This document shows, piece by piece, positions 1 to 64,000 of a DNA stretch of 64,000 nt. Both the position numbers and the translations under genes were made by a program. The notes below the pieces were generated by a model that did not search any database, had not been told where the DNA came from, and saw nothing but the letters and a program-made list of their open reading frames with translations. The stretch's first letter is position 1; every line of letters begins with the position of its first letter. The stretch is from a virus. The DNA is taken from the IMG/VR virus record IMGVR_UViG_3300021520_000002, positions 124,001 through 188,000 of that record. One strand, written 5' to 3'.

Positions 1-288
1 ATTTTTATGCTTTATATTACTCATACTTTTAATTATTTTGATAGTAAATTCTGGATCACAAAATGATATATCTCCGTTACCACATACAAATATTGTTTTA
101 GCACTAGGTATTTTATCTAGCCTATCTGGATGTGTATGTGGAATAAAGTTATAACAATCAATACATCTCTTTTTCTGTCGTTTAGCTTGTGCTTGAAAAC
201 TGGGTTTACAGTATTCACAATCAAACTCGCAACCTTTAAATGGGTTCCATGTCTTCACATTTGTATACATATTTGATTTTGTTGTCAT
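1..288 (-). CDS. Radical SAM-like protein, partial (3' end beyond window)
   Basis: The reading frame starts at an ATG at 286-288 and stays open to the left edge (96 codons), so the C-terminus is missing. Near residue 20 it reads TWNPFKGCEFDCEYC-like text, a CxxxCxxC arrangement that in radical SAM enzymes holds a 4Fe-4S cluster. A further Cys pair (RCIDC) follows. The WNPxxGC context resembles the phage Gp37/Gp68 (DUF5131-type) radical SAM-like family rather than QueE. Reaction unknown. A hairpin separates it from the gene upstream at 342-1073. Moderate confidence in the fold, none in the substrate. Confidence 0.6.
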   Translation of the reverse strand, partial: MTTKSNMYTNVKTWNPFKGCEFDCEYCKPSFQAQAKRQKKRCIDCYNFIPHTHPDRLDKIPSAKTIFVCGNGDISFCDPEFTIKIIKSMSNIKHKN

Positions 289-302
289 TTATTTTTCCTT
301 TA

Positions 303-335
303 ATCGGCAAGATTCTATTTCTAGATCTTGCCGAT
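303..335 (-). terminator. GAAA-tetraloop hairpin made of inverted ATCGGCAA
   Basis: Perfect inverted repeat ATCGGCAAGA/TCTTGCCGAT whose minus-strand RNA is capped by a GAAA tetraloop. It lies just downstream of the stop at 342 and ahead of the next gene, the place for a terminator or 3'-end stabiliser. The flanking A/T run is modest. One of five near-identical hairpins in the window. Confidence 0.6.
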
Positions 336-341
336 TTTTAT

Positions 342-1073
342 TTATTCTTCAACATATCCAATTTTCTTATTTGGTGAATACTTAATATTCTTAATATCAT
401 GTTCTTCTTTAATGAATATTATTATTCCCATAACAGCTTGTGAATGTGAATATTGATATGATTCTGGGTATAAATACCAATGATCTGGTATCCAATATAA
501 TTTCTTCAATTCTTTTAAAACATCAAATATTGAATATTTAAGTCTTTCAGATTTTGAATATGGATTAACTAATATAAAATTTGAAATTAACATTAATTCA
601 TTTCCAATATTATAATCAATTAATGACATAATCTTTTTCAGATATTGTACACTATTTTTTGGTTGCATTACACCATCATAATTGATTATAGATATTTTAG
701 GATTATAAATAACAACTTTTTCTAATTCTTCTACAAAATCTCCATGTATCCAATTAATATTCGGAAAAAATCTTTTATTTTCTTCAATAATAATTTCTTC
801 TCTATCAACTCCAAAATACTGATCTGGACGAATTAGACCTTTTTCTGTTATATAACCTAATTCACCTTTTATTGGTTTATCTTTGTTGAAGTGTGAACCA
901 CACATTGCCCAATATTGACCATCTTCTGGAATTGATTTTCTTCCAAATATTTCTTTATATAAATTCACTATGGTAATAAAACGAGAAATCTTTTTCTGTT
1001 TTACATCCCATGGTGCGTTATATATATAATTTGGTAGAGATGATTTTTTATTAAAGTGAGGGTTGAGTTGCAT
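342..1073 (-). CDS. Hypothetical protein, possible SAM methyltransferase-like fold
   Basis: 243 residues from the ATG at 1073, which is preceded by AAGGAAATCAT, a good Shine-Dalgarno. A longer frame to 1115 exists but lacks a clear RBS. The gene overlaps the 3' end of the upstream helicase by 23 bases. The middle reads YFGVDREEIIIEENK...INWIHGDF followed by a hydrophobic strand and a D. This resembles the acidic loop after strand 2 and the later motifs of Rossmann-type methyltransferases, but the first glycine motif is not convincing. Function is not assigned. Confidence 0.65.
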   Translation of the reverse strand: MQLNPHFNKKSSLPNYIYNAPWDVKQKKISRFITIVNLYKEIFGRKSIPEDGQYWAMCGSHFNKDKPIKGELGYITEKGLIRPDQYFGVDREEIIIEENKRFFPNINWIHGDFVEELEKVVIYNPKISIINYDGVMQPKNSVQYLKKIMSLIDYNIGNELMLISNFILVNPYSKSERLKYSIFDVLKELKKLYWIPDHWYLYPESYQYSHSQAVMGIIIFIKEEHDIKNIKYSPNKKIGYVEE

Positions 1074-3633
1074 ATGATTTCCTTGGTTTTGGATTTTTTC
1101 TCTTAATATGAGCAAAAATTTCAGGATATTTTTGAATTGCTCGTACTAATCCTGAATAACCATTATTTTTTAACCAATTATGGTTTGGTAATCCATTATG
1201 TTTTTTAGCTAATTCTTCAGAAATTTTAATCCATTCATCAATAGATTTTGTTATATATTGTCTCTTAATATGATCAAATTTTTCTGGATATCTTGTAAGC
1301 ATACCTGCCAATCCAGAATAACCATTATTTTTTAACCATTTAACAGTTGGTAATCCATTATGTTTCTTAGCTAATTCTTCAGCAATTTTAACCCATTCAC
1401 TACACAATATTCTTTTTTTCTGTCTCTTAATATGTGCAAATTTTTCTGGATATTTTGTAAGCATAGCTATTAATCCTGAATATCCATTATCTTTTAACCA
1501 TGTTGAATTTGGTAATCCATTATGTTTCTTAGCTAATTCTTCTGAAAATTTAATCCATTCATCAATAGATTTTCTTACTTCTTTCTGTTTCTTAATATGA
1601 GCAAATTTTTCTGGATATTTTGTAAGCATACCTGACAATCCTGAATAACCATTATTTTTTAACCAATCATGGTTTGGTAATCCATTATGTTTCTTAGCTA
1701 ATTCTTCAGCAATTTTAACCCATTCATCTGGAGAAATCATTCTTTTCTGTCTCTTAATATGTGCAAATTTTTCTGGATATTTTGTAAGCATAGCTATTAA
1801 TCCTGAATATCCATTGTTTTTTAACCATTTAGGTGTTGGTAATCCATTATGTTTCTTAGCTAATTCTTCAGCAATTTTAACCCATTCATCACATGTTTTT
1901 AACTTACTCTCATAAACTTCTCTAAACTTCTTAAAATGATCAATTCCACAAGTCTTTGTTGCAAATATTAGAAGATCTTTAAATATCTCATTAATAAATA
2001 TCTCTTCAAAACCAGCATTAACCATCCAACTAACATCAACTGTTTGATCTTTCCAAGAAGGTTTTAATAATTCATGTTGACGACGAAGAATTTTAGCAAT
2101 ATGAACAATTACATCATTTTGATCTTCGATGATGTTATGATTTGTTAAAATTGTAGAAATACAATCATAAACTTCTTTTTTAGTTGGATTTTCATTATAG
2201 CTAGCCATAATTTCAAGATTTTTAACAATATCTTCTAAAATTAATTGTTGATGTGATTCATCTCTTGTTGCAAATTCAAAAGGATTTAATCTATATTGAT
2301 TTTTCTTTTCTTCATTTTTTTCTTCTTTAACTGGATAAGGAATTGGGTCAACAATTTCCTGAAGAAGTAGTGAAGCAACAAAAGCACAATATGATTTATT
2401 TAAATGATCTCGCCGTTCTTCCTCATTTTTAAAATTAGATTCAAATGGAAGAAAACAATAGTATTCAATATTTATTTTTTCAAATAGATCTCTCCATAAT
2501 CTTCCGAATCTTTGATATAATACCCTTAAAGATTCTGGAGGAGAAAAATCGATACATTGTTCAGCATATATCCAATCTGTTCCTTCATCAAAAATCTTTA
2601 ATGTTAAAATAACATCAATATCATTTGCTTGTTTATCATCTAAAAGATCTAACTTCTTTTGATCTCGACCATATGTATTAATTAAATCAACAATTCTACA
2701 TTCTGGCCAAACTTTTAAGATTTTCTCAATGATTTCTTTTTTGAAATCATGTTTGTTTTTCCCTTTGATGAGTCTACCATAAAATGGACAAAATATAATT
2801 GTTTTCTTTTTATTTTTCATAATCGTTTCAAAATCTTCGAAAATTTTATCTTTCTTATATATTACAAATGAAAATGTGAAACTTTCAATATTTTTTATAT
2901 TTTCTCTCCAATGTTTATCAAGTGGCAAATAGAATTTATCGAACTTATCAAATTCTTCTTTTGGTATTATATTGTTTTTATCTCCACGAAAAGGGGTTGC
3001 TGTTACAAGCCAAAGAGAACTAGTCTGATTTCCATTGATTATTCTAACCATTTGACCCATTTGATTTGATAAAAAATCTGAATATAATATATGATGAGCT
3101 TCATCAATAACAACAGATGTATCATTAAAGTCTTCAGTTGTTAGTTTCATTTTATTAAATACAGTTGCTAAAGCTTGATGTGTTGTAATTAAAACTCTTT
3201 CATTATTATTGTTTGTGAAATTTTTCTTTTTCAGAAATTTCACAATAACTTTTTGTTTTCTTGTATAATTACCATTACAAAGATCGTGTAAAATATCCCA
3301 ATGAATTATAGTTCCATCATCATATTTTAATATAGCTTTTCCAAATGATTTAGCAATAAGTGTTTGAGGAACAACTATAATAATTTTGTGATTTGGCCAA
3401 TGTAATAATCTATGTGCCATAACAAAGTTAATTATAGCTGATTTACCACTTCCTGGTGGTTGAGTTAATAAAAATCTTATTGAATCTCTAAAGACATTAA
3501 ATACTTCTCTTTGATTATCTCTCATTCCAAAAACTTTAAAATCTGAATTAAAAGTATCTCCTACATCTTCACTTTTTCCACCTAAAAACTTCGCAGCTTT
3601 TTTGATAGTTCTCCTGATTTGTTGTATTATCAT
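1051..3633 (-). CDS. SF2 DEAH-box helicase with five C-terminal tandem repeats
   Basis: 860 residues. Superfamily 2 helicase motifs are clear: Walker A PPGSGKS (59-65), DEAH (177-180), motif III TATPF (211-215) and a motif VI-like QRFGRLWR near 390. The family uses ATP to translocate on or remodel nucleic acid. From about residue 580 to 850 come five repeats of about 52 residues with the pattern EW(V/I)K..EELAKKHNGLP..WLK.NGYSGL...YPE.F.HIK. They resemble the helical DNA-binding repeats seen next to homing endonucleases and some viral helicases, so they may recognise DNA (inference). A consensus promoter lies about 45 bases upstream. First gene of its unit. Confidence 0.9.
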   Translation of the reverse strand: MIIQQIRRTIKKAAKFLGGKSEDVGDTFNSDFKVFGMRDNQREVFNVFRDSIRFLLTQPPGSGKSAIINFVMAHRLLHWPNHKIIIVVPQTLIAKSFGKAILKYDDGTIIHWDILHDLCNGNYTRKQKVIVKFLKKKNFTNNNNERVLITTHQALATVFNKMKLTTEDFNDTSVVIDEAHHILYSDFLSNQMGQMVRIINGNQTSSLWLVTATPFRGDKNNIIPKEEFDKFDKFYLPLDKHWRENIKNIESFTFSFVIYKKDKIFEDFETIMKNKKKTIIFCPFYGRLIKGKNKHDFKKEIIEKILKVWPECRIVDLINTYGRDQKKLDLLDDKQANDIDVILTLKIFDEGTDWIYAEQCIDFSPPESLRVLYQRFGRLWRDLFEKINIEYYCFLPFESNFKNEEERRDHLNKSYCAFVASLLLQEIVDPIPYPVKEEKNEEKKNQYRLNPFEFATRDESHQQLILEDIVKNLEIMASYNENPTKKEVYDCISTILTNHNIIEDQNDVIVHIAKILRRQHELLKPSWKDQTVDVSWMVNAGFEEIFINEIFKDLLIFATKTCGIDHFKKFREVYESKLKTCDEWVKIAEELAKKHNGLPTPKWLKNNGYSGLIAMLTKYPEKFAHIKRQKRMISPDEWVKIAEELAKKHNGLPNHDWLKNNGYSGLSGMLTKYPEKFAHIKKQKEVRKSIDEWIKFSEELAKKHNGLPNSTWLKDNGYSGLIAMLTKYPEKFAHIKRQKKRILCSEWVKIAEELAKKHNGLPTVKWLKNNGYSGLAGMLTRYPEKFDHIKRQYITKSIDEWIKISEELAKKHNGLPNHNWLKNNGYSGLVRAIQKYPEIFAHIKRKNPKPRKSYATQPSL
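1096..1893 (-). repeat. Five in-frame ~160-bp tandem repeats in helicase 3' end
   Basis: Five consecutive units of about 155-165 bp encode near-identical blocks centred on EELAKKHNGLP and NGYSGL. Differences are mostly in the two residues after GLP (TP, NH, NS, TV, NH) and in the linker. Nucleotide identity is high, suggesting recent duplication or gene conversion. Confidence 0.9.
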
Positions 3634-3677
3634 TAACTCTCCTTTTAGATTTTATAGAAATAAATTTTATTATGTCC

Positions 3678-3695
3678 TATTATTTCTATATGAAA
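3678..3695 (-). promoter_or_regulatory. Consensus phage promoter-like motif
   Basis: Minus-strand sequence TTTCATATAGAAATAATA, one of 20 copies found between transcription units. It lies about 45 bases upstream of the helicase start. Elsewhere the motif is so close to the Shine-Dalgarno (as at 13764) that transcription must begin at or just after its AATAATA end. The polymerase that reads it is unknown; the phage encodes RNA polymerase subunits. Confidence 0.6.
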
Positions 3696-3713
3696 CTAAG
3701 GAAAATAAAAATT

Positions 3714-3746
3714 ATCGGCAAGAATCTATTTCTAGATCTTGCCGAT
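3714..3746 (-). terminator. GAAA-tetraloop hairpin made of inverted ATCGGCAA
   Basis: Inverted repeat ATCGGCAAGA/TCTTGCCGAT with the loop reading CTAGAAATAG on the minus strand. It lies right after the stop of the gene at 3751-4008 and before the helicase promoter. No long U-tract follows. Confidence 0.6.
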
Positions 3747-3750
3747 AATA

Positions 3751-4008
3751 TTAAGTTTTATTTATCATCTCCACAATTTTTGTAGCAATTTCAAATGATC
3801 TTTTTGTTTCAATGTGATTCCAATCAATTTCTTGAGTTTCTTCTGTTTCAAATCTTGGGGCTTCTCTTGGAGATATTTCATCAAGAGAAAATTTTTTTGG
3901 ATGAATATTTAATTGTATAAAACCAATATCTCTACCATCTTCTTCAAGTATGATAGTAGTTTTATAATATTTTCCCAATCCTTCTCGAGGTACTAGATTA
4001 GCTATCAT
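3751..4008 (-). CDS. Hypothetical protein, 85 aa
   Basis: Short acidic protein starting MIANLVPREG. It is the last gene of a tightly overlapped series before a hairpin. The RBS AAAAAGGAGAAGAT lies inside the preceding gene's end, and the two genes overlap by 11 bases. No family recognised. The segment DGRDIGFIQLNIH suggests a small beta domain. Confidence 0.7.
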   Translation of the reverse strand: MIANLVPREGLGKYYKTTIILEEDGRDIGFIQLNIHPKKFSLDEISPREAPRFETEETQEIDWNHIETKRSFEIATKIVEMINKT

Positions 4009-4159
4009 ATCTTCTCCTTTTTCCAGATTTCTTATAACGTGTTATTGTGGTACAAATTACAGGACTACCATATATACTATATGGAAATATTTGTACTGTT
4101 TCTGTTTCTCCATTTTTAATTCGTAACCATATTTGTTTAATAAGTTTAAAGATTTTCAT
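3998..4159 (-). CDS. Small basic hypothetical protein, 53 aa
   Basis: Short frame starting MKIFKLIKQIWL and ending KRRRYDS. Its ATG overlaps the stop of the upstream gene (ATGA junction) and its end overlaps the next start by 11 bases. That tiling argues it is real although it is short. The protein is basic; function unknown. Confidence 0.55.
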   Translation of the reverse strand: MKIFKLIKQIWLRIKNGETETVQIFPYSIYGSPVICTTITRYKKSGKRRRYDS

Positions 4160-4467
4160 TTGATTTTTTCAAATCCAGAGGTTGTTCTTTTACTTATAGA
4201 TTTACCCCACACTATATCAAAATTTTTCATAGCTTCTTCTGGAGTTTCTCCAAATGCAGATACACCACTTTGAATATTTTCTCCATAAAGAGCACACCAA
4301 AAACTTCCATCCATATATAATTTTGGTTTATATATTGTACTTGGTCTTAATTGTTCTTTAAGAATTTTTGATTGCAAATAACCATGTTCATCATTATAAC
4401 CTATTTTTTGTTGTTTAAGTTGAAATTCATAACTATCTCTGTTAAGCCAAAATTGGTTTTCATCCAT
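4156..4467 (-). CDS. HicB-like / phage small protein, 103 aa
   Basis: The central stretch FWCALYGENIQSGVSAFG followed by TPEEAMKNFD matches a small family common in phages. Its fold resembles the HicB antitoxin, with a substrate-like loop and a helix containing EEAM..FD. No HicA partner or DNA-binding tail is visible, so an antitoxin role is not supported. It overlaps both neighbours by a few bases. Confidence 0.6.
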   Translation of the reverse strand: MDENQFWLNRDSYEFQLKQQKIGYNDEHGYLQSKILKEQLRPSTIYKPKLYMDGSFWCALYGENIQSGVSAFGETPEEAMKNFDIVWGKSISKRTTSGFEKIK

Positions 4468-4690
4468 TTATCTTCAACTCCTTTCCATACCACTTTTCTC
4501 GAGCTTTTGAAGTCTTATTAAAACTCTTAAGACAATCAACAAGATAATGTGCTAATATAAAATCTGGTGTATTTGATCCATTTTCCATGGAATGTTTATT
4601 AATTACTTCTTCAAGATCTTTTTGAAATTGATCATAATTAATTTTAGTATTTGGTTTAAATGTTGGATTTGGTATTGCTTCTGGTTTCAT
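4460..4690 (-). CDS. Hypothetical protein, 76 aa
   Basis: I place the start at the ATG at 4690, which has AAAGGAGAAAAA immediately upstream. A longer frame to 4738 would bury that RBS. The protein reads MKPEAIPNP and includes a DFILAHYLVDCLKSF helix, common in small phage proteins of unknown role. Its 3' end overlaps the following gene by 8 bases. Confidence 0.65.
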   Translation of the reverse strand: MKPEAIPNPTFKPNTKINYDQFQKDLEEVINKHSMENGSNTPDFILAHYLVDCLKSFNKTSKAREKWYGKELKING

Positions 4691-4910
4691 TTTTTCTCCT
4701 TTGTTCACATATCTTATGTAATTTAAGATTAAGTTCACATGTCTTACAAAGTTTAAGATTAAAATTATGTTTCTTCAACCAATCCAAATCATAACCTTCA
4801 TAATCACTAGATCCACAAAATGTTGATACCATTGATCTTGGTAAATTTGGACATGATTCATATAAATGATATGTTTTAGCTATTTTTAAGTTTGCAATAT
4901 ATACTGTCAT
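4656..4910 (-). CDS. Cys-rich hypothetical protein, 84 aa
   Basis: The start chosen is the ATG at 4910, which overlaps the upstream TGA as ATGA; the longer frame to 4937 is less likely. The protein has Cys at ESCPNL, TFCGSS and LCKTCEL plus a late Cys, enough for one zinc site. It overlaps the next gene by 35 bases. Function unknown. Confidence 0.6.
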   Translation of the reverse strand: MTVYIANLKIAKTYHLYESCPNLPRSMVSTFCGSSDYEGYDLDWLKKHNFNLKLCKTCELNLKLHKICEQRRKNETRSNTKSNI

Positions 4911-5185
4911 CTTTCTTCCAAAGGAATTGTACTCCAAATCTGATCTAGTTTTTCTTTATATTTAATATAATTTTTTTCTTCTTCTATTTGTTTATCATTT
5001 TTTAATTTTTTTAAACTTTCTATTATTGGTTTAGCTAGATCATCTGATAATATTAAAAAAGGTTTAAAATAATATCCTTTTCCAAATTCTTTTGTTTCTA
5101 TTAAATTACTATCATGATCATGAATTTTTGTTACTGTTCCCCAAAGACAATATGGGAAACGATCATATTTCCAAAAAGCTGTCAT
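4907..5185 (-). CDS. Hypothetical protein, 92 aa
   Basis: Start at ATG 5185, preceded by GAGGAGTAATAAA; an in-frame ATG at 5200 is possible. The protein begins MTAFWKYDRFPYCLWG, has a beta-rich N-terminal half (a possible small barrel) and a charged helical C-terminal half. No family recognised. Confidence 0.65.
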   Translation of the reverse strand: MTAFWKYDRFPYCLWGTVTKIHDHDSNLIETKEFGKGYYFKPFLILSDDLAKPIIESLKKLKNDKQIEEEKNYIKYKEKLDQIWSTIPLEER

Positions 5186-5196
5186 TTTATTACTCC

Positions 5197-5385
5197 TCAT
5201 TTTATCATTTCAGTTATAAATGCACCAATATGAAATATTTTAGTTTTAATTTCTAATATATCGATAGTACTTAATTTGTATGTTAATCTATCTTCGATTA
5301 CTATAATAACATCATCTATAAATGAATCATCAACTATTTTATCTTTTAAAGTATTAGCAAAAACTTGTCGTTGTTCTTTAGTCAC
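5197..5385 (-). CDS. Hypothetical protein, 62 aa, GTG start
   Basis: The real start appears to be GTG at 5385. AGGA sits 7 bases upstream and the codon overlaps the preceding gene's TAA. A longer frame to 5520 reads antisense-like hydrophobic text through the neighbouring gene's Gly/Ser/Cys tail and is rejected. The protein reads VTKEQRQVF, then alternating strands and helices. Function unknown. Confidence 0.6.
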   Translation of the reverse strand: MTKEQRQVFANTLKDKIVDDSFIDDVIIVIEDRLTYKLSTIDILEIKTKIFHIGAFITEMIK

Positions 5386-5908
5386 TGGAACATCCTGAAT
5401 CTGAACTTCCAGAATCACAAGAATCTGAACTCGAACAATCTGAATCCCAACTTCCAGAAGCTCCACCTCCACTAAATTCTCCTCCACCAGATGAAATACG
5501 TTCTGTTTCAGAATCATCATCTAAACTTGATAATACAATTCCTGTTGCAACTGTAGCTAATAACAAATTATCAACTAATTCTTCTTCAGGTTTATTTTGA
5601 TTTATTGCCGATAGATTATTTTTATCACCATAAACTGGTATTGGAATTGGATAAACCATAACATCATATCTATCTCTATTTGCTCCTCTTTCTTCAGTAA
5701 TATCTAATAAATCAACATGAATTTCTGAAATAGAATATTTATATATTTCTTTAACATAATCTGTAAGTTCATCTAAAGTACCTGTTAAACTTTTATCTGA
5801 TGAAATAATATATAATGAATCATTCCAAGGAAATCTTTGTGTTAAATTTCTAAAAATTTTAATATTATCTACTTCTTTTACTATTTTATGATTTGGTTGT
5901 TCGTACAT
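5378..5908 (-). CDS. Protein with Gly/Ser/Cys/Asp low-complexity tail, 176 aa
   Basis: The N-terminal ~110 residues look like a small alpha/beta domain (IISSDKSLTGTLDELTDYV). A hydrophobic stretch LLLATVATGIVLSSL follows, then a low-complexity end of SGGGEFSGGG followed by Ser-Asp-Cys repeats (six Cys in about 35 residues). Such tails occur on bacterial membrane-anchored TPM/YgcG-like proteins. The hydrophobic segment is short, so membrane insertion is uncertain. Confidence 0.7.
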   Translation of the reverse strand: MYEQPNHKIVKEVDNIKIFRNLTQRFPWNDSLYIISSDKSLTGTLDELTDYVKEIYKYSISEIHVDLLDITEERGANRDRYDVMVYPIPIPVYGDKNNLSAINQNKPEEELVDNLLLATVATGIVLSSLDDDSETERISSGGGEFSGGGASGSWDSDCSSSDSCDSGSSDSGCSSD

Positions 5909-5925
5909 TTATTCTCCTTATTATT

Positions 5926-6123
5926 TTATTTTATAATATCAACAATTAATAATCGAGTGTAAGGAAAATCTGCTGCATTTCTTGGAATAATAGCAGCATA
6001 ACCAACGTCATTTTCTGTGTTGTTGATAATTATTCCTTCTCTACTACTTGATATAGATAGTTTATATTTATTTGATATAACGGCAAGATCTCTACAAAAA
6101 TCTATAACTCGTTTTTCATCCAT
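5926..6123 (-). CDS. Hypothetical protein, 65 aa
   Basis: Begins MDEKRVIDFCRDLA and ends near YTRLLIVDIIK. It shares the opening MDEK with the neighbour at 6123-6317, whose stop it overlaps by one base. Single-domain alpha/beta pattern; no family recognised. Confidence 0.65.
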   Translation of the reverse strand: MDEKRVIDFCRDLAVISNKYKLSISSSREGIIINNTENDVGYAAIIPRNAADFPYTRLLIVDIIK

Positions 6124-6317
6124 TATATTCTCCTAACTCCACTTGGTGCCCAAATATTTATATTTCTTATATTTAATTCATGTAATTTACATATATCATT
6201 AAGATTTTTTCTACAACATTCACGGCAAAGTGGAACTCTTTCTGGTTCACCCATAATATAACCTTCTCTCCATCTAATTGCATCTATATCTTTATGAAAG
6301 TAACATTTTTCATCCAT
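6123..6317 (-). CDS. Cys/His-rich small protein, 64 aa
   Basis: Cys and His spacing (KCYFHKD, then LCRECCRKN, then ICKLHEL) suggests a structural zinc site. It is translationally coupled with both neighbours by short overlaps. Function unknown. Confidence 0.65.
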   Translation of the reverse strand: MDEKCYFHKDIDAIRWREGYIMGEPERVPLCRECCRKNLNDICKLHELNIRNINIWAPSGVRRI

Positions 6318-6630
6318 TTGGTATCTCCTTAGTTTGATCTCTTAATCCATCAAATCTATTTTCATCCATTTCAATATTTTCTTCTTTTAATTTTTTCTTA
6401 CCCAAATATATTTTTTTCTTACCAAAAATATATTCTGTCATTATATCTTTTTCAATTGGAGTCATAACAGCATGAATTTCAATTATTTTAGTAATATCAT
6501 CATCATCAGTACAAGTAGATCTGAAAGTTAATTCTTGTATGCCAAAATCATCATCAATTTTAATATATTCTTTTAAAATATTATCTAATATTTTATGATA
6601 TCTTTCTTTTTGTTTTTTTGTTAGTTTCAT
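6310..6630 (-). CDS. Hypothetical protein, 106 aa
   Basis: Highly charged protein starting MKLTKKQKERYHKIL. It has an amphipathic helical start and an acidic middle (STCTDDDDITKI). First gene after a strong terminator, so a promoter should lie in the 50-base gap, but I see no copy of the consensus motif there. Confidence 0.65.
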   Translation of the reverse strand: MKLTKKQKERYHKILDNILKEYIKIDDDFGIQELTFRSTCTDDDDITKIIEIHAVMTPIEKDIMTEYIFGKKKIYLGKKKLKEENIEMDENRFDGLRDQTKEIPNG

Positions 6631-6650
6631 TTATTCTCCTATAAAGAGAT

Positions 6651-6682
6651 AAAAAGGACAGGAATTATATCCTGTCCTTTTT
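6651..6682 (-). terminator. Intrinsic terminator
   Basis: AAAAAGGACAGGA and TCCTGTCCTTTTT form a 13-bp stem with a 6-base loop. A-run and T-run flanks allow termination on either strand. It lies between the stop of 6687-7283 and the start of 6310-6630. Confidence 0.85.
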
Positions 6683-6686
6683 AAAT

Positions 6687-7283
6687 TTATTTAATATCTT
6701 CTACTCTTGTTCCCGACATCCACAGAATCTGCATCGAATTTGCCGATTTAATAATTGCTTCTTTAATTAAATCAAGTTCATGTTCTATTCCTGAAACTTC
6801 TTCAATATATGCTTGAAATGGAAGAGATACTTCTACGGTTTTTGCAAATTCATTATCAAGTTTTGTGTATTTTGAATTAGTTATAATACCTGGTTCATCA
6901 CAAAGCAATCTATGAAGAGAATATTTTTCACCTTCTATTCGAGAATAATTATCTCTATCAATATCACAAAAAGCGAAAGCAAGTTTTAATTGTGGTTTAA
7001 TATTTTCATTTTCATCAATATAACCATCTGAATATTTTCTAACGGCAATTGTTACTTTTCCAATCACTTCACCTTTATAAATAACTTTAAATGCTCTAAA
7101 TCTTATTCCAAAATATTCAATCCAAAGTCTTTCCTGAATTTCTTCTTTAACTTCTTTTACAGTTAAATTATTACTAAAATCATAAAATTTTAATAAAGAT
7201 TCAAGAATTGTAAGACCAGCTTTGTTTGTTAGTTTCACATTTGTTTCTTCTTGAGATTTTTCACAATCACAATTTGTACACAT
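6687..7283 (-). CDS. Hypothetical protein, 198 aa
   Basis: Starts MCTNCDCEKSQEE, a Cys cluster that could bind metal, followed by an alpha/beta domain with several strands (FRAFKVIYKGEVIGKVTIAV). It starts two bases downstream of the polymerase C-terminal piece's stop, so the two are surely co-transcribed. No family recognised. Confidence 0.75.
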   Translation of the reverse strand: MCTNCDCEKSQEETNVKLTNKAGLTILESLLKFYDFSNNLTVKEVKEEIQERLWIEYFGIRFRAFKVIYKGEVIGKVTIAVRKYSDGYIDENENIKPQLKLAFAFCDIDRDNYSRIEGEKYSLHRLLCDEPGIITNSKYTKLDNEFAKTVEVSLPFQAYIEEVSGIEHELDLIKEAIIKSANSMQILWMSGTRVEDIK

Positions 7284-7284
7284 A

Positions 7285-8154
7285 CTATTTCTCCTTTTGA
7301 TTTTTTATAAGCTCAACAATTCTACCACAGGTAGTACTGAAGAGAGTATTCCATTGAGTCGTTCGATCAATTTCAATTTTAAATTGTTCCATTTTTTGTC
7401 TTATTAATTCTTTATCATAACTATGAGGAATACATAAACCATTTGTTTTTGATATATCTAATTGACCAAATAATTTTGGATTTTTAAATGAGCAATAAAT
7501 GAATATTGCCGCTGAACCTATTGAAAATGTTTCTTTACCAATAATATGATTATACATTTTCATTCCATTGATAAACATGTCTTTTTTAGACCATTTACCT
7601 GGGAATGAAATAAAATTAAGATCTAAGTTATCACAACATTCATTGAACTGATTATGAAAATCTGTAACAATGTTTGTTAGATTTAATAATTTTTCTTTAA
7701 TATTTATTTCAGGATTTAGAACTATATCTTCAATCATTTCTTTTAACATATCCTGAGTAATTTTAGAAGCATCAGATTTAACAACCTGAATACCTGTATA
7801 TTTTACTTTTGGTTCTTTAAATATTTTACCTTTTTTAGCTAAAATTTTATATGCATAATTCTTTTTCACATCTAGAAACATAATAGAATCAAACAACATT
7901 TCAGATTTAAAGAATGTTGTATTATTAACAATTGGAATATTTGATTTTGGTAAAAGATACTCATTAAGGTATTTTAAAATAGCAGTATTAATTCCATCAG
8001 CCGCTTTATCGGCAAATTTCATTTTTTCTTCTGTTGTTAATTTTTCTGAATCTTTATTCGGAACAACTACAAAAATACTATCTGTGTCACCATATAAAAT
8101 GTTCTTTAGATAACCAGATTCTTCTACTTTGTTGTAAAAATCTTTAGGTAACAT
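7285..8154 (-). CDS. Family B DNA polymerase, C-terminal piece (motif C and thumb)
   Basis: 289 residues. Motif C YGDTDS, with the catalytic Asp pair, lies at 21-26. A thumb-like region with KYTGIQVVKSD follows. Exonuclease domain, motif A and motif B are absent. They occur in the protein at 25974-28079, which ends exactly where this one begins in an alignment of the family. Together they should form one replicative polymerase. A comparable break between motifs B and C is known for the split polymerase of Methanothermobacter, and split genes 43 occur in some T4-like phages. It has its own RBS and start, and no split-intein sequence is visible. Confidence 0.88.
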   Translation of the reverse strand: MLPKDFYNKVEESGYLKNILYGDTDSIFVVVPNKDSEKLTTEEKMKFADKAADGINTAILKYLNEYLLPKSNIPIVNNTTFFKSEMLFDSIMFLDVKKNYAYKILAKKGKIFKEPKVKYTGIQVVKSDASKITQDMLKEMIEDIVLNPEINIKEKLLNLTNIVTDFHNQFNECCDNLDLNFISFPGKWSKKDMFINGMKMYNHIIGKETFSIGSAAIFIYCSFKNPKLFGQLDISKTNGLCIPHSYDKELIRQKMEQFKIEIDRTTQWNTLFSTTCGRIVELIKNQKEK

Positions 8155-8181
8155 AATTAGTTTCTCCTTCTATTTCATATA

Positions 8182-8364
8182 TTATTTTTTCATTTCTGGA
8201 AAAACACTTTCAATATTTTTAGCTAAATAAATTCTTAAATCTATTGGAATATTATCATCATTTAAAAGAATTCCGAAATCAACCATTAAATAATAATTTA
8301 TGTAATATTCTCTATTAAATTCTTCTGGGATTTTATCACAAGCTTTTTTTATTTCTTCATTCAT
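8182..8364 (-). CDS. Hypothetical protein, 60 aa
   Basis: Small helical acidic protein beginning MNEEIKKACDKIPEEF. First gene after a promoter and a structured leader, directly ahead of the polymerase C-terminal piece. RBS AAGGAGATATAAA. Function unknown. Confidence 0.65.
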   Translation of the reverse strand: MNEEIKKACDKIPEEFNREYYINYYLMVDFGILLNDDNIPIDLRIYLAKNIESVFPEMKK

Positions 8365-8380
8365 TTTATATCTCCTTAAT

Positions 8381-8465
8381 AAAAAAAGTAGGTAGACTAC
8401 TTTGAAATTGAATCAAAAAGGGGGGGCAATTTGAGAGGAATTTCATTTCATCTACCTGTATTTTA
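8381..8465 (-). ncRNA. Structured leader or small RNA with attenuator-like end
   Basis: Transcription from the motif at 8466-8483 would begin a leader that pairs AGGTAGA with TCTACCT and, inside, TGAAATT with AATTTCA, around a C7 run. The 3' arm is followed by seven U residues and then by the RBS of the next gene. This layout suggests an attenuator or a short RNA with read-through. No known riboswitch class recognised. Confidence 0.4.
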
Positions 8466-8483
8466 TATTATTTCTATATAAAA
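8466..8483 (-). promoter_or_regulatory. Consensus phage promoter-like motif
   Basis: Minus-strand TTTTATATAGAAATAATA, one base off the main consensus. It serves the structured leader and the genes to its left, including the polymerase C-terminal piece. Confidence 0.6.
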
Positions 8484-8499
8484 ATTGTAATAACTAAAT

Positions 8500-9861
8500 T
8501 TATCTTAGTTCACCACTCAGTCCATCATCTTCAAATTTAACATCAATTATTTCACAACTAAATTCTTCTTTGACTATTGATTTTTTAGCTTTAACATCAG
8601 GAAGAAACATACTTGGAAAACACAGATCAATTAAATCATCTACAACTGGTGGAATTTTTCCTTTATATTCTCTTAAGATACGACCAATGACTTGTATCAA
8701 TGATTTTTTACCGGCAAGATTTGTTGCTAAGATCAAACAACTCAACTGAGCAAAATCAAATCCTTTACCAGCGAATGCATAAGTTACAATAAGTACTTTA
8801 ACATTTTCTTTATCAACTTTTTCTTTTTCATCACCATAAAATTTTCTATTTTCTATTCCTAAATTTGTTAACTTTTCTGATATCAATAGAACCTGTTGTT
8901 TTGTAAAACACAGTATCATTATAATATGTTCTTCAAGTAATCTTCTTTTAACTAAACTAACAATTAGATCAAAATATATTGGACTTTTTACAATTATTGA
9001 ATTATAAAAAGCTTTTCGTTTTATATAATCATTCATTTTTGACATCACAAAAGAATATTTTCCTGGGGTTTTGCTATCATAATAATTTAATACATATTTT
9101 GGTTTAAGTTCATAATGTTTATTTTCAAATATGATTTCACCAATAGTATTTTTCATTAAGATTTCAGCTATACCAGATTGAAATGGAGTTGCTGAAAGAC
9201 CAAGAATGTTTACAGTTCTAAATAATAATGATGCTCTCGAGAATTTTGGAGCTGATGATGTACTATGAACTTCATCAAATAATACTAATCCAAAGCCAGC
9301 TTTTTCCATTTCTTCGAATGCTTTGGGAAGATTTGTTTTAACTTTTGAAATAAGAGTTTGTACAAAAGCTATTGAAATTGGTGTATCAGTTGAGAATAAT
9401 TTTTGTTTAATAATACCAATTTCAGTTTCTTTTAAATCTGTAAATTCTTTAAAAGCAGCAACCCATTGTTTTAACAAAGGTTCTGTATCTACAACGATAC
9501 AAGTTTTAACACCTAATTTTGCCGATAAATATACAGCAATAACAGTTTTACCAATACCAGGACGACCTTTAATTATACCATTAATCATACCATTTTTATT
9601 ATATGTAGCAAGAACTGAATTAACAATTTCAACTTGCTCTGGTCTTAATTTGCCGGTAAATTTAAAGAATGTCTGTTTCATATATGGCTTGGTACTTGTA
9701 AATAATTTTAAACTTGGATCTGGAAATGATTTATAAAACAGTCTAGGGAAGAAAAGATTATCTCCATTCTGATATAAACACACTTCATTAAAATTTTCAG
9801 CTAGAACCGGATAACGATATAAATATGATTCTAGATTCTGTTTAGTTATATAACACCACAA
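8500..9861 (-). CDS. SF2 DNA helicase (UvsW/XPB-like)
   Basis: 453 residues. Walker A GRPGIGKT (99-106), DEVH (196-199), SATPF (about 223) and motif VI QVIGRILRE (about 385) mark an SF2 helicase or translocase. Size and order are like phage T4 UvsW and related enzymes that unwind branched DNA and R-loops. The N-terminal ~70 residues are not recognised. Followed 12 bases upstream by an HNH homing endonuclease gene. The hydrophilic C-terminus is probably flexible. Confidence 0.88.
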   Translation of the reverse strand: MWCYITKQNLESYLYRYPVLAENFNEVCLYQNGDNLFFPRLFYKSFPDPSLKLFTSTKPYMKQTFFKFTGKLRPEQVEIVNSVLATYNKNGMINGIIKGRPGIGKTVIAVYLSAKLGVKTCIVVDTEPLLKQWVAAFKEFTDLKETEIGIIKQKLFSTDTPISIAFVQTLISKVKTNLPKAFEEMEKAGFGLVLFDEVHSTSSAPKFSRASLLFRTVNILGLSATPFQSGIAEILMKNTIGEIIFENKHYELKPKYVLNYYDSKTPGKYSFVMSKMNDYIKRKAFYNSIIVKSPIYFDLIVSLVKRRLLEEHIIMILCFTKQQVLLISEKLTNLGIENRKFYGDEKEKVDKENVKVLIVTYAFAGKGFDFAQLSCLILATNLAGKKSLIQVIGRILREYKGKIPPVVDDLIDLCFPSMFLPDVKAKKSIVKEEFSCEIIDVKFEDDGLSGELR

Positions 9862-9873
9862 TTTAATTCTCCT

Positions 9874-10434
9874 TTATATTTTATTTAGTTGTGCAAATTC
9901 ACCATGATATTGAAGAGCGGCAGTATTATATGATATAGCAGCATCTTTTTTATCATCAAAAAGTCCAAGATAAATTTTTTTATAATTAATTGTTATTTGA
10001 GCTGTCCATTTATTAGTTAATTTATGCCACCAGACACCTTTATAACCACTTGTATTTCTATTTTTTAATTTAATATTTTGAATGTTTTGTGAACGAGTAC
10101 ATATTCTTAAATTTTCTTCAAGATTATTTAATCCATTTGTATCTTTATGATCTATTTCGTATCCATATAATACTTCTTGTCCAGATAAATATATAATAGC
10201 TTGATGTAATCTTATTTTTTGATTATTATTATTTTCATTAATCCAAGAACATTCAACATATCCTTTATCAGTTAAATGCCATTTTCCTTTTTCTATAATA
10301 TTTTTATATTTAAGATCAAAAATTGTTTCAGCAACTTCAATACCTTTATTATTATATAATTTCATTCGACAAATTTGATTTTCAACTATAATTTCATTAG
10401 GATCAAATTTAGTTCTTTTATTACGAATTTTCAT
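9874..10434 (-). CDS. HNH-AP2 homing endonuclease
   Basis: 186 residues. The middle holds an HNH nuclease core, with YEIDHKDTNGLNNLEENLR giving the DH...N...N pattern. The C-terminus is an AP2-like DNA-binding domain (SGYKGVWWHKLTNKW, later YLGLFDDKKDAAISYN). This pairing is typical of free-standing phage homing endonucleases that nick DNA and spread their own gene. A close paralogue lies at 11528-12190. It sits between a helicase and a phosphatase gene and does not visibly interrupt either. Confidence 0.9.
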   Translation of the reverse strand: MKIRNKRTKFDPNEIIVENQICRMKLYNNKGIEVAETIFDLKYKNIIEKGKWHLTDKGYVECSWINENNNNQKIRLHQAIIYLSGQEVLYGYEIDHKDTNGLNNLEENLRICTRSQNIQNIKLKNRNTSGYKGVWWHKLTNKWTAQITINYKKIYLGLFDDKKDAAISYNTAALQYHGEFAQLNKI

Positions 10435-10436
10435 AT

Positions 10437-10898
10437 TTACTCCTTTATTCTTGTAATGAATTTGTATTTTGTTTCATCCTCCCAATAAGTATTTATAAGT
10501 ACTCTATAAACAAGTTTATTATAATAAGGATATGTTTTAATTAAATCTTCACTATCTTGATCTGCAATTTCACACAATGCTATTGCTACAGCTGGTGATC
10601 TTGATAAACCAGCATGACAATGAACAATTATTGTACCGACATCATTATTAAAACTATCTACATAAAAATTTAATATTGTTTTAGCATGATCTTTATTAAA
10701 TATTTTATATCCATAAGTTTCAACATCAAGATCATGAAAACTAAGTCTTAAAACACCATATCTTTTTTTATCATCTCTTAGATGATTTATAGTTCCAGGT
10801 TCAGTAATTGATATTAATGAATATGGTGTTTTAAGAGTTAAATATTTTTTTGCAACAAAATCTTCAGCCTGCCAAAGATTTAATATTTTGAAGTCCAT
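10437..10898 (-). CDS. Dual-specificity/tyrosine protein phosphatase
   Basis: 153 residues. The signature HCHAGLSRS (93-101) is the phosphatase P-loop CxxGxSR, with Cys94 as nucleophile and Arg100 binding phosphate. An upstream FHDLD could supply the general acid Asp. The overall length fits a compact DSP domain with no extra domain. The target is unknown; modification of a host signalling protein or an RNA 5' end is possible. Three bases separate it from the homing endonuclease. Confidence 0.85.
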   Translation of the reverse strand: MDFKILNLWQAEDFVAKKYLTLKTPYSLISITEPGTINHLRDDKKRYGVLRLSFHDLDVETYGYKIFNKDHAKTILNFYVDSFNNDVGTIIVHCHAGLSRSPAVAIALCEIADQDSEDLIKTYPYYNKLVYRVLINTYWEDETKYKFITRIKE

Positions 10899-10901
10899 AA
10901 T

Positions 10902-11084
10902 TTACTCCTTTAAATTTCGAGGACACCATTCTATTTCAAAATTATCATCAAAAACATAATGATTTGGATACCAAGTAATTTCTTTTTTTGCCAACCCACA
11001 AACAAGTTGAACTCCTTTTTCTTTGTTTATTGTTCTTGGAATATAATGAAGATATTTTTTACAACTACCACATCTATATATCAT
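10902..11084 (-). CDS. Cys-rich small protein, 60 aa
   Basis: Two adjacent ATGs; the second (11084) is better spaced from AGGAG. YRCGSCKK, a later LVCG and EWCPR can form one zinc knuckle. Function unknown; it may be a nucleic-acid-binding accessory. Confidence 0.65.
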   Translation of the reverse strand: MIYRCGSCKKYLHYIPRTINKEKGVQLVCGLAKKEITWYPNHYVFDDNFEIEWCPRNLKE

Positions 11085-11094
11085 CATTATCTCC

Positions 11095-11349
11095 TTAAAA
11101 TCTCTCTATTAAACAATCATTATAAGCATCAATAATAACATTAACATGATCTGGGTGTAAACCAGTATAATTTGAAATATCGTTTATATATGTTCCATAA
11201 GAATACATATACATTATACAATTAATATAATCTATATCGATAACTGTATCAAAACTATATTTTTTCTTTTTCTCTTTTTTTATATAAGTTTTAGGATTCG
11301 AAACTTTAAAATGATCTACAAACGCAAACATATTTTCATCTAAGTCCAT
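11095..11349 (-). CDS. Hypothetical protein, 84 aa
   Basis: Begins MDLDENMFAFVDHF. The second half (CIMYMYSYGTYINDISNYTGLHPDHV) looks like a helix-turn-helix of the resolvase/sigma kind, reading IS..TGL.P..V, so DNA binding is possible. Good RBS GGGAGTATAAA. No closer family. Confidence 0.6.
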   Translation of the reverse strand: MDLDENMFAFVDHFKVSNPKTYIKKEKKKKYSFDTVIDIDYINCIMYMYSYGTYINDISNYTGLHPDHVNVIIDAYNDCLIERF

Positions 11350-11360
11350 TTTATACTCCC

Positions 11361-11528
11361 TTAGTCATCATGTTTATATTCGTCAATTTTAACTAATTCA
11401 GTATTATTACAAACAGGACAACGTTTATCATCTTTTTCATCTACTGGATAATATTTTGATTCGCAAAGAGCACACCAATAATGAAAACCAAAATCTCTCC
11501 AATTTATTTTAGTTCTATCTAATTCCAT
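11361..11528 (-). CDS. Zinc-ribbon small protein, 55 aa
   Basis: Too short for many callers, but coupled to the upstream homing endonuclease by a TAATG junction. WCALCES and RCPVCNN give a classic two-CxxC zinc ribbon. Function unknown. Confidence 0.6.
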   Translation of the reverse strand: MELDRTKINWRDFGFHYWCALCESKYYPVDEKDDKRCPVCNNTELVKIDEYKHDD

Positions 11529-12190
11529 TATATACCCTTTATCTGATTGATTCTTGCAAACTCACCATGGTATTGAATAGCAGCTGTATTATATGCTATA
11601 GCCGCATCTTTTGGATCATCGAAAAGTCCTAAATAAATTCTCTTTTTATTAAAGTTAATATAAGACATCCATTTTTTATTAGATTTATGCAAAATCACAC
11701 CTTTATAACCACTTTTATTATCTGTTCGTAATTTACTATTTTGTTGATTTTGCAATTCTGTACATATTCTTAAATTATCTTCAAGATTATTTAATCTATT
11801 TGTATCTTTATGATCAATTTCATATCCTTCTGGTACTATTTGTCCAGACATTCTAATAATAGCTTGGTGTAAAGTTATATTATGATGATTACCATCTTCA
11901 TCAATATAGTTACATGAAGAATATTTTTGTTTATTTAAACACCATTTATACTTTTCTATTTCAATTTTGTATTTAAGATCAAAAATAGTTTCAGCAACTT
12001 CAATATTTTTATTATTATATAATTTCATATGACAAATATTGTCTTCAATGATAATTTCATTTCGATCTAATCTATTTCTTTGATTATTTGAAGTTAAATC
12101 TCTGTGATTATAAAATTGTTGATAATGTTTTTTACAATATCCTTTAGCTTCATATTCTTGATTACAATTAGGAATAGAACAAAATTTCAT
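11528..12190 (-). CDS. HNH-AP2 homing endonuclease with N-terminal zinc finger
   Basis: 220 residues, clearly paralogous to the gene at 9874-10434. It has the same HNH core (EIDHKDTNRLNNLEDNLR) and AP2-like end (SGYKGVILHKSNKKW, YLGLFDDPKDAAIAYN). It adds an N-terminal module (CSIPNCNQEYEAKGYCKKHYQ) with a C-C-C-H metal pattern typical of phage HNH proteins. It lies just downstream of the UDG-like gene. Confidence 0.9.
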   Translation of the reverse strand: MKFCSIPNCNQEYEAKGYCKKHYQQFYNHRDLTSNNQRNRLDRNEIIIEDNICHMKLYNNKNIEVAETIFDLKYKIEIEKYKWCLNKQKYSSCNYIDEDGNHHNITLHQAIIRMSGQIVPEGYEIDHKDTNRLNNLEDNLRICTELQNQQNSKLRTDNKSGYKGVILHKSNKKWMSYINFNKKRIYLGLFDDPKDAAIAYNTAAIQYHGEFARINQIKGI

Positions 12191-12206
12191 AATTGCTCCT
12201 TTAAAT

Positions 12207-13745
12207 TTAAATATTTTTTATCTGATTAAATTTCTGTCTAACTTTATTGGTTACAAAATGTTTCTCTTTTCCAGTAACATTTACATAATAATCAACACCA
12301 CTTGAGATTTGATTACATTCTTTCCATGAGTTACTTTTTATATAAAATTTGAGGTTATAATCTTCAATTAAATATTTTTTTTCTCCATTTCGATCAATAA
12401 AGATTTTTACAATTTTATCATTGATTTCTCTAATATCGAAAAAGGTTAAATCTGGAGTAAGTTGTGTTATAATTTTGTTATCGGCAAGATTTATACTTGA
12501 TGAAGAAGCCACAACTTGTTTAACTTGATCAATATTTTTAAATGCTGATAAATCATATTGAACAGGTTTTTCAACTTCTGTTTTATATAAATTATATATT
12601 GTTTGAAAACCTTTAATAAATGCATCCATTTGACCATAATTAGCTGCACTTGATGGGTGTATTATTGGAATCATTGAACAAGCAGATGTATCATATTTTT
12701 TACCATTTGCGCTTGTTATACTTTCATTAATACCAAAGAAACTTGATGCTTTTGCTCCCATAGGAACAAAACATTTAGTTGGAAATTTCTGAAATATTTG
12801 AGCAACTAGACCACTACAATTTAACATACAATCATCTGGTTTCTTAATATCTTTTTCATTTCTAGTATGACAAAGAATTATATTTGCAATTAACCATTTT
12901 ACATGTGATGGAAGTTTAGACATAAAATCTCTTAAAACTTTACCTGATTTTCCAACAAAAGGTCTGTTAGCTTTTACTTCTTCTGTTCCTGGATTTAATC
13001 CAATAAAAGCAAGATCTATATCTTCAAAATCTTGACAATTTGTATCAAGCACTACAACTGGTTTACCAAATAATTCACATTTTAAACATTCAGGTCTTTT
13101 CAAAGCCTGAATTTTAATATCGTCACAAAATTCTTGAATTGGCTGTGATAATGTTCTAGTCATATCAAGAACACTGTAATTTCCAATAGTTAATGTTGCT
13201 GCTGGAGCTAATGTTTCAAGTTCAAGATTGATTGATGATTTTCCAGAATTCAAATGTTTATCCACTTCAATAACTTGTTCTGCACTAATTTTGCCGATAT
13301 TAATTAGATCATAATAAAAATTCAATTCTAAATCATTAAAATGTTTATCATATAATTTATCAAAATATTCATGAAATAATTCTTTTATTTTAAATTTATT
13401 TTTATCTGCAAGATCATTGCTTTTTAAATAAAATAATTTTTTGCCGTTATTTCTTTGATTTACATCTATTAAATAACAAAAACTATAAAATAAACTGACT
13501 GTGTCAAATTTATTAAATTGATATAAACCATTCATATATTTATTTATATACCACACTAAATGTGGATAATTATAAACATATGAAGTTAATCTTTTTAGAA
13601 TAGTATTGTCGAAATCATATTTTTCAATTACATTTCTAATAGCTGTTTCATCTCTTCTACTAAATAACCAACCTGATATTGCTTTAATTCCATCTAAATA
13701 AGATTTCTTTTTTTGTATTACATTTTTGCTTTTGGTTGGGGGCAT
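12207..13745 (-). CDS. Uracil-DNA glycosylase superfamily protein, 512 aa
   Basis: Residues about 215-390 form a family 4/5-like UDG domain. CLKC and CMLNC could hold the 4Fe-4S cluster; GLNPGTEEV..RPFVGKSG (about 246-268) and the later IIHPSS (about 361) match the uracil pocket and intercalation motifs. These enzymes remove uracil from DNA. The N-terminal ~200 residues are an unrecognised helical domain and the C-terminus is a small beta region, so it is longer than cellular UDGs (about 200-230 aa). Similar domains occur in SPO1-type phage replication proteins, so a replication role is possible. The promoter lies only 19 bases upstream. Confidence 0.8.
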   Translation of the reverse strand: MPPTKSKNVIQKKKSYLDGIKAISGWLFSRRDETAIRNVIEKYDFDNTILKRLTSYVYNYPHLVWYINKYMNGLYQFNKFDTVSLFYSFCYLIDVNQRNNGKKLFYLKSNDLADKNKFKIKELFHEYFDKLYDKHFNDLELNFYYDLINIGKISAEQVIEVDKHLNSGKSSINLELETLAPAATLTIGNYSVLDMTRTLSQPIQEFCDDIKIQALKRPECLKCELFGKPVVVLDTNCQDFEDIDLAFIGLNPGTEEVKANRPFVGKSGKVLRDFMSKLPSHVKWLIANIILCHTRNEKDIKKPDDCMLNCSGLVAQIFQKFPTKCFVPMGAKASSFFGINESITSANGKKYDTSACSMIPIIHPSSAANYGQMDAFIKGFQTIYNLYKTEVEKPVQYDLSAFKNIDQVKQVVASSSSINLADNKIITQLTPDLTFFDIREINDKIVKIFIDRNGEKKYLIEDYNLKFYIKSNSWKECNQISSGVDYYVNVTGKEKHFVTNKVRQKFNQIKNI

Positions 13746-13763
13746 ATCAACCTCCTTTTACTA

Positions 13764-13781
13764 TATTATTTCTATATGAAA
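13764..13781 (-). promoter_or_regulatory. Consensus phage promoter-like motif
   Basis: Exact TTTCATATAGAAATAATA on the minus strand. Its left edge is 19 bases from the UDG-like start, and the RBS AAGGAGG begins a few bases after it. This restricts the transcription start to the motif's right side when read on the minus strand. Confidence 0.7.
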
Positions 13782-13796
13782 ATAATAAAAAATTAT

Positions 13797-13825
13797 TTGC
13801 GGTAGTAATTTGTTTACTACCGCAA
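13797..13825 (-). terminator. Intrinsic terminator
   Basis: TTGCGGTAGTAA and TTACTACCGCAA form a 12-bp stem with a 5-base loop, immediately after the SSB stop and before the next promoter. T and A runs flank both sides. Confidence 0.85.
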
Positions 13826-13840
13826 AATTTTTAACTTGTT

Positions 13841-14236
13841 TTAAAATGGAACGTCTGCGAATTCGTTAGCTGGACCAGAACCGCTTGGAGCTGCAGCTGT
13901 TTGATTTGGTGTTTCTGTTGATAACATTTTCATTTCTGATGCTATAATTTCCCAGACCTTATGTTTAACTTTACTTGTATCTTCCCATTCTCTAGTTTTC
14001 ATTTTTCCTTCGATATAGACTAGTTTACCTTTTTTAAGATATTGACCAGCTATTTCACCCAATTTTCTCCAAAGAATAACTGTAAAATATTCAACACTTG
14101 ATTGTTTATTTCCAGCTTTATCTTTCCACTGTTCATTACACGCAACACCAATTTTACATACTGCTTCACCAGCTGGTGTGTATCTGAGTTCTGGATCTGA
14201 TGTTAATCTGCCGATAATCATTGCTTTGTTCAACAT
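13841..14236 (-). CDS. ssb: Single-stranded DNA-binding protein (first of two)
   Basis: 131 residues with a bacterial-type OB fold. It opens MLNKAMIIGRLTSDPELRY, followed by VEYFTVILWRKLGEIAGQYL and LVYIEGKMKTREW, all typical of SSB. A short Ala/Pro/Gly linker leads to NEFADVPF, like the acidic DDIPF tip that recruits partner proteins. It should coat single-stranded DNA during replication and repair. Ends at a strong terminator. Confidence 0.95.
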   Translation of the reverse strand: MLNKAMIIGRLTSDPELRYTPAGEAVCKIGVACNEQWKDKAGNKQSSVEYFTVILWRKLGEIAGQYLKKGKLVYIEGKMKTREWEDTSKVKHKVWEIIASEMKMLSTETPNQTAAAPSGSGPANEFADVPF

Positions 14237-14257
14237 ATTATATCTCCTTGTTTTATT

Positions 14258-15403
14258 TTATACATACTCTGATTCTTCTTCAAGAAATTCTGCCGTTATA
14301 TCTCTCTCCCCATCATCATCTATTTCTTCCTCAATTACTGGAAGCTCAATAGGAAGACTTTCTATTTGTAAATCAAAATCTTCTTTTGGAATATAAGCTA
14401 AACTATCATTATTTGCATCTAAAATTACAACTCTATTAATTATATTGGGAATACCCATAAATACTTTATTAATAATTTGTACTTCTTTAGGTTCTAATAA
14501 TTTAAGTTCATTTATATATTTATCTGTTGAAACATATATTCCTATCAATGGTTTTCCACAACATTCTCTAAGATCTTCTAATTTTTTATGACCATAAGAT
14601 CTTGATAAATATGATTCTTGTTCTTCTGTATCTATTCTAAATAATATTAGATATTTACCATCATCAAGATATTCCATTTCACCAACTGATGGAGCATCCT
14701 TTTGAACTGGAGTATATGTTACTGTAAGATCATCTTTAATTATTTCTTTTTTATCATCTAATATTTCTGATATTATCTTATCAACTCCATCTTTATATTT
14801 ACTTGCAATATCTGAAATATTTTCTTCAGAAAATTCTGGTCCAATAATTGCTGAAGGAACTTTAAATTTTTCTATAATTTCTTTTCTAAGTTCATCTTGT
14901 TGTGTGTAAACATCTGTTATTTCATATGTATTTCCATCGAAATGTTCAACAATATCTCCAACTTTTGATTCAACTCCAGCTGTCCAAGAATTATCAGTAA
15001 TTATCTTTTCTAAATCTTCAAGAGTTGGTTCTTCAATTATATACTCAAGTGTATTAGATGTTTCATCATGTCGTGAATTAATTTCATCCATTATATGTTC
15101 ATTATGATTAATTTTTTCATACAATTCACTAGAATAATCTAATTTATTCCAAAATTCTTTATCATTTGATATTTTTTCTACAACTTCATCTAAGACTTTT
15201 TGAGATGGTTGAGTTTCTAAATCAAGTTCTATTATAGTACATCCCTTACATAACATTCTTTCATCCATACCAAGTTTATCAATAAATGTTTTTTCTTTTT
15301 CTCCATCATAAATAAAATCTTTAAAGACTCTTATTTGAAGTCTATCATAATAAGTAGTACCACATTTATCACATACATAAATTGGTTTAAGTTCTCTTCC
15401 CAT
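14258..15403 (-). CDS. Acidic hypothetical protein with N-terminal zinc ribbon, 381 aa
   Basis: YVCDKCG near residue 10 and MLCKGC near 52 make a two-CxxC zinc site. A long, strongly acidic, mostly helical body follows, with a C-terminal tail rich in Glu/Asp (IEEEIDDDGERD). Acidic phage proteins of this kind can mimic DNA or serve as scaffolds, but there is no direct evidence here. It overlaps the upstream gene by 17 bases. RBS AAAAGGAGG. Confidence 0.75.
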   Translation of the reverse strand: MGRELKPIYVCDKCGTTYYDRLQIRVFKDFIYDGEKEKTFIDKLGMDERMLCKGCTIIELDLETQPSQKVLDEVVEKISNDKEFWNKLDYSSELYEKINHNEHIMDEINSRHDETSNTLEYIIEEPTLEDLEKIITDNSWTAGVESKVGDIVEHFDGNTYEITDVYTQQDELRKEIIEKFKVPSAIIGPEFSEENISDIASKYKDGVDKIISEILDDKKEIIKDDLTVTYTPVQKDAPSVGEMEYLDDGKYLILFRIDTEEQESYLSRSYGHKKLEDLRECCGKPLIGIYVSTDKYINELKLLEPKEVQIINKVFMGIPNIINRVVILDANNDSLAYIPKEDFDLQIESLPIELPVIEEEIDDDGERDITAEFLEEESEYV

Positions 15404-15590
15404 TTAACCTCCTTTTTATAGATTTGAATTTATCTATCAAAAATAAATAAGCCACATTTCTACATGTAACTTTTATTTGATATCTCTGACATATTTTTTT
15501 AGAACATTTATCAGATCTTTTATGATTTTTTGCATGATTACAACAAGTTATTCCATAACAAAGTTCATGATGATCACATTTAACATTCAT
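15387..15590 (-). CDS. Cys/His-rich basic protein, 67 aa
   Basis: Eight Cys and several His in the first 45 residues (KCDHHELCYGITCCNHAKNH, then KCSKKICQRY) suggest one or two zinc sites. The tail is basic. First gene of a unit with a promoter about 30 bases upstream. Function unknown. Confidence 0.65.
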   Translation of the reverse strand: MNVKCDHHELCYGITCCNHAKNHKRSDKCSKKICQRYQIKVTCRNVAYLFLIDKFKSIKRRLNGKRT

Positions 15591-15618
15591 TAATCCCCCA
15601 GAAATATTTATTTTACTT

Positions 15619-15636
15619 TATTATTTCTATATAAAA
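15619..15636 (-). promoter_or_regulatory. Consensus phage promoter-like motif
   Basis: Minus-strand TTTTATATAGAAATAATA, upstream of the Cys-rich gene, the acidic protein and ssb. Confidence 0.6.
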
Positions 15637-15640
15637 ATAG

Positions 15641-15670
15641 AAGGAGTTAAATTTTAGTTTAACTCCTTTT
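15641..15670 (-). terminator. Intrinsic terminator closing the ubiquitin-like operon
   Basis: AAGGAGTTAAA and TTTAACTCCTT form an 11-bp stem, flanked by T-rich sequence. It lies about 60 bases after the E1 stop. The segment between (15671-15726) also has a weak CTGCT/AGCAG pairing and no gene. Confidence 0.8.
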
Positions 15671-15726
15671 TTTAGAAAATATTGTTACTGCTTAATTATT
15701 TGTTTATTGTAGCAGGTTCGCTTTCT

Positions 15727-16587
15727 TTATATTTTATAATTGGAATATCCTGAGGCGTTAAATGTGATTATGTTTGGCGGCAAAATATCTTCTGTAAATA
15801 TTCTTTGAATAGAACAGAATAATAGTGTTGCTGCAAATGTATTAATTGCTTGTGATTGATCACCGAAGAAAACACAACCTTCATTATTTTCTTGTTGTTT
15901 TTCTTTTTTAAACATTTTTTTAAAGTCTATCGGCGCTTGATCTTTTCCAGAAATTTCTAATTTTTCAGTATTGAACCATGTGGTCACAATTTGTCCATTA
16001 TAGAGATTATTGCCACTATCAATATAAATTATTGGTGGCTTATAATGTTTAAGAATATATTCTTCATTAATAATATTATCATCTTTATTAATAATAGGTC
16101 TTAATTCTTCTGGAAGATCATGTTCACGATAATCAATTTGTAGTTCTGATAAAGTTTTATAGATTAATTTTCGAGTTTTATTATTATCAACACACCCAAC
16201 AATTATAACTAATAATTTTTTACCATCATATGCAAAACCACCATTTCTAAATATAATTTTATATTTAAAAATATCATCTCCTAATATTGTTTTAATTTTT
16301 TTAGGAGTAGTGAATCTTTCAACTATTCCTGTTAATTTTACATCATTATAACAACATCTATTAATAAGAGCTGTTGTTTTAGCTTTACTAATATCCCAAT
16401 TATGAAAATTTTGTCTTAGAATATTTCGTTGTTCAACATGATCATCATCTATTAGATAATATTCAATAGGAACTCTAGATCTAATATTACCAACAAATTT
16501 ACTAAGTGAAGGTACCAACCATGAGCCAGTACCTCCACATCCAACTTGTATGATAAATATTTTATCATAATCTGTTATAACACTCAT
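15727..16587 (-). CDS. E1-like (ThiF/PRTRC-type) ubiquitin-activating enzyme homologue
   Basis: 286 residues. The Rossmann loop VGCGGTGS (15-22) binds ATP. IDDDHVEQRNILRQNF (46-61) carries the acidic strand end and Arg residues of the E1 family, and GCVDNNKTR (131-139) is the conserved VDN segment after strand 4. A late Cys (EGCVF, Cys238) sits where PRTRC ThiF proteins have a conserved Cys. In this superfamily the enzyme adenylates the C-terminal Gly of a ubiquitin-like protein. There is no separate second catalytic-cysteine domain. The start overlaps the JAMM gene's stop (ATGA), giving translational coupling. Last gene of the operon. Confidence 0.88.
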   Translation of the reverse strand: MSVITDYDKIFIIQVGCGGTGSWLVPSLSKFVGNIRSRVPIEYYLIDDDHVEQRNILRQNFHNWDISKAKTTALINRCCYNDVKLTGIVERFTTPKKIKTILGDDIFKYKIIFRNGGFAYDGKKLLVIIVGCVDNNKTRKLIYKTLSELQIDYREHDLPEELRPIINKDDNIINEEYILKHYKPPIIYIDSGNNLYNGQIVTTWFNTEKLEISGKDQAPIDFKKMFKKEKQQENNEGCVFFGDQSQAINTFAATLLFCSIQRIFTEDILPPNIITFNASGYSNYKI

Positions 16588-17438
16588 ATTACAAAACCAC
16601 GACTTAAATATTCTTCAATATCATCATCAATATCAACATTAGGATGATCAATACTTGATTCAAATATTTTTCCAGTTCTAAGATTCTGTAAAATTTCACT
16701 TACTGGTTTATCTTTTTCTTCTTCTTTTCTCTTTAATGTTTCATCTACAATTCTATTAAGAATTATAAGATTTTTATTATCTATTTCAGATTTAGGAATT
16801 TGCATATCGAAAATATCCATAAATCCTATTTCAACAAACTGTATTCCAGTCCATAATCTGAATTTCTTTTCTACTTGAAAAACATCTGAATCTTCATTTA
16901 ATTTGCCGATAACTCCAAAGAAACACATTATAGCATTTCTTTCATCTTTATCATCAGTATCTGAAAAATTAGCACTCATAGAATGATGACTATGAATCTG
17001 TAAATATCTTATATAACTCATGTTATTTTCCATGCTACCATATTTGTAATTAGAAGCTCCTGGGGAGACATCTTGTTCCATAATTTCTAAATGAAATTTT
17101 CTCGATGGTTTGTGATAGTATAAATTTAAAGTCAATTCAGATTTAATTTTACCATATATATATTTAAACATTTCAACAATCTGAATGAAATATTTTATAG
17201 ATGGCTTTGGAAGATTAAGTTTAAAAATTGTATTACCATCAATATTATTCAAATTGCTGTTGTTATAATCAATATTTAATTTATCATAAATTATTGCAAA
17301 TTCATTTTTTAATACATTATATATACCGTTACCGGCAAAAACTATATTTTTAAATTCAAGATCTTTTTCAAAATTTAAACTATTATCATAAAAATGTATA
17401 CTTGTTAAACTACCTTCATTGAAGTGCTTTAGATTCAT
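16584..17438 (-). CDS. JAMM/MPN-type metalloprotease (PRTRC protein A-like)
   Basis: 284 residues. The zinc motif is complete: HSH at 149-151, seven residues, then Ser159, two residues, then Asp162 (HxHx7SxxD). A Glu near 118-121 could be the catalytic acid. Such enzymes cleave ubiquitin-like proteins from targets or trim their C-termini. The N-terminal ~100 residues resemble the extra domain found in PRTRC system protein A (inference). It overlaps the E2-like gene by 23 bases and the E1 gene by 4 bases. Confidence 0.85.
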   Translation of the reverse strand: MNLKHFNEGSLTSIHFYDNSLNFEKDLEFKNIVFAGNGIYNVLKNEFAIIYDKLNIDYNNSNLNNIDGNTIFKLNLPKPSIKYFIQIVEMFKYIYGKIKSELTLNLYYHKPSRKFHLEIMEQDVSPGASNYKYGSMENNMSYIRYLQIHSHHSMSANFSDTDDKDERNAIMCFFGVIGKLNEDSDVFQVEKKFRLWTGIQFVEIGFMDIFDMQIPKSEIDNKNLIILNRIVDETLKRKEEEKDKPVSEILQNLRTGKIFESSIDHPNVDIDDDIEEYLSRGFVI

Positions 17439-18255
17439 ATGTAAGTATCTCCTGTGGTATATTTGGACTTATTATAAAAATTGAAGGATCAATTTCTTCT
17501 GGATTTGTTTGACTTAAATAGTAAAATGCATCTAAAATAGATATTTGACTAAATTGTTTATTTAATACTTTTCCTTTTATAGATTCAATTTCATATGTTG
17601 TTTTTGCATCTTTTCCATATTGAAGATGAAATCCATAATGTTCATTGAAAGTTGTTGAAATAATTCTAACATATTGATTTTCTAAAGTGTTTAATTTATT
17701 TCCATTATAACCACCAAAACACATGTTATCCTGGTTTTCAGTATTTCCATATGGTAATCTATAATATGTATAATAATTATTTTTTGATTTAATTTTCATA
17801 AAAATTTTATTAGCTGAACTGACATCTCTATCAAAAACTTGCCCTAATATAAATAATTGAAATATTGGAAACTCACCAGAAATATTTGTAACAAGATTAC
17901 CCTTAGTTGCAGTAAATGTTTCTGTTTGAATTTCTTTAAAATCATTTATTAAAAATTTTTTATTATCAATTCTTATATTTAGAAAAATTTTCCGATAAGA
18001 TTCATCAAATAAGGGTGTAAATTGTTCTACATGATCATGTGTAAATTTTATATATCCATTGAAACATTTTTTCCAAGAAGTTTCAATTTCTAGATATTTT
18101 AAATAATTACCAACCATCTCTTCACTAATTACTATTGATTTTCCATCTTTTTCAACAATAAATTCTCTTGAATCTTTAATTGCATAAATTATATATTCAA
18201 ACGGATTAAGACCAACATCAACTTCTTTTATTATATTAAAAGAATATTTTTTCAC
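17416..18255 (-). CDS. E2-like protein (PRTRC protein B-like)
   Basis: 279 residues. The segment YYRLPYGNTENQDNMCFGG (about 164-182) resembles the E2-like active site of PRTRC system protein B, where an aromatic-rich strand, P-F/Y and N precede a conserved Cys. Cys179 is the candidate that would carry the ubiquitin-like thioester. The preceding FPIFQLFILGQV strand and the following helix fit the E2 fold. The assignment rests on this motif plus position between the UBL and the JAMM/E1 genes. There is one other notable Cys (64). Confidence 0.7.
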   Translation of the reverse strand: MKKYSFNIIKEVDVGLNPFEYIIYAIKDSREFIVEKDGKSIVISEEMVGNYLKYLEIETSWKKCFNGYIKFTHDHVEQFTPLFDESYRKIFLNIRIDNKKFLINDFKEIQTETFTATKGNLVTNISGEFPIFQLFILGQVFDRDVSSANKIFMKIKSKNNYYTYYRLPYGNTENQDNMCFGGYNGNKLNTLENQYVRIISTTFNEHYGFHLQYGKDAKTTYEIESIKGKVLNKQFSQISILDAFYYLSQTNPEEIDPSIFIISPNIPQEILTYESKALQ

Positions 18256-18267
18256 CTTCGCTCCTTT

Positions 18268-18717
18268 TTAGAAAACTATATCATCAATAATTAATTTATC
18301 TTTGTATTCTTCTTCTTGTGGTTTTGAAACTTCAACTTTTTGATCATCAATATTAATTTCAAAATTAGTAAATAATGAATGTGTGTTTTTAAATAATCGG
18401 TAATAATAATTAGCATCTCTTTTGTGAATATTTCTTTTTGATTGTGCATACACATCAAGATCTAAAATAAACATTTTTGATAAAAGATTTTTTTCTAATT
18501 CTTCTAATTTTTCAATAAATTCAGTACAAGGTAGATTTTGAAATAGTATTAATTTTTCTTTATATTCATGTCTAATCGGCTCTGATATAATTATCATATC
18601 AAATTTAGAAGCTTTTTTATTATATGCTACATGTGTTAGATCAGCAACACCGTTACGACAAGTTTTTTCAAATTCTTCATCATCAAATACTAGTGATCTG
18701 TATATTTGTTTTGTCAT
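18268..18717 (-). CDS. Unknown protein in ubiquitin-like operon, 149 aa
   Basis: Not recognised. Starts MTKQIYRSLVFDDEEF, contains two Cys (TCRNG and PCTEF), mixed strands and helices, and an acidic C-terminus (PQEEEYKDKLIIDDIVF). It is translated within the conjugation operon between another unknown and the E2-like gene, so it may be a substrate adaptor or target. It overlaps the upstream gene by 35 bases. The RBS AAGGA lies 9 bases from the ATG. Confidence 0.75.
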   Translation of the reverse strand: MTKQIYRSLVFDDEEFEKTCRNGVADLTHVAYNKKASKFDMIIISEPIRHEYKEKLILFQNLPCTEFIEKLEELEKNLLSKMFILDLDVYAQSKRNIHKRDANYYYRLFKNTHSLFTNFEINIDDQKVEVSKPQEEEYKDKLIIDDIVF

Positions 18718-19207
18718 CGATTATATCCTTTATAAGTTTATTAAAATTTAAAATTATAAATATTAGTTTACTAATTCGATCTTGTTGTTTAATTTCATCA
18801 ATATGAATTTTTTTGAGATCGGCAATTTTTTGAAAAATTATTTTTCTTTTATCTAAAAATTGATATGTTTTGTGTATATCCCAAGTAGTTGGTAATCTAT
18901 TACGAGCATAGTTATAACTATTATAATAATAAGTTGGTGTTCTAAGACGAAACACATCAGAAATAATACTATGAAAATTTTCAGCTTTACTTTTTAATGT
19001 ATATGTTATTGTGCTTATATCAATATATTTAATAAAAGTATTTATTAAATTTTTTTTAAAATATTCTTTTAATAATTTGATAAATATTAATTGATCAACT
19101 ATTTGAATATTATGAAAATAATCTCTTACTTGAATAACCATGAACATATCAAGAATTGAAAAATCGTTTTGAAAATCTGTTATTTGTATTTTTTCATTTA
19201 TCAGCAT
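18683..19207 (-). CDS. Unknown helical protein in ubiquitin-like operon, 174 aa
   Basis: Mostly helical, basic in the middle (FRLRTPTYYYNSYNYARNR), with long hydrophobic helices and no Cys. Its place after the UBL gene is where PRTRC cassettes carry their F protein, but I see no sequence match I would defend. It begins after a hairpin that separates it from the UBL gene. Confidence 0.75.
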   Translation of the reverse strand: MLINEKIQITDFQNDFSILDMFMVIQVRDYFHNIQIVDQLIFIKLLKEYFKKNLINTFIKYIDISTITYTLKSKAENFHSIISDVFRLRTPTYYYNSYNYARNRLPTTWDIHKTYQFLDKRKIIFQKIADLKKIHIDEIKQQDRISKLIFIILNFNKLIKDIIDDKTNIQITSI

Positions 19208-19228
19208 TTATCATCCTAATTAAAATTT

Positions 19229-19263
19229 CCAATTGGGACACTCTTATTGAGCATCCCAATTGG
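19229..19263 (-). terminator. Intra-operon hairpin, probable attenuator
   Basis: CCAATTGGGA and TCCCAATTGG form a 10-bp stem, extended inside by partial pairing. It lies between the UBL stop and the next gene of the same operon. No promoter motif follows, so downstream genes depend on read-through; the hairpin probably sets UBL above enzyme levels. Confidence 0.65.
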
Positions 19264-19273
19264 ATTTAGTTTG

Positions 19274-19657
19274 TTAACCTTTTGTACCAGCTGTTACAGC
19301 AAATGCAATTGTTTTTACACCATTAGATTCTGTAATCTTGACTTTCTCTTTTACAATTTCCTTGAAATAACTGGACAACATATCAAATGCTTGATCTACT
19401 GTCAACTCTTTTTCCACCGTTTTAATTACGTTGTTATTAACAACAAGAGATGTTTTTACTTTTGGAGCAGGTGGAGCTTTTGGAGCTGCTGCTTTTGCTG
19501 GGGCTTTCTTTCCACTTACTGGAAGAGATCCTTCAGCTTCTGTAAATTTCTTCTTACAAATTTTACAAATAAATAACTGTTCACCAGCTTTGTTAAAACC
19601 CTTCTTTGTTACTTCCGCGCTTGTTTTGCAATTCGGACAATACATAATTGTTGCCAT
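19274..19657 (-). CDS. Zinc-ribbon fused to a ubiquitin-like protein (PRTRC protein C-like)
   Basis: 127 residues. An N-terminal zinc ribbon (CPNC 7-10, CKIC 31-34) is followed by an Ala/Pro/Lys linker (about 49-67) and a 60-residue beta-grasp-like domain. The end is FAVTAGTKG; PRTRC protein C also ends in GTKG, and a terminal Gly is what an E1 activates. The enzymes follow in the same operon (E2-like, JAMM, E1). In other systems the UBL is conjugated to a target; the fused zinc ribbon is an unusual addition that may bind nucleic acid or a protein. Codon use is richer in G+C than its neighbours, suggesting high expression. Own promoter, RBS AGGAGGCAG. Confidence 0.75.
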   Translation of the reverse strand: MATIMYCPNCKTSAEVTKKGFNKAGEQLFICKICKKKFTEAEGSLPVSGKKAPAKAAAPKAPPAPKVKTSLVVNNNVIKTVEKELTVDQAFDMLSSYFKEIVKEKVKITESNGVKTIAFAVTAGTKG

Positions 19658-19708
19658 TTCTGCCTCCTATTTTTTGTTTGAAATAAAATATAAATCTTAA
19701 TTCAATCT

Positions 19709-19726
19709 AATTATTTCTATATGAGA
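19709..19726 (-). promoter_or_regulatory. Promoter of the ubiquitin-like operon
   Basis: Minus-strand TCTCATATAGAAATAATT, two changes from consensus, about 52 bases upstream of the UBL start. No other copy lies inside the operon, so all six genes likely share it. Confidence 0.6.
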
Positions 19727-19743
19727 TTCTTAAATATTAAATT

Positions 19744-19914
19744 TCATATTGAATTATCTATTGATATTAAAAGATTTCTAATATCCATCAACAATTCAAT
19801 TTGAATTACATCTGCTGTTTTTACTACAAATGATTTAGAACAGATTTTTTTAATTTCTTCATTTGTTCTCATATTATGTTCTTTAAAGTAATCTTCTATA
19901 TATTTATCATTCAT
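19744..19914 (-). CDS. Small helical protein, 56 aa
   Basis: Starts MNDKYIEDYFKEHN at an ATG overlapping the upstream gene's stop by 8 bases, and ends in LLISIDNSI. Coupled translation supports it. No family recognised. Its end lies just before the UBL operon promoter. Confidence 0.6.
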   Translation of the reverse strand: MNDKYIEDYFKEHNMRTNEEIKKICSKSFVVKTADVIQIELLMDIRNLLISIDNSI

Positions 19915-20314
19915 CTTTATCTTCTTCTAATATAAATTCATCAACAATTTCATCAACAGTTTTTCCAAACACTTCAATACCACTTTTTGAAAATTTATTA
20001 CAAGTTAATAAAGTTATAACAGCTTCTACATTTGCTGTAATAGTTCTTTCAAGTTCATCATTTTCTAAATCATGTAAATAATCTTCACAATCTCCAGTGA
20101 GACATTTTAGTGATAAATCGAATACAGCATTATATAATTCTGAATCTTTTGTATCATCTAACCAACTATCCATAATTTCTTTAATTTGTTTTATTACAAA
20201 TTTCCAAAATTCTTTAGATTCTTCATCAAAAGAAAATATTAAAGTTTCCCAATCAGTATGTGTATCTGAACCATATTTTTGAACAAGATCAGATATTATC
20301 CAAGAATTAGACAT
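19907..20314 (-). CDS. Acidic hypothetical protein, 135 aa
   Basis: Helical, strongly acidic (ends FILEEDKDE) with one CEDYLHDLENDE stretch. Good RBS AAGGAGATTAAT. It sits between the unknown at 20325 and the small protein at 19744. No family recognised. Confidence 0.7.
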   Translation of the reverse strand: MSNSWIISDLVQKYGSDTHTDWETLIFSFDEESKEFWKFVIKQIKEIMDSWLDDTKDSELYNAVFDLSLKCLTGDCEDYLHDLENDELERTITANVEAVITLLTCNKFSKSGIEVFGKTVDEIVDEFILEEDKDE

Positions 20315-20324
20315 ATTAATCTCC

Positions 20325-21194
20325 TTATATTTTTGTTGATAGTATAATTGGATAAAGAAATGTTTTTAGATAGTTCTTTGGATCAATATTTTTATGATCA
20401 CTAATATATTTTCCATCTGTTCCTAAATATTTTTCATTTTCACATGAATAATAATCTTTTAAGATCTCACGTAAATTATTCAGAATTATTATATTGAAAT
20501 AATTTTCTGAATAAATCTTTTGAATTTTTTTATAATCTATTGGATTACCACTAAGAACATCAATTATAATATCATAAAGTTTCTTTGGAAGGTATTTATA
20601 AGTACCTTTGATTATCAGTTCCTTATTCTTCCAAAAATAACTTGTTCTATTAGATCTAATATATCTTTCGTGATAATCTAAATGAAATTTAAAACCTTTT
20701 TCTAATATAAATTCAGAAAATTTTCCACATGGTTCTTGATTTGTTTCTGTTAAGTTCCATAATTTTTGTCCAATTTCTGTATTGCATAAGACAACAGCTC
20801 CATCCTTTTTAAGTTCTAGTAAAAGATTTTCACCGCTCTCAAATAATAATCCCATCGTAATAATTTTACAAATCATATTAATTTGTCTTAATTCTTCTGT
20901 GTTTTTTAAATTGATAGCTATAAAGATATTTCTTGCTTTCTTTTCAACTATAGAATTCATCTCTTTAACAAATTTATCATTTGGGTCAAACATATTATTA
21001 ATGATAGTTGCATAAGCATTTCTTGTATCAAATTCAATTATAAAATTTGATTCATCACTTATACATGAAATGAATTGTTTAGAACTATCGGCAAAATACC
21101 AACTTATAGCTTTATCGATTTTAGAAATTTCTTCATACTCTTTAGGAAATTTAATTTCTGAATATAATTTTACTAAATTATTAAAGAAACTCAT
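20325..21194 (-). CDS. Unknown protein with family B polymerase-like motifs, 289 aa
   Basis: Around residue 54 it reads EFDTRNAYATIINNMF, which resembles motif A of family B polymerases (D..S.YP..I). KKDGAVVLC at 129-137 could be a degenerate motif C. FHLDYHERYIRS...YFWKNKELIIKGTYKYLP (170-203) resembles the polymerase thumb (E..Y.R...KKKY...KG...P). A motif B-like CKIITMGLL precedes. The spacing between B and C is far shorter than usual and key residues differ, so activity is doubtful. It could be a reduced or decayed polymerase palm. A terminator hairpin precedes it. Confidence 0.45.
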   Translation of the reverse strand: MSFFNNLVKLYSEIKFPKEYEEISKIDKAISWYFADSSKQFISCISDESNFIIEFDTRNAYATIINNMFDPNDKFVKEMNSIVEKKARNIFIAINLKNTEELRQINMICKIITMGLLFESGENLLLELKKDGAVVLCNTEIGQKLWNLTETNQEPCGKFSEFILEKGFKFHLDYHERYIRSNRTSYFWKNKELIIKGTYKYLPKKLYDIIIDVLSGNPIDYKKIQKIYSENYFNIIILNNLREILKDYYSCENEKYLGTDGKYISDHKNIDPKNYLKTFLYPIILSTKI

Positions 21195-21213
21195 ATTTTA
21201 ACCTCATTAAAAA

Positions 21214-21245
21214 ATCGGCAAGATCTATTTCTAAATCTTGCCGAT
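21214..21245 (-). terminator. GAAA-tetraloop hairpin made of inverted ATCGGCAA
   Basis: AATCGGCAAGAT and ATCTTGCCGATT stem with a minus-strand TTAGAAATAG loop, right after the stop at 21252, followed by a T/A-rich run. Twin of the hairpins at 303 and 46892. Confidence 0.65.
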
Positions 21246-21251
21246 TTTTAT

Positions 21252-21821
21252 TTAAATTGTTTTCATAAATTCTTGATAGATATATAAATCTTTAACAATA
21301 TATATCTCTTGAATCTGTGGAAAATCATTTTTAGTTTGAATATACCATGAGAAGTAAGCTTCTGCAATAGGAACATCTTTCTTTAAATATATTCCATTGG
21401 TTCTTTTTCTCATTTGAATAACATCAATATATAATGTTAAAACTAAATTCTCAATAATAATATGGTCAAAACTTTCTGATTTCTGATCTGGAATCGACTG
21501 ACAATAATAACTATCAGATTTCACAAATATATTATCAAATATTCCACTAGTTATTTCTTTACTTCCAGGTTCTGTTATATTAAGTTTTAAACCAGCTGGA
21601 TATGATATTTTAATTCTAGGTTTATAATCTACAGTTATAACATTTGGTGATATTGTTGTTGCATTTGATAGATTCATATCATGTGTAAGAATAATTGATG
21701 CTATATCTGGCATTTGTGATTCAACTATACATGAATCTGTTGGTGGTGTACAAAAAATTATATTTTTCGTTTTATCGATTTTATTCAAAAATTCTGGATC
21801 TATCTCTTTTAATATTTTCAT
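21252..21821 (-). CDS. Hypothetical protein, 189 aa
   Basis: Beta-rich protein starting MKILKEIDPEFLNKID. CTPPTDSCIVES contains two Cys. The C-terminus reads QIQEIYIVKDLYIYQEF. It overlaps the stop of the second SSB gene by 4 bases (ATGA), so a role with single-stranded DNA is conceivable but unsupported. Confidence 0.7.
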   Translation of the reverse strand: MKILKEIDPEFLNKIDKTKNIIFCTPPTDSCIVESQMPDIASIILTHDMNLSNATTISPNVITVDYKPRIKISYPAGLKLNITEPGSKEITSGIFDNIFVKSDSYYCQSIPDQKSESFDHIIIENLVLTLYIDVIQMRKRTNGIYLKKDVPIAEAYFSWYIQTKNDFPQIQEIYIVKDLYIYQEFMKTI

Positions 21822-22252
21822 GATAAACTCTCCGTTTGATTTGGGTATTCTTCAGTTAATTCTTCTCCAATATCATCATCTTCAATAATTTCCACATTTT
21901 CATTTTCATGTGTAATATGAATTGCATTTGCCCATTTTTTAACTTCAGAAGCTTTAATTTCAGCAACTGGTATTTTAATACCATCTTTTTCTCTGTTTCT
22001 GTAAGATAAAGCTCCTTCAATTAATACAAGTTGACCCTCTTTAATACCTCTAACAGTATTTTCTGCTAACTTTCCCCAACAAACAATTCTATGCCACTTT
22101 TTAAGTTTCTGTAATTCTCCACTTTTGTTTTTATAATGATCTATTGTACTGATAGAAAAGTTTGTAACTGAAGTATTATTCTTTGTATGTCTCAGTTCTG
22201 GTGTTGCTCCAACATTACCTACCAATATTACTTTGTTGTAATTTCTAGACAT
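21818..22252 (-). CDS. ssb: Single-stranded DNA-binding protein (second of two)
   Basis: 144 residues with the SSB OB-fold pattern: VILVGNVGATPELRHTKNN, KKWHRIVCWGKLAENTVRGI, LVLIEGALSYRNRE. The acidic tail ends EEYPNQTESLS rather than in the DDIPF-like tip of the other SSB at 13841. The two are clearly different in sequence, so they are not a recent duplication. Possibly specialised for replication versus recombination or annealing. Confidence 0.92.
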   Translation of the reverse strand: MSRNYNKVILVGNVGATPELRHTKNNTSVTNFSISTIDHYKNKSGELQKLKKWHRIVCWGKLAENTVRGIKEGQLVLIEGALSYRNREKDGIKIPVAEIKASEVKKWANAIHITHENENVEIIEDDDIGEELTEEYPNQTESLS

Positions 22253-22279
22253 TGTAGCACCTCTTCTTTATTTAGTATT

Positions 22280-23062
22280 TTACTTCAACATATTTTGAGC
22301 CATTAAATTAAAACCAGTTGTATAAACAAATTGACAAGCTAATAGAAATGCATCTTTTTGTGTGTCTATAAAATCATAAAAGTAGGAACCAAATTTTGGA
22401 TCTCTAACAATTAATCTTATATGTGCTTCATCTTTTTGAATTTGACAAACTGGTCTTGAATGTTGCCAATCAGCTCCAGTATCTTGAAATAATTGTTCCA
22501 TACAAGTCATATCTAATTTAGCTTTTCTAACAATATTAAAAGCTGCCATAGGATAAATTGTTCCAGAAACTGTTCTTTTCATATTACCTAAAAACGCAAC
22601 ATTTCCAGATATTGAATTTTGTGTCAAATCAAAGAAAGACATTCTTAAATTACCAAAACTAATATTGTATGATAGAACAACAAAATGAGCTTCTTTCTGA
22701 ATAGGTTGTTCTGGTGGTGTTTTAGAATATTTTGAATTTAATAACCAAAATAAATCTAAAATTTTATACTTATCTTTTTCTTGAGTTGGTGCTGGAGTAT
22801 CCATTAGATTTGGTGGACTTCCAAATGGTGGAATATCAATTTCTGGTTGATTTACCACTGAAGCTCCAAATGGTGGAGCATTAATTCCTGGTTGAACCAA
22901 TGTTTGAGAGCCAAATGGACTTTCATCATGAACATCTAATACTTCTCCGCCAAAATTTTCTTGATCACCAACTTGTTCATTAATTACTGGAGTTTGATTT
23001 CCAGTTTGCATAAATATTGGTGGTGGTGCGCTAAAGGGTGGTTTATCATAACCATTACTCAT
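22280..23062 (-). CDS. Proline-rich N-terminus, unknown C-terminal domain, 260 aa
   Basis: The first ~95 residues are disordered, with repeats of (A/I)PPFG(A/S) and FGSQ, followed by Gln/Pro-rich sequence. Residues ~100-260 form an unrecognised beta-rich domain with two Cys (MTCMEQLF, RPVCQIQ). It may be an ssDNA-associated or virion protein. It sits upstream of SSB in the same unit. Confidence 0.7.
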   Translation of the reverse strand: MSNGYDKPPFSAPPPIFMQTGNQTPVINEQVGDQENFGGEVLDVHDESPFGSQTLVQPGINAPPFGASVVNQPEIDIPPFGSPPNLMDTPAPTQEKDKYKILDLFWLLNSKYSKTPPEQPIQKEAHFVVLSYNISFGNLRMSFFDLTQNSISGNVAFLGNMKRTVSGTIYPMAAFNIVRKAKLDMTCMEQLFQDTGADWQHSRPVCQIQKDEAHIRLIVRDPKFGSYFYDFIDTQKDAFLLACQFVYTTGFNLMAQNMLK

Positions 23063-23074
23063 TACTGCCTCCTA

Positions 23075-23419
23075 TTATAGTTCTACAATTTGTACATTTA
23101 AATTCTTCATTAACCAATTAGCTACTAACTGTCTATGACAGAACTTTTCAGGTCTTTCATAGCATAATATAATTGAATCCTTTCTAATCTCATCAAATAC
23201 TTTTTGAGGATCTAATTTATTAAAATGTTCTTCATAATATCTTTCAATATATTCTGTCATACTAATTCTTCCTTCTTTATAATTACTAACAAGATTCCAA
23301 GATGGACATAATGGTTTATATATTCTAATACCATCAATAGGAGGTCTTGCCGATAAACTTACTAATTGTTCTTTTGGATAATCCTTTAATTTTTTGTTTC
23401 CGAAATAAGATGTCATCAT
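23075..23419 (-). CDS. DUF488-family protein, 114 aa
   Basis: The segment IILCYERPEKFCHRQLVANWL is the hallmark of the DUF488 family (usually LLCaE..P..CHR..va..l), which has a Cys-His arrangement and unknown chemistry. The N-terminus (SLSARPPIDG...YKPLCPSW) also fits phage versions. In some phages members lie near nucleoside-modification genes. Overlaps the next gene by 4 bases. Confidence 0.75.
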   Translation of the reverse strand: MMTSYFGNKKLKDYPKEQLVSLSARPPIDGIRIYKPLCPSWNLVSNYKEGRISMTEYIERYYEEHFNKLDPQKVFDEIRKDSIILCYERPEKFCHRQLVANWLMKNLNVQIVEL

Positions 23420-23616
23420 AGTTCAAAATACCTACTTTTAAGAATTTTGTATTTCTTAATATCTAAATCTGAAAAAATAATCATCGAAATTTTTTTATAA
23501 AAGTCATAATCTAACACATTAGTAAAATCATAAAATTGAATTTCATTAAATGTTTTATTTTGACTTCCACGATTTAAATCTTCTCTACGTAATACTATAT
23601 ATTCATCTTTAATCAT
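23416..23616 (-). CDS. Small protein, 66 aa, paralogous to next gene
   Basis: Starts MIKDEYIVLRRED and ends KYKILKSRYFEL. The neighbour at 23613-23810 starts MKKGEYLLL and ends QYKILKSRYFTP, so the pair arose by duplication. The stretch before the end is hydrophobic alpha/beta. Function unknown. Confidence 0.65.
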   Translation of the reverse strand: MIKDEYIVLRREDLNRGSQNKTFNEIQFYDFTNVLDYDFYKKISMIIFSDLDIKKYKILKSRYFEL

Positions 23617-23810
23617 GGTGTAAAATACCTACTTTTAAGAATTTTATATTGTGTATAAGTTCTATTAGCAAGAATAACTAATTCAGTCTCTCTAATCAAT
23701 TCTATTATTTCTATAGGAAATAAGTTAATATCAATTTTTTCAAATGGAAGTTTTGGATCTACTGGAAATATATCAAATTCATCTAATAATAAATATTCAC
23801 CTTTTTTCAT
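23613..23810 (-). CDS. Small protein, 65 aa, paralogous to previous gene
   Basis: I choose the ATG at 23810 because the resulting start MKKGEYLLL aligns with the paralogue's MIKDEYIVL and has AGAGGA upstream. In-frame ATGs at 23849 and 23837 lie inside the preceding small gene. Shares KILKSRYF with the paralogue. Confidence 0.65.
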   Translation of the reverse strand: MKKGEYLLLDEFDIFPVDPKLPFEKIDINLFPIEIIELIRETELVILANRTYTQYKILKSRYFTP

Positions 23811-23920
23811 GTTCCATTCCTCTTTGATTTTTTCCATGCTTCTTTCCAAGTTAACGATAAATCTGGATTTAAAGGATTACAAGCTTTTAAAATAATTAAA
23901 ATATATCTTATAATTCTCAT
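23807..23920 (-). CDS. Very small protein, 37 aa
   Basis: MRIIRYILIILKAC, then NPDLSLTWKEAWKKSKRNGT. It ends with an ATGA overlap onto the next gene. The SLTW(K)EAW motif is a recurrent feature of tiny phage peptides. Supported mainly by tiling between neighbours. Confidence 0.45.
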   Translation of the reverse strand: MRIIRYILIILKACNPLNPDLSLTWKEAWKKSKRNGT

Positions 23921-23922
23921 GT

Positions 23923-24099
23923 TTAATCCTTTATTTCACAATTAATACACTTATCACATCTTACATTTCTTTCTTCTTGATCTCCAATAGAAACTTCAAA
24001 TAATTCACAATACTGTCCACTATCATTAAATTTACATTCAACACTACAGTTATTTCTACCAGTAATTAATATCTCAATTTTTACATATTTTTTTATCAT
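23923..24099 (-). CDS. Cys-rich small protein, 58 aa
   Basis: Starts MIKKYVKIEIL at an ATG overlapping the upstream stop, with NNCSVECKFN, YCELF and RCDKCINCE providing six or seven Cys. Probably a zinc-binding protein. Function unknown. Confidence 0.55.
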   Translation of the reverse strand: MIKKYVKIEILITGRNNCSVECKFNDSGQYCELFEVSIGDQEERNVRCDKCINCEIKD

Positions 24100-24296
24100 G
24101 ATTTATCCTCTTTTTTAATTCCATTTTCTAATTTTAAAAGTCTTTCTGAAATTAATATAAGATCTTTTTCTAAAGGAGAATAATTATGATTAATTAATCT
24201 AGGATTAGAGTCAATTGGTAGTGAAATAATTCTTTCAAGATCTTTATATAAAACATCAATTATTTTATTTATTTGTTTTATATGTTTTTCAAACAT
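24096..24296 (-). CDS. Small helical protein, 66 aa
   Basis: Starts MFEKHIKQINKIIDVL and appears all-helical with leucine/isoleucine heptads near both ends, so it may form a coiled coil. Coupled to its downstream neighbour by a 4-base overlap. Confidence 0.6.
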   Translation of the reverse strand: MFEKHIKQINKIIDVLYKDLERIISLPIDSNPRLINHNYSPLEKDLILISERLLKLENGIKKEDKS

Positions 24297-24299
24297 AAT

Positions 24300-24692
24300 T
24301 TATCCTATTATTTTTATTTTAAAACCAAGCTGAAGTTGAATCTCTTCAATTGTCATTTCTTTAAAATCTTCTTCTGCATCATCATAAATTTCAAAATCAT
24401 TATATCCAAAATCAGTAAGATTAAAATCATAATCTACAACTGCTCTATCTTCTAAAATTGCAAAAACTCTATTAAATTGATCATTTGCCATTATACAAAC
24501 AATTGGAGATGATTTATTATCATCAGAAAGAAACAGTCTTTTATGTTTAAATTTAATTTTTTTATGATTTCTTAAAGCATCATATACTAATTTAAATTTT
24601 TCATATGGGGTTCTTTCTATTATATTTAATTCTCCATCATGCATATTATCTATTCCTCCATCATCATCACTATCAAAGTGAGCTATTGTCAT
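24300..24692 (-). CDS. Acidic hypothetical protein, 130 aa
   Basis: N-terminus DSDDDGGIDN, then RTPYEKFKLVYDAL, an alternating alpha/beta core and an acidic tail. A stem-loop-rich RNA and tRNA-Pro lie upstream. No family recognised. Confidence 0.65.
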   Translation of the reverse strand: MTIAHFDSDDDGGIDNMHDGELNIIERTPYEKFKLVYDALRNHKKIKFKHKRLFLSDDNKSSPIVCIMANDQFNRVFAILEDRAVVDYDFNLTDFGYNDFEIYDDAEEDFKEMTIEEIQLQLGFKIKIIG

Positions 24693-24709
24693 ATTCTTTT
24701 CCTTTTAAG

Positions 24710-24832
24710 AGATTAAACCACCCAGGACCGTAGTTATTCACCATTTATAACATGTTTGGTTATAAAGCATTCTTTTATTCCCCTTTGTAGAGTACCGCGG
24801 CTTGAAGAATGATTACTCAGGTGGTTTAATCT
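24710..24832 (-). ncRNA. Compact structured RNA with a predicted pseudoknot
   Basis: A 13-bp closing stem (AGATTAAACCACC with GGTGGTTTAATCT) encloses GAGTA/TACTC, a loop CATTCTT that can pair with a later AAGAATG (pseudoknot), and a TTTATAAC/GTTATAAA hairpin. It lies between tRNA-Pro and the gene at 24300 and resembles a riboswitch or ribozyme-sized RNA, but fits no class I can name. It may be co-transcribed with the tRNA and processed. Confidence 0.6.
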
Positions 24833-24841
24833 TGTTTTTTG

Positions 24842-24917
24842 ATCTCTGCGATAGGATTTGAACCTACAACCTTACCGACCCAAACGGTACACTCCACCAA
24901 GTTGAGCTACACAGAGA
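24842..24917 (-). tRNA. tRNA-Pro (UGG)
   Basis: Cloverleaf: TCTCTGT/GCAGAGA acceptor stem (last pair G-T), TACCG/CGGTA anticodon stem with loop TTTGGGT giving anticodon UGG, and a T-arm loop TTCAAAT. CCA is not encoded. Fits an AT-rich phage that uses CCA and CCT codons. Confidence 0.9.
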
Positions 24918-24921
24918 TATT

Positions 24922-25335
24922 TTATAGTTCGTAATCTTTAGCCCAGTTAATTTTAACAATTTGACTATTTTTTACGGGATCTACTCTAAGATGAATGGCT
25001 AATCCACTTGGAGGAAGATTTGTTTCTGGAATTAAATAACATTTATCTAATTCTGGACAATAAACTCCAAAATAGTCAACTTCTCCTTTATAAGACTTAC
25101 ATTCTCCAGTAGTGCATTTAACAGATTTTGTTCCTACAACAATTATTCCTTTATCAGAATTATATTTTGCACTTTTCACTTGAACTTTATAAAATTTATT
25201 TTCAAATTCAAAAACTAGATCATATCTGCAATTTTCTGTGCATGATTTGAATACTTTACATCCTTTTGTCATTAATGCACAAATAATTCTAAATTCAGCT
25301 ATATCACCTTTCACTTGAGATGATAATTCTTCCAT
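24922..25335 (-). CDS. PD-(D/E)XK nuclease, group I intron endonuclease-like
   Basis: 137 residues. The core CRYDLVFEFENKFYKVQVKSA gives D...VQVK, the PD-(D/E)XK active site, with a preceding KGDIAEFRIICAL helix typical of this family (the intron-encoded I-Ssp6803I group and resolvases). Several Cys (KSCTENC, TTGECKS) may bind metal. It lies between two tRNA genes, where such mobile endonucleases often sit. Confidence 0.8.
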   Translation of the reverse strand: MEELSSQVKGDIAEFRIICALMTKGCKVFKSCTENCRYDLVFEFENKFYKVQVKSAKYNSDKGIIVVGTKSVKCTTGECKSYKGEVDYFGVYCPELDKCYLIPETNLPPSGLAIHLRVDPVKNSQIVKINWAKDYEL

Positions 25336-25360
25336 AATAAACTCCTATATTAATTTTATG

Positions 25361-25433
25361 AGCTGATGGCCGGATTCGAACCAGCGACAGATTGATTACA
25401 AATCAATTACTCTACCAACTGAGTTACACCAGC
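25361..25433 (-). tRNA. tRNA-Thr (UGU)
   Basis: Acceptor GCTGGTG/CATCAGC (with one G-T pair), anticodon stem ATTGA/TCAAT and loop TTTGTAA giving anticodon UGU, and T loop TTCGAAT. No encoded CCA. Confidence 0.9.
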
Positions 25434-25435
25434 AT

Positions 25436-25960
25436 TTATTTCTTCCAATAATTTACATATTCATCAATAATCATTTTAGCTACATTAGAATATATTTCAC
25501 CTTCTGATAACAATTTTGAAATTTTTTCTATAAATTCTTTAATTTTAAAATTAATTTCATCATTTATAGCTTTATCTTTTAAAGTTATAAAATCTACATG
25601 ATCAAATGGAATTTTTGGATATAAATCTTTAGAATTTTTATACTTTTTTAGATTTTTAATAATTAAATGATAACATTCAGATTTATTCCAAGGTTCTTCT
25701 GGATAAAATTCTTTTAAATATAACATATTAAAATATTCTTTTTTAGTTGGATATTTACTACTATTTAATTTTCTTTTTTGACATCTTGAAAGATGTTCAA
25801 ATAATTCTTCTTCCCAATCTTTTCCAGTTCCAAATAAAGCAATTTTAACTAAATTATCTCCAATTTGTTCTCTTTGAGATAATATATCATCAAATGTTTT
25901 TTGTCTTTGACTTGCAAATTCACAAATAATATCTGTTAATTTATCTAATAATGATACCAT
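25436..25960 (-). CDS. Hypothetical helical protein, 174 aa
   Basis: Mostly helical, starts MVSLLDKLTDIICEFASQR, no Walker or nuclease motif. KRKLNSSKYPTKKEYFNML lies mid-protein. It follows the N-terminal polymerase piece by 13 bases, so a replication or packaging role is possible but not shown. Confidence 0.7.
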   Translation of the reverse strand: MVSLLDKLTDIICEFASQRQKTFDDILSQREQIGDNLVKIALFGTGKDWEEELFEHLSRCQKRKLNSSKYPTKKEYFNMLYLKEFYPEEPWNKSECYHLIIKNLKKYKNSKDLYPKIPFDHVDFITLKDKAINDEINFKIKEFIEKISKLLSEGEIYSNVAKMIIDEYVNYWKK

Positions 25961-25973
25961 AAATATTTCTCCT

Positions 25974-28079
25974 TTATTTTAAACTATTCAGATACATTTC
26001 TCCAATAATTTGTGCTATCTTAAGAGTTAATCTTCCTTGAACTGTAATTGCTTTTGCTAATTGTTTATTACTAAATCTATATGTACTCATTCCGAAGAGA
26101 CCATATGTTGTGTTCATAGTGATCTTAATAGCACTTTGTCTCATGTCATAGAATGAATACTCATCTGAATCTTCATTAAATGAATCTCTTTTCTTTTCAT
26201 ATTGATTTCTTAAATTCTTTAAGTTCTTTAGAAATTCAATAAACAATCCTTCTTTAACATCATGTTTATAAAATAAACACCCTGATAAGGTTACCATAAG
26301 ATTTTTTTCTTTTATATAATTAGCAAAAGATTTTATTGGAACCTTTTTAATATTAAGTGCTGGTTGTAAAACATTTTCAATAATATATAAATATTCTATA
26401 TCTTTTGGAGTTTCATTATTTAATAAATAATCATTACAAAAACTATTATACTCTTTACTACTTGGATGAATATCATCAAATAGATCTAATAAAGTTATAA
26501 AATATCTTTTTAATATTATATATTCATCAATAAATTCTGGAGCAAATAATTGATCTAAAGTTTTATTACAATATTCTATTTTTCTAAGTAAATATCCAGC
26601 TATTAAATAACAGTTCTGTAGATATTCACCTTTGTTTTGTGGTTTTAATTTTTCAGTATATTTTCCTGCCATTTCAAATATAGATGTGTATGTTTGTATC
26701 GGCAAGGTCTGGTTTGGTAATTTCTTTTTTTGAACAAGAAACTGTTCCAGATGTGTTATAAATTTATAACATAATGGATCTATAATTCTTCCATATAATG
26801 TATCAAAACTTATATTACTTTGAATAATCATACTTGGATATAGACTTGAAGCATCTAAATCAATTAGTATTCCATCTTTTGAAGTTAGCACCTGTGCATG
26901 AGCGTCTTTTACATACGCCCCAGGGAACCTTCCAGTTACATTTCTAAAAGTTTGTTGATTAATTTCTTTTATAGTTCTTTTCATACCTTTTGGGATATAT
27001 ACTCCAACTAAATCATCTTCTGAAATTGCAACATTACCTTCTTCAACAAGTCCAAATCTTACAAATTGATCACTATTGTTTAATTCATAATTAACATAAG
27101 TATCAAATAAAGCTGCTGAACCAGTTAATGATTTACTAAATGGGGTTTTCATTAATCTTCTTAAAAGATTATGAGATTCAATATGTCTTAATTTTTTATT
27201 TAATCCTACAGTTAGAGCAACATCTATTATATTATATAATAAAAAGTTAACTGGATCTGTTTCATAAAATGTATCAAGAGACATACCTTCATCTTTATAT
27301 TCTTTCTTTTTTAATCCAAGTTCAGCTTCAGCTACCCAATCAAGAGAATAACTTGATTGTTTATCCCCATAATTTAGACCACCATCTTCCCTTGGTTTGT
27401 ATAAATGTAAAAGATCTGATATCGGCATTTCTGGAATTTGAATGAAAACTTCATCTCCACCTCTTTTATAGACTTTCACAGTTCCAAATCTAGAAAGAAT
27501 CTTGCCGATCTCATTCTCATTTTTATTCAATAAATTACCTAATCTAAAATATGTATAAGGTAAATCAAAGTTATCAGAAGACCATCCAGATAAAATACTG
27601 GGATCAATTCTTTTAATTTCAGTCCAACAAGTTCTTATTAATTCTATCTCCGACATAAATGCTTGAATTTGTATTTCTTTATCTTCAGTAATATATCCTA
27701 ATGTTACCATTTCTTCTTTATATTTCTTTTCTAATTCTTTAAATTCACTTTTATCTGGAAACTTATTAATATTAACTTTCTGTAATAAGAAATAAGATTT
27801 ATAAATCTTTTCAAATGAGTTATAAATCGTTATAGCTGATATTGGATATTTAGCTGCAATAGGTTTAGGAAATTCACCAATATTAGACGAATAAACTTCA
27901 ATATCAAAGAACAATATATTTAATTTTTGATCTTTATCAAAATTATCTTCTGGATTTTTAATATAATAATCTATCGAATAAAATTGTTGATAATCAACAT
28001 CAAGACCATATATGTTATATGGAGTAACTTGACCATTTTCTAATAAACTATTAAGTTCTTGAATAGCTAGTTCTTGCAT
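25974..28079 (-). CDS. Family B DNA polymerase, N-terminal piece (exonuclease, motifs A and B)
   Basis: 701 residues. Exo I FFDIEVYS (59 and 61 are the Asp-Glu pair), Exo II SGWSSDNFDLPY (about 165-176), palm motif A DLDASSLYPSM (about 403) and motif B KITMNTTYGLFG (about 661) are all present. It stops at EMYLNSLK, before motif C. Motif C and the thumb are on the protein at 7285-8154, nearly 18 kb away. The two halves probably associate as the replicative polymerase. No intein, so protein splicing is not expected. Confidence 0.95.
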   Translation of the reverse strand: MQELAIQELNSLLENGQVTPYNIYGLDVDYQQFYSIDYYIKNPEDNFDKDQKLNILFFDIEVYSSNIGEFPKPIAAKYPISAITIYNSFEKIYKSYFLLQKVNINKFPDKSEFKELEKKYKEEMVTLGYITEDKEIQIQAFMSEIELIRTCWTEIKRIDPSILSGWSSDNFDLPYTYFRLGNLLNKNENEIGKILSRFGTVKVYKRGGDEVFIQIPEMPISDLLHLYKPREDGGLNYGDKQSSYSLDWVAEAELGLKKKEYKDEGMSLDTFYETDPVNFLLYNIIDVALTVGLNKKLRHIESHNLLRRLMKTPFSKSLTGSAALFDTYVNYELNNSDQFVRFGLVEEGNVAISEDDLVGVYIPKGMKRTIKEINQQTFRNVTGRFPGAYVKDAHAQVLTSKDGILIDLDASSLYPSMIIQSNISFDTLYGRIIDPLCYKFITHLEQFLVQKKKLPNQTLPIQTYTSIFEMAGKYTEKLKPQNKGEYLQNCYLIAGYLLRKIEYCNKTLDQLFAPEFIDEYIILKRYFITLLDLFDDIHPSSKEYNSFCNDYLLNNETPKDIEYLYIIENVLQPALNIKKVPIKSFANYIKEKNLMVTLSGCLFYKHDVKEGLFIEFLKNLKNLRNQYEKKRDSFNEDSDEYSFYDMRQSAIKITMNTTYGLFGMSTYRFSNKQLAKAITVQGRLTLKIAQIIGEMYLNSLK

Positions 28080-28094
28080 TAAATCTCCTTTATT

Positions 28095-28343
28095 TTATCC
28101 AAGATATAAAGAATCTCTTCTTGATTGTTGAGTTTCAATTTCAATTGTTTTATTTTTATGTTCAAATTGATTACTTAAACTTTTTATAATTTTATCTATA
28201 TTCATTACAAGAAATTCTTTTTTTATTGCATAATCTGAATCATTAACATTAACATCAAAACCTTTTTCTTTTAGCATTTCAGAAATTAAATAAGCAAAAG
28301 ATGTTTTTCCTTCATTTGGTCTACCCACTATTACTATTTTCAT
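28095..28343 (-). CDS. Small P-loop protein, 82 aa
   Basis: Begins MKIVIVGRPNEGKTSFAYL, a Walker A motif, but there is no room for a full NTPase. The similar protein at 28353-28595 keeps the helix but has lost the P-loop. Possibly a truncated GTPase/kinase-like regulator. Confidence 0.65.
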   Translation of the reverse strand: MKIVIVGRPNEGKTSFAYLISEMLKEKGFDVNVNDSDYAIKKEFLVMNIDKIIKSLSNQFEHKNKTIEIETQQSRRDSLYLG

Positions 28344-28352
28344 AAGAACTCC

Positions 28353-28595
28353 TTATTTATCTTGTGCAATAATATTAATTACTTTTCTATTATCAGTTGA
28401 TAATTTTTCATTTTCAATTTTTAAATCTTTTATAGCTCGAATATATAATCCCATTGGTACACTATCAAATGATTTAACTTTAGTGTGTTTGTCATGAATT
28501 CGAACATCAAAATTAAATTCATTTAATATACCACTTATTAAGAATAAAATTTTTAATCTTTCTACTTCTGATGTTTCTTTGATTATTATTTCCAT
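28353..28595 (-). CDS. Paralogue of the P-loop protein lacking Walker A, 80 aa
   Basis: FLISGILNEFNFDVRIHDKH corresponds to YLISEMLKEKGFDVNVNDSD of the neighbour. The glycine-rich loop is absent. Nine bases separate the genes. Together they look like a duplicated and diverged pair. Confidence 0.65.
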   Translation of the reverse strand: MEIIIKETSEVERLKILFLISGILNEFNFDVRIHDKHTKVKSFDSVPMGLYIRAIKDLKIENEKLSTDNRKVINIIAQDK

Positions 28596-28608
28596 AAAAC
28601 TCCTTTTT

Positions 28609-28678
28609 TGGTGGGGGAAGGTAGGACTTGAACCTACTACCAGGTGATCGGGCTGACTCTCCTTGAGTTACATCCCCC
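28609..28678 (-). tRNA. tRNA-like element, atypical, with encoded CCA
   Basis: Acceptor GGGGGA pairs with TCCCCC and is followed by A and CCA. A T-arm (GTAGG TTCAAGT CCTAC) is good and a D-stem ACTC/GAGT has a short loop. The anticodon region GTCAG/CTGGT would have a 9-base loop without U33, so no anticodon can be assigned. At 70 bases it is short for a tRNA. Likely a degenerate or specialised tRNA-like RNA. Confidence 0.5.
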
Positions 28679-28685
28679 AAATTTT

Positions 28686-28759
28686 CTGGCGTAGGAGGCT
28701 TCGAACCTCCGATAGGCAGATTAACAGTCTGCTGCCTTACCGAACTTGGCTATACGCCA
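28686..28759 (-). tRNA. tRNA-Asn (GUU)
   Basis: Acceptor TGGCGTA/TACGCCA, anticodon stem GCAGA/TCTGC with loop CTGTTAA giving GUU, T-loop TTCGAAG. Discriminator G, no encoded CCA. Promoter motif 30 bases upstream. Confidence 0.92.
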
Positions 28760-28788
28760 ATAATTTACAAATAAAATACATACTTTAA

Positions 28789-28806
28789 TATTATTTCTAT
28801 ATGAAA
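28789..28806 (-). promoter_or_regulatory. Consensus phage promoter-like motif
   Basis: Minus-strand TTTCATATAGAAATAATA, 30 bases upstream of tRNA-Asn. It should drive the tRNA pair and possibly the P-loop genes and polymerase piece beyond. Confidence 0.65.
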
Positions 28807-28816
28807 AATGATAAAA

Positions 28817-28920
28817 TTAAAAGGGTGGAGTTTGCATCGGTGGAGTTGTTAACTCTCATAATGTAATAATCTTGATCAGAGACTATCTTTTGTTACTACC
28901 CAATGCCTTATCCACTTTTA
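28817..28920 (-). ncRNA. Structured small RNA candidate, about 100 nt
   Basis: AAAAGTGGA and TCCACCCTTTT pair the ends. Inside, GCATTGG pairs with CCGATGC and CTCT with AGAG, leaving a large apical loop. It starts right after the promoter at 28929-28946 and stops before the next promoter, with no open reading frame. Unknown class. Confidence 0.55.
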
Positions 28921-28928
28921 ATTTACTT

Positions 28929-28946
28929 TATTATTTCTATATAAAA
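28929..28946 (-). promoter_or_regulatory. Consensus phage promoter-like motif
   Basis: Minus-strand TTTTATATAGAAATAATA, feeding the ~100-nt RNA to its left. Confidence 0.65.
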
Positions 28947-28959
28947 CAATTAAAAATAA

Positions 28960-29022
28960 AAATGGGGAGCGGCAAGATTTCTCTTGTCACTCCCTTAAAC
29001 CATTTGGAGGAGATTATATTGA
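28960..29022 (-). ncRNA. Short RNA candidate with exposed anti-SD-like sequence and terminator
   Basis: Between promoters at 28929 and 29023. On the minus strand a short leader carries AATCTCCTCCAAATGG, complementary to Shine-Dalgarno sequences. A GGGAGTG/CGCTCCC hairpin with an inner CAAGA-GAAA-TCTTG part (28965-28994) and a T-rich tail follow. This is consistent with a ~60-nt sRNA ending at an intrinsic terminator. A role in translation is speculative. Confidence 0.5.
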
Positions 29023-29040
29023 TATAATTTCTATATTAAA
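29023..29040 (-). promoter_or_regulatory. Variant phage promoter-like motif
   Basis: Minus-strand TTTAATATAGAAATTATA, the same variant as at 53881-53898. Both variants precede short noncoding units, so they may form a subclass. Confidence 0.55.
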
Positions 29041-29055
29041 CTGTTAATTATCAAA

Positions 29056-29634
29056 TTAAAAATCAAGTACTAAATTATTTAATTCTTGTTCATTTAATGC
29101 TAATTTATTTTTTATACTCACATCAGTTGGATTTTTTCTGAGTTGATTTTCAAGATCTGTTTTATTATTTTTTAATATATCAATATCTAAATCTAACTGT
29201 TCTCCTTGTCTAACACCAATATTGGCTAAAACATCTGCTTCTCTATTTTGATCTCTGGGAATATATGTTAAATCATAAGTTTCAAATGAATCTAAATATC
29301 TATCAATGATATTTTTAATTTTTTGTATGCTTATAGATTTTACTTGAAAAGTACCTTTCATCTGATTAACAACTAATTGTGAATCAGAATATATGTGAAT
29401 TTTTTTAACATCTAATTTTCTAGCTAATCTAACAGCTTGAAGTAAAGCCATATATTCAGCTACGTTATTTGTTTGGCGTCCAAGATTATAACTTTTTTTA
29501 AGTATTGTATTTGGTTTTTGATATGGTTGATTTTTATCTTTAACCATAGTCATATATACTCCAGCTCCAGCTGGTCCAGGATTTCCTTTAGCTGCACCAT
29601 CTATAAAAATATCTACTTCTTTATATGTATACAT
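29056..29634 (-). CDS. rnhA: Ribonuclease HI
   Basis: 192 residues. Opens with DIFIDGAAKGNPGPAGAG, whose DGAxxGNPG is the RNase HI signature (Asp12 as first catalytic Asp). NNVAEYMALL supplies Glu, IYSDSQLV an Asp, and NREADVLAN the last Asp. It would remove RNA from RNA-DNA hybrids such as primers. The extra C-terminal ~50 residues are helical (ENQLRKNPTDVSIKNKLAL). Confidence 0.95.
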   Translation of the reverse strand: MYTYKEVDIFIDGAAKGNPGPAGAGVYMTMVKDKNQPYQKPNTILKKSYNLGRQTNNVAEYMALLQAVRLARKLDVKKIHIYSDSQLVVNQMKGTFQVKSISIQKIKNIIDRYLDSFETYDLTYIPRDQNREADVLANIGVRQGEQLDLDIDILKNNKTDLENQLRKNPTDVSIKNKLALNEQELNNLVLDF

Positions 29635-29651
29635 TATATCTCCTATAAATA

Positions 29652-29686
29652 AAAAATTGTTGGAAGATAGATTTCTCTACCTTCCA
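29652..29686 (-). terminator. GAAA-loop intrinsic terminator
   Basis: TGTTGGAAGGTAGA and TCTATCTTCCAACA pair (one wobble) with a GAAA loop on the minus strand, followed by a T-rich run. It ends the unit containing the HTH protein and gyrB-like gene. Confidence 0.85.
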
Positions 29687-29707
29687 ACATTGTGATCTAA
29701 TTATAAA

Positions 29708-30160
29708 TTACAGGCCAGCCAGAATGTTTCCAACGATATCGTTGAGTGCATTCTTAACCTTACCACCCTTAGGACCGGATGAACCAGGCTTGCTGTCTTC
29801 AGGTCTGCTAAGAAATTCTTTAATATATGCATCTACTTTTGCTTTCTTAATAGGATCGTCTTTGGAATTATTTATAAGATTCTTTTTAACTTCCATCAAC
29901 ACCCTGTTTACCTGGTGTTTGGTTATTCCAAGAGCTTCTCCAATTGCGGTATATGAATTATCTTTGACCATAGAAAGGACCTGCTGAATCTGTTCCGGAT
30001 TCATAGCCTTTGCTGGGGTCTTTCTTTCGCCGTCTGCCTTCTTTGCTTTCTTTTCTTTTGGAGCCTTTACTGCTTCAGCTGCTGCTGGAGCTGCTGCTGC
30101 CGGTGCTTCTGCTGCTCCCTTCATAAAGGGTGGAAAAGGGGATTTTGTCGGTTCTGCCAT
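29708..30160 (-). CDS. Ala/Pro/Lys-rich protein with HTH, 150 aa
   Basis: Residues ~15-50 are Ala/Pro/Lys-rich and probably disordered, like bacterial H1-type or linker proteins. Then SYTAIGEALGITKHQVNRVL (about 71-90) is a clear helix-turn-helix. The tail is Gly/Lys-rich. G+C content and codon use are visibly higher than in most neighbours, which suggests high expression or foreign origin. Likely an abundant DNA-binding protein. It lies downstream of the topoisomerase gene with RBS AGGAGGC. Confidence 0.75.
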   Translation of the reverse strand: MAEPTKSPFPPFMKGAAEAPAAAAPAAAEAVKAPKEKKAKKADGERKTPAKAMNPEQIQQVLSMVKDNSYTAIGEALGITKHQVNRVLMEVKKNLINNSKDDPIKKAKVDAYIKEFLSRPEDSKPGSSGPKGGKVKNALNDIVGNILAGL

Positions 30161-30171
30161 TGTGTTGCCTC

Positions 30172-31971
30172 CTATTTTATTTTTTGTTTAAGATCACTAA
30201 TGATCTCATTCATAATCACATCCATTTTTATGGATGGGTTACTCATAATTGTTCTTTTTACATCTGAATCTGTTATTAATAATTTCAATGATTCTAAATC
30301 TTTATCTGTTTTTGGCCATTTCACTTTATATTCAAAACCAGATCTAATACATGATTTTAATTGATATGGGTCCATTTCACCCAAACCTTTAAATCTAGTA
30401 ATATTGTATCCATTTTTCTCGAATTCACTAATTCTTAACTTGTTATATATAGGAACGTATTTACCTCCTTTTTCTGCACCGAACAAAGGAGGAATAATAA
30501 TACTTACACGATTTCCTTTGATCATATCTGGTGCAAATTTTTGTAATACAAGTAATGATAAGACTGCTATATGTTTTCCATCTTCATCAGCATCTGGAAG
30601 AATCTTAACATATTTATATCTTCTTGAAGATGCTGTTCCTAAAGCTTCTAACAAATAGAATATTTCTTTATTATTTTTAATTTTTTCTAATGTAGCACTT
30701 TCAACATTTAATACTTTTCCTTTTAATGGAAAATATGCTTCTGTGTTTTTATCTCTAGCTTGATTTAATGTTCCACCAGCAGAATCACCTTCAAGTATGT
30801 ATAATACTTCTCCAGGAGATTTCAAACAATCCTTAAGTTTGTTAGCTGCTGATATTCTTTTAGTACCTCTTACTGTTTTTGTGCCGCTAGTAATTTTCTG
30901 ATGTAATTTGTTTTCAAGATTAGTTTCAATTGTGTTTATAATTTGTCCAATAAACCAATCAATTTGTGATTTTAAAGGATCTATTAATGAATCTTTAATG
31001 TCCAAAATCATTCGATTTTTTATTTGAGCATCGAATTTTGGTTCTGGTACATTAACTAAAACAAACATTCTTAGACCATTTAAAAATTCTCTATCAGCAA
31101 TTTTTGCAAATTTCTTATCTATTTTATCCGAAATAGATTTTTTTAATTCTGTTTGAATGGAGAATAAAAATCTACCATCACAAAATTTAAGATTTGCATT
31201 TCCAACAATATTAAAATTGTCTTCTTCAATATAAGTTAATAAGATTTTAATATCACTATTTTGATCTACATTCTTATAAAAAAGTTCATATAATTGTTCA
31301 TCTTCATCAAGACCGAGTAATTGTTTAATATATGGTTCAAATTCCAATTTTGGAATTTCTGTTCCATTAAATGTAAACTTATCAAGATCATAAATTGTTT
31401 GAACAAATATTAATCTTTCAATAAATGATTTATTATCAAATTCAATTTTTTCAAAATATTTTGGATTTGGTTTAAATCCTACAGCTGTAGACCATGATAA
31501 ATCATCATCATATTCTTCAGTTCTGTTTGTTAGTTCTGAATCTGAAAAAGTATAAGTATATACTTTCTTTTTTTCAGATCTATCTCTTGTTTTAATTATC
31601 ATCCATTCAGATAATGCATTTGTGACTACTAAGCCAACTCCATGCATTCCTATTAATTGATCATAATCAATATTATCAAATTTAGAGCCTGAATGTAAAT
31701 ACATACATAGAGCTTTAATTGAATCTTCCTGACTTCCATCTGGTAATTCAACAAAACCATTTTCTAGACCTCGGCCGTTATCAGAACACCAAAATGAATT
31801 ATCTTCTTGATTATAAAATAAATCAACTTTTGTTGCAAATCCATTTACGACTTCATCCAACGCATTATCTAGAAGTTCTGTTGCTAGATGATCAGGAGTA
31901 GTTAAATCACCTACATACATACCTGGTCTAACTCTAACTGCTTCAATGTCACCCAAAACTTTATATGCCAT
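30172..31971 (-). CDS. Type IIA topoisomerase ATPase subunit (GyrB/ParE-like)
   Basis: 599 residues. It starts directly in the GHKL ATPase region: RVRPGMYVGD, ELLDNALDEV with the Mg-binding Asn, DNGRGL, HGVGLVVTNALS. The TOPRIM motifs EGDSAGGT (about 393) and DADEDGKH (Asp pair) follow. At 599 aa it is shorter than GyrB (about 800) and similar to phage or ParE-type subunits. With the 488-aa subunit at 35885 it should make a topoisomerase that manages DNA supercoiling and decatenation. Promoter 37 bases upstream. Confidence 0.93.
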   Translation of the reverse strand: MAYKVLGDIEAVRVRPGMYVGDLTTPDHLATELLDNALDEVVNGFATKVDLFYNQEDNSFWCSDNGRGLENGFVELPDGSQEDSIKALCMYLHSGSKFDNIDYDQLIGMHGVGLVVTNALSEWMIIKTRDRSEKKKVYTYTFSDSELTNRTEEYDDDLSWSTAVGFKPNPKYFEKIEFDNKSFIERLIFVQTIYDLDKFTFNGTEIPKLEFEPYIKQLLGLDEDEQLYELFYKNVDQNSDIKILLTYIEEDNFNIVGNANLKFCDGRFLFSIQTELKKSISDKIDKKFAKIADREFLNGLRMFVLVNVPEPKFDAQIKNRMILDIKDSLIDPLKSQIDWFIGQIINTIETNLENKLHQKITSGTKTVRGTKRISAANKLKDCLKSPGEVLYILEGDSAGGTLNQARDKNTEAYFPLKGKVLNVESATLEKIKNNKEIFYLLEALGTASSRRYKYVKILPDADEDGKHIAVLSLLVLQKFAPDMIKGNRVSIIIPPLFGAEKGGKYVPIYNKLRISEFEKNGYNITRFKGLGEMDPYQLKSCIRSGFEYKVKWPKTDKDLESLKLLITDSDVKRTIMSNPSIKMDVIMNEIISDLKQKIK

Positions 31972-32007
31972 TTTTCTCCCGAATAAAAATAATTTATTTT
32001 ACAAAAT

Positions 32008-32025
32008 TATTATTTCTATATGAAA
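32008..32025 (-). promoter_or_regulatory. Consensus phage promoter-like motif
   Basis: Exact TTTCATATAGAAATAATA on the minus strand, serving the topoisomerase B subunit and the HTH protein. Confidence 0.65.
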
Positions 32026-32047
32026 ATGTTGAATGTTAAATTTCCGA

Positions 32048-32128
32048 AACCCCCAAAATATTGGGTTATTTCAATGTTAGAATAATATTTCTCCATCAAC
32101 CAGTTATAGCTGATGGAGAAATATTATT
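32048..32128 (-). terminator. Double hairpin terminator region
   Basis: Two inverted repeats: AACCC/GGGTT (32048-32067) and a perfect 18-bp stem (arms 32081-32098 and 32111-32128). Both sit between the stop at 32133 and the promoter at 32008. The second is the strongest stem in the window. Confidence 0.8.
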
Positions 32129-32132
32129 AATA

Positions 32133-32645
32133 TTAACTTACTGTTATTTCTGCTTGATCAATAATACTCAAAGAATCTGTTACTACAACTGTTTCTTCTC
32201 CTGGAACATTAGCTTTATCATCTGCATCATCAACTGTTGTATCAACAACTGCTTTCTGATTTAAATTAACAGTATATGCTTTTACTTCTTTAACTCCATC
32301 AGATGATTTCTTTGGAATACCAATTGTTTCTTTGATACAATCAAGAGAACCTTTCTCTGGAATTGTATCGATTTTAAATAATTTAGCATAAGATGTAATG
32401 AAGTTACCATGTTTAGATTTTGTAATTTTCCTTGCACCAATTTTATCTTCTTTAGATTCTATGATTACTAATTTCTGAAGTTCAGCATCATATAAAAATT
32501 CGAGAAAACCACTCTTGAATCCTGGATCAAATCTTAAAGCAACTCTATGTGCTTTTTTATTGAAATAAACCTTAAAATCTTCTTTCTCTTTCTTTTTTGC
32601 AATTTCAGTAATACCTAGTGTTTTGTTGATTGTTTCTAAAGCCAT
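32133..32645 (-). CDS. Hypothetical protein, 170 aa
   Basis: Begins MALETINKTLGITEIAKK. A basic region (NKKAHRVALRFDPGFK) and a beta-rich middle are followed by an acidic linker. Ends SLSIIDQAEITVS. No family recognised. The first gene of its unit is the clamp loader; this is the last. Confidence 0.7.
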   Translation of the reverse strand: MALETINKTLGITEIAKKKEKEDFKVYFNKKAHRVALRFDPGFKSGFLEFLYDAELQKLVIIESKEDKIGARKITKSKHGNFITSYAKLFKIDTIPEKGSLDCIKETIGIPKKSSDGVKEVKAYTVNLNQKAVVDTTVDDADDKANVPGEETVVVTDSLSIIDQAEITVS

Positions 32646-32648
32646 TTG

Positions 32649-33125
32649 TTACGCCTCCTGTTTTGTTTTTTCTTTTGTTTCAATTTGAAACCATTCTATT
32701 TCTTGTTCTGTTGCTTTTCTACATAATTTAACATCAATCCACATTAATTTTCCATCAACATCTTTGACTTGTAATAAACTTACTGGTAAAATATTTGTTT
32801 TATTATTAGATTCTGGTTGATATGAAAATAATTTATCATAATAATTGTGATAAATTATATCTCCAGATTTTATTTCTTGTGGATTGTTAATATATTCTAT
32901 TTGTGGATATTCTTGTTCAAATTTGTATTTTTTAGTATCTAAATTATTTATAGAATGAGCAATATCTATACCAGCATGTTCAATTGATTTAGCAAGTAAA
33001 GTAATTGAACCTTTATGTGTAGCATCATTAATACTTAATTTTTCAATTGATTTGCCGATATAATTTAATCCATTTCCAATTTGTTCTAAAGCTCTAACAA
33101 GTTTAGCTATTTGTGGGTTATCCAT
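32649..33125 (-). CDS. Hypothetical protein, 158 aa
   Basis: Starts MDNPQIAKLVRALEQIGNGLNY, with a helical N-terminal half and a beta-containing C-terminal half (PVSLLQVKDVDGKLMWIDV). The start overlaps the stop of the zinc-ribbon gene at 33118-33270. Function unknown. Confidence 0.65.
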   Translation of the reverse strand: MDNPQIAKLVRALEQIGNGLNYIGKSIEKLSINDATHKGSITLLAKSIEHAGIDIAHSINNLDTKKYKFEQEYPQIEYINNPQEIKSGDIIYHNYYDKLFSYQPESNNKTNILPVSLLQVKDVDGKLMWIDVKLCRKATEQEIEWFQIETKEKTKQEA

Positions 33126-33270
33126 CTTTCTCCTTTTTTATCTTGTGACCACAATTTGAACAATAATTAGCATCATTTTCTAAAATTATTCTATTACATT
33201 TAATACATTTAATAATTTTATTTGGTATTTCAAGATCTTCATCTTTTTTATATAATGGAAGAAATGCCAT
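33118..33270 (-). CDS. Zinc-ribbon small protein, 50 aa
   Basis: Reads KCIKCNRII, then YCSNCGHK, a two-CxxC zinc ribbon, at an ATG preceded by AAAGGAGTAAAATA. The gene lies between the clamp loader and the gene at 32649 and overlaps the latter's start. Function unknown. Confidence 0.6.
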   Translation of the reverse strand: MAFLPLYKKDEDLEIPNKIIKCIKCNRIILENDANYCSNCGHKIKKEKDG

Positions 33271-33282
33271 TATTTTACTCCT

Positions 33283-34287
33283 TTACATGATCGCTTCGAT
33301 AATACATCTTTGCATTTCGTAAAAGCAGCCGATAAGGTGAATATGAGGATATTTCTTCATATCAAGTTCTTCTGAATATTTGCCGATAATAACCTGTAGT
33401 GGTAGATATCTTGTTGTTTCATATAACCTTTGGAATACACTCTCATAACTAATGTCATAATTATTATGACATAAAGTGACAAATTCTTGGTATTCCTTTG
33501 CTATGATCGAGTTTAATGGAGCAACTAAACACATTTTTCTTGAACTTGGTTCAATTGTTTTCATCATAGCTTCAGTCATAGTATATATAATTGATATTAA
33601 ATTATCTTCAATATTTACGTTCTTCTCTAAATCTTGAAAATTTATAATTCCATTATTTGCTATGTGGGAAATTTGTAAAGCATTGATCAAATTTCTAAAA
33701 CCAACTTTATAATTTTCTTCTACAAACTTTGACAACTCTTCTGGATTGTATTTTGATTTTTCAGTATTAAGAATGTATTCAAGACGATTTTTAATACCGG
33801 CAACATTTTCAGATTTAAATTCAATATGAAATGTAAATCTACTGATTACTGCTGGATCAACTCTTTTTGGAAAGTTTGTACAACAAACAAAACTTACATA
33901 TTCCTGATAATTTTCCATAAGATCTTCTTTTAATTGTCTTATACCAGCTCTACTTATACCATCAATTTCTTCGATATAAACAATTTTAGCCTTACTAAAA
34001 GCTGGTTTTTTACCAACAAAAGGAGTTATCTTATCATCAATTTCTTCTACTTTACGAGATTTCATTCTACATAAATCTGCTTGACTTTTAATTAAACCTT
34101 TAATCAAAACTCTTGCAAGAGTAGATTTTCCAGTTCCAGCTGGTCCAGACAGAAGTAGATTTCCTGGAATACGTTCATTTTGAATCCAAGAAGTTGCTAA
34201 ATTTTTATCTGATTCAGAACTAAATACTATATCATTAATTGTGTCTGGTCTATAACATTGAAACCATGAAATGTTGGGATTAAGCAA
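33283..34287 (-). CDS. Sliding clamp loader large subunit (T4 gp44/RFC-like AAA+)
   Basis: 334 residues. Walker A GPAGTGKS (48-55), a DExx-like IEEID (105-109) and the arginine finger ISRF (about 147-150) match AAA+ clamp loaders. The start SWFQCYRPDTINDIVF resembles the W..KYRP...D family signature. It loads the sliding clamp at primer ends. I find no certain small subunit; candidates lie next to the clamp-like gene at 51672. Promoter motif 31 bases upstream. Confidence 0.93.
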   Translation of the reverse strand: MLNPNISWFQCYRPDTINDIVFSSESDKNLATSWIQNERIPGNLLLSGPAGTGKSTLARVLIKGLIKSQADLCRMKSRKVEEIDDKITPFVGKKPAFSKAKIVYIEEIDGISRAGIRQLKEDLMENYQEYVSFVCCTNFPKRVDPAVISRFTFHIEFKSENVAGIKNRLEYILNTEKSKYNPEELSKFVEENYKVGFRNLINALQISHIANNGIINFQDLEKNVNIEDNLISIIYTMTEAMMKTIEPSSRKMCLVAPLNSIIAKEYQEFVTLCHNNYDISYESVFQRLYETTRYLPLQVIIGKYSEELDMKKYPHIHLIGCFYEMQRCIIEAIM

Positions 34288-34317
34288 TTTTACGCCTCCT
34301 TAATTTTAATACTAAAG

Positions 34318-34335
34318 TATTATTTCTATATATTC
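34318..34335 (-). promoter_or_regulatory. Phage promoter-like motif, diverged 5' end
   Basis: Minus-strand ATATAGAAATAATA core with a changed upstream part (GAATAT). It serves the clamp loader unit. Confidence 0.5.
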
Positions 34336-34461
34336 TATGAATTTTTATCATCCTCTTATTCCTGCTACAATTACAAAAAATTCTATAGTTTCTCTGTATG
34401 ATAATAAATGTAATAAGAATGTAATCATAGCATTTCACCACAAGAAGATAGGGATTTCTCC
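34336..34461 (-). other. Small intergenic region, possible 26-aa peptide
   Basis: Holds a GAAA-loop hairpin at 34449-34464 (TAGGGA/TCCCTA) that overlaps the upstream stop. A minus-strand frame reads MITFLLHLLSYRE.. for 26 residues. I see no strong RBS, so I do not call the peptide. Otherwise nothing identifiable. Confidence 0.35.
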
Positions 34462-34605
34462 CTACTCCATTTTTAACAGAAAGAATCCTGTTAAAATCAC
34501 TGCTCCAATCATTATGATTGTAAATTTTTTATATTTTGATTTCATTAAAGCTGTTAAAGCTCCAGTTCCACCAACTATTGAAACTACAAATAGTTCAGCT
34601 AACAT
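34462..34605 (-). CDS. Small membrane protein, 47 aa
   Basis: MLAELFVVSIVGGTGALTAL begins a first hydrophobic stretch, then KSKYKKF, then a second (TIIMIGAVILTGFFLL). Two short transmembrane helices are predicted with a basic loop between. It has RBS GGAGG and its own promoter about 30 bases upstream. Probable inner-membrane protein. Confidence 0.7.
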   Translation of the reverse strand: MLAELFVVSIVGGTGALTALMKSKYKKFTIIMIGAVILTGFFLLKME

Positions 34606-34634
34606 TGATTCCTCCTTATAGATTTTATTTACGT

Positions 34635-34652
34635 TATAATTTCTATATAAAG
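34635..34652 (-). promoter_or_regulatory. Phage promoter-like motif
   Basis: Minus-strand TTTATATAGAAATTATA-type copy, 30 bases upstream of the 47-aa membrane protein. Confidence 0.55.
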
Positions 34653-34674
34653 AGTTTGAATATAAAAAGAGAAA

Positions 34675-34691
34675 GGGGTCGTAAAGACCCC
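34675..34691 (-). terminator. Intrinsic terminator
   Basis: GGGGTC and GACCCC pair with a 5-base loop, followed by a T-rich run on the minus strand, right after the stop of the gene at 34701. Confidence 0.8.
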
Positions 34692-34700
34692 CGGTCTCGA

Positions 34701-35009
34701 TTACTCTGCTTTCGGCATAACCCATTTCTGGGCTTTGTCGCCGTACCTTCTTACGAGAGCGCGGATGCTGAAAATGGCTAAGATCGCGACGAGGATATAA
34801 AATCCCCATGTTACAACCGTAGTCAATTCTGCATTGTGAGCTGCAAGCATGGAATTCTGTCTTTCGACTGAATCCACGTAACTTGCCTGCACACCGCCAA
34901 ACCACTGGGTCGGGCGTTCTGCTGCTTGAGCGAACACCATGGTACCAACGACTAATGCCGCTACTACTATGATTGCTACCAAAATTTTGTTACCTAAAAT
35001 CTTTTTCAT
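34701..35009 (-). CDS. Secreted or membrane protein with signal peptide, 102 aa
   Basis: MKKILGNKILVAIIVVAALV... is a signal peptide (cleavage probably near FAQAAERP). The mature part contains SMLAAHNAELTTV and a TM helix (WGFYILVAILAIFSI), then a basic end. Codons are visibly richer in G+C than in neighbours and the gene is monocistronic with a strong terminator, so it is likely abundant. May be an envelope protein or phage membrane component. Confidence 0.7.
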   Translation of the reverse strand: MKKILGNKILVAIIVVAALVVGTMVFAQAAERPTQWFGGVQASYVDSVERQNSMLAAHNAELTTVVTWGFYILVAILAIFSIRALVRRYGDKAQKWVMPKAE

Positions 35010-35043
35010 TTGAAACCTCCATTTAGTTTTATTTTGATACTAT

Positions 35044-35061
35044 ATATATTTCTATATGAAG
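35044..35061 (-). promoter_or_regulatory. Phage promoter-like motif
   Basis: TTCATATAGAAATATATA core on the minus strand, 35 bases upstream of the signal-peptide gene. A second copy lies 54 bases farther upstream. Confidence 0.6.
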
Positions 35062-35097
35062 GAGTTGAATATTAAATTTTTAAGTGTTTATATAGAT

Positions 35098-35115
35098 ATA
35101 TATTTCTATATGAAA
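35098..35115 (-). promoter_or_regulatory. Phage promoter-like motif overlapping a stop codon
   Basis: TTTCATATAGAAATATAT on the minus strand. The TAG stop of the gene at 35106 lies inside the motif. With the copy at 35044 it forms a tandem pair before the signal-peptide gene. Confidence 0.6.
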
Positions 35116-35261
35116 TAGGGGAATAATATGATAAATGTGACTAATAGTGTTATTGTAATAGATAAGAGTATCTTGTATAATAATTTTGCTTCAAGTTCCC
35201 ATCCTATACCTATTAATATTCCATATGTGAAAAAATTGATAAGCATTACTTTTGAATTCAT
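35106..35261 (-). CDS. Small membrane protein, 51 aa
   Basis: The chosen start (35261) has GAGG 5 bases upstream and gives MNSKVMLINFFTYGILIGIG, with two hydrophobic spans separated by ELEAKLLYK. The longer frame to 35396 runs into the lipoprotein region and is rejected. Probably an inner-membrane protein. Confidence 0.6.
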   Translation of the reverse strand: MNSKVMLINFFTYGILIGIGWELEAKLLYKILLSITITLLVTFIILFPYFI

Positions 35262-35284
35262 AACTACCTCGAAAAATAAGATAT

Positions 35285-35317
35285 ATCGGCAAGAACCTAT
35301 TTCTAGGTCTTGCCGAT
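35285..35317 (-). terminator. GAAA-tetraloop hairpin made of inverted ATCGGCAA
   Basis: ATCGGCAAGA/TCTTGCCGAT with a minus-strand ACCTAGAAATAGGT extension. It lies just after the lipoprotein stop. Confidence 0.65.
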
Positions 35318-35328
35318 ATTTGTTCTTC

Positions 35329-35826
35329 TTAAAACGAAATTCTTCTGTATTGTGGTTGTGAAAACTCCTGTTGAGAATTGCTTCTCGGAGCTTCATAACT
35401 ACTACTTTGTCGTTGCTGTTGTTGAGGTGGTTCCTGAGCAGGTACAGGAGCTGCTTGCGCAGTCTGATTTCCTCTTCCAGGATTTATTGGTTGCCAGACA
35501 CTATGTCCTGGCACCCATCTTCCACCACTCCATTGACCAGGTTGAGTTACCCACTTTCCAGGGGGTGGCTCATTAACTGATGCAACAGCTGCTGGTTGTT
35601 TGTTTTGGTAATACTGATCAACAGCATTACCCCCAATAGCTCCAACAAGTGCGCCAACAGCACCACCAATTAAGGTGGCACTGGTACTTTGACCGACCCA
35701 CTGACCTACGCCAGCGCCGGCTGCAGCACCTATTGCCGCACCTTTTTGCATATTGTATCCCAAACTGGCACAACCAGTCAAAGATACTAATACCATTAAA
35801 GTTACTAAAATCATTAATTTTTTCAT
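35329..35826 (-). CDS. Lipoprotein with glycine-zipper 2TM-like domain, 165 aa
   Basis: Signal peptide and lipobox (VSLTGCASL, Cys19). The domain GAAIGAAAGAGVGQWVGQ...GGAVGALVGAIGG is a glycine zipper like those in the Rickettsia 17-kDa surface antigen family. A W-rich segment (GKWVTQPGQWSGGRWVPG) and a Gln/Pro/Ser tail follow. Outer-membrane lipoproteins on phages can block superinfection or alter the envelope. Own promoter; codons richer in G+C than neighbours, hinting at bacterial origin. Confidence 0.8.
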   Translation of the reverse strand: MKKLMILVTLMVLVSLTGCASLGYNMQKGAAIGAAAGAGVGQWVGQSTSATLIGGAVGALVGAIGGNAVDQYYQNKQPAAVASVNEPPPGKWVTQPGQWSGGRWVPGHSVWQPINPGRGNQTAQAAPVPAQEPPQQQQRQSSSYEAPRSNSQQEFSQPQYRRISF

Positions 35827-35854
35827 GTTACTCCTCCTTATAGTTTAGTTATCA

Positions 35855-35872
35855 TATTTATTTCTATATGAA
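35855..35872 (-). promoter_or_regulatory. Phage promoter-like motif
   Basis: TTCATATAGAAATAAATA on the minus strand, 29 bases upstream of the lipoprotein start. It follows the topoisomerase A stop. Confidence 0.6.
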
Positions 35873-35884
35873 GGAGTTGAATAT

Positions 35885-37351
35885 CTAATTCAATAAATCT
35901 CTTGTATATTTCATACAATCTCTATCAACATTGTTAATAGCATTTTTTGCCGATACTAATTCAAGATCAATTTTATTTGTATCAATGATGGTTTCAATTA
36001 AATTTCTTATATTTCTTTTAGTACATATTTCAGTTATTTCTTTTTCAGTTATTTCTTTATCTTGTTTATACCAAATAGATTTATCAACATCATAACTTTC
36101 AATTTCAATAGCTATTTGACCACCATTTTTTAACTGATATTCTTTGAATCTTTTTATAATTTGATCTAATGAAGTTGCTTTAATTTCTTCAAATATGTTT
36201 CTAATGATTTGAACAATAACATATTCAAATTTTCTATTATTCAATTTTTCATACTCTGCTGCTTTTTTTAACAGAACTGCATATTTCCAAGCTTGATAAT
36301 TATTCAATAATAAATCATCAATTCCAGTAGTATTTACAATTCCATCATTATCACAAACAATGATATTAAAATTAAAACGCTTAATTAAATATTTTTTCCA
36401 TATATGATTAGCCATCTGATTTAAATCAATATTTCTTTTTCTTGGTTCAACCCAAATTTCAATATTGTTGTTTTCTGATAGATCTCTTAATACAACATCT
36501 AATTTATCTTTATCATCTGCATCATCAGTTAAGTATGTTCTTTTTACTGAATCTTTTTTTGATTCTTTATTCGGTGAGAATGACATATTTGGAGCTCTTC
36601 CTGATATCTTTATATGTTTATTTTCAACAGTTCCTAATGGAATTGCCGATATACTACCTGTACCATTCATTAATAAACTATAATATTGATTTGGTAAATT
36701 CTGAATAGATGTACAACCTTTAAAATTTGGAACAATACATGGACCATATAACTTTTCAGACATTTTACTTTGTTCAAGTAGTTCTGTAGTTATAGTGGGT
36801 CTTAATTTCTGTTCTAATAACCAAATTAATCTTGTCGCTAGATCTTTTAATTTATATTTTGGAACAACAGTTCTATAAAATGTTACACCTATTGTTATTC
36901 CATCTCCAATAAGTCCTACTGGAATTGGAGAAGGAAGATATAAAGGTTCTGATTCATATTCAACATCTAACCAAGGAACATAGTCAATATAAGTAAAAGC
37001 TAGATCTTCAATCCAAGGACTTATTTTACATTCTGTATATCGATATGCAGCGGCATTATCATCATGTAAGCTTTTTGAACTCCAGTTTCCTTTACCAATG
37101 GCATAACTCTGTTGAACTAATTGAATTAATGTACCATAACAAGATTGATCACCATGGGGGTGATAACTACTAATAGCGTTACCAACAACTTTTGCAGATT
37201 TTACAAATTTTGGACCTTTAGCAACTTCATGTAATGTTAATAATATTCTACGTTCAACTGGTTTTAAACAGTCAACATAAAATGGAATTGCTCTAAATCT
37301 GTTAATGTATCTACCATATTCACTATAGTAGATCGGCAAGATCTTCTGCAT
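35885..37351 (-). CDS. Type IIA topoisomerase DNA-cleavage subunit (GyrA/ParC-like)
   Basis: 488 residues. LKPVERRILLTLHEV is the conserved GyrA/ParC opening, ISSYHPHGDQSCY follows, and AAYRYTE carries the catalytic Tyr (Tyr105) that attaches to DNA. The C-terminal DNA-wrapping beta-pinwheel of bacterial GyrA is missing, as in phage T4 gp52 and ParC-like subunits. Partner of the subunit at 30172-31971. It heads a unit of four or five genes that includes primase. Confidence 0.93.
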   Translation of the reverse strand: MQKILPIYYSEYGRYINRFRAIPFYVDCLKPVERRILLTLHEVAKGPKFVKSAKVVGNAISSYHPHGDQSCYGTLIQLVQQSYAIGKGNWSSKSLHDDNAAAYRYTECKISPWIEDLAFTYIDYVPWLDVEYESEPLYLPSPIPVGLIGDGITIGVTFYRTVVPKYKLKDLATRLIWLLEQKLRPTITTELLEQSKMSEKLYGPCIVPNFKGCTSIQNLPNQYYSLLMNGTGSISAIPLGTVENKHIKISGRAPNMSFSPNKESKKDSVKRTYLTDDADDKDKLDVVLRDLSENNNIEIWVEPRKRNIDLNQMANHIWKKYLIKRFNFNIIVCDNDGIVNTTGIDDLLLNNYQAWKYAVLLKKAAEYEKLNNRKFEYVIVQIIRNIFEEIKATSLDQIIKRFKEYQLKNGGQIAIEIESYDVDKSIWYKQDKEITEKEITEICTKRNIRNLIETIIDTNKIDLELVSAKNAINNVDRDCMKYTRDLLN

Positions 37352-37361
37352 TATTTCTCCT

Positions 37362-37577
37362 TTATAAAGTTATCATATAAAATTCATTACTATCAGGAAA
37401 TAAATCTAAAATGTCTTTTTCATCTATTTTTTCTCTAGAAATTGTTGAAGAAAGAAATTCAATATCACTACTTGATAAATCAAATTGCCATTCCATTTTA
37501 GAAGCGAAACCAATCACTGGCATTTTTGGATCTAATTTATTTAATATATTAATATAATCTTCTATTAAAAATTTCAT
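37362..37577 (-). CDS. Acidic hypothetical protein, 71 aa
   Basis: Begins MKFLIEDYINIL and ends near LFPDSNEFYMITL. Rich in Glu, Asp, Ser, with no Cys cluster. It lies between the topoisomerase A subunit and the unknown at 37589. Unknown. Confidence 0.6.
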   Translation of the reverse strand: MKFLIEDYINILNKLDPKMPVIGFASKMEWQFDLSSSDIEFLSSTISREKIDEKDILDLFPDSNEFYMITL

Positions 37578-37588
37578 TATTTCTCCTT

Positions 37589-38338
37589 TTATCTATTTGC
37601 TATATAGTCGATCATTTTAAGTTCTGGTAGATTGTGATATAAATTGAAATTATTTGCCGATAAAATATCTTGATCGGCAAAACCAAATACTCTATTACTT
37701 CCAGACCTTGTTATACATCCAGTATAGTTAGTATCAATTTTATATGTTGTTAAAATAGGGTCTGGATTACTTAAAATTTGATCTATATATTTATACTCTC
37801 TGAAAATTATATTTGAATGTTTTGTTCCATTAATTATAAACTTTTTAACTTCTTTCTGTTGATAAAATTTCAAAACTATAGCAACAAATACAAATGGTTC
37901 CATCATTTCAGGTTCAACAAACATTTCTTGAACAGCTCTTAATTTTTCAACTCTTGATGCTATATCATTAGTTGTTTGTGTTCTTGAAAATGTTGAAAAA
38001 TATTCAATAAATAATTCTGGTTTTTCTTCCAGAAAATATTCAACAATATAAGGACATTTATCTGAAATGAATTTACAAGCTCTTGGATATTTCATCAGAT
38101 CTATAGAACAATTCATCAGTACTCTTAAAAATGACATACCATCAACAACTCTAGTTTTTTTTAATAAATCTGGAATAATTTCAACTTCATCTATTGTAAA
38201 ACTATTTTCATCACAATTTACATATGATATTCCAGTTACAGAATCATAATTAGCTGATTTAATTCTTTTAATATTATTTAAAAGATTAGAGATTGAATCT
38301 GGTGTTATATTGTTTTTATCAATCATTAGTTGAAGCAT
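37589..38338 (-). CDS. Unknown protein in topoisomerase-primase unit, 249 aa
   Basis: Starts MLQLMIDKNNITPDSISNLL. Helical with two Cys near SIDLMKYPRACKF and KCPYIVEYF. No nuclease or ATPase motif. Its position between topoisomerase and primase suggests a replication role, but no family match is claimed. Confidence 0.65.
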   Translation of the reverse strand: MLQLMIDKNNITPDSISNLLNNIKRIKSANYDSVTGISYVNCDENSFTIDEVEIIPDLLKKTRVVDGMSFLRVLMNCSIDLMKYPRACKFISDKCPYIVEYFLEEKPELFIEYFSTFSRTQTTNDIASRVEKLRAVQEMFVEPEMMEPFVFVAIVLKFYQQKEVKKFIINGTKHSNIIFREYKYIDQILSNPDPILTTYKIDTNYTGCITRSGSNRVFGFADQDILSANNFNLYHNLPELKMIDYIANR

Positions 38339-38339
38339 A

Positions 38340-39266
38340 TTATATCCCCGTTAAGATTTCTTTACTTATTTTTGCTTCCAGTATAGGAAAAGTATCTGAA
38401 ATTTCTAAGAAGTTTGTTACAAAATTAATAGCTGGATGATCAAGATAATTAAATTTAGAAAAGTTATTTTCATGTAATATTTTAATTCCAGCAATTTCAA
38501 TGGCTAATGTTTTTGTTGCCGATAAAGAAGATTTTTCTAATTTTATAATACCATTTGTTATCTTTTCTATAGTTTTATTATTTTTAAATATTGTACATAG
38601 ATCAATTAGTTTTCTTCTAGCATCTTTATTGACTTCTTTAAATGTTGTTATTGCCGGTAGGTATTTATGTAATTTTGCAAAAGTTCTTAAAGGAACATTT
38701 AAATTAGATGTGCTCTGATATAAATTTGCTAGAGCTGCAAGAGTTGTTATTTTAGAACAATTAAATTCAAAAAATTGTGAAAAGTTTACAACTCTTTCTA
38801 GAAAATTTTCATTATCTTTCTTTACATCTTCATTCATTGTTTCTTTAAAAACATCTAATTTAATTTCACTATGACTGTTGATTTTTGGGAGATTTAATGT
38901 TGTTGTATCCAAATATTTTGTATAAAGATGAACATTATTATCATATTGTTTTAATTGAGAATCTAATGTAACTGTTACACCTTTTCTTTGTGTAACATTA
39001 AATCTTAAAGTAATATTTGAATTTGGTTTATTATAAGTGATATTACTTGGTGTATTAAATGCTCTTCTCGATTCAACTTTATAAAATCTTATACGTGAAC
39101 CAGCCATTTGTGCTTGTTGATGATATACATCATATGCTACGTCATTTTGAGATATATATCCCATTGCTAATAATTTCATAAGAAATGTTAATATTTTATA
39201 TGTTGGTTCTTCTTTTGAAATGAACAATCCTAAACTATTTAATGATCTTTCTGTTACTTGGATCAA
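38340..39266 (-). CDS. Unknown protein in topoisomerase-primase unit, 308 aa
   Basis: Starts MIQVTERSLNSLGLFISKEE. Mixed alpha/beta with a beta-rich middle (ITLRFNVTQRKGVTVTLD) and long helical second half. No motif recognised. It starts 3 bases after primase stops and one base before the next gene, so it must be co-translated. Confidence 0.65.
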   Translation of the reverse strand: MIQVTERSLNSLGLFISKEEPTYKILTFLMKLLAMGYISQNDVAYDVYHQQAQMAGSRIRFYKVESRRAFNTPSNITYNKPNSNITLRFNVTQRKGVTVTLDSQLKQYDNNVHLYTKYLDTTTLNLPKINSHSEIKLDVFKETMNEDVKKDNENFLERVVNFSQFFEFNCSKITTLAALANLYQSTSNLNVPLRTFAKLHKYLPAITTFKEVNKDARRKLIDLCTIFKNNKTIEKITNGIIKLEKSSLSATKTLAIEIAGIKILHENNFSKFNYLDHPAINFVTNFLEISDTFPILEAKISKEILTGI

Positions 39267-39269
39267 GTT

Positions 39270-40232
39270 TTACCTCCCTTGTATTTGTTGTACTGCTGGA
39301 AAATCTCCAGTATCTTTTTTCAGAACTGGTGACCAACCTTTTACTGAAATGTTTTCATTTAATTTCTGAGCTAAATTCTTACAATTATAAACAAAATTTT
39401 GTTTTTTATAATCTAAAACATCATTATCAAATACTAAATGAAATTGATATTCACCAATTAAAAGATCTTCAATTATTAATTTTTCAACAGTACTTAAATA
39501 TTTTTTACCACTAACAGAAATAAATAAACAATTTTTAAACTCCATACTATAAAGGTATAAAGATATTATATCAAATGCGCCTTCAGCTAATACTATTTCA
39601 TTATACTTATCAAAGTTCTTTTCCTGAAAATAATATAAACCACTTGATGTCTTATTTAAGTGATGTTTAATCTCAGTATCTTTTACAACTAATTTTTCTA
39701 TTAATCTTTGAACAATTAATTCTTGATCAAAATTAATAAAGTCACAAGTTAATTTATTATAAAATAATCCAGGAGAAATCAAAAAATTTAAGAAGTCAAC
39801 ACTACCCAATCTTGATTTTAGATAGGTTTTGTAAATTTCAAATTTTTGTTTGTTTTCTTTTTCAAATTGAAGATTAGTATTTAATATCATTTTAGATATA
39901 TCTTCAACTTTAGTTTTTCTTTTAATCTTAATATAATGATCCGGCAAAAATTTATATTTAATAAATGATGCAAGATATTTTAAAACTTCTTCGTCCTTAA
40001 AATCTGTTTCTACTAATAATCTTATTAATGTACCAGATGTGCTACATCTGAAACAATTAAAAACTGGAAATGCTTTAGAAATATAAAGGTGTCCATGGTT
40101 TGATGCATTTATTCTGGTTGCATCATCACAATAGGGACAATAAATAATTATTTCATTTCCAGTTGGTTTAAAATAAGAAGAAATAGATTGTAGATGATTT
40201 ATTATTGGTTGAATTTTATCAATATCAAACAT
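39270..40232 (-). CDS. DnaG-type primase, short
   Basis: 320 residues. The N-terminal zinc finger YCPYCDDATRINASNHGHLY...FNCFRCSTSG (about 31-67) is the CHC2 type of DnaG. A TOPRIM core follows: VLAEGAFDIISLYL (Glu) near 217 and HLVFDNDVLD (DxD) near 268. It lacks the C-terminal helicase-binding domain, so it is the primase core only, similar in layout to T4 gp61. It synthesises RNA primers for the lagging strand. Confidence 0.9.
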   Translation of the reverse strand: MFDIDKIQPIINHLQSISSYFKPTGNEIIIYCPYCDDATRINASNHGHLYISKAFPVFNCFRCSTSGTLIRLLVETDFKDEEVLKYLASFIKYKFLPDHYIKIKRKTKVEDISKMILNTNLQFEKENKQKFEIYKTYLKSRLGSVDFLNFLISPGLFYNKLTCDFINFDQELIVQRLIEKLVVKDTEIKHHLNKTSSGLYYFQEKNFDKYNEIVLAEGAFDIISLYLYSMEFKNCLFISVSGKKYLSTVEKLIIEDLLIGEYQFHLVFDNDVLDYKKQNFVYNCKNLAQKLNENISVKGWSPVLKKDTGDFPAVQQIQGR

Positions 40233-40235
40233 AAT

Positions 40236-40427
40236 TTATCCTGTTAACAATATAAATTGTTTTTGAATAGCTAATTCACTAATATGATGAATCTTGCCAC
40301 TATCTTGTCTTACATTCCATTTTCGTCGACCCATACCTTGTTCGACTGATTGTGATGTAATTCTAATGATAATTCCTCTAGCTTTTGACTTCCAAATTTG
40401 GTTCTTCTTGATTTTTGTTTTCTCCAT
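40236..40427 (-). CDS. Small basic hypothetical protein, 63 aa
   Basis: Begins MEKTKIKKNQIWKSKARGI, basic, with a small beta core (IIIRITSQSVEQGMGRRKW) that may be a barrel. It starts the primase-topoisomerase unit, 39 bases after a promoter. Unknown. Confidence 0.6.
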   Translation of the reverse strand: MEKTKIKKNQIWKSKARGIIIRITSQSVEQGMGRRKWNVRQDSGKIHHISELAIQKQFILLTG

Positions 40428-40465
40428 ATTTAACTGTTCTCCTTTAAAAAAAGATAACTACATTG

Positions 40466-40483
40466 TATTATTTCTATATGAAA
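40466..40483 (-). promoter_or_regulatory. Consensus phage promoter-like motif
   Basis: Exact TTTCATATAGAAATAATA on the minus strand. It drives the long unit from 40427 leftward to topoisomerase A. Confidence 0.65.
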
Positions 40484-40506
40484 AAAGAGAAAGTTAAAAA
40501 ATATAA

Positions 40507-40530
40507 AAAAGGGGAATTGCTTCCCCTTTT
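40507..40530 (-). terminator. Intrinsic terminator
   Basis: AAAAGGGGAA and TTCCCCTTTT form a 10-bp stem with a 4-base loop, immediately after the stop of the HTH gene at 40534, with a T tail. Confidence 0.85.
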
Positions 40531-40533
40531 ATT

Positions 40534-40719
40534 TCAAACATTCATAACTTTAATTTTATGTGAATCCATATAGGATTCAACATCATTTTCATCATATCTG
40601 ACAGATTTGCCAATTTTGATATATGGCAATTTCTCTCGCTTCCATCTATCATTTCTCAATGTACTGAGCGAGAGACCAGTTGCTTCTGCAACTTCATGTT
40701 CATTCAGGTATTTTTTCAT
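40534..40719 (-). CDS. Excisionase/AlpA-type HTH protein, 61 aa
   Basis: Reads MKKYLNEHEVAEATGLSLST, then LPYIKIGKSVRYDENDVESYM. This is the classic helix-turn-helix of small Xis/AlpA (MerR-like) proteins, with a wing. It can bind DNA as a recombination or transcription regulator. I see no integrase in the window, so transcription control is more likely. Confidence 0.8.
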   Translation of the reverse strand: MKKYLNEHEVAEATGLSLSTLRNDRWKREKLPYIKIGKSVRYDENDVESYMDSHKIKVMNV

Positions 40720-40982
40720 GTTTTATCCTTGTATGTTACTGAGATTTTATCATTTATATAATCTTGCAAAAACTTAATAGCTTCTTTTTTTGCTGCTTCC
40801 ACTTCTAATTCTAGATATCCTATTCGAATTGATGTTCCTGTTTTGTAATCTCTTATTATTGGAGTCCAGTTACCTCTTGAATTTAATACAACTCTTAATT
40901 TAAGCACTTCTGGAGTATATCTTTCAAAAGATACTAAACACTCTTTATAACCATCTCCATCTTTCCATTCTGTCAGATACAT
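40716..40982 (-). CDS. Hypothetical protein, 88 aa
   Basis: The start at 40982 has AGGAG at 5 bases. A longer frame to 41111 begins without an RBS and has unusual content. The chosen protein begins MYLTEWKDGDGYKECLVSFE; the middle is beta-rich. Overlaps the HTH gene by 4 bases. The ~90 bases upstream (40983-41070) hold no clear gene. Confidence 0.6.
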   Translation of the reverse strand: MYLTEWKDGDGYKECLVSFERYTPEVLKLRVVLNSRGNWTPIIRDYKTGTSIRIGYLELEVEAAKKEAIKFLQDYINDKISVTYKDKT

Positions 40983-41070
40983 CATTTCTCCTTTTTTAAA
41001 CTCTCCCACGGTCGCTGTTCGTTGTGAGCTTGGACCTCCTTTTGTCACCAGGTTAGTGGTAATAACGAGT

Positions 41071-41292
41071 TTAGTTTTGACGCATATGAGAAATTTTTTC
41101 AATTTTCTCAATTATTTTAACTTGATTTTTTGCAAATTGAACAACAACTTTTTGAAATTCAAATATACTACCATTTTTAATAGACCCTAAGAGTGCAAGT
41201 AATGTCATAGATGTTATTATTTCTTCAGGGTCTTTTGATGTACTTAATTCTTCAGCTAAGTTTCTGAGTATTATTTTCTTTTCTTTATCCAT
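41071..41292 (-). CDS. Hypothetical protein, 73 aa
   Basis: Starts MDKEKKIILRNLAEELST. All-helical, Lys/Glu-rich, ends EKISHMRQN. Adjoins the gene at 41293 with one base between. Unknown. Confidence 0.6.
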   Translation of the reverse strand: MDKEKKIILRNLAEELSTSKDPEEIITSMTLLALLGSIKNGSIFEFQKVVVQFAKNQVKIIEKIEKISHMRQN

Positions 41293-41451
41293 TTATATCT
41301 CCTTCAAAGATTCTAAATATTTTTTAATTTCAACCATTCTGCTTTTAATATAATAATATGCTTCTGAAGTTTCAGAATTTTGATCTTTCCAATTACAATT
41401 ATTTAACATATAAATCATAACATTACATAAATTTATTATTGCTTGTTTCAT
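41293..41451 (-). CDS. Small helical protein, 52 aa
   Basis: The start at 41451 has AAAGGAGAACAA upstream, so the longer frame to 41508 is not used. Begins MKQAIINLCNVMIYMLNNC. Unknown. Confidence 0.6.
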   Translation of the reverse strand: MKQAIINLCNVMIYMLNNCNWKDQNSETSEAYYYIKSRMVEIKKYLESLKEI

Positions 41452-41461
41452 TTGTTCTCCT

Positions 41462-41561
41462 TTATTTATTGTACCATTCATGAGTCCAACAAACAAGTTT
41501 ATCACCATTAGATATGTTGATTGTTATCGGCACAATTAATATCTTTTTGTGAAAAATTCAT
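41462..41561 (-). pseudogene. Tiny gene with a +1 frame break, 33 codons
   Basis: AAGGAGTTAAAATG gives a strong start reading MNFSQKDINCADNNQHI and then a TAA. Skipping one base continues as SNGDKLVCWTHEWYNK to a TAA at 41462. The joined frame makes one coherent peptide of about 33 residues. It could be a +1 programmed frameshift (cf. RF2), a decayed gene or a sequencing error. Confidence 0.4.
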
Positions 41562-41587
41562 TTTAACTCCTTTAAAAATTAATTAGA

Positions 41588-41660
41588 GCTGGGAGAGGAG
41601 GATTTGAACCTCCATTACCGGGGTCAAAGCCCAGCGTCTTGCCCTTCAACGATCTCCCAG
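41588..41660 (-). tRNA. tRNA-Gln (UUG)
   Basis: Acceptor CTGGGAG/CTCCCAG, anticodon stem CTGGG/CCCGG with loop CTTTGAC giving UUG, T-loop TTCAAAT. No CCA is encoded. Confidence 0.92.
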
Positions 41661-41667
41661 TTTAGTT

Positions 41668-41922
41668 TTATCTTGTTTTAAAATACTCGTTAATATATTT
41701 CCTTGCTTCAGCATCACTTTCACAAACAGCAATAATTGGAGTTTCAGAATATCTTCTAATTCTGAGATGACCAAGTACAAGAAATCTTGTAGTTGCATCA
41801 GAATAGAAGTATGCAGATCTCATTAGAATTGTTAATTTGTAGAAATCCTTGATGTTATATTTAACATCAAGTTTGTCTCCATTCAAATCAAGTGACCAGA
41901 TCCATCCTTTTTTCTCTGCCAT
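41668..41922 (-). CDS. Hypothetical protein, 84 aa
   Basis: Start at 41922 with AAGGAGAAAATC. MAEKKGWIWSLDLNGDKLDV leads to a beta/alpha domain with CESDAEARKYINEYF at the end. Codons are somewhat richer in G+C than the neighbours, hinting at high expression. Unknown. Confidence 0.65.
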   Translation of the reverse strand: MAEKKGWIWSLDLNGDKLDVKYNIKDFYKLTILMRSAYFYSDATTRFLVLGHLRIRRYSETPIIAVCESDAEARKYINEYFKTR

Positions 41923-42034
41923 GATTTTCTCCTTTATCAACAATTTGTATTCTTATAATTTTCAAATTTCTTCTATTGATGAATTTTAGTCTTAATATTT
42001 TGATATTTAATCGACCAAGTTGAAACTCATACAT
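41888..42034 (-). CDS. Small basic protein, 48 aa
   Basis: MYEFQLGRLNIKILRLKFIN, then RRNLKIIRIQIVDKG..., overlapping the next gene by 35 bases. The RBS AAAGGA lies 6 bases upstream. Basic, beta-prone. Modest support. Confidence 0.4.
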   Translation of the reverse strand: MYEFQLGRLNIKILRLKFINRRNLKIIRIQIVDKGENHGREKRMDLVT

Positions 42035-42061
42035 AGTCATTCCTTTAAAGGCTATCATAAT

Positions 42062-42430
42062 CTAGTTTGTAGTTCTTATATTGAAATCTGCCGGTATATC
42101 ATTATACTTTGGCATAAATATCCAAAGTACAACATACACAATTTCACCACTACCAGTAAGGAAACTGACAAATGTTCCAGCTCTCCATAACCATATTGGT
42201 GTTTTGGTGTAATATGCAAATCCAGCACATATACCACCAAGTATTCCAGCTTTTGGAATTCGTCGAAGTTTTACTTCATCCGGAATTGTAGCTTTTAATT
42301 GGTGTGGAGTAGAAGTTTTTGTATATTCAATTTCTACTTTATTTGGTTTCAAAATTATCAATCCTGTAACTATTCCAATAATTCCTATAAAACCTAATAG
42401 AAGTATTATACTAATTAGTTTTTTGAACAT
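42062..42430 (-). CDS. PspC-domain membrane protein, 122 aa
   Basis: An N-terminal TM helix (ISIILLLGFIGIIGIVTGLI) is followed by a linker and a PspC domain (LRRIPKAGILGGICAGFAYY and LTGSGEIVYVVLWIFMP) that contains a second membrane segment. PspC-type proteins take part in the phage-shock response in Gram-negative bacteria. On a phage this could modulate host envelope-stress signalling (inference). Confidence 0.8.
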   Translation of the reverse strand: MFKKLISIILLLGFIGIIGIVTGLIILKPNKVEIEYTKTSTPHQLKATIPDEVKLRRIPKAGILGGICAGFAYYTKTPIWLWRAGTFVSFLTGSGEIVYVVLWIFMPKYNDIPADFNIRTTN

Positions 42431-42578
42431 CTTTTTCTCCTTCTATTTTATATTCTTTTTTAAATAGTCGAGCAAGATCTTCATAACATTTTTCTCGACA
42501 CTTATCACAAAAACCTGTTGGTCCTGGATCATCAAGAAATTGTCTTGGTAAAGGTACACCACAATCTAAACAAGCCAT
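42411..42578 (-). CDS. Zinc-binding small protein, 55 aa
   Basis: MACLDCGVPLPRQF, then GFCDKCREKCYEDLARLF, two CxxC pairs. Overlaps the PspC gene's start by 20 bases. The stop is TAG at 42411. Function unknown. Confidence 0.55.
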   Translation of the reverse strand: MACLDCGVPLPRQFLDDPGPTGFCDKCREKCYEDLARLFKKEYKIEGEKDVQKTN

Positions 42579-42589
42579 GCTATCCTCCT

Positions 42590-42832
42590 TTAGTATTTTG
42601 ATGTTAATTTACTACCACGTTTTTTTAAAACTTTATTAATATTTGTTATAATCTCTTCACATTTACTGATCTGTCTTTTATGATACTTAATTCCTGATTC
42701 TAATTTCTTTTTTTCTTTTCCTTTGATTTCCTGAAGAATTCCTTTTATGTAATATAAAGAGTCATCATTTTTCTTTGTAAGACTAGCTCCAAAATAGTTT
42801 ATTCCACTATTTTTATTTAACATATTTGGCAT
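42590..42832 (-). CDS. Basic helical protein, 80 aa
   Basis: Begins MPNMLNKNSGINYFGASL; the body is Lys/Glu-rich and helical (LESGIKYHKRQISKCEEII). Likely coiled coil. Promoter motif about 56 bases upstream. Confidence 0.6.
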   Translation of the reverse strand: MPNMLNKNSGINYFGASLTKKNDDSLYYIKGILQEIKGKEKKKLESGIKYHKRQISKCEEIITNINKVLKKRGSKLTSKY

Positions 42833-42887
42833 TTTTTCTCCTCCATATAAAATTAGAAAAGAGCTTAAAAAGCCCTTTTATTATTTA

Positions 42888-42905
42888 TATTATTTCTATA
42901 TGAAA
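42888..42905 (-). promoter_or_regulatory. Consensus phage promoter-like motif
   Basis: Exact TTTCATATAGAAATAATA on the minus strand, 56 bases upstream of the gene at 42590-42832. A weak AAAGAGCTT hairpin lies between. Confidence 0.65.
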
Positions 42906-42924
42906 TCAAGAAAAAATAAAAATG

Positions 42925-42950
42925 TGGGCAGTCCTTTTACAGACTGCCCA
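42925..42950 (-). terminator. Intrinsic terminator, GGGCAGTC stem
   Basis: TGGGCAGTC and GACTGCCCA form a 9-bp stem with a T-rich tail on the minus strand. The same stem recurs at 44051-44076. It closes the noncoding region to its right. Confidence 0.85.
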
Positions 42951-42954
42951 AATA

Positions 42955-43305
42955 TATTTTAATCGACAAATATCCAGCTAGGTAGTACCCGCTGGTCTAA
43001 CTGGGCTCACCATGAATCTTTCGATTCACATTTATCCTAGATTTGAAAGAGGTTTGAGCTCTTTGATATCTAAGCGTTTAGCTTTAAAGGGCGATATATT
43101 ATATATGCCCAATTGAGCTTTAAACTTTAAACTCTGAACTTTGACCTTTGAACGTTTATATACGTTATTATATTATTTAATTATAATATAAATAGTTTAT
43201 ATAACTATTCTCTAGTTATTATCCATTGTTTTAAGTTGGTAGGTTTTGTTTGCGACCTACCAGCGCATCCCAGATCTTTACAAGTTTCAGATACCTGTCG
43301 AAAAA
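42955..43305 (-). ncRNA. Large structured noncoding RNA, about 350 nt
   Basis: No gene in this stretch, but many stems on the minus strand. TGGTAGGT/ACCTACCA lies near the 5' end. ATAGTTATATAAACTAT and AACGTATATAAACGTT hairpins follow, then a run of AAAGTT-type direct repeats. GAATC-GAAA-GATTC and CCAGC/GCTGG come next, ending at the GGGCAGTC terminator. It lies downstream of the gene at 43309 and may be its processed 3' UTR or a separate RNA. No known class recognised. Confidence 0.6.
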
Positions 43306-43308
43306 TGT

Positions 43309-43935
43309 CTATCCTAAATTAATTTCTGTCTTTGCATTTGACTCAGACAGTGAAAAGTCGACGTTCAACTTGAACTCTTCAATCTCTGTTTCGATTTTTT
43401 CAATTACTTTCTTTATATCAAGTGGATCAATAAGTTTCCACTCATTTTCCTCTAAAATAGGTTTTGAAATGTTTGCGTAATCCTCAGGTTTAATTTTTGC
43501 TCCATCTTTTCCCAGATTCACCTCAAATGATCTCTGAATACGATCTGCAACATCAATATTTGCTCTCTCAATTCTTGTGTTTTTATCACCGAATTGAAAT
43601 TTTAAATTATCAAACAGTTGCTGTTGAAATTGAATTGATGTTTTCTTTTCGATTGCTTCTGCAACCGTCATTTCTTTATCACCAATTCGAACCTTTGTAA
43701 CAGCGTTAGATTCAACAATTCGTGTTTTAATTACATCACGTCTTTTAATTAAATCCTGAATCGAAGTATAATCAGCTTTCGCCTGATCTTCAAATTCTTC
43801 TCTATCTTTGAAACCAACAGGTGGTTTCTTGCCGATACAAGTTGCAAGAGCTTGAAATTTATTAATTTTGTCAGAAATTCTTTTTCCAAGAACACCAAGT
43901 TCGGCAAGTCCTCTCGTTACAGAAATATTTTCCAT
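43309..43935 (-). CDS. Unknown abundant-type protein, 208 aa
   Basis: Helical with a possible coiled coil. Starts MENISVTRGLAELGVLGKRI and contains EMTVAEAIEKKTSIQFQQQL. Codons are less AT-biased than in neighbours, and it has its own promoter and a large structured 3' region, so I expect high expression. Possibly a virion or DNA-associated protein. No family claimed. Confidence 0.75.
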   Translation of the reverse strand: MENISVTRGLAELGVLGKRISDKINKFQALATCIGKKPPVGFKDREEFEDQAKADYTSIQDLIKRRDVIKTRIVESNAVTKVRIGDKEMTVAEAIEKKTSIQFQQQLFDNLKFQFGDKNTRIERANIDVADRIQRSFEVNLGKDGAKIKPEDYANISKPILEENEWKLIDPLDIKKVIEKIETEIEEFKLNVDFSLSESNAKTEINLG

Positions 43936-44014
43936 ATTTGTATCCTCCCTTTGAATTTTGAGTTTTAATAAAGGAAAAAGTACATACTTTCATATATACT
44001 TTCATTTCCAATTG

Positions 44015-44032
44015 TATTATTTCTATATGAAA
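44015..44032 (-). promoter_or_regulatory. Consensus phage promoter-like motif
   Basis: Exact TTTCATATAGAAATAATA on the minus strand, about 80 bases upstream of the gene at 43309-43935. Confidence 0.65.
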
Positions 44033-44050
44033 TCTTTGAAAATAAAATTT

Positions 44051-44076
44051 TGGGCAGTCCTGTTAAAGACTGCCCA
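44051..44076 (-). terminator. Intrinsic terminator, GGGCAGTC stem
   Basis: TGGGCAGTC and GACTGCCCA, the same stem as at 42925-42950, right after the alpha-CTD-like gene's stop and followed by a T-rich run on the minus strand. Confidence 0.85.
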
Positions 44077-44080
44077 TTTG

Positions 44081-44347
44081 TTATTTTTTGAATTTGAAGG
44101 GTAAAGCACCAATAAATATGAGTTTATCTTTGAGTTCATTAAAACATTGTTGACTCATACCTTTCATATTCAGAATTTGAAATTCTGATTCTTTTAATAT
44201 ATCTTCAATAGTTGTGATTTTATATTCATATCTTTTAAAAACATTCATTAATCTTGTTGATCCTTTTAAATCTTTTAATTTAAGATTTCTAAATTTTTTA
44301 AGTTTTTCTTCATCAGTTACAAGAGGTTCTTTTGAATATATTGTCAT
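44081..44347 (-). CDS. RNA polymerase alpha C-terminal domain-like protein, 88 aa
   Basis: The pattern LKDLKGSTRLMNVFKRY, ITTIEDIL, LNMKGMSQQCFNELKDKL, IGALPF follows the alpha-CTD of bacterial RNA polymerase (L..SVR..N.LKR..I.T..DL...L.NFG..S..E...KL...GL). It includes the helix-hairpin-helix and the Arg that in alpha contacts UP elements and activators. It stands alone with no alpha N-terminal domain. With beta and beta-prime genes nearby, it may help the phage or host polymerase bind phage promoters, or act as a decoy for host activators. Only ~60 residues match. Confidence 0.7.
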   Translation of the reverse strand: MTIYSKEPLVTDEEKLKKFRNLKLKDLKGSTRLMNVFKRYEYKITTIEDILKESEFQILNMKGMSQQCFNELKDKLIFIGALPFKFKK

Positions 44348-44350
44348 TTA

Positions 44351-44980
44351 TTAAACTCCTTCTGGTATAAATTCATTAATAGTTTCAAATACTTGATCTT
44401 CAATATAATCTTCTGGTTGATTTGTGAGAGTGTGTGCTGAAGTGTAATTATTATAATCAATAGATGTACTTGCTAACAGATCAACCCACATATTAAATAT
44501 ACGTCTGATAAGATCAAAATCAGACATATCTTCTTTTTTCCAAAGATATAGACATTGTGGTAATGATGCATGTTCAAATTTAGTTGGGTTATTATAGAAT
44601 TCATCTAATATCCATTTGAGTATGATTTGAGCTTGTGAATATTTTGTATAATTCATCATACAGAATAAAACCATGTAATCATAATCATTATCGGCAAGAT
44701 TCTCAATAATATTAAGTACACAATTATCGGCAAAAGTCATTACAGTGTCAGTTCCTATTTCACCAAAATTAAATGTTGATTTAGCAATATAACCATCAAT
44801 TGATGCTGTGATACAATTTAGATATTTATAAGGTTCAATAACTTTACTTATAGCATCCATTTCATATTTACAATTTTCTATTTCATCAAGAAACCAATTT
44901 TCTGAATTTACAATTTGATTCTTTATGTTTTCTATATGATTTTTTGCCGCTAACGATAAACTCACTCTAGTTGCGTACAT
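44351..44980 (-). CDS. Unknown helical protein, 209 aa
   Basis: Mostly helical, with Cys at CKYEMD, LNCITAS, DNCVLNI and LPQCLYLW. Starts MYATRVSLSLAAKNHIENI. No motif identified. Located in the unit that ends with the alpha-CTD-like gene. Confidence 0.65.
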   Translation of the reverse strand: MYATRVSLSLAAKNHIENIKNQIVNSENWFLDEIENCKYEMDAISKVIEPYKYLNCITASIDGYIAKSTFNFGEIGTDTVMTFADNCVLNIIENLADNDYDYMVLFCMMNYTKYSQAQIILKWILDEFYNNPTKFEHASLPQCLYLWKKEDMSDFDLIRRIFNMWVDLLASTSIDYNNYTSAHTLTNQPEDYIEDQVFETINEFIPEGV

Positions 44981-44982
44981 TA

Positions 44983-45354
44983 TTATTCCTCCCTCATATT
45001 TTTGATTTTTTCAGCAGCTTCTAAGAATTCATCTATTGTGATTTCAAATGCTGATTCGATATATTCATCAGCATGTACAATTGATAAATATAATTCATTT
45101 TCTTCAATTTCTTCAATTTCTAAAGAATTTTTTCTTTCATTATCTAATGGCATTAAACTTAGTTCAATTTTAAATAATGGAGCTAATACTTTACATTTTC
45201 CTTTACACACATCACATGTATCTCGAATAACTCCTTCACTTTTTGGACATACTCCACATCTTGTTCCATCGGCAAGACCTTCACCAGATCCATTACATGA
45301 TTTACAAGTGTAATCTAAATATCCATCTCCTGCACATCTAGGACATGTTATCAT
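44983..45354 (-). CDS. DnaJ-type zinc-finger protein, 123 aa
   Basis: Four Cys pairs like the DnaJ zinc domain: CPRCAGDGY (4-12), CKSCNGSG (17-24), CGVC (33-36) and CDVCKGK (46-52). Repeating CxxCxGxG binds two zincs in DnaJ. The second half has no J domain. Possibly a protein-binding or chaperone-like accessory. Confidence 0.75.
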   Translation of the reverse strand: MITCPRCAGDGYLDYTCKSCNGSGEGLADGTRCGVCPKSEGVIRDTCDVCKGKCKVLAPLFKIELSLMPLDNERKNSLEIEEIEENELYLSIVHADEYIESAFEITIDEFLEAAEKIKNMREE

Positions 45355-45578
45355 ATTTCTTCCTCTCTTTCACATGTTATAATAACTGGTTCTTTAGCTG
45401 GATTATCTCCAAGTATTAATTCTGGAATTATTGCTGTTATACCAAAATATCTTACTTTCTCTTTTTGAAAAGGTCTTATATTTGAATATGGTAGTAAAGT
45501 AGCATCGGGTATTCCAGAATTAAATTCAATATCTACGAATCCACCATTTTCTAACATTTTTTTAAATTTTTCTAACAT
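45351..45578 (-). CDS. Hypothetical protein, 75 aa
   Basis: MLEKFKKMLENGGFVDIEF, then PYSNIRPFQKEKVRYFGITA. It overlaps the zinc-finger gene by 4 bases. No family recognised. Small alpha/beta. Confidence 0.6.
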   Translation of the reverse strand: MLEKFKKMLENGGFVDIEFNSGIPDATLLPYSNIRPFQKEKVRYFGITAIIPELILGDNPAKEPVIITCEREEEI

Positions 45579-45581
45579 TTT

Positions 45582-46112
45582 TTATGAATCCCACTCAAAA
45601 TCATAAACTTTAAGAGACTCATATTCTTCATTATTTGCAACTTCATAAGCACCAAGTAAAACTAAAACTGGATATATATTTAAATAGTCATAAATTTGAT
45701 TAATTATTTTCTCAAAATCAATATCATCGAATTCTGCACCATCCATGTCTTCTCGATCATTAGTTATAGTATAATCACCATAACTAATATAAAAATTTAT
45801 TATTTGATCACAATATGGCATATTAATAATGAGGGAGAAATTAATTCCTTCTTCTTCAAATATTTGTTTAACTTCAACCATTATATCATCATATGATCTA
45901 AAAGTGTTACTTAAAAATGGACCAGTTAATGGGTTGGATGCTTTGAAATCTTTAATTGTTAAAGGTTTTAATGGAGCAATTTTTTCTTTAACTTTATTTA
46001 TAATTTTTTTAAATTCTATTCTGATTAATTCAATAGATTCTATATATTTTTTGTGATTGTTTTCTTTATCGAATCCTTTAGCTATTTGAAACAGTTTCTG
46101 TATTTTTGTCAT
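45582..46112 (-). CDS. Hypothetical protein, 176 aa
   Basis: Starts MTKIQKLFQIAKGFDKENN, ends VYDFEWDS. Helical half followed by an acidic alpha/beta half (TITNDREDMDGAEFDDIDF). Overlaps the gene at 46109-46366 by 4 bases. Unknown. Confidence 0.65.
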   Translation of the reverse strand: MTKIQKLFQIAKGFDKENNHKKYIESIELIRIEFKKIINKVKEKIAPLKPLTIKDFKASNPLTGPFLSNTFRSYDDIMVEVKQIFEEEGINFSLIINMPYCDQIINFYISYGDYTITNDREDMDGAEFDDIDFEKIINQIYDYLNIYPVLVLLGAYEVANNEEYESLKVYDFEWDS

Positions 46113-46366
46113 TTTCTCTCCTCAAATTGTCCAATCAGTTCTATAACTGGCCATTTTTCAAAACTTGTAAGAGGAACATCATTTTTATCATAAAATCCAT
46201 GAAGAAGAGATTCACGAATACAATCAACATCACTATAATTATAATGTTCTGGATCTGGGTTTCCTTTTGTGCTTTTTGTGACTACTTTTGTAATTCTTTT
46301 TATAAATGCTTTTCTCATTTGATCTATGTCTTTATCATCGAGTTTTAACATAAAGATTTTTGTCAT
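46109..46366 (-). CDS. Hypothetical protein, 85 aa
   Basis: Begins MTKIFMLKLDDKDIDQMRKA. Basic helix then acidic end (ELIGQFEERK). Operon member between 45582 and 46375. Unknown. Confidence 0.6.
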   Translation of the reverse strand: MTKIFMLKLDDKDIDQMRKAFIKRITKVVTKSTKGNPDPEHYNYSDVDCIRESLLHGFYDKNDVPLTSFEKWPVIELIGQFEERK

Positions 46367-46374
46367 TTTTTCTC

Positions 46375-46662
46375 CTAAGGATTATTATCATGAATTATTT
46401 CACCATTTTTAATAACAGAACAATATGGAGAACATTCTTTAATAGAATTACATATATCTATAGCTTCTTTTTCATCATCAAGTAAAATTATTACAGCGTC
46501 ATAATCACTAACATAATCGTTTTGACTAAATTTTATTTTTAATTTGTCAAGAACATCAAAAACATCTGGATTTTCATTTAATGCTAAAATTATTTTTCCA
46601 GGATATTTTAATTTAGTATATTCTAATAATGTATCTTGAATATTTAAAAATTCTGTTTTCAT
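46375..46662 (-). CDS. Hypothetical protein, 95 aa
   Basis: MKTEFLNIQDTLLEYTKL, then alpha/beta with strands KIILALNENPDVF and YDAVIILLDD, and CSPYCSVIKNG near the end. Resembles a small Rossmann-like fold. Unknown. Confidence 0.6.
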   Translation of the reverse strand: MKTEFLNIQDTLLEYTKLKYPGKIILALNENPDVFDVLDKLKIKFSQNDYVSDYDAVIILLDDEKEAIDICNSIKECSPYCSVIKNGEIIHDNNP

Positions 46663-46871
46663 TTTTTCTCCTTTAGATTATCTGGTAAATCTTCTTCATC
46701 TGTATTAAATTTTCTACTTGTTTGAACATGACCACATGCTGGACAATTATATTGTAACATTTTAGGTGTTTCTTTAAAGATATTATTACTATCTTTAAGA
46801 GTATAAATAAACCAACCAGAATCACAGAATCTACAACGAACATATTTTTCATCTATTTTTATTTTTGTCAT
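46659..46871 (-). CDS. Zinc-ribbon small protein, 70 aa
   Basis: VRCRFCDSGWFIYTL and YNCPACGHVQTSR give two CxxC pairs around a beta segment. First gene after the hairpin at 46892. Function unknown. Confidence 0.65.
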   Translation of the reverse strand: MTKIKIDEKYVRCRFCDSGWFIYTLKDSNNIFKETPKMLQYNCPACGHVQTSRKFNTDEEDLPDNLKEKK

Positions 46872-46891
46872 TTCTTCTCCTTGAGGTAAAG

Positions 46892-46923
46892 ATCGGCAAG
46901 ATCTATTTCTAAATCTTGCCGAT
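46892..46923 (-). terminator. GAAA-tetraloop hairpin made of inverted ATCGGCAA
   Basis: ATCGGCAAGAT/ATCTTGCCGAT, same arrangement as at 21214. It follows the queD stop. Confidence 0.65.
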
Positions 46924-46927
46924 ATAT

Positions 46928-47356
46928 TTAAAATTTACTTTCGTAAGTAGCTGAACTGGTTACTGTTTCAAATACTTCAACTTTAATATTTGCTGAATTT
47001 ATATTAAACTCTTTAAGTATATTATAAACTACTTGTACAAAATCATAAGCCATATTTTCAGCTGTTGGTTCACAATTCATAATTTTATTTTTAAAACCCA
47101 TTTCTTGAACAAAATTTATAATAGTAACATCATTTGGATTTAAAATTATAGCATGATCGTATTGATCATCAAGATATAATTGAAATGCTTTTAACTTTCC
47201 AAAATCAAGAACCATATCTGATTCTAAATGTTCAACACTCACAGTTACTTTTACAACATAAGAATGACCATGAATATTTCTACATTGATGACCTATTGGC
47301 ATATTATGAAGTCTATGTGCTGCTTCAAACTTAAAACTTTTTGTTATTGAAAACAT
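46928..47356 (-). CDS. queD: 6-carboxytetrahydropterin synthase (QueD-like)
   Basis: 142 residues. FEAAHRL (His14) and RNIHGHSY (His29, His31) are the zinc ligands; CRN supplies the catalytic Cys25. LDDQYDHAI carries the catalytic Asp-His and VFETVTSSATY the late Glu. It converts dihydroneopterin triphosphate to 6-carboxytetrahydropterin on the way to preQ0. QueC and a VUT-type transporter lie in the same region; I found no QueE or GTP cyclohydrolase in the window. Confidence 0.93.
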   Translation of the reverse strand: MFSITKSFKFEAAHRLHNMPIGHQCRNIHGHSYVVKVTVSVEHLESDMVLDFGKLKAFQLYLDDQYDHAIILNPNDVTIINFVQEMGFKNKIMNCEPTAENMAYDFVQVVYNILKEFNINSANIKVEVFETVTSSATYESKF

Positions 47357-47367
47357 TTATCCTCCTT

Positions 47368-47646
47368 TTATTTGTTATTTGAAATAATCATAACATAATT
47401 TGAACACGAATAACCAAAACATGGATCTTCAGTAATCGAAATAATTTCCCCAAATTTACCACTTTTCAACTCTTTATCTAAATACATCTTATTAATGAAT
47501 GAAACTGTGTGTTGGGGTTTAACTTTAAGAAGTATGGTTAGTGTAAGTTCTTTGTTTTGATCTAGGTTTCTACCAATCCAAACAAATGTTACAATACCCA
47601 CTAAAATACATATTAATATTATTGGTATTATATTATGTGATTTCAT
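47368..47646 (-). CDS. Membrane-anchored hypothetical protein, 92 aa
   Basis: N-terminal TM helix (IIPIILICILVGIVTFVWIG), then a soluble part with one Cys pair (DPCFGYSC). The C-terminus is outside or cytoplasmic, orientation unknown. Between queD and the VUT gene. Followed by an imperfect ATCGGCAA/TTGCC inverted repeat at 47653-47687. Confidence 0.65.
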   Translation of the reverse strand: MKSHNIIPIILICILVGIVTFVWIGRNLDQNKELTLTILLKVKPQHTVSFINKMYLDKELKSGKFGEIISITEDPCFGYSCSNYVMIISNNK

Positions 47647-47666
47647 GTTTTTATCGGCAAAAAATC

Positions 47667-48236
47667 TTATATTAGATCTTGCCTATTTCTCCTTTTATTT
47701 ATATATAATAAAATTGGTATCACCAATAAACCACTTAAGTACTTAATTATAGCTTGTCCCCAGATTGCATCCCAATTCCATCCAAATGCAATAGTAACAA
47801 ACAATATAGAGTCAATAGGTGTAGAGAATAGATTTGAAAACCAAATTCTATGATGTAATGGTTTTTTCGTCAAAGTATACACTAACCAATCAACAAATTC
47901 TGAAACTAGAAATGCAGAAACTGAAGCTAATGCAACTTTCCAATTCATATAAAGAGTTATAACAGCAGATATTAAGATAAATATCCAAACTTGTAAACTA
48001 CCCCAATATCGTTGTGTAAAATCTCTAAGAGAGAATGTTAATCCAATGAATACCGCTCCAGCGGGGAAGACTAAACTTCCCCAGTGGACGATACCAAAAT
48101 AATCAACAACTAAATTGCCGATAACTATACTTAATATGTAACTGAATGCCCAGAACCATTTGATATTATTTTTTAAACTACTATTAAATGGTAAGTTTAA
48201 CCAGTTGAGCATATATGTTCGAGCTGGTTTATTCAT
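47667..48236 (-). CDS. VUT/YhhQ-family queuosine precursor transporter
   Basis: 189 residues, about five or six TM helices. YFGIVHWGSLVFPAGAVFIG, TFSLRDFTQRYWGS and SVSAFLVSEFVDWLVYTL match the VUT family, whose YhhQ branch imports queuosine precursors (preQ0/preQ1). Placement beside queD and queC supports that substrate. It would let the phage raise the precursor pool for modified guanines in tRNA or DNA. The family call is solid; the substrate is inferred. Confidence 0.8.
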   Translation of the reverse strand: MNKPARTYMLNWLNLPFNSSLKNNIKWFWAFSYILSIVIGNLVVDYFGIVHWGSLVFPAGAVFIGLTFSLRDFTQRYWGSLQVWIFILISAVITLYMNWKVALASVSAFLVSEFVDWLVYTLTKKPLHHRIWFSNLFSTPIDSILFVTIAFGWNWDAIWGQAIIKYLSGLLVIPILLYINKRRNRQDLI

Positions 48237-48258
48237 AATTAATTAACCTCCAGAATTT

Positions 48259-48930
48259 TTAATCACACTCTTCACTATAACAATCTGTACAAAAATTTCC
48301 ACGTATAGATGGAAATCCTAGACGACCACATTTTGGACATTTATAATCTTGTTTAACTTTCTCTTTTCTCTTTTTCCAAGCAATTACTTCATCAGAAGCT
48401 TTTTGAGGTGAACCATGCATACATCTTATACAATATATAATTCCACTCATTGGATAATTATAACATCCTGGTTCTGCACAAATTCTTCCTGAAAATTCTT
48501 CATCTTGTTCTTCCTGTTCTTTTTTTGATAATTTTATATCTGCTTTAATATCATTATATACAAGACCTAACCCATTTTGATAGTCAATACATTTTTTAAT
48601 TTCTTCTATTGTAAATGTATTTCTTAAATGAGTTTCACCTTCTTTTAAATCATTATCCTTTTTAAATCCATACCAATTTAATGTAAAAGGTCGACCAGTT
48701 AATAAATCTGGAATTTTCGGTTTTACATCTATAACTTCTACTTCTTCATCTTCATTTTTTTCTGTTAATGTTTTATAAAATTGTTCTTCTGTTCTAATAT
48801 CATAATTACGAACTGAACATTTAATACATTCATTATATCTAAAATATTTGTCCATACAAGGACCTACAAGACTATGTTTACAATCTAATTGTTTCTTTAT
48901 AGTTTCTTTTGTACCAACATATATTATCAT
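48259..48930 (-). CDS. Zinc-binding hypothetical protein, 223 aa
   Basis: Cys-rich at both ends: DCKHSLVGPCM, ECIKCSVR near the start; CAEPGCYNYPMSGIIYCIRC and KCPKCGRL, FCTDCYSEECD at the end. Several zinc sites. Linker Lys/Glu-rich. Lies in the queC-queD region but no reaction can be assigned. Confidence 0.65.
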   Translation of the reverse strand: MIIYVGTKETIKKQLDCKHSLVGPCMDKYFRYNECIKCSVRNYDIRTEEQFYKTLTEKNEDEEVEVIDVKPKIPDLLTGRPFTLNWYGFKKDNDLKEGETHLRNTFTIEEIKKCIDYQNGLGLVYNDIKADIKLSKKEQEEQDEEFSGRICAEPGCYNYPMSGIIYCIRCMHGSPQKASDEVIAWKKRKEKVKQDYKCPKCGRLGFPSIRGNFCTDCYSEECD

Positions 48931-48939
48931 TTTTATCCT

Positions 48940-49644
48940 TCAAAATTCTGAATATTTTATTGGATCTTTTCTTCCAATATTTTTAAAAGCTTCCAAACGT
49001 TCTTGACAACTACCACATTTACCACAAGAAAATTCTTGATCTTTGTAACAAGTTCTAGTTAATTCATATGGAGGCTGAATTTGTGCCGGTATTGAATATC
49101 CAACTTCTAATATTTTTGTTTTATCTAAATATAAGAATGGTGCTTCAACAATAATCTTTTTATCAGAACTTAAGAATATAGTGGTATTCACTGCATAAGC
49201 AAATTCAGGTCTACAATCTGGATAAATTGCATGATCACCAGCATGAGCACCAAAAGCAACAGTATCAGCACCAATACTTTCTGCATATCCTGCCATAATT
49301 GATAAAAATATTAAGTTTCTACCAGGTACAACAGTCTGAGACATATTTGCTGATTGATAATGTCCTTCAGGTATATCACCTTGTCCATTTAATAAATTAG
49401 ATTTAAATAAATCATGTACAAACGGTAAATCAACTAATTTTGGTGTTATTTTATAATAATCACAAACAGCCAAAGCTGCTTTATTTTCATATTTATTGTG
49501 TTTACTTCCATAATTAAAAATAATTGGATAAATTTCGGGTTCTTCATTTTCTTCAAAACTACTATTAATTCCTGAATACATATAATATGCAAGCATTGTA
49601 ACACTGTCCATTCCTCCAGACAAACCCATTACTATTTTCCTCAT
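48940..49644 (-). CDS. queC: 7-cyano-7-deazaguanine (preQ0) synthase QueC
   Basis: 234 residues. SGGMDS (9-14) is the ATP pyrophosphatase P-loop. VVPGRNLIFLS and FGAHAGDHAIYPDCRPEF are QueC signatures, and CYKDQEFSCGKCGSC near the end holds the zinc. It makes preQ0 from 7-carboxy-7-deazaguanine using ammonia and ATP. PreQ0 is used for tRNA queuosine and, in many phages, to modify DNA guanines. Overlaps the upstream small gene by 4 bases. Confidence 0.95.
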   Translation of the reverse strand: MRKIVMGLSGGMDSVTMLAYYMYSGINSSFEENEEPEIYPIIFNYGSKHNKYENKAALAVCDYYKITPKLVDLPFVHDLFKSNLLNGQGDIPEGHYQSANMSQTVVPGRNLIFLSIMAGYAESIGADTVAFGAHAGDHAIYPDCRPEFAYAVNTTIFLSSDKKIIVEAPFLYLDKTKILEVGYSIPAQIQPPYELTRTCYKDQEFSCGKCGSCQERLEAFKNIGRKDPIKYSEF

Positions 49645-49781
49645 TTATTCTCCTTTAAGACTTTCATTATTTTTTCAGTTGTTTCTTTAGGCTCTCTTGA
49701 AAATTTATAAGCAGTTTGAACAATACAAAAAATTTCTTCTTCTAATTTTTCTTCTTTTAATTTTTCTTGAAGAATAGTCAT
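49641..49781 (-). CDS. Small helical protein, 46 aa
   Basis: MTILQEKLKEEKLEEEIFCI, then VQTAYKFSREPKETTEKIM. Coupled to queC by ATGA. Promoter motif 13 bases upstream. Unknown. Confidence 0.55.
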   Translation of the reverse strand: MTILQEKLKEEKLEEEIFCIVQTAYKFSREPKETTEKIMKVLKENK

Positions 49782-49793
49782 TTCTTTCTCCTA

Positions 49794-49811
49794 TATTATT
49801 TCTATATGATC
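49794..49811 (-). promoter_or_regulatory. Phage promoter-like motif
   Basis: ATCATATAGAAATAATA core on the minus strand, heading the queC-VUT-queD unit. The motif ends just before the first RBS. Confidence 0.6.
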
Positions 49812-49814
49812 TTT

Positions 49815-50117
49815 TTAAAAACTAAAATCAGAAAGGTTATCATTTTTCACTACAATTCTAACTTCTATTTCTTTTTTTACAATTTTTTGAAAATTTTCAA
49901 GTAATTGTTCTTTATATCTTTTTGCTGTTTCTGAATGGATTGATGGTTTATTAAAATTTAAAATTAATATTTGGTTATTAAACACTTCAATATTACAATT
50001 TTTTACTATTCCAGATAAAATTTTACTAGAATCTTCTAATCTAGAAATTAATTTATGATGATTATCACTACCAATTTCAATATATTCTGTTCTTTCTAAA
50101 TTATTTTGTTTTGTCAT
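49815..50117 (-). CDS. Small protein with possible DnaX domain III-like fold, 100 aa
   Basis: ISRLEDSSKILSGIVKNCNI, then FNNQILILNF...HSETAKRYKEQLLENF, then EVRIVV resembles domain III of bacterial DnaX (clamp-loader tau/gamma) in strand-helix order. The match is weak and there is no ATPase. Downstream neighbour is a zinc-ribbon gene. Low-confidence hint only. Confidence 0.5.
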   Translation of the reverse strand: MTKQNNLERTEYIEIGSDNHHKLISRLEDSSKILSGIVKNCNIEVFNNQILILNFNKPSIHSETAKRYKEQLLENFQKIVKKEIEVRIVVKNDNLSDFSF

Positions 50118-50121
50118 AATA

Positions 50122-50283
50122 TTACTCCATTATAATTTCTAAACCAGACATATCAATTGTTTCATTTAATGTATCATCTAGTTTTTTAATTGATTTTTTA
50201 CATTTAGTACATATATATGTAATACTTGTTGGTTCAACAATTTTTTCAACTATCCCACCACATTCACTACATTTAAGAATCAT
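50122..50283 (-). CDS. Zinc-ribbon small protein, 53 aa
   Basis: MILKCSECGGIVEKIV, then YICTKCKKS, two CxxC pairs. Near the start of a unit, after a terminator hairpin at 50311-50330. Unknown. Confidence 0.55.
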   Translation of the reverse strand: MILKCSECGGIVEKIVEPTSITYICTKCKKSIKKLDDTLNETIDMSGLEIIME

Positions 50284-50310
50284 ATATTTCCCTCCGAAAA
50301 AGAATAATTA

Positions 50311-50330
50311 GGAGGAGATTTCTCTCCTCC
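50311..50330 (-). terminator. GAAA-loop hairpin terminator
   Basis: GGAGGAGA-GAAA-TCTCCTCC on the minus strand, an 8-bp stem after the stop at 50339. It resembles an SD paired with an anti-SD. Confidence 0.75.
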
Positions 50331-50338
50331 CATTATTT

Positions 50339-50740
50339 TTATGATAAGATTGTTCCAGTTGGTATTGATGGTCTTGTTGGATCATCATTTACTGGTTTTT
50401 CATTCAAAATTGATGTGTCTATTTTTGTTTTTCCGGATTTTTTTATTGTAAAGAAAACTGATTCTTTTTCAGTTACAATTTCTTTATATTTTGCCGGTCC
50501 AACAATTTCTAATAATAATTTATAATCTGGTTTTGAAGTTGTCATAGATCCATAACCATATTTCCAATTTTCTCCATCAGCAAGAGTTACAATATGTTCA
50601 TTTACTTTATCATCATGTAAAAATATTGCTCCTTTTTCTTTTAAAACATTTTGTTGTGCTTCGATTTCTTTTTCTTTTTTCTTAAGTTCACGATATTCTG
50701 TTGCTAACGTGATATATTCATTATCTGTGTGTATTCCCAT
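50339..50740 (-). CDS. Hypothetical protein, 133 aa
   Basis: N-terminal coiled coil (ATEYRELKKKEKEIEAQQNV), then a beta domain and a Pro/Thr-rich tail (DDPTRPSIPTGTILS). Downstream end of the clamp unit. Unknown. Confidence 0.7.
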   Translation of the reverse strand: MGIHTDNEYITLATEYRELKKKEKEIEAQQNVLKEKGAIFLHDDKVNEHIVTLADGENWKYGYGSMTTSKPDYKLLLEIVGPAKYKEIVTEKESVFFTIKKSGKTKIDTSILNEKPVNDDPTRPSIPTGTILS

Positions 50741-50753
50741 TTCAAACGCCTCC

Positions 50754-50981
50754 TTATTTCTTACGATACTTATTTGTATGATCTATTAAGTCTTGTCTTG
50801 AAGATCTTCCTGCTCCATTTTTTAATCTTTGTTTAGTATAAGTCGAAGCATGTTGTTTATAACTTTTCATTCTTGAACTATTTTTACCAATAGCAAGACC
50901 TCCAAAGAGTACTTTAAACACAATTAAACAAATTCCAAAGAATAGGAACCAGCCGAAACTTCCTATTATAAAATCAAACAT
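50754..50981 (-). CDS. Membrane-anchored basic protein, 75 aa
   Basis: Hydrophobic N-terminus (IIGSFGWFLFFGICLIVFKVL) followed by a Lys/Arg/Ser-rich tail. One TM with a basic cytoplasmic tail is predicted. Unknown. Confidence 0.65.
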   Translation of the reverse strand: MFDFIIGSFGWFLFFGICLIVFKVLFGGLAIGKNSSRMKSYKQHASTYTKQRLKNGAGRSSRQDLIDHTNKYRKK

Positions 50982-51007
50982 CTAAATCCTCCTATCTTAA
51001 AGAACTA

Positions 51008-51658
51008 TTAAATTCTCCATAAGATAGAATCGAAATTTTTTGCTAATAGTGGACGGAAATAATTATTTATAAATTTTTCGGTATCACCGAAATCCACCAG
51101 TTCGACGTAATATGCAAATTTCATGAGTAATGATTTATATTGAATGTCATTTTGTATTGTTCGATCAATCAATTGGAGTTTTGATAGTTCATCAATTACG
51201 CCTTTTATTGTTTTAACTAGATTAGCTTTTACTATTGAATAGTCATTTTTAAATCTATTCTTAATTAAAAGATCAAAGCTATCTATGGTATAACAGTTAT
51301 TTGTTGCTAAAAGTCTTGGTATAATAATATTATAACAATCAATACATAAAAATTGATATATAAAAGTACCTGTTTCTATAAGTTTTTCTGGTAATATTAT
51401 ATCAGCATCAAAATCAATAACACTAATATAGTTTTCATTTGCATAATCTACCATATTAGATAAAATCTCAAGTTTAAAAGTATCATTAGGACTATTAATT
51501 AATAAATCAACTCCAAGATTTTCAAATTTGATATACTGTTCTTTAATTGTATCTTCTGTTGCTTCAATTTGTTCATAATCTGAATAATTATCTGGTATTA
51601 ATATCGGACTGATATTACTAACAACATCAATCGAATTTAAATCAATTGGGTTAATCAT
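51008..51658 (-). CDS. Unknown protein next to candidate sliding clamp, 216 aa
   Basis: Alpha/beta and helical, acidic. Starts MINPIDLNSIDVVSNISPI. In T4 the clamp gene is followed by loader subunits, so this could be the small loader subunit, but I see no sequence match to gp62. Cys pair FLCIDCYNI. Unknown. Confidence 0.6.
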   Translation of the reverse strand: MINPIDLNSIDVVSNISPILIPDNYSDYEQIEATEDTIKEQYIKFENLGVDLLINSPNDTFKLEILSNMVDYANENYISVIDFDADIILPEKLIETGTFIYQFLCIDCYNIIIPRLLATNNCYTIDSFDLLIKNRFKNDYSIVKANLVKTIKGVIDELSKLQLIDRTIQNDIQYKSLLMKFAYYVELVDFGDTEKFINNYFRPLLAKNFDSILWRI

Positions 51659-51671
51659 TTAAAAACCTCCG

Positions 51672-52547
51672 CTAAATTAAGATATTTCCACCTGTGGAAA
51701 TTTCTAATGGTTCAAAAACATCAATCTTGATGAAGCCCGTATTACATCTCGTGGCTGAAATATAAGAACCATCTGGCATTTTGCCGATACTAATTTCATA
51801 ATCTTCCGCAGTTATCGGAAATGACATAGTACTTCTTAATGATAAATCTGAATTCGTTTCATCTAATTTTATTGCTTTTGGATCTTTAAGATAATCGTTA
51901 AATAAATATATTGCTGTATCTGGAACATGAATTGCTTTTAACAAACCATCTTGAATAAGATATTCAATATAATCCACATCAGCAGCTAAACCTGAAATTA
52001 TGTTTCTTGTAGATTTATCCACTTTAATGTTACAAATTAATGTACAAGTTTCTAAATTTGGTAATTTAATTTCCTCAACCAAAGTTTCTGCTTGCTGAGG
52101 AAGAAATAATTTAATTTCACCATTTGTTACTATAAATCTTGAATTTTCAACATCGTTAATAATAAAAATATCATTATTATTTCTAAATTGTCTAAATAAT
52201 CTAATGTATTTTTTTGGATTAAGTATATGTAAGTTTGTCTTATTACTACCGAATATATCTTGAATATCGGCACCTATTATTGCACCAGATGTGCTCTGGG
52301 TTATAGCAGAATTTTTTATTATCAATGAATCATTTGAACTTTTATCTGTCACTAAAACATTTAAAACCTTCAATAAACTATCAAATTTTGCTGGACTTAT
52401 CTGACAAATTACATTGTTTTCATTTTCCAGCGGTGGTTTAAATATTGAAAGTGGTGAAGTTTGATCTGTACCTTCTTCTTCAGTTATTGGTGGAATATCA
52501 AAATTTTCACCAAATTCACTATTTTCTTCTGTTGTAAAATCTTCCAT
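51672..52547 (-). CDS. Candidate DNA polymerase sliding clamp, 291 aa
   Basis: After an acidic N-terminus (~40 aa), residues 45-291 alternate beta strands in a PCNA/gp45-like way: SLIIKNSAITQSTSGAIIGA, FIINDVENSRFIVTNGEIKLFLP, YIEYLIQDGLLKAIH. Two similar halves are plausible. The window has a clamp loader but no other clamp. No diagnostic motif exists for the family, so this is a structural inference. Confidence 0.5.
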   Translation of the reverse strand: MEDFTTEENSEFGENFDIPPITEEEGTDQTSPLSIFKPPLENENNVICQISPAKFDSLLKVLNVLVTDKSSNDSLIIKNSAITQSTSGAIIGADIQDIFGSNKTNLHILNPKKYIRLFRQFRNNNDIFIINDVENSRFIVTNGEIKLFLPQQAETLVEEIKLPNLETCTLICNIKVDKSTRNIISGLAADVDYIEYLIQDGLLKAIHVPDTAIYLFNDYLKDPKAIKLDETNSDLSLRSTMSFPITAEDYEISIGKMPDGSYISATRCNTGFIKIDVFEPLEISTGGNILI

Positions 52548-52559
52548 TTATAACGCCTC

Positions 52560-52916
52560 CTAGTATGTTATGATTATTGAAGTTGGATTTTCAGCTATTT
52601 GATATACAATATTTCGATTGTAATCTTCGGGTTTTTCTTTTTTTGATATTATAAAATTATTAATTGTTGGAAATAACTTAACAACAAAATCTTTATAGAA
52701 ATTTTTCTTATCATCTTCAGATTTAAACTCAAAAATAATAGTTTTTTCTTTATTTTTTACTGATTGAGATATAGAAGTTATTCTTATTGAAGCCGCTGTT
52801 AAACTAATTATATTTGGATACCAATCTTTTGGTACAGGTTTGGTCTTTTTAGGATGATCTACATTTACAGGTGTTTTATTAAAAATTTGTTCAATTTCAG
52901 ATTTTACGTTTTGCAT
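52560..52916 (-). CDS. Hypothetical protein, 118 aa
   Basis: Begins MQNVKSEIEQIFNKTPVNVD. Lys-rich, with a beta-rich middle (ITSISQSVKNKEKTIIFEF) and FPTINNFII. Downstream of the unknown at 52976 and upstream of the clamp candidate. Unknown. Confidence 0.6.
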   Translation of the reverse strand: MQNVKSEIEQIFNKTPVNVDHPKKTKPVPKDWYPNIISLTAASIRITSISQSVKNKEKTIIFEFKSEDDKKNFYKDFVVKLFPTINNFIISKKEKPEDYNRNIVYQIAENPTSIIITY

Positions 52917-52951
52917 TTTTTACCTCTTTTTTAATAAAAAAATTTTAAAAA

Positions 52952-52968
52952 GGGGGCTGAGCGCCCCC
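52952..52968 (-). terminator. Intrinsic terminator
   Basis: GGGGGC and GCCCCC form a stem with a 5-base loop. On the minus strand a T-run follows. Ends the gene at 52976-53677. Confidence 0.88.
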
Positions 52969-52975
52969 ATTGTTA

Positions 52976-53677
52976 TTACTTTGTTGCAAACTTCTTTGAT
53001 ACCTGATGACATGCTCTTGGAATTTCAGTTTCTGGATCAAAAATTGCCTTCAATTTTTCTCCATAACCTTCTTCACCAGTACAAAGTGCATCTCGAAACA
53101 TTCGTCCTTGTTCTTTTCCTTTTGACATGTCATAATGATCTGTTTCCTCTTCAACAATCTCGTAAGAGTTTCCTTTTACTTTTATCTTGAGATTGTCAAA
53201 TTTAAATGGCCGAAAGCGTTTTGCGTCGAAACCAGTTTTGCCGTTCCAGACCGCTCTTTTTTGAATCTTAAATTCCGGTCCACTTGCACCTTCTGTTTTC
53301 TCTACAACAAGTTCAACTGTTCTTCTTCCTTGGAATGAGTTAACATTTCCAGTAGAGCGAACTCTGTAACTTGTTGTGTCGAGATTAAAATCTGTTGCAA
53401 ATATCTGATTAAAAGCTAAATTCAGTTCCTGAAGTAGTTTCTGATTTTGTTTTGATTCCTCAATTTTGTTATTCATTGTCTGTTCTAATCGAAGAATTTT
53501 TTCAGGGTCTGTTTCTTTGACTTTTAACTTTTCATACACTTTTCGAAGATTAATTTCTCCTCGAAATTCAATAGGTTGTCCAGTAACATGTTGAACCATT
53601 GTTGGTTCTATTTCACCAGTTACTGTGTTGCGTAATTTGGCTGTTCTACGAATTGCTTTAAACTTGCCATCCTTCAT
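52976..53677 (-). CDS. Unknown protein, 233 aa, own promoter and terminator
   Basis: Begins MKDGKFKAIRRTAKLRNTV. Middle coiled-coil-like segment (EKILRLEQTMNNKIEESKQN) then beta-rich domain. Arginine-rich in parts; codons less AT-biased than neighbours. Monocistronic with strong signals at both ends, so probably abundant. Possible DNA-binding or virion protein. Confidence 0.75.
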   Translation of the reverse strand: MKDGKFKAIRRTAKLRNTVTGEIEPTMVQHVTGQPIEFRGEINLRKVYEKLKVKETDPEKILRLEQTMNNKIEESKQNQKLLQELNLAFNQIFATDFNLDTTSYRVRSTGNVNSFQGRRTVELVVEKTEGASGPEFKIQKRAVWNGKTGFDAKRFRPFKFDNLKIKVKGNSYEIVEEETDHYDMSKGKEQGRMFRDALCTGEEGYGEKLKAIFDPETEIPRACHQVSKKFATK

Positions 53678-53736
53678 AACGCCTCCTTAAATTAAGAAAA
53701 TATATGAACCTTCGACAGGTCCATATTATACATCTT

Positions 53737-53754
53737 TATTATTTCTATATGAAA
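53737..53754 (-). promoter_or_regulatory. Consensus phage promoter-like motif
   Basis: Exact TTTCATATAGAAATAATA on the minus strand, about 60 bases upstream of the gene at 52976-53677. Confidence 0.65.
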
Positions 53755-53771
53755 TAGATAAATATTAAATT

Positions 53772-53878
53772 AAGAGGGTGCTCAGATTTCTAGTAAATCT
53801 GAGCTGTGTCATTCATTAATACTCTCGAGGCGGAAAACTAGTTTAACTAGAATATCCAATCTTTCGTCTCATGTCAAT
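53772..53878 (-). ncRNA. Structured small RNA candidate, about 105 nt
   Basis: Between promoters at 53737 and 53881 with no frame. The minus strand folds as CTAGTT/AACTAG and, at its 3' end, GCTCAGATTT/AAATCTGAGC followed by a T-rich tail that may terminate. Likely an independent sRNA. Class unknown. Confidence 0.55.
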
Positions 53879-53880
53879 TG

Positions 53881-53898
53881 TATAATTTCTATATTAAA
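53881..53898 (-). promoter_or_regulatory. Variant phage promoter-like motif
   Basis: TTTAATATAGAAATTATA on the minus strand, same variant as at 29023. It should start the ~105-nt RNA. Confidence 0.55.
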
Positions 53899-53909
53899 AG
53901 TGAAAATAT

Positions 53910-56900
53910 CTAATTAGTTATTTCAAGTCCTAGTCCTGTCATATATAAATTGAATATATTTTTTGTACCACCAGTTCTGGAAATTTCTTCTATAGATGAT
54001 AATTCCCCAGTTTCAACAATGTCATTATACAATGTTCTTTTTGCTCTATGTTCATCACTTCTAGGACCTAATAATTCTGAAAGAATACTTTTTGCATCAT
54101 GTGTTAAGAATGAATACATATCTAATCTTGCAATACTTTGACCACCACCTTGAGATGCTCTTCTTGTTGGTTGTCTTGTTAATCCTACAAATTTACCAGT
54201 ACCTCTTACATTAGCATACACATCTACATAATGTTCAAGAAATAGAAAATGTGAAACTCCAACTGGAACAGCTGTATCTGTCCACTGATCTAATTCTGGT
54301 ATATATACTTTTTCTTCAAGAGGAATATGTAAGAATTCTGCCGCTGATTTAATAGTTTCAAAAGAAACATCTTCAAATGGTTCAACTAAATAAATCAATT
54401 TAAAATTATCATTTTTAATATCAGTTCTTAATTTTGTTCCAGTATATTGATTTAACATAGTTTTTACATTATCGGCAATTTTTTTTGGACCAAGTATTGA
54501 ATATAGATCATTAATAAATTTTACTAGTTTGTCATTTGTTACTTTAGTATCAGCAGACATTTCTTTTAACTTAATCTGACCAAAATACATTAATTTGCCG
54601 ATATAAAGTTCTTTTAACAATACAAGATTTTTACGACTAAATATACCAAGTGGTGATAGGAACACATCGATTTTAGGTGTGATTTCTCCCTTTGGTGCTG
54701 GGTCTAATAACATACTAATAACACCTTTTGATCCAAATCTATTTGCTATCTTGTCACCTTCTTGTAAAGATTTCTGTTGTTTAATATAATATACAATTTT
54801 AGCACCATTAAAAGGATTACCTTTATACTTATGTCCTCCAATATCAACAAATGACATATCTAAATTGTCTAATGCTTGATTTTTCATTTTTGGATCTTTA
54901 ATACTTTGTTGTAACTTAATAATTAAAGCTTTTGTTTCATCTACTAACTTATTATGAAAAGCTAATAAACTCTTATCAACTAGATTTTTACTATTGATAT
55001 ATAATTTAATATCAACAATTTCTCCACCAGGAGATTTCATTTTAATACTTTTTTCTCCAGCGGCAAATAAATCTAATATCTCATCATCATCATCAGAAAC
55101 TTCAGTAGCATCCAAATAATCTTCTAATGAATTATCATAACTAAATTCTACTAAAATATCACCATTTTCTGTTATTCTACCTTTTTCTTTTTCAAGTCGT
55201 AAAATTTTAGTATTCGGTTCAATGATCATTTCTTTTTCAATAACAACATCTGTTTTTGTATTATCAGCAAGAGTTTTTGAAACAACATATGAATCTTCAT
55301 GATTATATCCCATGTAATTCATTATTGCAATAAATACATTTGCTCCAGCACAATAAGTACCATTTTTATCAAAATTCTTTGTATATGCGATTATTTGATT
55401 TGTTTTAAATTTAGAACCAACTGGAAGAGCTGTCATTTCAAGAGATATATATGCTCCTCTTTTAGTTCTACTTAATCTTGGAATAATATCAAAAGTTTCA
55501 GATGTTCCATCTTTATATTTTACAGTCATAGTTTTATTATGATCTACTTCTGTAACTGAACCATCTTTTTTAGCTTTTTGTACAAATCTTGATGAAGCTA
55601 ATTGTGGAACAATAAATTCTGCTCCAGTTCCTACTAAAGGAGCTTCTGAGTTACTAACTGGAGTAGCTTGATTAGCATGTGTACGGGCAAGCACCATTCT
55701 ATCACTATCAATTTGATTCTGAAATGGTGTAAGAGATTCATCAAGTGCAACAGTTTGCCAACCTGATAATCCAGCAATATCTTTAAAGCCATATGAACCA
55801 TATTGATTCGTTATAACTGGAGTCATTGTGTGGTGTGTTACCAGACCTACATCAACATACTCCGGTGTACTATTTGCTCCCATAATTCCATACTGGGACG
55901 GGTGTATATTACGGTGTTCTTTTTTAAAGCTGCGCCTTGATGGGACGCCACCTTTTCCAGACTTTATAACTCTTGAGCTTTGCATAATCTCACTTACTGG
56001 AGCAACAGGTTCTGTATTCTGAAGTACACCAGCTTCTGTTAATAAATTAGTTATAACATATTCTGGATCAAGATAAACAGATGCTGTCTCATCTCCAGAT
56101 TCTACTTTATTTCTATAATAGTTATGTGCCATTTTAAGCTGTCTAAAAACCTGATTTAAAATAACTTCACTTAATCTGGATCTATATAATTTAAGATCAG
56201 AAAGTGAATCAATTTTTTGATTTAATAAACGATCAACAGCTGTAGTTGAAGATAATGAAACTAAATTAGTTGGAAGATCTTCGAATTGTAAAAGTTCTTT
56301 TGTAACTGGATCAACAAAGTTTTCAGTTAACAAAGTAAGTAAATTAATAGCTCTAGATCCATAAGTTTCAGCGATGTATGCGAATATTGCTTGAGGGTCT
56401 GTTAAATCCAATATTGGTGATTTAAATTTTATATTCACCAACCCATTTACAAAAAGTCTTTCTTTCAAAGTATCTGGTTTAATAAGTAAGAATTTATTAT
56501 CTTTAGTTGGTATACAAACGAATTCATTATTAATTTCATCTACAAGTTCATAATCTATACCATAATCATTGAGAGCGGCAAGAAGACCTTTTTGACTCCA
56601 CATATAGAGTATTATCGGCATTTTTATTGCGCCGATATAAATAAAAATATATGGAACTGCTCTTTTTGTTTTGGATAAGGTATCTTCTGGATTTGCTCTA
56701 GCTATTTCATCAAGTGCAACTTGAAATAAAAATTCATATCTACCAACATCAAGAGTTTCATTAGTAGCTTTGTTGATTAATTTGCCGGTATCATCATCAA
56801 TAGTTATAGTTTTTGAAGGAGATACATAAATAGTATCACCGGCAAAAAATATAGCGGTACTATCAGTAAATTTACAATACTGATCTGTTTTTTCTTCAAT

Positions 56901-58556
56901 TATTTTTGGATATCTAATTCTAATATATTCACAAATTTCTTCAATATCACTTGGATTAAATTTAATATTAGCTAATCCAATACGAACAATAGCATAATTT
57001 GAAATCATACGAACTTCATTCTTATCAGTTTTAGTAACTGGTCTAAGAAATTGTTGTGTACTCATAATATAATGATTACCATGAAGCTTAAAATATTTAT
57101 CACTTACTGGTGATGGAACTTTTAATTGAACTATATAAGGTTCTTTTTTTCCACCATTCACATTTTGTAAAGTGGCTTTATAATTAATAAATCTATCTTT
57201 ATTATCATCTTCAACAGTCCAATCAAGTTTTTTAAGTTTAACTGGATGCTCTGAACCGATATTTTCAAGAGAACCAAATAATTTTTTAACATTTTCATGA
57301 ATAGCATTTTCAAATTCGAATTTTTGCCGATGTTGACCAGTGGTAAACTTCAAATCAATAATTTTACTTGGTTCCATAGAAATATCTGGTGGATCATAAA
57401 TATCTAATGGAACTCGGTAAGTGTCAATTTGTTTTAATTTGTTAATTAAACGAGCTGGATTATCTAAATGTTCTTCTTTAACTTGATCATGTCCATATAC
57501 TGTATAGTTTATAGCTTTAATAACCACACTTTCAGCTTCTTCTCTTGTTGGTTTTTTATCAGATGTAGCTATATAAGCATCAAGAGCAGTTTTTACATTT
57601 GCTATAATATCTGGATCATCAATCTTATATGTTTTTAATATTTTTCGAAGTTCATTATGATTTAATTCCATTTTAACACTTTCATCATCAAGATCTGAAG
57701 TAGCTATAACTTTTGTTTTCTGTAAATCTTTTACAATATTAGAAATTACAGATTCAGTTTTTCGTTCAGTAGCTGGTTTTTCAACTTCTTCAGTTTCTTC
57801 ATCTGATATTGGGGATGTTTCAGAAGCTTCTTCAGTTGCTGATTGAATTTCAACAAATTTTTCCATTTTGTTTATATTCATAAGTATTAATTTTGTTTCA
57901 TCTTTTTCTCTACGAATTATTGGCATTAATACTTCTTGACAATCTGACATCATTGTAAAATTATCAAAGAATTTCATATCTTTAAAATCATCAGTTTTTA
58001 TAAGAGTTCTTATATTTTGAAATAGATTAAAAAGATTACCATTTTGATTTTTAATAAGAAATAAAAAATCAACATCATATGTAGGATCATAAGATTTTAT
58101 TTTCTCATACATAGTTTGAAATTCTTTTAACAATATTTTAAGAGCAACTCTTTCAGTAGTTCTATCTAATAGATATGCTAAAGCTTCTGTCCACATAGAA
58201 GCATCATAAAAGAAAAATTTAATAGGTTTTTTATTCTTATCTTCAGTTTCATCTTTTTCTTCAATTAAGTTGCCTAAAACTTTTATTTTTTTACCTATTT
58301 TCTTTTCATCAAGAGTTAATAATCTTTTTTTAACTTCAAGATAATGGGCTTTGCCGTTAAACTTTTTATTGCCGATACTAAATATTTTATTGGGACACAC
58401 AATACCAGCACAATTTGACATAAGTAAATTAGTGTGATATATTTCATTCCAGATTTGTAAATTAGTATCTGGAAAAGTTATAAAAATAACTCTTTTATTA
58501 ACATATAGTTTTTGATTTTTAATAATTGAGCTTAAATGCACATTATCATAATTCAT
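53910..58556 (-). CDS. DNA-directed RNA polymerase beta subunit
   Basis: 1548 residues in one chain, larger than E. coli RpoB (1342). RRSFKKEHRNIHPSQYGIMG (about 874-893) is the rifampicin-region motif, MGYNHEDSYVVS (about 1080) the GYN.ED block, NRFGSKGVISMLL (about 1272) the GRHGNKG block, and GGQSIARLDMYSFL near 1471 the C-terminal block that joins beta-prime. The N-terminal ~370 residues are an extra, charged region with no match. In phages of the phiKZ type beta is split; here it is not. It should form a polymerase with beta-prime pieces, one at 59080 and one outside. Confidence 0.95.
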   Translation of the reverse strand: MNYDNVHLSSIIKNQKLYVNKRVIFITFPDTNLQIWNEIYHTNLLMSNCAGIVCPNKIFSIGNKKFNGKAHYLEVKKRLLTLDEKKIGKKIKVLGNLIEEKDETEDKNKKPIKFFFYDASMWTEALAYLLDRTTERVALKILLKEFQTMYEKIKSYDPTYDVDFLFLIKNQNGNLFNLFQNIRTLIKTDDFKDMKFFDNFTMMSDCQEVLMPIIRREKDETKLILMNINKMEKFVEIQSATEEASETSPISDEETEEVEKPATERKTESVISNIVKDLQKTKVIATSDLDDESVKMELNHNELRKILKTYKIDDPDIIANVKTALDAYIATSDKKPTREEAESVVIKAINYTVYGHDQVKEEHLDNPARLINKLKQIDTYRVPLDIYDPPDISMEPSKIIDLKFTTGQHRQKFEFENAIHENVKKLFGSLENIGSEHPVKLKKLDWTVEDDNKDRFINYKATLQNVNGGKKEPYIVQLKVPSPVSDKYFKLHGNHYIMSTQQFLRPVTKTDKNEVRMISNYAIVRIGLANIKFNPSDIEEICEYIRIRYPKIIEEKTDQYCKFTDSTAIFFAGDTIYVSPSKTITIDDDTGKLINKATNETLDVGRYEFLFQVALDEIARANPEDTLSKTKRAVPYIFIYIGAIKMPIILYMWSQKGLLAALNDYGIDYELVDEINNEFVCIPTKDNKFLLIKPDTLKERLFVNGLVNIKFKSPILDLTDPQAIFAYIAETYGSRAINLLTLLTENFVDPVTKELLQFEDLPTNLVSLSSTTAVDRLLNQKIDSLSDLKLYRSRLSEVILNQVFRQLKMAHNYYRNKVESGDETASVYLDPEYVITNLLTEAGVLQNTEPVAPVSEIMQSSRVIKSGKGGVPSRRSFKKEHRNIHPSQYGIMGANSTPEYVDVGLVTHHTMTPVITNQYGSYGFKDIAGLSGWQTVALDESLTPFQNQIDSDRMVLARTHANQATPVSNSEAPLVGTGAEFIVPQLASSRFVQKAKKDGSVTEVDHNKTMTVKYKDGTSETFDIIPRLSRTKRGAYISLEMTALPVGSKFKTNQIIAYTKNFDKNGTYCAGANVFIAIMNYMGYNHEDSYVVSKTLADNTKTDVVIEKEMIIEPNTKILRLEKEKGRITENGDILVEFSYDNSLEDYLDATEVSDDDDEILDLFAAGEKSIKMKSPGGEIVDIKLYINSKNLVDKSLLAFHNKLVDETKALIIKLQQSIKDPKMKNQALDNLDMSFVDIGGHKYKGNPFNGAKIVYYIKQQKSLQEGDKIANRFGSKGVISMLLDPAPKGEITPKIDVFLSPLGIFSRKNLVLLKELYIGKLMYFGQIKLKEMSADTKVTNDKLVKFINDLYSILGPKKIADNVKTMLNQYTGTKLRTDIKNDNFKLIYLVEPFEDVSFETIKSAAEFLHIPLEEKVYIPELDQWTDTAVPVGVSHFLFLEHYVDVYANVRGTGKFVGLTRQPTRRASQGGGQSIARLDMYSFLTHDAKSILSELLGPRSDEHRAKRTLYNDIVETGELSSIEEISRTGGTKNIFNLYMTGLGLEITN

Positions 58557-58558
58557 AA

Positions 58559-59068
58559 TTATATCTCTCCTTTGTAATTAATACCTTCAAATAAACTTTT
58601 AAAATCTAATTCTAATAAAGAATTTAAATTGTAAACATATGCCCACTCAACAAATCCATTCTTCATATTTATTGGTATACATACATTAAACATAATTTTG
58701 TCATATAAAAGTACATCAGTGATTAATAACGCTGATCTGCTTTTAAATTGACAAATTAAAAATAAAATATTTTGGTCTGTTTCACGACATTCAGATCTTG
58801 CTTTTCTATACCAATCAGCAACTTTTTCATAATTCCAAAAGGTTGGAATATTTTTTGGATAACCATTTTTAACTTCAACCATAAATCCAAATCTTGTCCA
58901 ACCAAAAGTATGTAGTTGTTTTATCGGCATAATATCACCAACATATACAGTTTTATCTGCACCTGAAGTGTGATGTCTTTTAAGCACATCTGGATCATTA
59001 AACATCCACATAGATAATTGTTTTGCTTGTTTTCTTTCTTCTCTATTACCTTGTTCTTTAGAATTCAT
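58559..59068 (-). CDS. PD-(D/E)XK nuclease-like protein, 169 aa
   Basis: SGADKTVYVGD followed by RFGFMVEVKNG gives the D...E-x-K core of PD-(D/E)XK nucleases. FWNYEKVADWYRKARSEC suggests a small helical insert. Located between the two RNA polymerase genes. May be a DNA-repair or recombination nuclease. The call is a fold-level inference. Confidence 0.6.
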   Translation of the reverse strand: MNSKEQGNREERKQAKQLSMWMFNDPDVLKRHHTSGADKTVYVGDIMPIKQLHTFGWTRFGFMVEVKNGYPKNIPTFWNYEKVADWYRKARSECRETDQNILFLICQFKSRSALLITDVLLYDKIMFNVCIPINMKNGFVEWAYVYNLNSLLELDFKSLFEGINYKGEI

Positions 59069-59079
59069 TTTAATTTCCT

Positions 59080-60858
59080 TTAAATATCATAATAACTTTC
59101 TATAACGATCTTTTCAATAGGATCTAATTTAGCATCTTTACCTTCCATTAATCCAACCTTTATAGCTCTATTAATGTTTTCAAAAGCTAATGCATTTAAC
59201 CAACTTGTAGCAAAGGGTAATTTTTTCTGACCCATAATTTCAACATGTTTGTATCCAGATAATCTTGCTGGTTTTGTTGTATCATCAGCATCTCGAAACA
59301 TATTACTTACAATTAATTCAATATGACAAAGATCAATTCCTGGTAATTTATCATGCATAGTCATTACAAGTGTTTCTGGATTTGTAATATATTTTGCTCC
59401 ACCTTCAAATAATCTCATCATAACTCTTTCATTAAAGTTATCTGAATAATAATCCTGTTTCATAATAACTTCACCAGGTTCATAATTCATAGTTATAATA
59501 TGACCTTCAGATTGGTAATCTGTTGGTTTAATAAGATCAACAACAATTCCTATTGGGAGGGTAACAAAACTGAGATGAGGTATCTCTCCTATCTGAACTG
59601 TTAAAATTCCTGGAATTTGAAATTTATCTCCAGAATCAATCAAACTAATATCATCATATTCATCTTGATCTATAGAAATAGTACATGATACTTTAGCGAT
59701 TATTTCATTTTTTCTAATATCAAAATAAGGTTTAAGATCGGCAAGATCTACACCAGATTTTTTTATGAGGGCTGGAAAATCAACTTCTACAGTTGACATT
59801 GATGATGGTTTGTGTCTCATTTTCATCATAGCATTGATACCAACAACATTAACAGCGCCACCAGCTAAAATACCAACATTTTTAGTATTTAATTTTTTAT
59901 GAAGATCACCATAACAAATTTCGCATATACCTTCTTCTGATTTACAATATAAAGGAGATCTTAATTTGATTGTTTTGCCGATAACTTCATCAAGACTATC
60001 AATCTTTTTAAGTTTTACATCTTCATCAATATAATATCTTTGTTGTATTAATTTAGCAATATCATCATTTACACTTATTGAAAAATATTTTTTTGAACCA
60101 CAATTCTTTTCTCCAATTTGTGTGCTGGCATTCGCCATTGTGGTTTTGGTTGTTAAATAACCAGGATGTGCAGTTAAAGAGGACCTGGAATAGAAATTAC
60201 TTCTAGCTTCTGAAGCGGCATTATAATAATCTACTTTTCCATATCCATCATTTAATGATTTTGTAATTGGACCAAGAAGTTTACCTTCAATATCAATAAC
60301 ATATCCTCTAGCTACTAATAATAACATCCAATCACCAACTGGATTTCCCTTAGGACTAAAATCAAGAATATTATTGATTCTATAACCAGTTTCTTTTAAG
60401 ATAGCCAATAATTCAACATTAAGTTTTTCAGCTTCTTTTTTAAATTCCATAGGATTTAATTTATCGGCAACTTTTAAAAATTCATTTTTCTTTTTCAACC
60501 AATCTGCTGGAGGAATAAAATCTTCAATATTAAATGAATTTGGTGAAACTGAAGCTAACTTAAAAGCTTCAGATTGGAGCTTGGTAAGATATTCTGCCGA
60601 TACATCAACACCATATTTTTTATACATATCAATAACAAGTTGTTGAAGTTTCTTTTTAGTCATTGTTTCACTAATAAGTGGATAATCTTCAGGTAATATA
60701 ATATTTATCCAAATTCTACCTAAAGATGTTAAAACAGATCTACCATTTGTTTTGAATGGATGGGTATAAGCAAACTTATCACTTAGCTTACTTCCTTCTT
60801 TGATCAGATTATATACATCACTAGGAGTTGCAATCATAGGTTCTGATATTTTAGACAT
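59080..60858 (-). CDS. RNA polymerase beta-prime subunit, C-terminal half
   Basis: 592 residues. It starts near TSLGRIWINIILP, aligning with the TTVGR.LLW..VP region after the catalytic loop of E. coli beta-prime. The bridge-helix text SRSSLTAHPGYLTTKT (about 224-239), zinc motif CKSEEGICEICYG and VVGINAMMKMRH (cognate of GEPGTQLTMRTFH) follow. The catalytic NADFDGD motif is absent, so a separate N-terminal beta-prime gene must lie elsewhere. Overlaps the small gene at 60851 by 8 bases. Confidence 0.92.
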   Translation of the reverse strand: MSKISEPMIATPSDVYNLIKEGSKLSDKFAYTHPFKTNGRSVLTSLGRIWINIILPEDYPLISETMTKKKLQQLVIDMYKKYGVDVSAEYLTKLQSEAFKLASVSPNSFNIEDFIPPADWLKKKNEFLKVADKLNPMEFKKEAEKLNVELLAILKETGYRINNILDFSPKGNPVGDWMLLLVARGYVIDIEGKLLGPITKSLNDGYGKVDYYNAASEARSNFYSRSSLTAHPGYLTTKTTMANASTQIGEKNCGSKKYFSISVNDDIAKLIQQRYYIDEDVKLKKIDSLDEVIGKTIKLRSPLYCKSEEGICEICYGDLHKKLNTKNVGILAGGAVNVVGINAMMKMRHKPSSMSTVEVDFPALIKKSGVDLADLKPYFDIRKNEIIAKVSCTISIDQDEYDDISLIDSGDKFQIPGILTVQIGEIPHLSFVTLPIGIVVDLIKPTDYQSEGHIITMNYEPGEVIMKQDYYSDNFNERVMMRLFEGGAKYITNPETLVMTMHDKLPGIDLCHIELIVSNMFRDADDTTKPARLSGYKHVEIMGQKKLPFATSWLNALAFENINRAIKVGLMEGKDAKLDPIEKIVIESYYDI

Positions 60859-61009
60859 TTGAATTCACCCCTTTATCAAATTTTTTTACTTTTGTAAATT
60901 TTCTTTTTATTTTATCCATATGTTTGAATTTAAATGCTCCTTTTGGAAATTTAGTTTTATACATTTTCATAAGACCAAAACTTTCAAACAATCTAGTAAT
61001 TGAAATCAT
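60851..61009 (-). CDS. Small basic protein, 52 aa
   Basis: MISITRLFESFGLMKMYKTK, then KFKHMDKIKRKFTKVKKFDKG. It overlaps the beta-prime start; AAGGGGTG inside its end is the beta-prime RBS. Very basic; may be a nucleic-acid-binding peptide. Moderate support. Confidence 0.5.
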   Translation of the reverse strand: MISITRLFESFGLMKMYKTKFPKGAFKFKHMDKIKRKFTKVKKFDKGVNSNV

Positions 61010-61026
61010 AGTTAGTTACCTCTTAA

Positions 61027-61239
61027 TTATAAATTTCTTAAAATTTCTGAAAATGATACATCTTTAAAAATAAATTTGTTAATATAGATATTTTCTACAT
61101 CAACATCATTAGATGATATTACTCGAACTGGAATAGTATCTTGATAAGATTCTAATTTTTCACATTTTTTTGAACATATCATTTTATCCTCTTTAATTTT
61201 GTCACAAATTGCACATGGTGACCTAGTCATTGATCCCAT
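61027..61239 (-). CDS. Cys-rich small protein, 70 aa
   Basis: SPCAICDKI and MICSKKCEKL give two Cys pairs. RBS GGGGGAAA; no promoter motif in front, so it may depend on read-through past the hairpin at 61260. Unknown. Confidence 0.6.
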   Translation of the reverse strand: MGSMTRSPCAICDKIKEDKMICSKKCEKLESYQDTIPVRVISSNDVDVENIYINKFIFKDVSFSEILRNL

Positions 61240-61259
61240 TTCCCCCTTAGTTAGATAAT

Positions 61260-61293
61260 AAGTTGAGACTAGATATTACTCTAGTCTCAACTT
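61260..61293 (-). terminator. Intrinsic terminator after ribonucleotide reductase
   Basis: AAGTTGAGACTAGA and TCTAGTCTCAACTT form a perfect 14-bp stem with a 6-base loop, 11 bases after the reductase stop. Confidence 0.8.
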
Positions 61294-61304
61294 CGACATA
61301 ATGT

Positions 61305-64000
61305 TTAACCGCAACTTCCCTCATTCCAAGCACAACTTACACATGTCCAACAGCTACCAAGAAGTCTCATAAAACTTCCACATTCAGGACAGGTTGGAGC
61401 TGAATCGTTCATTTCCATAGCTACTTTACTAACTATTTCTTTTGTTATTTTTTCTATTCCATTTTCTGTTACTTGTTTAGGAACAAGTCCCAGTTCTTGC
61501 CGATCTTCTTCTGATAGATAATGCATTCCAAGATATTTAAATATATAATCAACTATACTGGTACAAGATCTGATATCTGCATTACTTGTAAAACCAGCTG
61601 GATCAAAACGAAGAAACATCATCTTTTTTACAAAATCTTTTAATGGAATACCATATTGTAAAGAGATACTTACAATAGTTGCAAGTGCATCAGCAAATCC
61701 TGAAAGTGTACTTCCTTCCTTAGTTAAATCAATAAATATTTCACCAAGTGAACCATCTTCATAAAATCCTGGAGCTAAATATCCTTCAACATTACCAACT
61801 CTAAATTTATGTCTATGAGCTGGTCTATCATCAGGAAGTTTTTTACGAATTGGTTTATGGTTTTTTAAAGTTTCATCAAGTTTAACTATTCGATTTGACC
61901 ATTCACCAGAATTTTGAGAAATCATTTCAACTTTCTTTTCTTCTTTCTTATCAGCAGAAAGAGGTTGAAATGCTTTGCTACCATCTCTATAAATTGTTAT
62001 TCCTTTGAGACCCATCTTCCAAGCTTTAATATAAAGACCATAAACATCTTTAACAGTTGCTGAATTGGGAAGATTAATTGTTTTACTCATTCCCATAGAT
62101 ATAAATGGTTGAATAGCGGCACACATCTTAACATGACCCATATAATCAATCATTCTTGTGCAACCTCTTGGATTCATAGAGGTATCAAATATTGCCATAT
62201 GTTCATCTTTAACAATTGTACTATTTTCTAAGCTTCCATCTTCTTCAATAGTTTCTAATATTAATTTTATTTTTTGTTCTGTATAACCTAAATTTTCTAA
62301 GGCTACTTCAACAATTGGATTCACAAATTTCAGAACTGCATTTTCAGAACCAGAAAGAGTTTTATATCTTATTAAGCTAAACTCCGGTTCCATTCCAGTT
62401 GTATATGCTTCCATTAAACTTGAAATTGTTCCAGTGGGAGCAAGAAGAGTTACAGTTGCATTTCTGAATGGAGCTTGATTATCAATTAAATTTTTAATAT
62501 TAAGCCAATGTTCATTCAATAATATTTCCATAGTTTTTATTATTGTTGATTTTTTTGCACCAGCAAATTGAACATCTAAATATTTAATATGTTTATTTAA
62601 AACATTATAAAATGGTTCTTTATTTTCTTCAAATTTATCAAATGGTCCAAATATAGTTGCTAATTTATTACTTGTTTGATAAGCAATAGCTGTTAATAAT
62701 CCTGTTAACATTCCAGTAAGAGTTCTAGCTTCATCACTATCATAAGGTAAACCAAGATACATTAATAATGCACCAAGATTTGTAAAACCAGCTCCTAGCG
62801 GACGAAATTCTCTTGTGTTTTTCTTAATTTCTTCTGTTGGATATGAAGATTTATTAATTAGAATATCTTGCGCAATTATCATAATTTCAACAACTTCTTT
62901 AAATGTAGGATAATCAAATTTAAAATTATTAGTATATTTGTCATATTTAAAGAATTTTAAAAGATTGATGCTTGCTAAGTTACAACTTGAGTTGTCTATG
63001 AATGCAAACTCTCCACATGGATTGGTACTGTTTATTTTGCCGCTATTTATACATGTGTGCCATTCATTAAAAGTATCACTAAATAAAATTCCTGGATCGC
63101 CATTTTTCCAAGCATGTTCTGCTATTTTTACTAATAAATCTCTAGCTTTATACTTAGTACAGTTTTCTCCAGTCTTTACAAATTTAGTATACCAATCTCC
63201 ATCTTCTTCTGCAGCTTTCATAAAAGCTTCACTTAATCTAACACTAATATTTGTATTCTGATAAAATGCTTCATCAGACATTTCATAACCTTCTCTAGGA
63301 ATAAATCCAGCATCTCTTAAAATTCTTAATTTTTCTTCTTCATGATCTTTAATTTCAATAAAGTCTTCTATATCTGGATGGTCAATATTCATACAAACCA
63401 TTTTTGCAGAACGTCTTAATGTACCAGCACTTTTTATAGTGCCTGCATCAACATCATGACATCGTAAAAAAGAACAAGGTCCAGAAGCATGACCACCCCT
63501 AGATACTGTTTCTTTTTTACTTCTTAATGGACTCATATTCATTCCAGTTCCACTTCCATGTTTAAATATTTCTGCTTCGACTCCAGCAACTTCAAAAATA
63601 GATTTCATATTATCATCAATTTTAAGAATAAAACATGCTGATGTTTGTGGTTCATCTGAAAGTCCAACATTAAAATATACAGGACTATTAAATGCAAAAT
63701 ATTGATGTATTTGATAGTATTTCAATTTGTAATTAAAATCAGGAAAATCTGTTTTGTCCTCTTCAAAATATCTTTGATCTCTTGCCCAATTCGTAATTGT
63801 ATCAGATACTCTATCAATCATTTGTTTAAGACTTGTTTCTTTTAATTTTGCATTATTACATAAATATCTACTTGCAACAATTGCAGCATGACCATCATCG
63901 AATCCTTCAGGAAAGTCAATATCTTCATTGAATGTAATTTTTCCTTCTTTATTCTTAATTTCGATATGCTTCTTTACAAATTTAATATTTTTATACGGAT
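61305..64000 (-). CDS. nrdJ: Adenosylcobalamin-dependent (class II) ribonucleotide reductase, 5' end outside
   Basis: The frame is open to the right edge (IDFPEGFDDGHAAIVASRYL precedes the first in-window ATG at 63821), so the true start lies beyond the window. FNVGL and GTGMNMSPLR, NPCGEFAFIDNSSCNL (active-site Cys), RPLGAGFTNLGALL and APTGTISSLM are class I/II reductase motifs; overall text matches the large NrdJ type. The C-terminus CPECGSFMRLLGSCWTCVSC carries redox or zinc Cys. It makes deoxynucleotides for phage DNA using B12. No class I beta subunit is visible. Confidence 0.92.
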   Translation of the reverse strand, partial: PYKNIKFVKKHIEIKNKEGKITFNEDIDFPEGFDDGHAAIVASRYLCNNAKLKETSLKQMIDRVSDTITNWARDQRYFEEDKTDFPDFNYKLKYYQIHQYFAFNSPVYFNVGLSDEPQTSACFILKIDDNMKSIFEVAGVEAEIFKHGSGTGMNMSPLRSKKETVSRGGHASGPCSFLRCHDVDAGTIKSAGTLRRSAKMVCMNIDHPDIEDFIEIKDHEEEKLRILRDAGFIPREGYEMSDEAFYQNTNISVRLSEAFMKAAEEDGDWYTKFVKTGENCTKYKARDLLVKIAEHAWKNGDPGILFSDTFNEWHTCINSGKINSTNPCGEFAFIDNSSCNLASINLLKFFKYDKYTNNFKFDYPTFKEVVEIMIIAQDILINKSSYPTEEIKKNTREFRPLGAGFTNLGALLMYLGLPYDSDEARTLTGMLTGLLTAIAYQTSNKLATIFGPFDKFEENKEPFYNVLNKHIKYLDVQFAGAKKSTIIKTMEILLNEHWLNIKNLIDNQAPFRNATVTLLAPTGTISSLMEAYTTGMEPEFSLIRYKTLSGSENAVLKFVNPIVEVALENLGYTEQKIKLILETIEEDGSLENSTIVKDEHMAIFDTSMNPRGCTRMIDYMGHVKMCAAIQPFISMGMSKTINLPNSATVKDVYGLYIKAWKMGLKGITIYRDGSKAFQPLSADKKEEKKVEMISQNSGEWSNRIVKLDETLKNHKPIRKKLPDDRPAHRHKFRVGNVEGYLAPGFYEDGSLGEIFIDLTKEGSTLSGFADALATIVSISLQYGIPLKDFVKKMMFLRFDPAGFTSNADIRSCTSIVDYIFKYLGMHYLSEEDRQELGLVPKQVTENGIEKITKEIVSKVAMEMNDSAPTCPECGSFMRLLGSCWTCVSCAWNEGSCG

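Follow-up and report, generated by a model that had tools for sequence, protein, structure and literature searches.

Bacterial conjugation of ubiquitin-like proteins (UBLs) by separate E1, E2 and JAMM enzymes has so far been investigated mainly for its part in defence against phages. The Bil (BilABCD), CBASS Cap2/Cap3 and 6A-MBL systems use E1, E2 and JAB parts to conjugate UBLs or proteins, and in Bil the UBL is a tandem that JAMM processes (PMC11354881). Operon type 6d of Iyer, Burroughs and Aravind (2006) encodes a UBL with a conserved C-terminal Gly, a helical protein, an E2-like protein, a JAB and an E1, with an additional protein that diverges rapidly, and was described from bacteria; the phage section of that paper covers the lambda/T1 tail proteins TAPI/TAPK, which come without E1 or E2 (PMC1779556). 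A further cassette, PRTRC (for ParB-related, ThiF-related cassette; TIGR03735, 03736, 03737, 03738, 03741 and 03742), is found on plasmids, for example pMOL28 of Cupriavidus metallidurans. For PRTRC or UBL operons in phages, no paper was found in the open-access library searched.

Layout of the phage operon

The window, by which we mean the whole 64,000-nucleotide stretch analyzed of the DNA of a giant phage, carries six ORFs between a promoter-like motif and an intrinsic terminator (15641-19726, minus strand; Table 1). In the direction of transcription they encode a zinc-ribbon/UBL fusion, proteins of 174 and 149 aa, an E2-like protein, a JAMM protease and a ThiF/E1 enzyme, with overlapping or short junctions. 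All six were found on the minus strand, at the place given in the original prediction. The five component kinds are the same as in type 6d, and in both the E2 lacks the classical active-site His. Bil, CBASS and 6A-MBL are bacterial, anti-phage and of other architectures, whereas here the components are carried by a phage as separate single-domain genes. PADLOC returned only weak E1-domain matches of the operon proteins to E1-E2 models and no Bil-, CD-NTase- or MBL-specific proteins.

Table 1. Features of the operon, listed in the direction of transcription.
Feature	Position	Strand	Basis or remark
Phage promoter-like motif CATATAGAAATAAT	19710..19723	-	53 bp upstream of the UBL start codon
UBL protein, 127 aa, C-terminus AGTKG	19274..19657	-	ORF, PRTRC_C/phage UBL profile match
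N-terminal zinc ribbon, CPNC...CKIC, residues 1-43	19529..19657	-	NF050000
UBL domain, beta-grasp-like, residues 66-127, ends GTKG	19277..19462	-	AlphaFold, hhalign
Hairpin and T-rich tail directly 3' of the UBL gene	19228..19264	-	-26 kcal/mol, z -8
174-aa protein, fast diverging, PRTRC_F position	18683..19207	-	No family match
149-aa protein, ends IDDIVF, small-partner-protein position of phage relatives	18268..18717	-	No family match
E2-like protein, Prok-E2_D/PRTRC_B-related, 279 aa, GTG start	17416..18255	-	Motif, relatives' family matches
PYGN-x7-C with predicted catalytic Cys179	17719-17721	-	E2-like ORF
JAMM/JAB protease, PRTRC_A-related, 284 aa	16584..17438	-	PRTRC_A match
HxHx7SxxD (H149/H151/S159/D162)	16953-16994	-	JAMM ORF; predicted catalytic Glu101 upstream
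E1/ThiF-like activating enzyme, PRTRC_ThiF-related, 286 aa	15727..16587	-	Family matches
Predicted catalytic Cys238 of E1	15874-15876	-	Conserved position
Intrinsic terminator at operon end	15641..15668	-	-11.9 kcal/mol, z -4

The window has 34 occurrences of the promoter motif with at most two mismatches, most of them on the coding strand, where 9.1 +/- 2.7 were expected in all. In the genome the count was 44 against 5 in the control. It also lies upstream of the UBL gene in relative L122. One promoter and one terminator had been predicted and both are present, but a strong hairpin after the UBL gene was overlooked. Most phage relatives, L122 included, have a hairpin at the matching place; across the clade the mean z is -2.74 after the UBL gene versus +0.36 after the E2 gene. 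For the operon as such, chance is excluded by a gene order that dozens of independent operons share. The hairpin is predicted to be a partial terminator or attenuator and, standing after the UBL stop codon, should give an excess of UBL over its enzymes.

The UBL and its enzymes

The identity of the first protein as a UBL ending in GTKG held up, GxKG being invariant in relatives. It is not a plain UBL, however, but a fusion in which residues 5-43 form an IS1/InsA-type zinc ribbon (NF050000, E=2.2e-7, exceeding the cut-off). The zinc-ribbon Cys residues are kept in relatives L122 and L201 and lost in L050. In NCBIfam, PRTRC_C (TIGR03738) matches the last 54 residues below its cut-off (E=0.078), while hhalign against PRTRC_C-type and phage UBLs gave E=9.7e-7 and 91% probability, and phage relative L065 passes the curated TIGR03738 cut-off (54.7 vs 45.95 bits). 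Consistent with the expected beta-grasp, the AlphaFold model has bb-a-bb topology (pLDDT 80.6); Foldseek with this model found nothing significant in the PDB or among viral structures. The AGTKG end is exposed without processing. Instead of the GTKG remnant originally suggested as a target for mass spectrometry, trypsin would leave a single Gly, K being the penultimate residue.

Elsewhere in the phage clade, some UBL genes carry two to six head-to-tail copies, and some relatives have C-terminal tails beyond GTKG, such as VTII in a close relative. Such precursors would give the JAMM protein a natural processing role.

The two middle proteins, called unknown in the original prediction, indeed match no family, and the 174-aa protein shows no convincing similarity even in relatives with a 50% identical UBL. 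The small partner protein of the phage clade ends in aromatic-[I/V/L], except in the window and its sister. That the two genes are a split PRTRC_F was rejected, an own-genome search giving it no sequence support. These two fast-diverging proteins would be the prime candidates for choosing the targets. No E3 was recognised.

In the E2-like protein the predicted Cys motif is real, with N171 and C179 present in 52/52 relatives. The spacing from N to C is 8 in 45/56 E2-like proteins, which fits the eukaryotic HPN...C motif, though the His is replaced in this family, mostly by Phe. The window protein alone matches no family model and is placed through its relatives; of the family members, 43/56 match Pfam Prok-E2_D and 36/56 PRTRC_B (TIGR03737). 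With hhalign, the window protein and that of L050 matched PRTRC_B at E=2.5e-4, though with only 43% probability. RAD6/UBE2B profiles matched at the active site at E of about 0.6 only, and a PDB profile search with the plasmid E2 alignment returned only noise. At the sequence level the protein belongs with the Prok-E2_D/PRTRC_B family, but its AlphaFold (AF2) model is poor (pLDDT 61), shows no E2 fold and gave no E2 match with Foldseek against the PDB. A stop codon interrupts the E2 gene of L122.

The JAMM protein matches PRTRC_A (TIGR03735, E=2.9e-10, below the curated NCBIfam cut-off) and Prok-JAB; a PDB profile search with the JAB alignment gave only noise. To the perfect HxHx7SxxD already pointed out we add the invariant upstream Glu (E101); the JAMM residues including E101 are kept in 54-55 of 55 relatives. 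The last protein was rightly called ThiF/E1-like, as it matches PRTRC_ThiF (TIGR03736, E=2.5e-13, below the curated NCBIfam cut-off) and Pfam ThiF (exceeding the cut-off). D134, C238, Q244 and N249 of this E1 are present in 55/55 relatives. Its profile matches include the NEDD8, SUMO and ubiquitin E1s, ThiF and Cap2, and its closest solved relative is PDB 9egc (5.8e-11).

ThiF and MoeB models also match the E1, weakly, and ThiF-like enzymes serve both conjugation and sulfur transfer. The UBL could then be a ThiS/MoaD-like sulfur carrier in the making of a modified nucleotide or cofactor, with the ThiF-like enzyme activating it and the JAMM protein trimming it; some operons do pair JAMM proteins with sulfur carriers (PMC1779556). 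Here, however, a UBL is dedicated to the E1, and the JAMM and E1 genes are always adjoined by that of an E2-like protein whose Cys and Asn are invariant. Neither a rhodanese nor a biosynthetic enzyme was seen beside the operon, and rhodanese domains are absent from the E1s of E2-containing operons (PMC1779556). Conjugation fits better because of the tandem UBLs, up to six copies, and the C-terminal tails, and we regard sulfur transfer as very unlikely.

All predicted catalytic residues of the E1, E2-like and JAMM proteins are intact in the window and near-invariant among the 52-55 non-redundant relatives over which conservation was counted. A degenerate cassette without function might be suspected from the strong divergence, the two middle genes without homologs and the interrupted E2 gene of L122. 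Yet, with identity to relatives at about 25-40%, none of the catalytic residues has been lost, the frames are intact, and a promoter motif and terminators are present, making decay scarcely credible.

Relation to PRTRC and distribution in phages

Judged by its homologous core and shared gene order, the operon is related to the PRTRC cassette of plasmids but has diverged from it. The relationship and the component assignments in the original prediction were supported by NCBIfam, Pfam and profile comparisons, and the order, C-x-y-B-A-ThiF in the window, matches C-F-B-A-ThiF on plasmids: both share homologous C, B, A and ThiF genes with one or more fast-diverging genes between C and B. Unlike PRTRC, the window has a zinc-ribbon UBL and lacks ParB_N, PRTRC_E and a recognisable PRTRC_F. 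PRTRC_E (TIGR03741) and PRTRC_F (TIGR03742) had no match in its own genome, two unrelated proteins holding the PRTRC_F position. ParB_N had none in its own record or those of ten relatives (eleven in total; the records may be incomplete). The lack of visible ParB and PRTRC_E had already been pointed out. "Divergent" was an apt description, since the PRTRC_ThiF, PRTRC_A and PRTRC_C scores are all below the curated cut-offs; "reduced" was not, as the whole enzymatic core is present.

In a midpoint-rooted FastTree tree of concatenated proteins, the phage-borne operons form a clade separate from the plasmid type (moderate support, 0.84; 40 operons in the tree, window included). The phage clade further differs from PRTRC in its tandem UBLs, the hairpin after the UBL gene and the small partner protein; of tandem UBLs, hairpin and aromatic-[I/V/L] partner we found no earlier description in the library searched. 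Among the members are phages of Vibrio (D69 being one), Salmonella, Acinetobacter and Bacillus, together with many huge phages known from metagenomes. Alignments were needed to find relatives, since the window E1 or E2 as a single query against viral contigs gave no match. Loci with an E1 of about 180-225 aa but no E2/JAB (many of L016-L049) were set aside as other ThiF-like proteins. Acinetobacter phage ME3 ("PRTRC system protein A", "ThiF") and Bacillus phage KLEB27-3 ("PRTRC_A domain") belong to the same clade; their records are annotated gene by gene, with the UBL, E2 and operon unrecognised.

Replication genes surround the operon in the window, with SSB genes on its flanks, and a plasmid cassette from Xanthomonas is flanked by DnaN and SSB. 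This would suit a system that modifies proteins with which the element handles its own DNA in replication or partition, a role suggested by the name PRTRC. The lack of ParB_N matches argues against partition, however, and SSB is far from the operon of the sister phage, with neighbours differing between clades. We consider this purpose unlikely, and SSB proximity was rejected as a general functional mark.

Alternatively, structural proteins may be tagged or the enzymes packaged during virion assembly or maturation. Lambda offers a likeness in tail assembly, where the JAMM protein gpK cleaves the gpI UBL (conference report PMC12908700). As proposed here, protease and UBL are then both encoded by the phage, but lambda has no E1, E2 or conjugation. 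In Salmonella phage Arash the E1 and E2-like protein are annotated "structural protein" (basis of annotation not given), and in one sub-clade the operon is beside terminase and neighbouring genes. Plasmids, which make no virions, nevertheless carry the homologous cassette, and the window operon sits among replication genes and its sister between RNA polymerase genes, so that tagging of virion proteins appears distinctly unlikely.

Proposed cascade and its meaning

Taken from sequence comparisons, the operon very probably encodes a working phage cascade for UBL conjugation and deconjugation, related to PRTRC. The UBL would be made first, probably in excess, with only a share of transcription passing the hairpin into the enzyme genes. 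The ThiF-like E1 would adenylate the GTKG C-terminus and then hold the UBL as a thioester on Cys238. From there it would be handed to Cys179 of the E2-like protein and on to a target amine, probably lysine. The JAMM protein, going by the chemistry of its family, would trim UBL precursors in relatives and remove the tag. A zinc ribbon would remain on each tag and could offer a nucleic-acid or protein binding surface.

The system occurs in large plasmids as well as large phages, among neighbours that are not conserved, which points to a function from which any large mobile element could benefit. Judging from distribution alone, there is just short of an even chance that its purpose is to tag host proteins and so knock out defence or help the takeover. 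Somewhat more tentatively, large phages as a group may run their own UBL signalling during infection, with the host reprogrammed or disarmed by covalent tagging; this reading would bring together the phage-specific lineage, polyubiquitin-like precursors of up to six units, built-in overproduction of the tag, a dedicated small adaptor marked by its conserved aromatic-[I/V/L] C-terminus and, here, a zinc-ribbon tag.

Here it is phages that hold the cascade, and the cultured Vibrio, Salmonella, Acinetobacter and Bacillus phages allow knockouts. The long-unexplained PRTRC cassette becomes testable in a fast infection model, and the tandem phage UBLs are a prokaryotic parallel to polyubiquitin precursors.

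Genome setting and relatives of the operon

The 285,572-base virus record that contains the window as bases 124001-188000 is a large phage, since it encodes a terminase, DNA polymerase, helicases, topoisomerase II, an RNA polymerase subunit, a clamp loader and a ribonucleotide reductase. The operon's location, on the minus strand, agrees exactly with the original prediction. Its promoter-like motif occurs 34 times in the window versus 9 expected. This motif, [CT]ATATAGAAATAAT, is phage-specific, with 44 sites in the genome versus 5 in the control; its many window sites are mostly on the minus strand. Two different SSB genes flank the operon, and the DNA polymerase appears to be split into two pieces ~18 kb apart.

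Features in the window and in related loci (L-numbers)
Feature	Position	Strand	Remark
Phage promoter-like motif	19710-19723	minus	operon begins downstream
Terminator	15641-15668	minus	closes operon
SSB genes	13841-14236; 21818-22252		
Homing endonuclease-like ORF	11528-12190		HNH/AP2-type; close to operon
DNA polymerase piece	7285-8154		phrog_262 561-841
DNA polymerase piece	25974-28079		phrog_262 94-563
Polyubiquitin-like phage genes	L065:1764-2843; L010:2631-3737; L071:2919-3671; L099:3225-3974; L004:1385-2176		3-6 tandem GTKG-ending UBL units; some with hydrophobic C-terminal tails
Split JAMM gene, Acinetobacter phage ME3	L003:1730-4840		~2 kb insert
E2-like gene in two pieces	L122:4946-5979		in-frame stop between

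Relatives are found in Vibrio phages D69, D181 and D148, Salmonella phage Arash, Acinetobacter phage ME3, Bacillus phage KLEB27-3 and dozens of IMG/VR contigs of up to 340 kb. No description of this phage clade was found in the open-access library searched, and the ME3 and KLEB27-3 records name single genes only. In a tree built from E2, JAMM and E1, 40 phage-type operons (support 0.84) are apart from 15 plasmid-type operons, and the window groups with its sister locus L050 (support 1.0). The closest relatives are two MAG contigs, L122 and L123, from bins named Bacteroidetes and Neomarinimicrobiota, with JAMM and E1 38-41% identical to those of the window. L122 shares the window's flanking genes, the promoter motif 5' of the UBL gene and a terminator hairpin 3' of it. 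L122 is probably phage DNA binned together with a host, a weak hint at a Bacteroidota host.

Enzymatic core and kinship with PRTRC

The window E1 matched PRTRC_ThiF (E=2.5e-13) and exceeded the Pfam ThiF cut-off, and its JAMM matched PRTRC_A (E=2.9e-10). Among 52-55 non-redundant loci the predicted catalytic residues hardly vary: E1 residues D134, C238, Q244 and N249 are kept in 55/55, window included, and JAMM residues E101, H149, H151, S159 and D162 in 54-55 of 55, all being present in the window. In ME3, a tRNA and several ORFs split the JAMM gene, and the annotated PRTRC_A covers its first half only.

Searched alone, the window E2-like protein had no family match. It is part of an alignable 56-member family, matched by Pfam Prok-E2_D in 43 members (best 1.1e-43) and by PRTRC_B in 36 (best 6e-62), and by sequence appears to belong with both. 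The family's Asn-x7-Cys core (N-to-C spacing 8 in 45 of 56) fits the HPN...Cys of eukaryotic E2s, and N171 and C179 are kept in all 52 loci, including the window. PDB profile searches listed RAD6/UBE2B at the active site, at E about 0.6 only; the AlphaFold model was of poor quality and gave no E2 match. The two-piece E2-like gene of L122 is either an assembly error or a real split. Four loci (L029, L032, L036, L038) have the E2-like domain within an 845-865 aa protein followed by a second E1-like gene, with an RNA polymerase subunit gene nearby.

The proposed kinship with PRTRC holds, and the enzymatic core is present in divergent form. Plasmid PRTRC cassettes have the order ParB-E-C-F-B-A-ThiF; ParB and PRTRC_E, neither of them visible to the original prediction, were looked for in the phage's own record and not found, nor was PRTRC_F. 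Because the core is present but ParB, E and F were not found, we file the operon, a divergent PRTRC-like system, as a phage-borne variant rather than a PRTRC cassette proper. Its predicted working principle is that of bacterial UBL conjugation.

UBL and middle proteins

Alone, the window UBL reached only E=0.078 against PRTRC_C, versus E=9.7e-7 (91% probability) when the window and L050 pair was compared by profile with PRTRC_C and phage UBLs. An AlphaFold model predicts a zinc ribbon joined by a flexible linker to a bb-a-bb domain with the GTKG end. The ribbon is a trait of the window's subclade: its Cys are intact in the window, L122 and the related locus L201, but L050 has lost them. In many phages the UBL gene encodes 2-6 units in tandem, each with a GTKG end and some arrays with a hydrophobic tail; the protein with six units scores above the PRTRC_C cut-off. 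Within the window's subclade, one UBL has the C-terminus GTKG-VTII. The simple reading is that JAMM processes the tandem and tailed precursors. Most phage loci have a hairpin 3' of the UBL stop codon (mean z -2.74; z < -3 in 14/33), the strongest in the window (z about -8); after the E2 gene there is no such trend (mean z +0.36; z < -3 in 0/33 phage loci). The post-UBL hairpin would lead to UBL being produced in excess.

The small protein between UBL and E2 has a [FYW][IVL] C-terminus in 28 of 31 phage loci, compared with 2.8% of background ORFs and 0/290 core proteins, though a binomial value overstates this evidence because the loci share ancestry. Exceptions include the window (DIVF) and L050 (LLSL). 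Apart from this end, small partner proteins (e.g. L057, L072, L100, L088) are dissimilar; the shared end is possibly a docking motif. No convincing similarity was found for the window's two middle proteins, even to relatives with ~50% identical UBL. In this they match the protein that Iyer et al. 2006 (PMC1779556) described as 'rapidly diverging', and the divergence suggests a role in target choice.

Predicted function

The E1, E2, JAMM, GxKG UBL and polyUBL precursors together point to predicted conjugation rather than sulfur transfer. As the genes adjoining the operon vary between clades and the cassette is also on plasmids, which have no virions, its role should be one from which any large mobile element could profit. 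Among candidate roles, we put host takeover or counter-defence first, followed by the element's own DNA-handling proteins and, third, virion proteins.

Follow-up and report, generated by a model that had tools for sequence, protein, structure and literature searches.

A putative free-standing RNA polymerase alpha C-terminal domain encoded by a virus with multisubunit RNA polymerase genes

From our analysis, we propose that an 88-residue viral protein encoded on the minus strand at positions 44081..44347 of the window (the 64,000-nucleotide stretch of DNA analysed here, which covers positions 124001-188000 of a virus record of 285,572 bases and 27% GC) appears to be a diverged, free-standing C-terminal domain of the RNA polymerase alpha subunit (alpha-CTD). 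We further propose that it could serve as an A/T-tract DNA-binding accessory of transcription, a reading to which we give a probability of about one half. Homology to the alpha-CTD is itself very probable from the sequence comparisons described below, and the function suggested for it is put more cautiously.

The open reading frame (ORF) looks like a real gene. It starts with ATG, carries the domain at residues 17-80, is preceded by AGAAGGAG, a strong ribosome-binding site, 5' of the ATG, and is followed by a terminator-like hairpin (44051..44076, minus strand) and then AAAATTTTATTTT; in the RNA fold, 61 nt around this hairpin reach -18.8 kcal/mol (z -5.45). Only 3 bases separate the ATG from the stop codon of the 5' neighbour, a 209-aa ORF (44351..44980, minus strand) that would belong to the same operon. 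Fourteen minus-strand ORFs, the alpha-CTD gene being the last, lie between a promoter-like motif at 49795-49808 and the hairpin at 44051-44076, and we infer that they form one transcript. The first of them, a 46-aa ORF just behind the motif (49641..49781, minus strand), is followed by QueC (48940..49644, minus strand; PF06508, E 4.2e-53). A member of the 6-pyruvoyl-tetrahydropterin synthase (PTPS) family, probably QueD-like (46928..47356, minus strand; PF01242, E 9e-28), and a Vut_1 transporter recognised by Pfam also belong to the putative operon, while 8 other ORFs gave nothing above the Pfam cut-off in a scan that excluded the 46-aa ORF. Taken together, QueC, Vut_1 and the PTPS-family protein indicate that 46928-49644 probably encodes a 7-deazaguanine (preQ0) pathway that may serve to modify DNA.

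The family assignment rests on several searches. In Pfam, the alpha-CTD family RNA_pol_A_CTD (PF03118) matched the protein with an E-value of 2.5e-7 and 30.8 bits, above the curated cut-off of 23.8, residues 13-76 aligning with profile positions 4-65 of 67, nearly the whole domain. This bears out the earlier note, made from the letters alone, which had seen the alpha-CTD pattern over about 60 residues and had named the segments TRLMN, MKGMSQQCFNEL and IGALPF, every one of which is present. That note would have counted against its own reading a better match to another helix-hairpin-helix (HhH) family without an R265-like residue; we found an R265-like residue, R32, and no HhH family among the Pfam rows up to E 10, a list from which HMMER filters remove most matches weaker than about E 0.1. 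The remaining Pfam rows up to E 10 were Rad17 (0.022) and CHASE2 (0.31) only; sigma-70 region 4 gave no Pfam match, and the assembly domain of alpha, the alpha-NTD, is absent from the protein. PHROGs returned a single weak row, exonuclease V (E 0.012). In NCBIfam, the top 8 among 10 rows were rpoA models (best 3.3e-8), all far under those models' full-length cut-offs, as expected since the protein is a single domain. All ten sequences listed by a PDB sequence search up to E 10 were RpoA chains. An independent profile built from 46 other alpha-CTDs, with the 88-aa protein excluded, gave it 27.8 bits, against 4.6 bits for the runner-up among the other 631 stop-to-stop ORFs of the window and two further regions (L114 and L002) and against 16.1 and 10.1 bits for the best and second best of 10,000 shuffles. 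From this match and its margin over the shuffles, we conclude that the alpha-CTD reading is not due to chance. The same virus encodes a 625-aa NAD-dependent DNA ligase with BRCT (L002:994-2871) whose HhH part likewise matches PF03118 weakly, but this match is below the cut-off and lies inside a ligase; with 4.6 bits in the independent profile, we rejected it as an alpha-CTD.

Structure prediction and comparison to RpoA, the check proposed in the earlier note, gave a divided answer. AlphaFold gave an unusable model from the single sequence (pLDDT 44.9), and with an alignment of 46 alpha-CTDs, comprising 34 of 61 viral and 12 of 80 bacterial alpha-CTD loci, it gave the alpha-CTD fold with a pLDDT of 79.6 over the whole chain and of 86-91 within residues 21-80. 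As the sequence alone yields nothing usable, the good model owes much to the alignment. When the aligned model was searched against the PDB with Foldseek, RNA polymerase alpha chains came first (E 2.3e-3) and the best 45 rows were RNA polymerase entries; neither library gave a match at E <= 0.001. VIA-align reached Z up to 11.2, to 1z3e_B over 67 residues at 1.5 A, with the first non-polymerase entry listed at 7.6, on a scale where Z below about 13 possibly reflects an arrangement common in helical bundles. An alpha-CTD fold of the 88-aa protein is predicted as likely.

We then consider the residues by which an alpha-CTD would contact DNA, which we take, with their E. coli numbering and roles, to be R265, N268, C269, G296, K298, S299 and E302. 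In the alignment, the equivalents of R265, N268, K271 and E302 are kept, as is the acidic residue at 259; in this set of seven, three are identical (R32 for R265, N35 for N268 and E71 for E302) and four are changed, with V36, S65, Q67 and C68 standing for C269, G296, K298 and S299. The R32 column holds arginine in 46/46 of the other alpha-CTDs, an invariance of R265, as of E302, that is partly selection because the search patterns for many of the loci include both residues. The equivalent of the sigma-contact residue E261 is K28. Thus the minor-groove residues of the first hairpin appear mostly kept and the second hairpin altered. The contacts of the second hairpin seem mostly lost, and the sigma-contact residue with them, which counts against the reading as an A/T-tract accessory of transcription. 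Compared with the RpoA CTDs of B. subtilis (1z3e_B, 3gfk_B) and E. coli (1lb2), the protein is alike in domain extent, predicted fold and R265/N268/K271/E302, but it has no alpha-NTD, is 14-26% identical to the RNA polymerase chains aligned by VIA-align, has a 2-residue insertion after the first helix and a changed second hairpin, and has a basic rather than acidic core (computed pI of the protein, 9.6). We regard DNA binding by the 88-aa protein as likely.

Candidate DNA targets come from a putative phage promoter motif. The copy CATATAGAAATAAT at 49795..49808 (minus strand) would head the operon of the alpha-CTD gene, and the next copy, at 44016..44029 (minus strand), heads the gene at 43309-43935. 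Further copies of the putative motif, TTTCATATAGAAATAAT, lie on the minus strand at 3679-3692, 13765-13778 and 53738-53751, and the motif often has a terminator-like hairpin on one side and a ribosome-binding site on the other. The motif around CATATAGAAATAAT precedes many genes, with 28 matches in the window at <=2 mismatches against 6.2 expected. The 13-mer TATAGAAATAATA has 33 exact copies in the genome, 30 of them on the minus strand, and 55 copies with <=1 mismatch versus 20 for a reversed control. Among 34 instances of the motif, at least one of which (near 23715) may fall inside a gene, the region from -20 to -5 averages 63% T where a stable fold lies upstream (22 instances) and 49% T where none does (12 instances). 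In these 12, T falls to roughly 27-42% further upstream, positions -30 to -20 are A-rich, and a T run of >=4 occurs in only 6/12. It is suggestive that this A-then-T tract before the putative promoter motif is what the alpha-CTD would bind. Terminators, or the core promoter itself, may instead account for the T tract, and both the terminator tails and the 27% GC of the genome weaken the inference.

The virus itself carries RNA polymerase genes. The window encodes a 1548-aa beta-like subunit (53910..58556, minus strand; phrog_3148, E 7.3e-62; PF00562, E 5.5e-23) and a 592-aa piece of a large subunit (59080..60858, minus strand; phrog_3015, E 9.9e-26), the latter labelled beta by PHROGs and hinted to be beta' by Pfam (Rpb1 domain 5, PF04998, E 0.006, below cut-off). 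Outside the window, the same record encodes another beta-like protein, 656 aa long (L114:17158-19128); a 389-aa ORF near this second beta has no PHROGs match, and we gave up the idea of a split beta with this ORF as its N-terminal half. The catalytic region of beta' (PF00623) matched above cut-off at 196.7 kb and 238.8 kb, with a weaker third piece at 240.4 kb (record positions 196651-196974, 238824-239117 and 240364-240501). The matches near 239-240 kb fall into two pieces separated by about 1.2 kb, one of them containing an in-frame TGA, and perhaps represent a split or interrupted gene. The two beta-like proteins and the distant PF00623 matches point to two sets of multisubunit RNA polymerase genes, as in phiKZ-type phages, which is well supported by the sequence matches. 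The alpha-NTD (PF01000) had no match anywhere in the record at E values up to 1 and matched 13/14 control genomes, so that the alpha-less phage polymerase assumed in the earlier note agrees with the gene content; sigma region 4 (PF04545) is likewise absent up to E 1 and matched 14/14 control genomes. Neither the 1548-aa beta nor the second beta led us to close kin of the virus, in searches from which very near records were possibly left out. An alignment of two rows retrieved one record only, and 7/39 records matched in the beta-subunit search overall, an insensitive search that missed JD-Fnp1 and matched LPJP1 only partially, tblastn matching both. The ribonucleotide reductase gene (61305-63821) has its best phage match in the unannotated LR745208 (38.7%) and its next in Geobacillus virus E3 (37.3%), where it is annotated as B12-dependent class II; a search with it gave 71 loci, and among 30 such records searched with beta only G018 matches. 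Four tRNA genes, for Pro, Thr, Asn and Gln, are scattered between protein genes at 24841-24917, 25360-25433, 28685-28760 and 41588-41659.

Close relatives of the 88-aa protein did not emerge: a tblastn search of 50,697 phage records with a limit of E 10 turned up nothing but matches of 25 residues in 6 records of Listeria phages (E 4-6), which we took as chance, and none came from pattern scans of viral and genome contig collections, a method whose reach is confined to close relatives. Alpha-CTD proteins encoded by phages are a kind already known and not rare. Outside rpoA, the domain is present in proteins of Bacillus phage Goe8 (210 aa), Microbacterium phage Mazun (gp26, 141 aa) and Mycobacterium phage Marley1013 (gp51, 160 aa), and in Mecenats66 it is fused to NinX. 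BFVD includes proteins under the name 'RNA polymerase, alpha subunit, C-terminal', and we found such proteins in three further viral records (G002, G015 and G021) and at 72 IMG/VR loci, of which 61 were kept and 11 dropped as duplicates, near-duplicates or contig-end cuts. Like the 88-aa protein, the Goe8, Mazun and Marley1013 proteins have an alpha-CTD without the remainder of RpoA; they are longer, whereas in the 88-aa protein the domain is nearly the whole protein. Goe8, the one of these three searched with this virus's beta, gave no match, whereas the genome of the 88-aa protein has multisubunit polymerase genes. Sigma region 4 (PF04545) was matched by 41/61 of the distinct viral proteins (L119-L190), the others matching other helix-turn-helix families, and PF01000 was absent among the best 25 of 28 families listed for the 61. 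We therefore consider that phages employ the domain in transcription proteins. The alpha-CTD is common to these sigma-70 region 4 proteins and the 88-aa protein, and PF04545 is missing from the latter and from its genome record. In our literature search, whose coverage left out most subscription journals and bioRxiv, we found, among the titles listed, none on stand-alone phage alpha-CTDs and nothing on viral fusions of sigma region 4 and alpha-CTD.

Some PF03118 matches were set aside. Across 31 records, 11 matched PF03118 and 5 did so above the cut-off; G002, G015 and G021, all above it, were read as alpha-CTD proteins, the set that was read leaving out G008 and 6 matches below the cut-off. 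The G003 match (L093) was instead, by our own reading, a ligase-like HhH-BRCT protein. A Bacillus-type alpha-CTD was matched by 32 phage records, many of which we did not count as phage examples since they resemble bacterial rpoA contamination, with 75-90% identity in unannotated records or an annotated rpoA in bacterial assemblies.

The unusual feature is the alpha-CTD in the company of multisubunit RNA polymerase genes. At E <= 0.001, PF03118 was found in 0/13 other phages with such an enzyme (phiR1-37, SA1, LPJP1, JD-Fnp1, AH04, AR9, phiKZ, MarsHill, OBP, FLC6, SPN3US, GN1 and Survivor), a survey that could miss a copy more diverged than the 88-aa protein; polymerase status was taken from our own searches and, for phiKZ, from a passage of PMC7598289. 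This suggests that the phage enzyme has no general need of an alpha-CTD.

The protein might be directed at the host instead, as a decoy that occupies UP elements or activator surfaces and thereby lowers host transcription or frees host RNA polymerase. An isolated alpha-CTD is a weak DNA binder, which speaks against such a decoy, and the lysine at K28 in place of the E261-like sigma-contact residue, together with the changed hairpin loop, also argues against it. Its appeal lies in the alpha-CTD proteins of Goe8, G002, G015 and G021, records without a match to this virus's beta (a weak negative, as the same search missed JD-Fnp1), and in phages that modify or destroy host alpha, for which PMC7824862 gives T4 Alt/ModA and Rac. 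On balance we regard the decoy as rather unlikely.

Slightly more doubtful still is that the protein is merely a small HhH DNA-binding protein untied from transcription and acting, for example, in replication, in repair or in the 7-deazaguanine pathway of its operon. By our own reading, its hairpin KGMS resembles the general HhH loop as much as the NLGKKS loop of the alpha-CTD; PF03118 picks up ligase HhH domains too, and the operon mates are QueC, a PTPS-family protein and Vut_1. Yet the Pfam rows of the protein include no HhH family, its match spans profile positions 4-65 where HhH-like matches span about 30-65, and the ligase of its own genome falls far behind it in the independent profile (4.6 against 27.8 bits). 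Divergence, the short length of 88 aa and the lack of a close homologue could also be read as chance resemblance or a decayed, functionless gene fragment, but a clean ORF, a strong ribosome-binding site, the operon position, the terminator and a score far above the shuffles make this very improbable.

The A/T-tract accessory remains our preferred reading, in which the protein, made from a polycistronic phage operon, would fold as the double helix-hairpin-helix of the alpha-CTD and insert R32 and N35 into the minor groove of A/T-tract DNA. It would be a small transcription accessory that acts in trans and has no alpha-NTD; that it acts in transcription at all we hold to be slightly favoured, and the odds between phage and host promoters to be about even. 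By a narrow margin, we favour as its site of action the A/T tract that precedes the promoter-like motif of the phage itself, with host promoters as the chief alternative; at that tract, it could stabilise RNA polymerase binding or block it. A more specific and, in our view, improbable version is that it is a trans-acting stand-in for the missing alpha-CTD, docking at the A/T tract before CATATAGAAATAAT promoters and helping to recruit the alpha-less phage polymerase. If this were true, an UP-element system would have been rebuilt without an alpha subunit. A 2020 review (PMC7598289) describes jumbo phage RNA polymerases as lacking alpha and omega, and states that no homologue of any known initiation factor can be recognised in the genomes of these phages; a genome of this type with an alpha-CTD would depart from that statement. 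The 88-aa protein would then offer a small, purifiable handle on how alpha-less polymerases find their promoters, or on how a phage treats host transcription.
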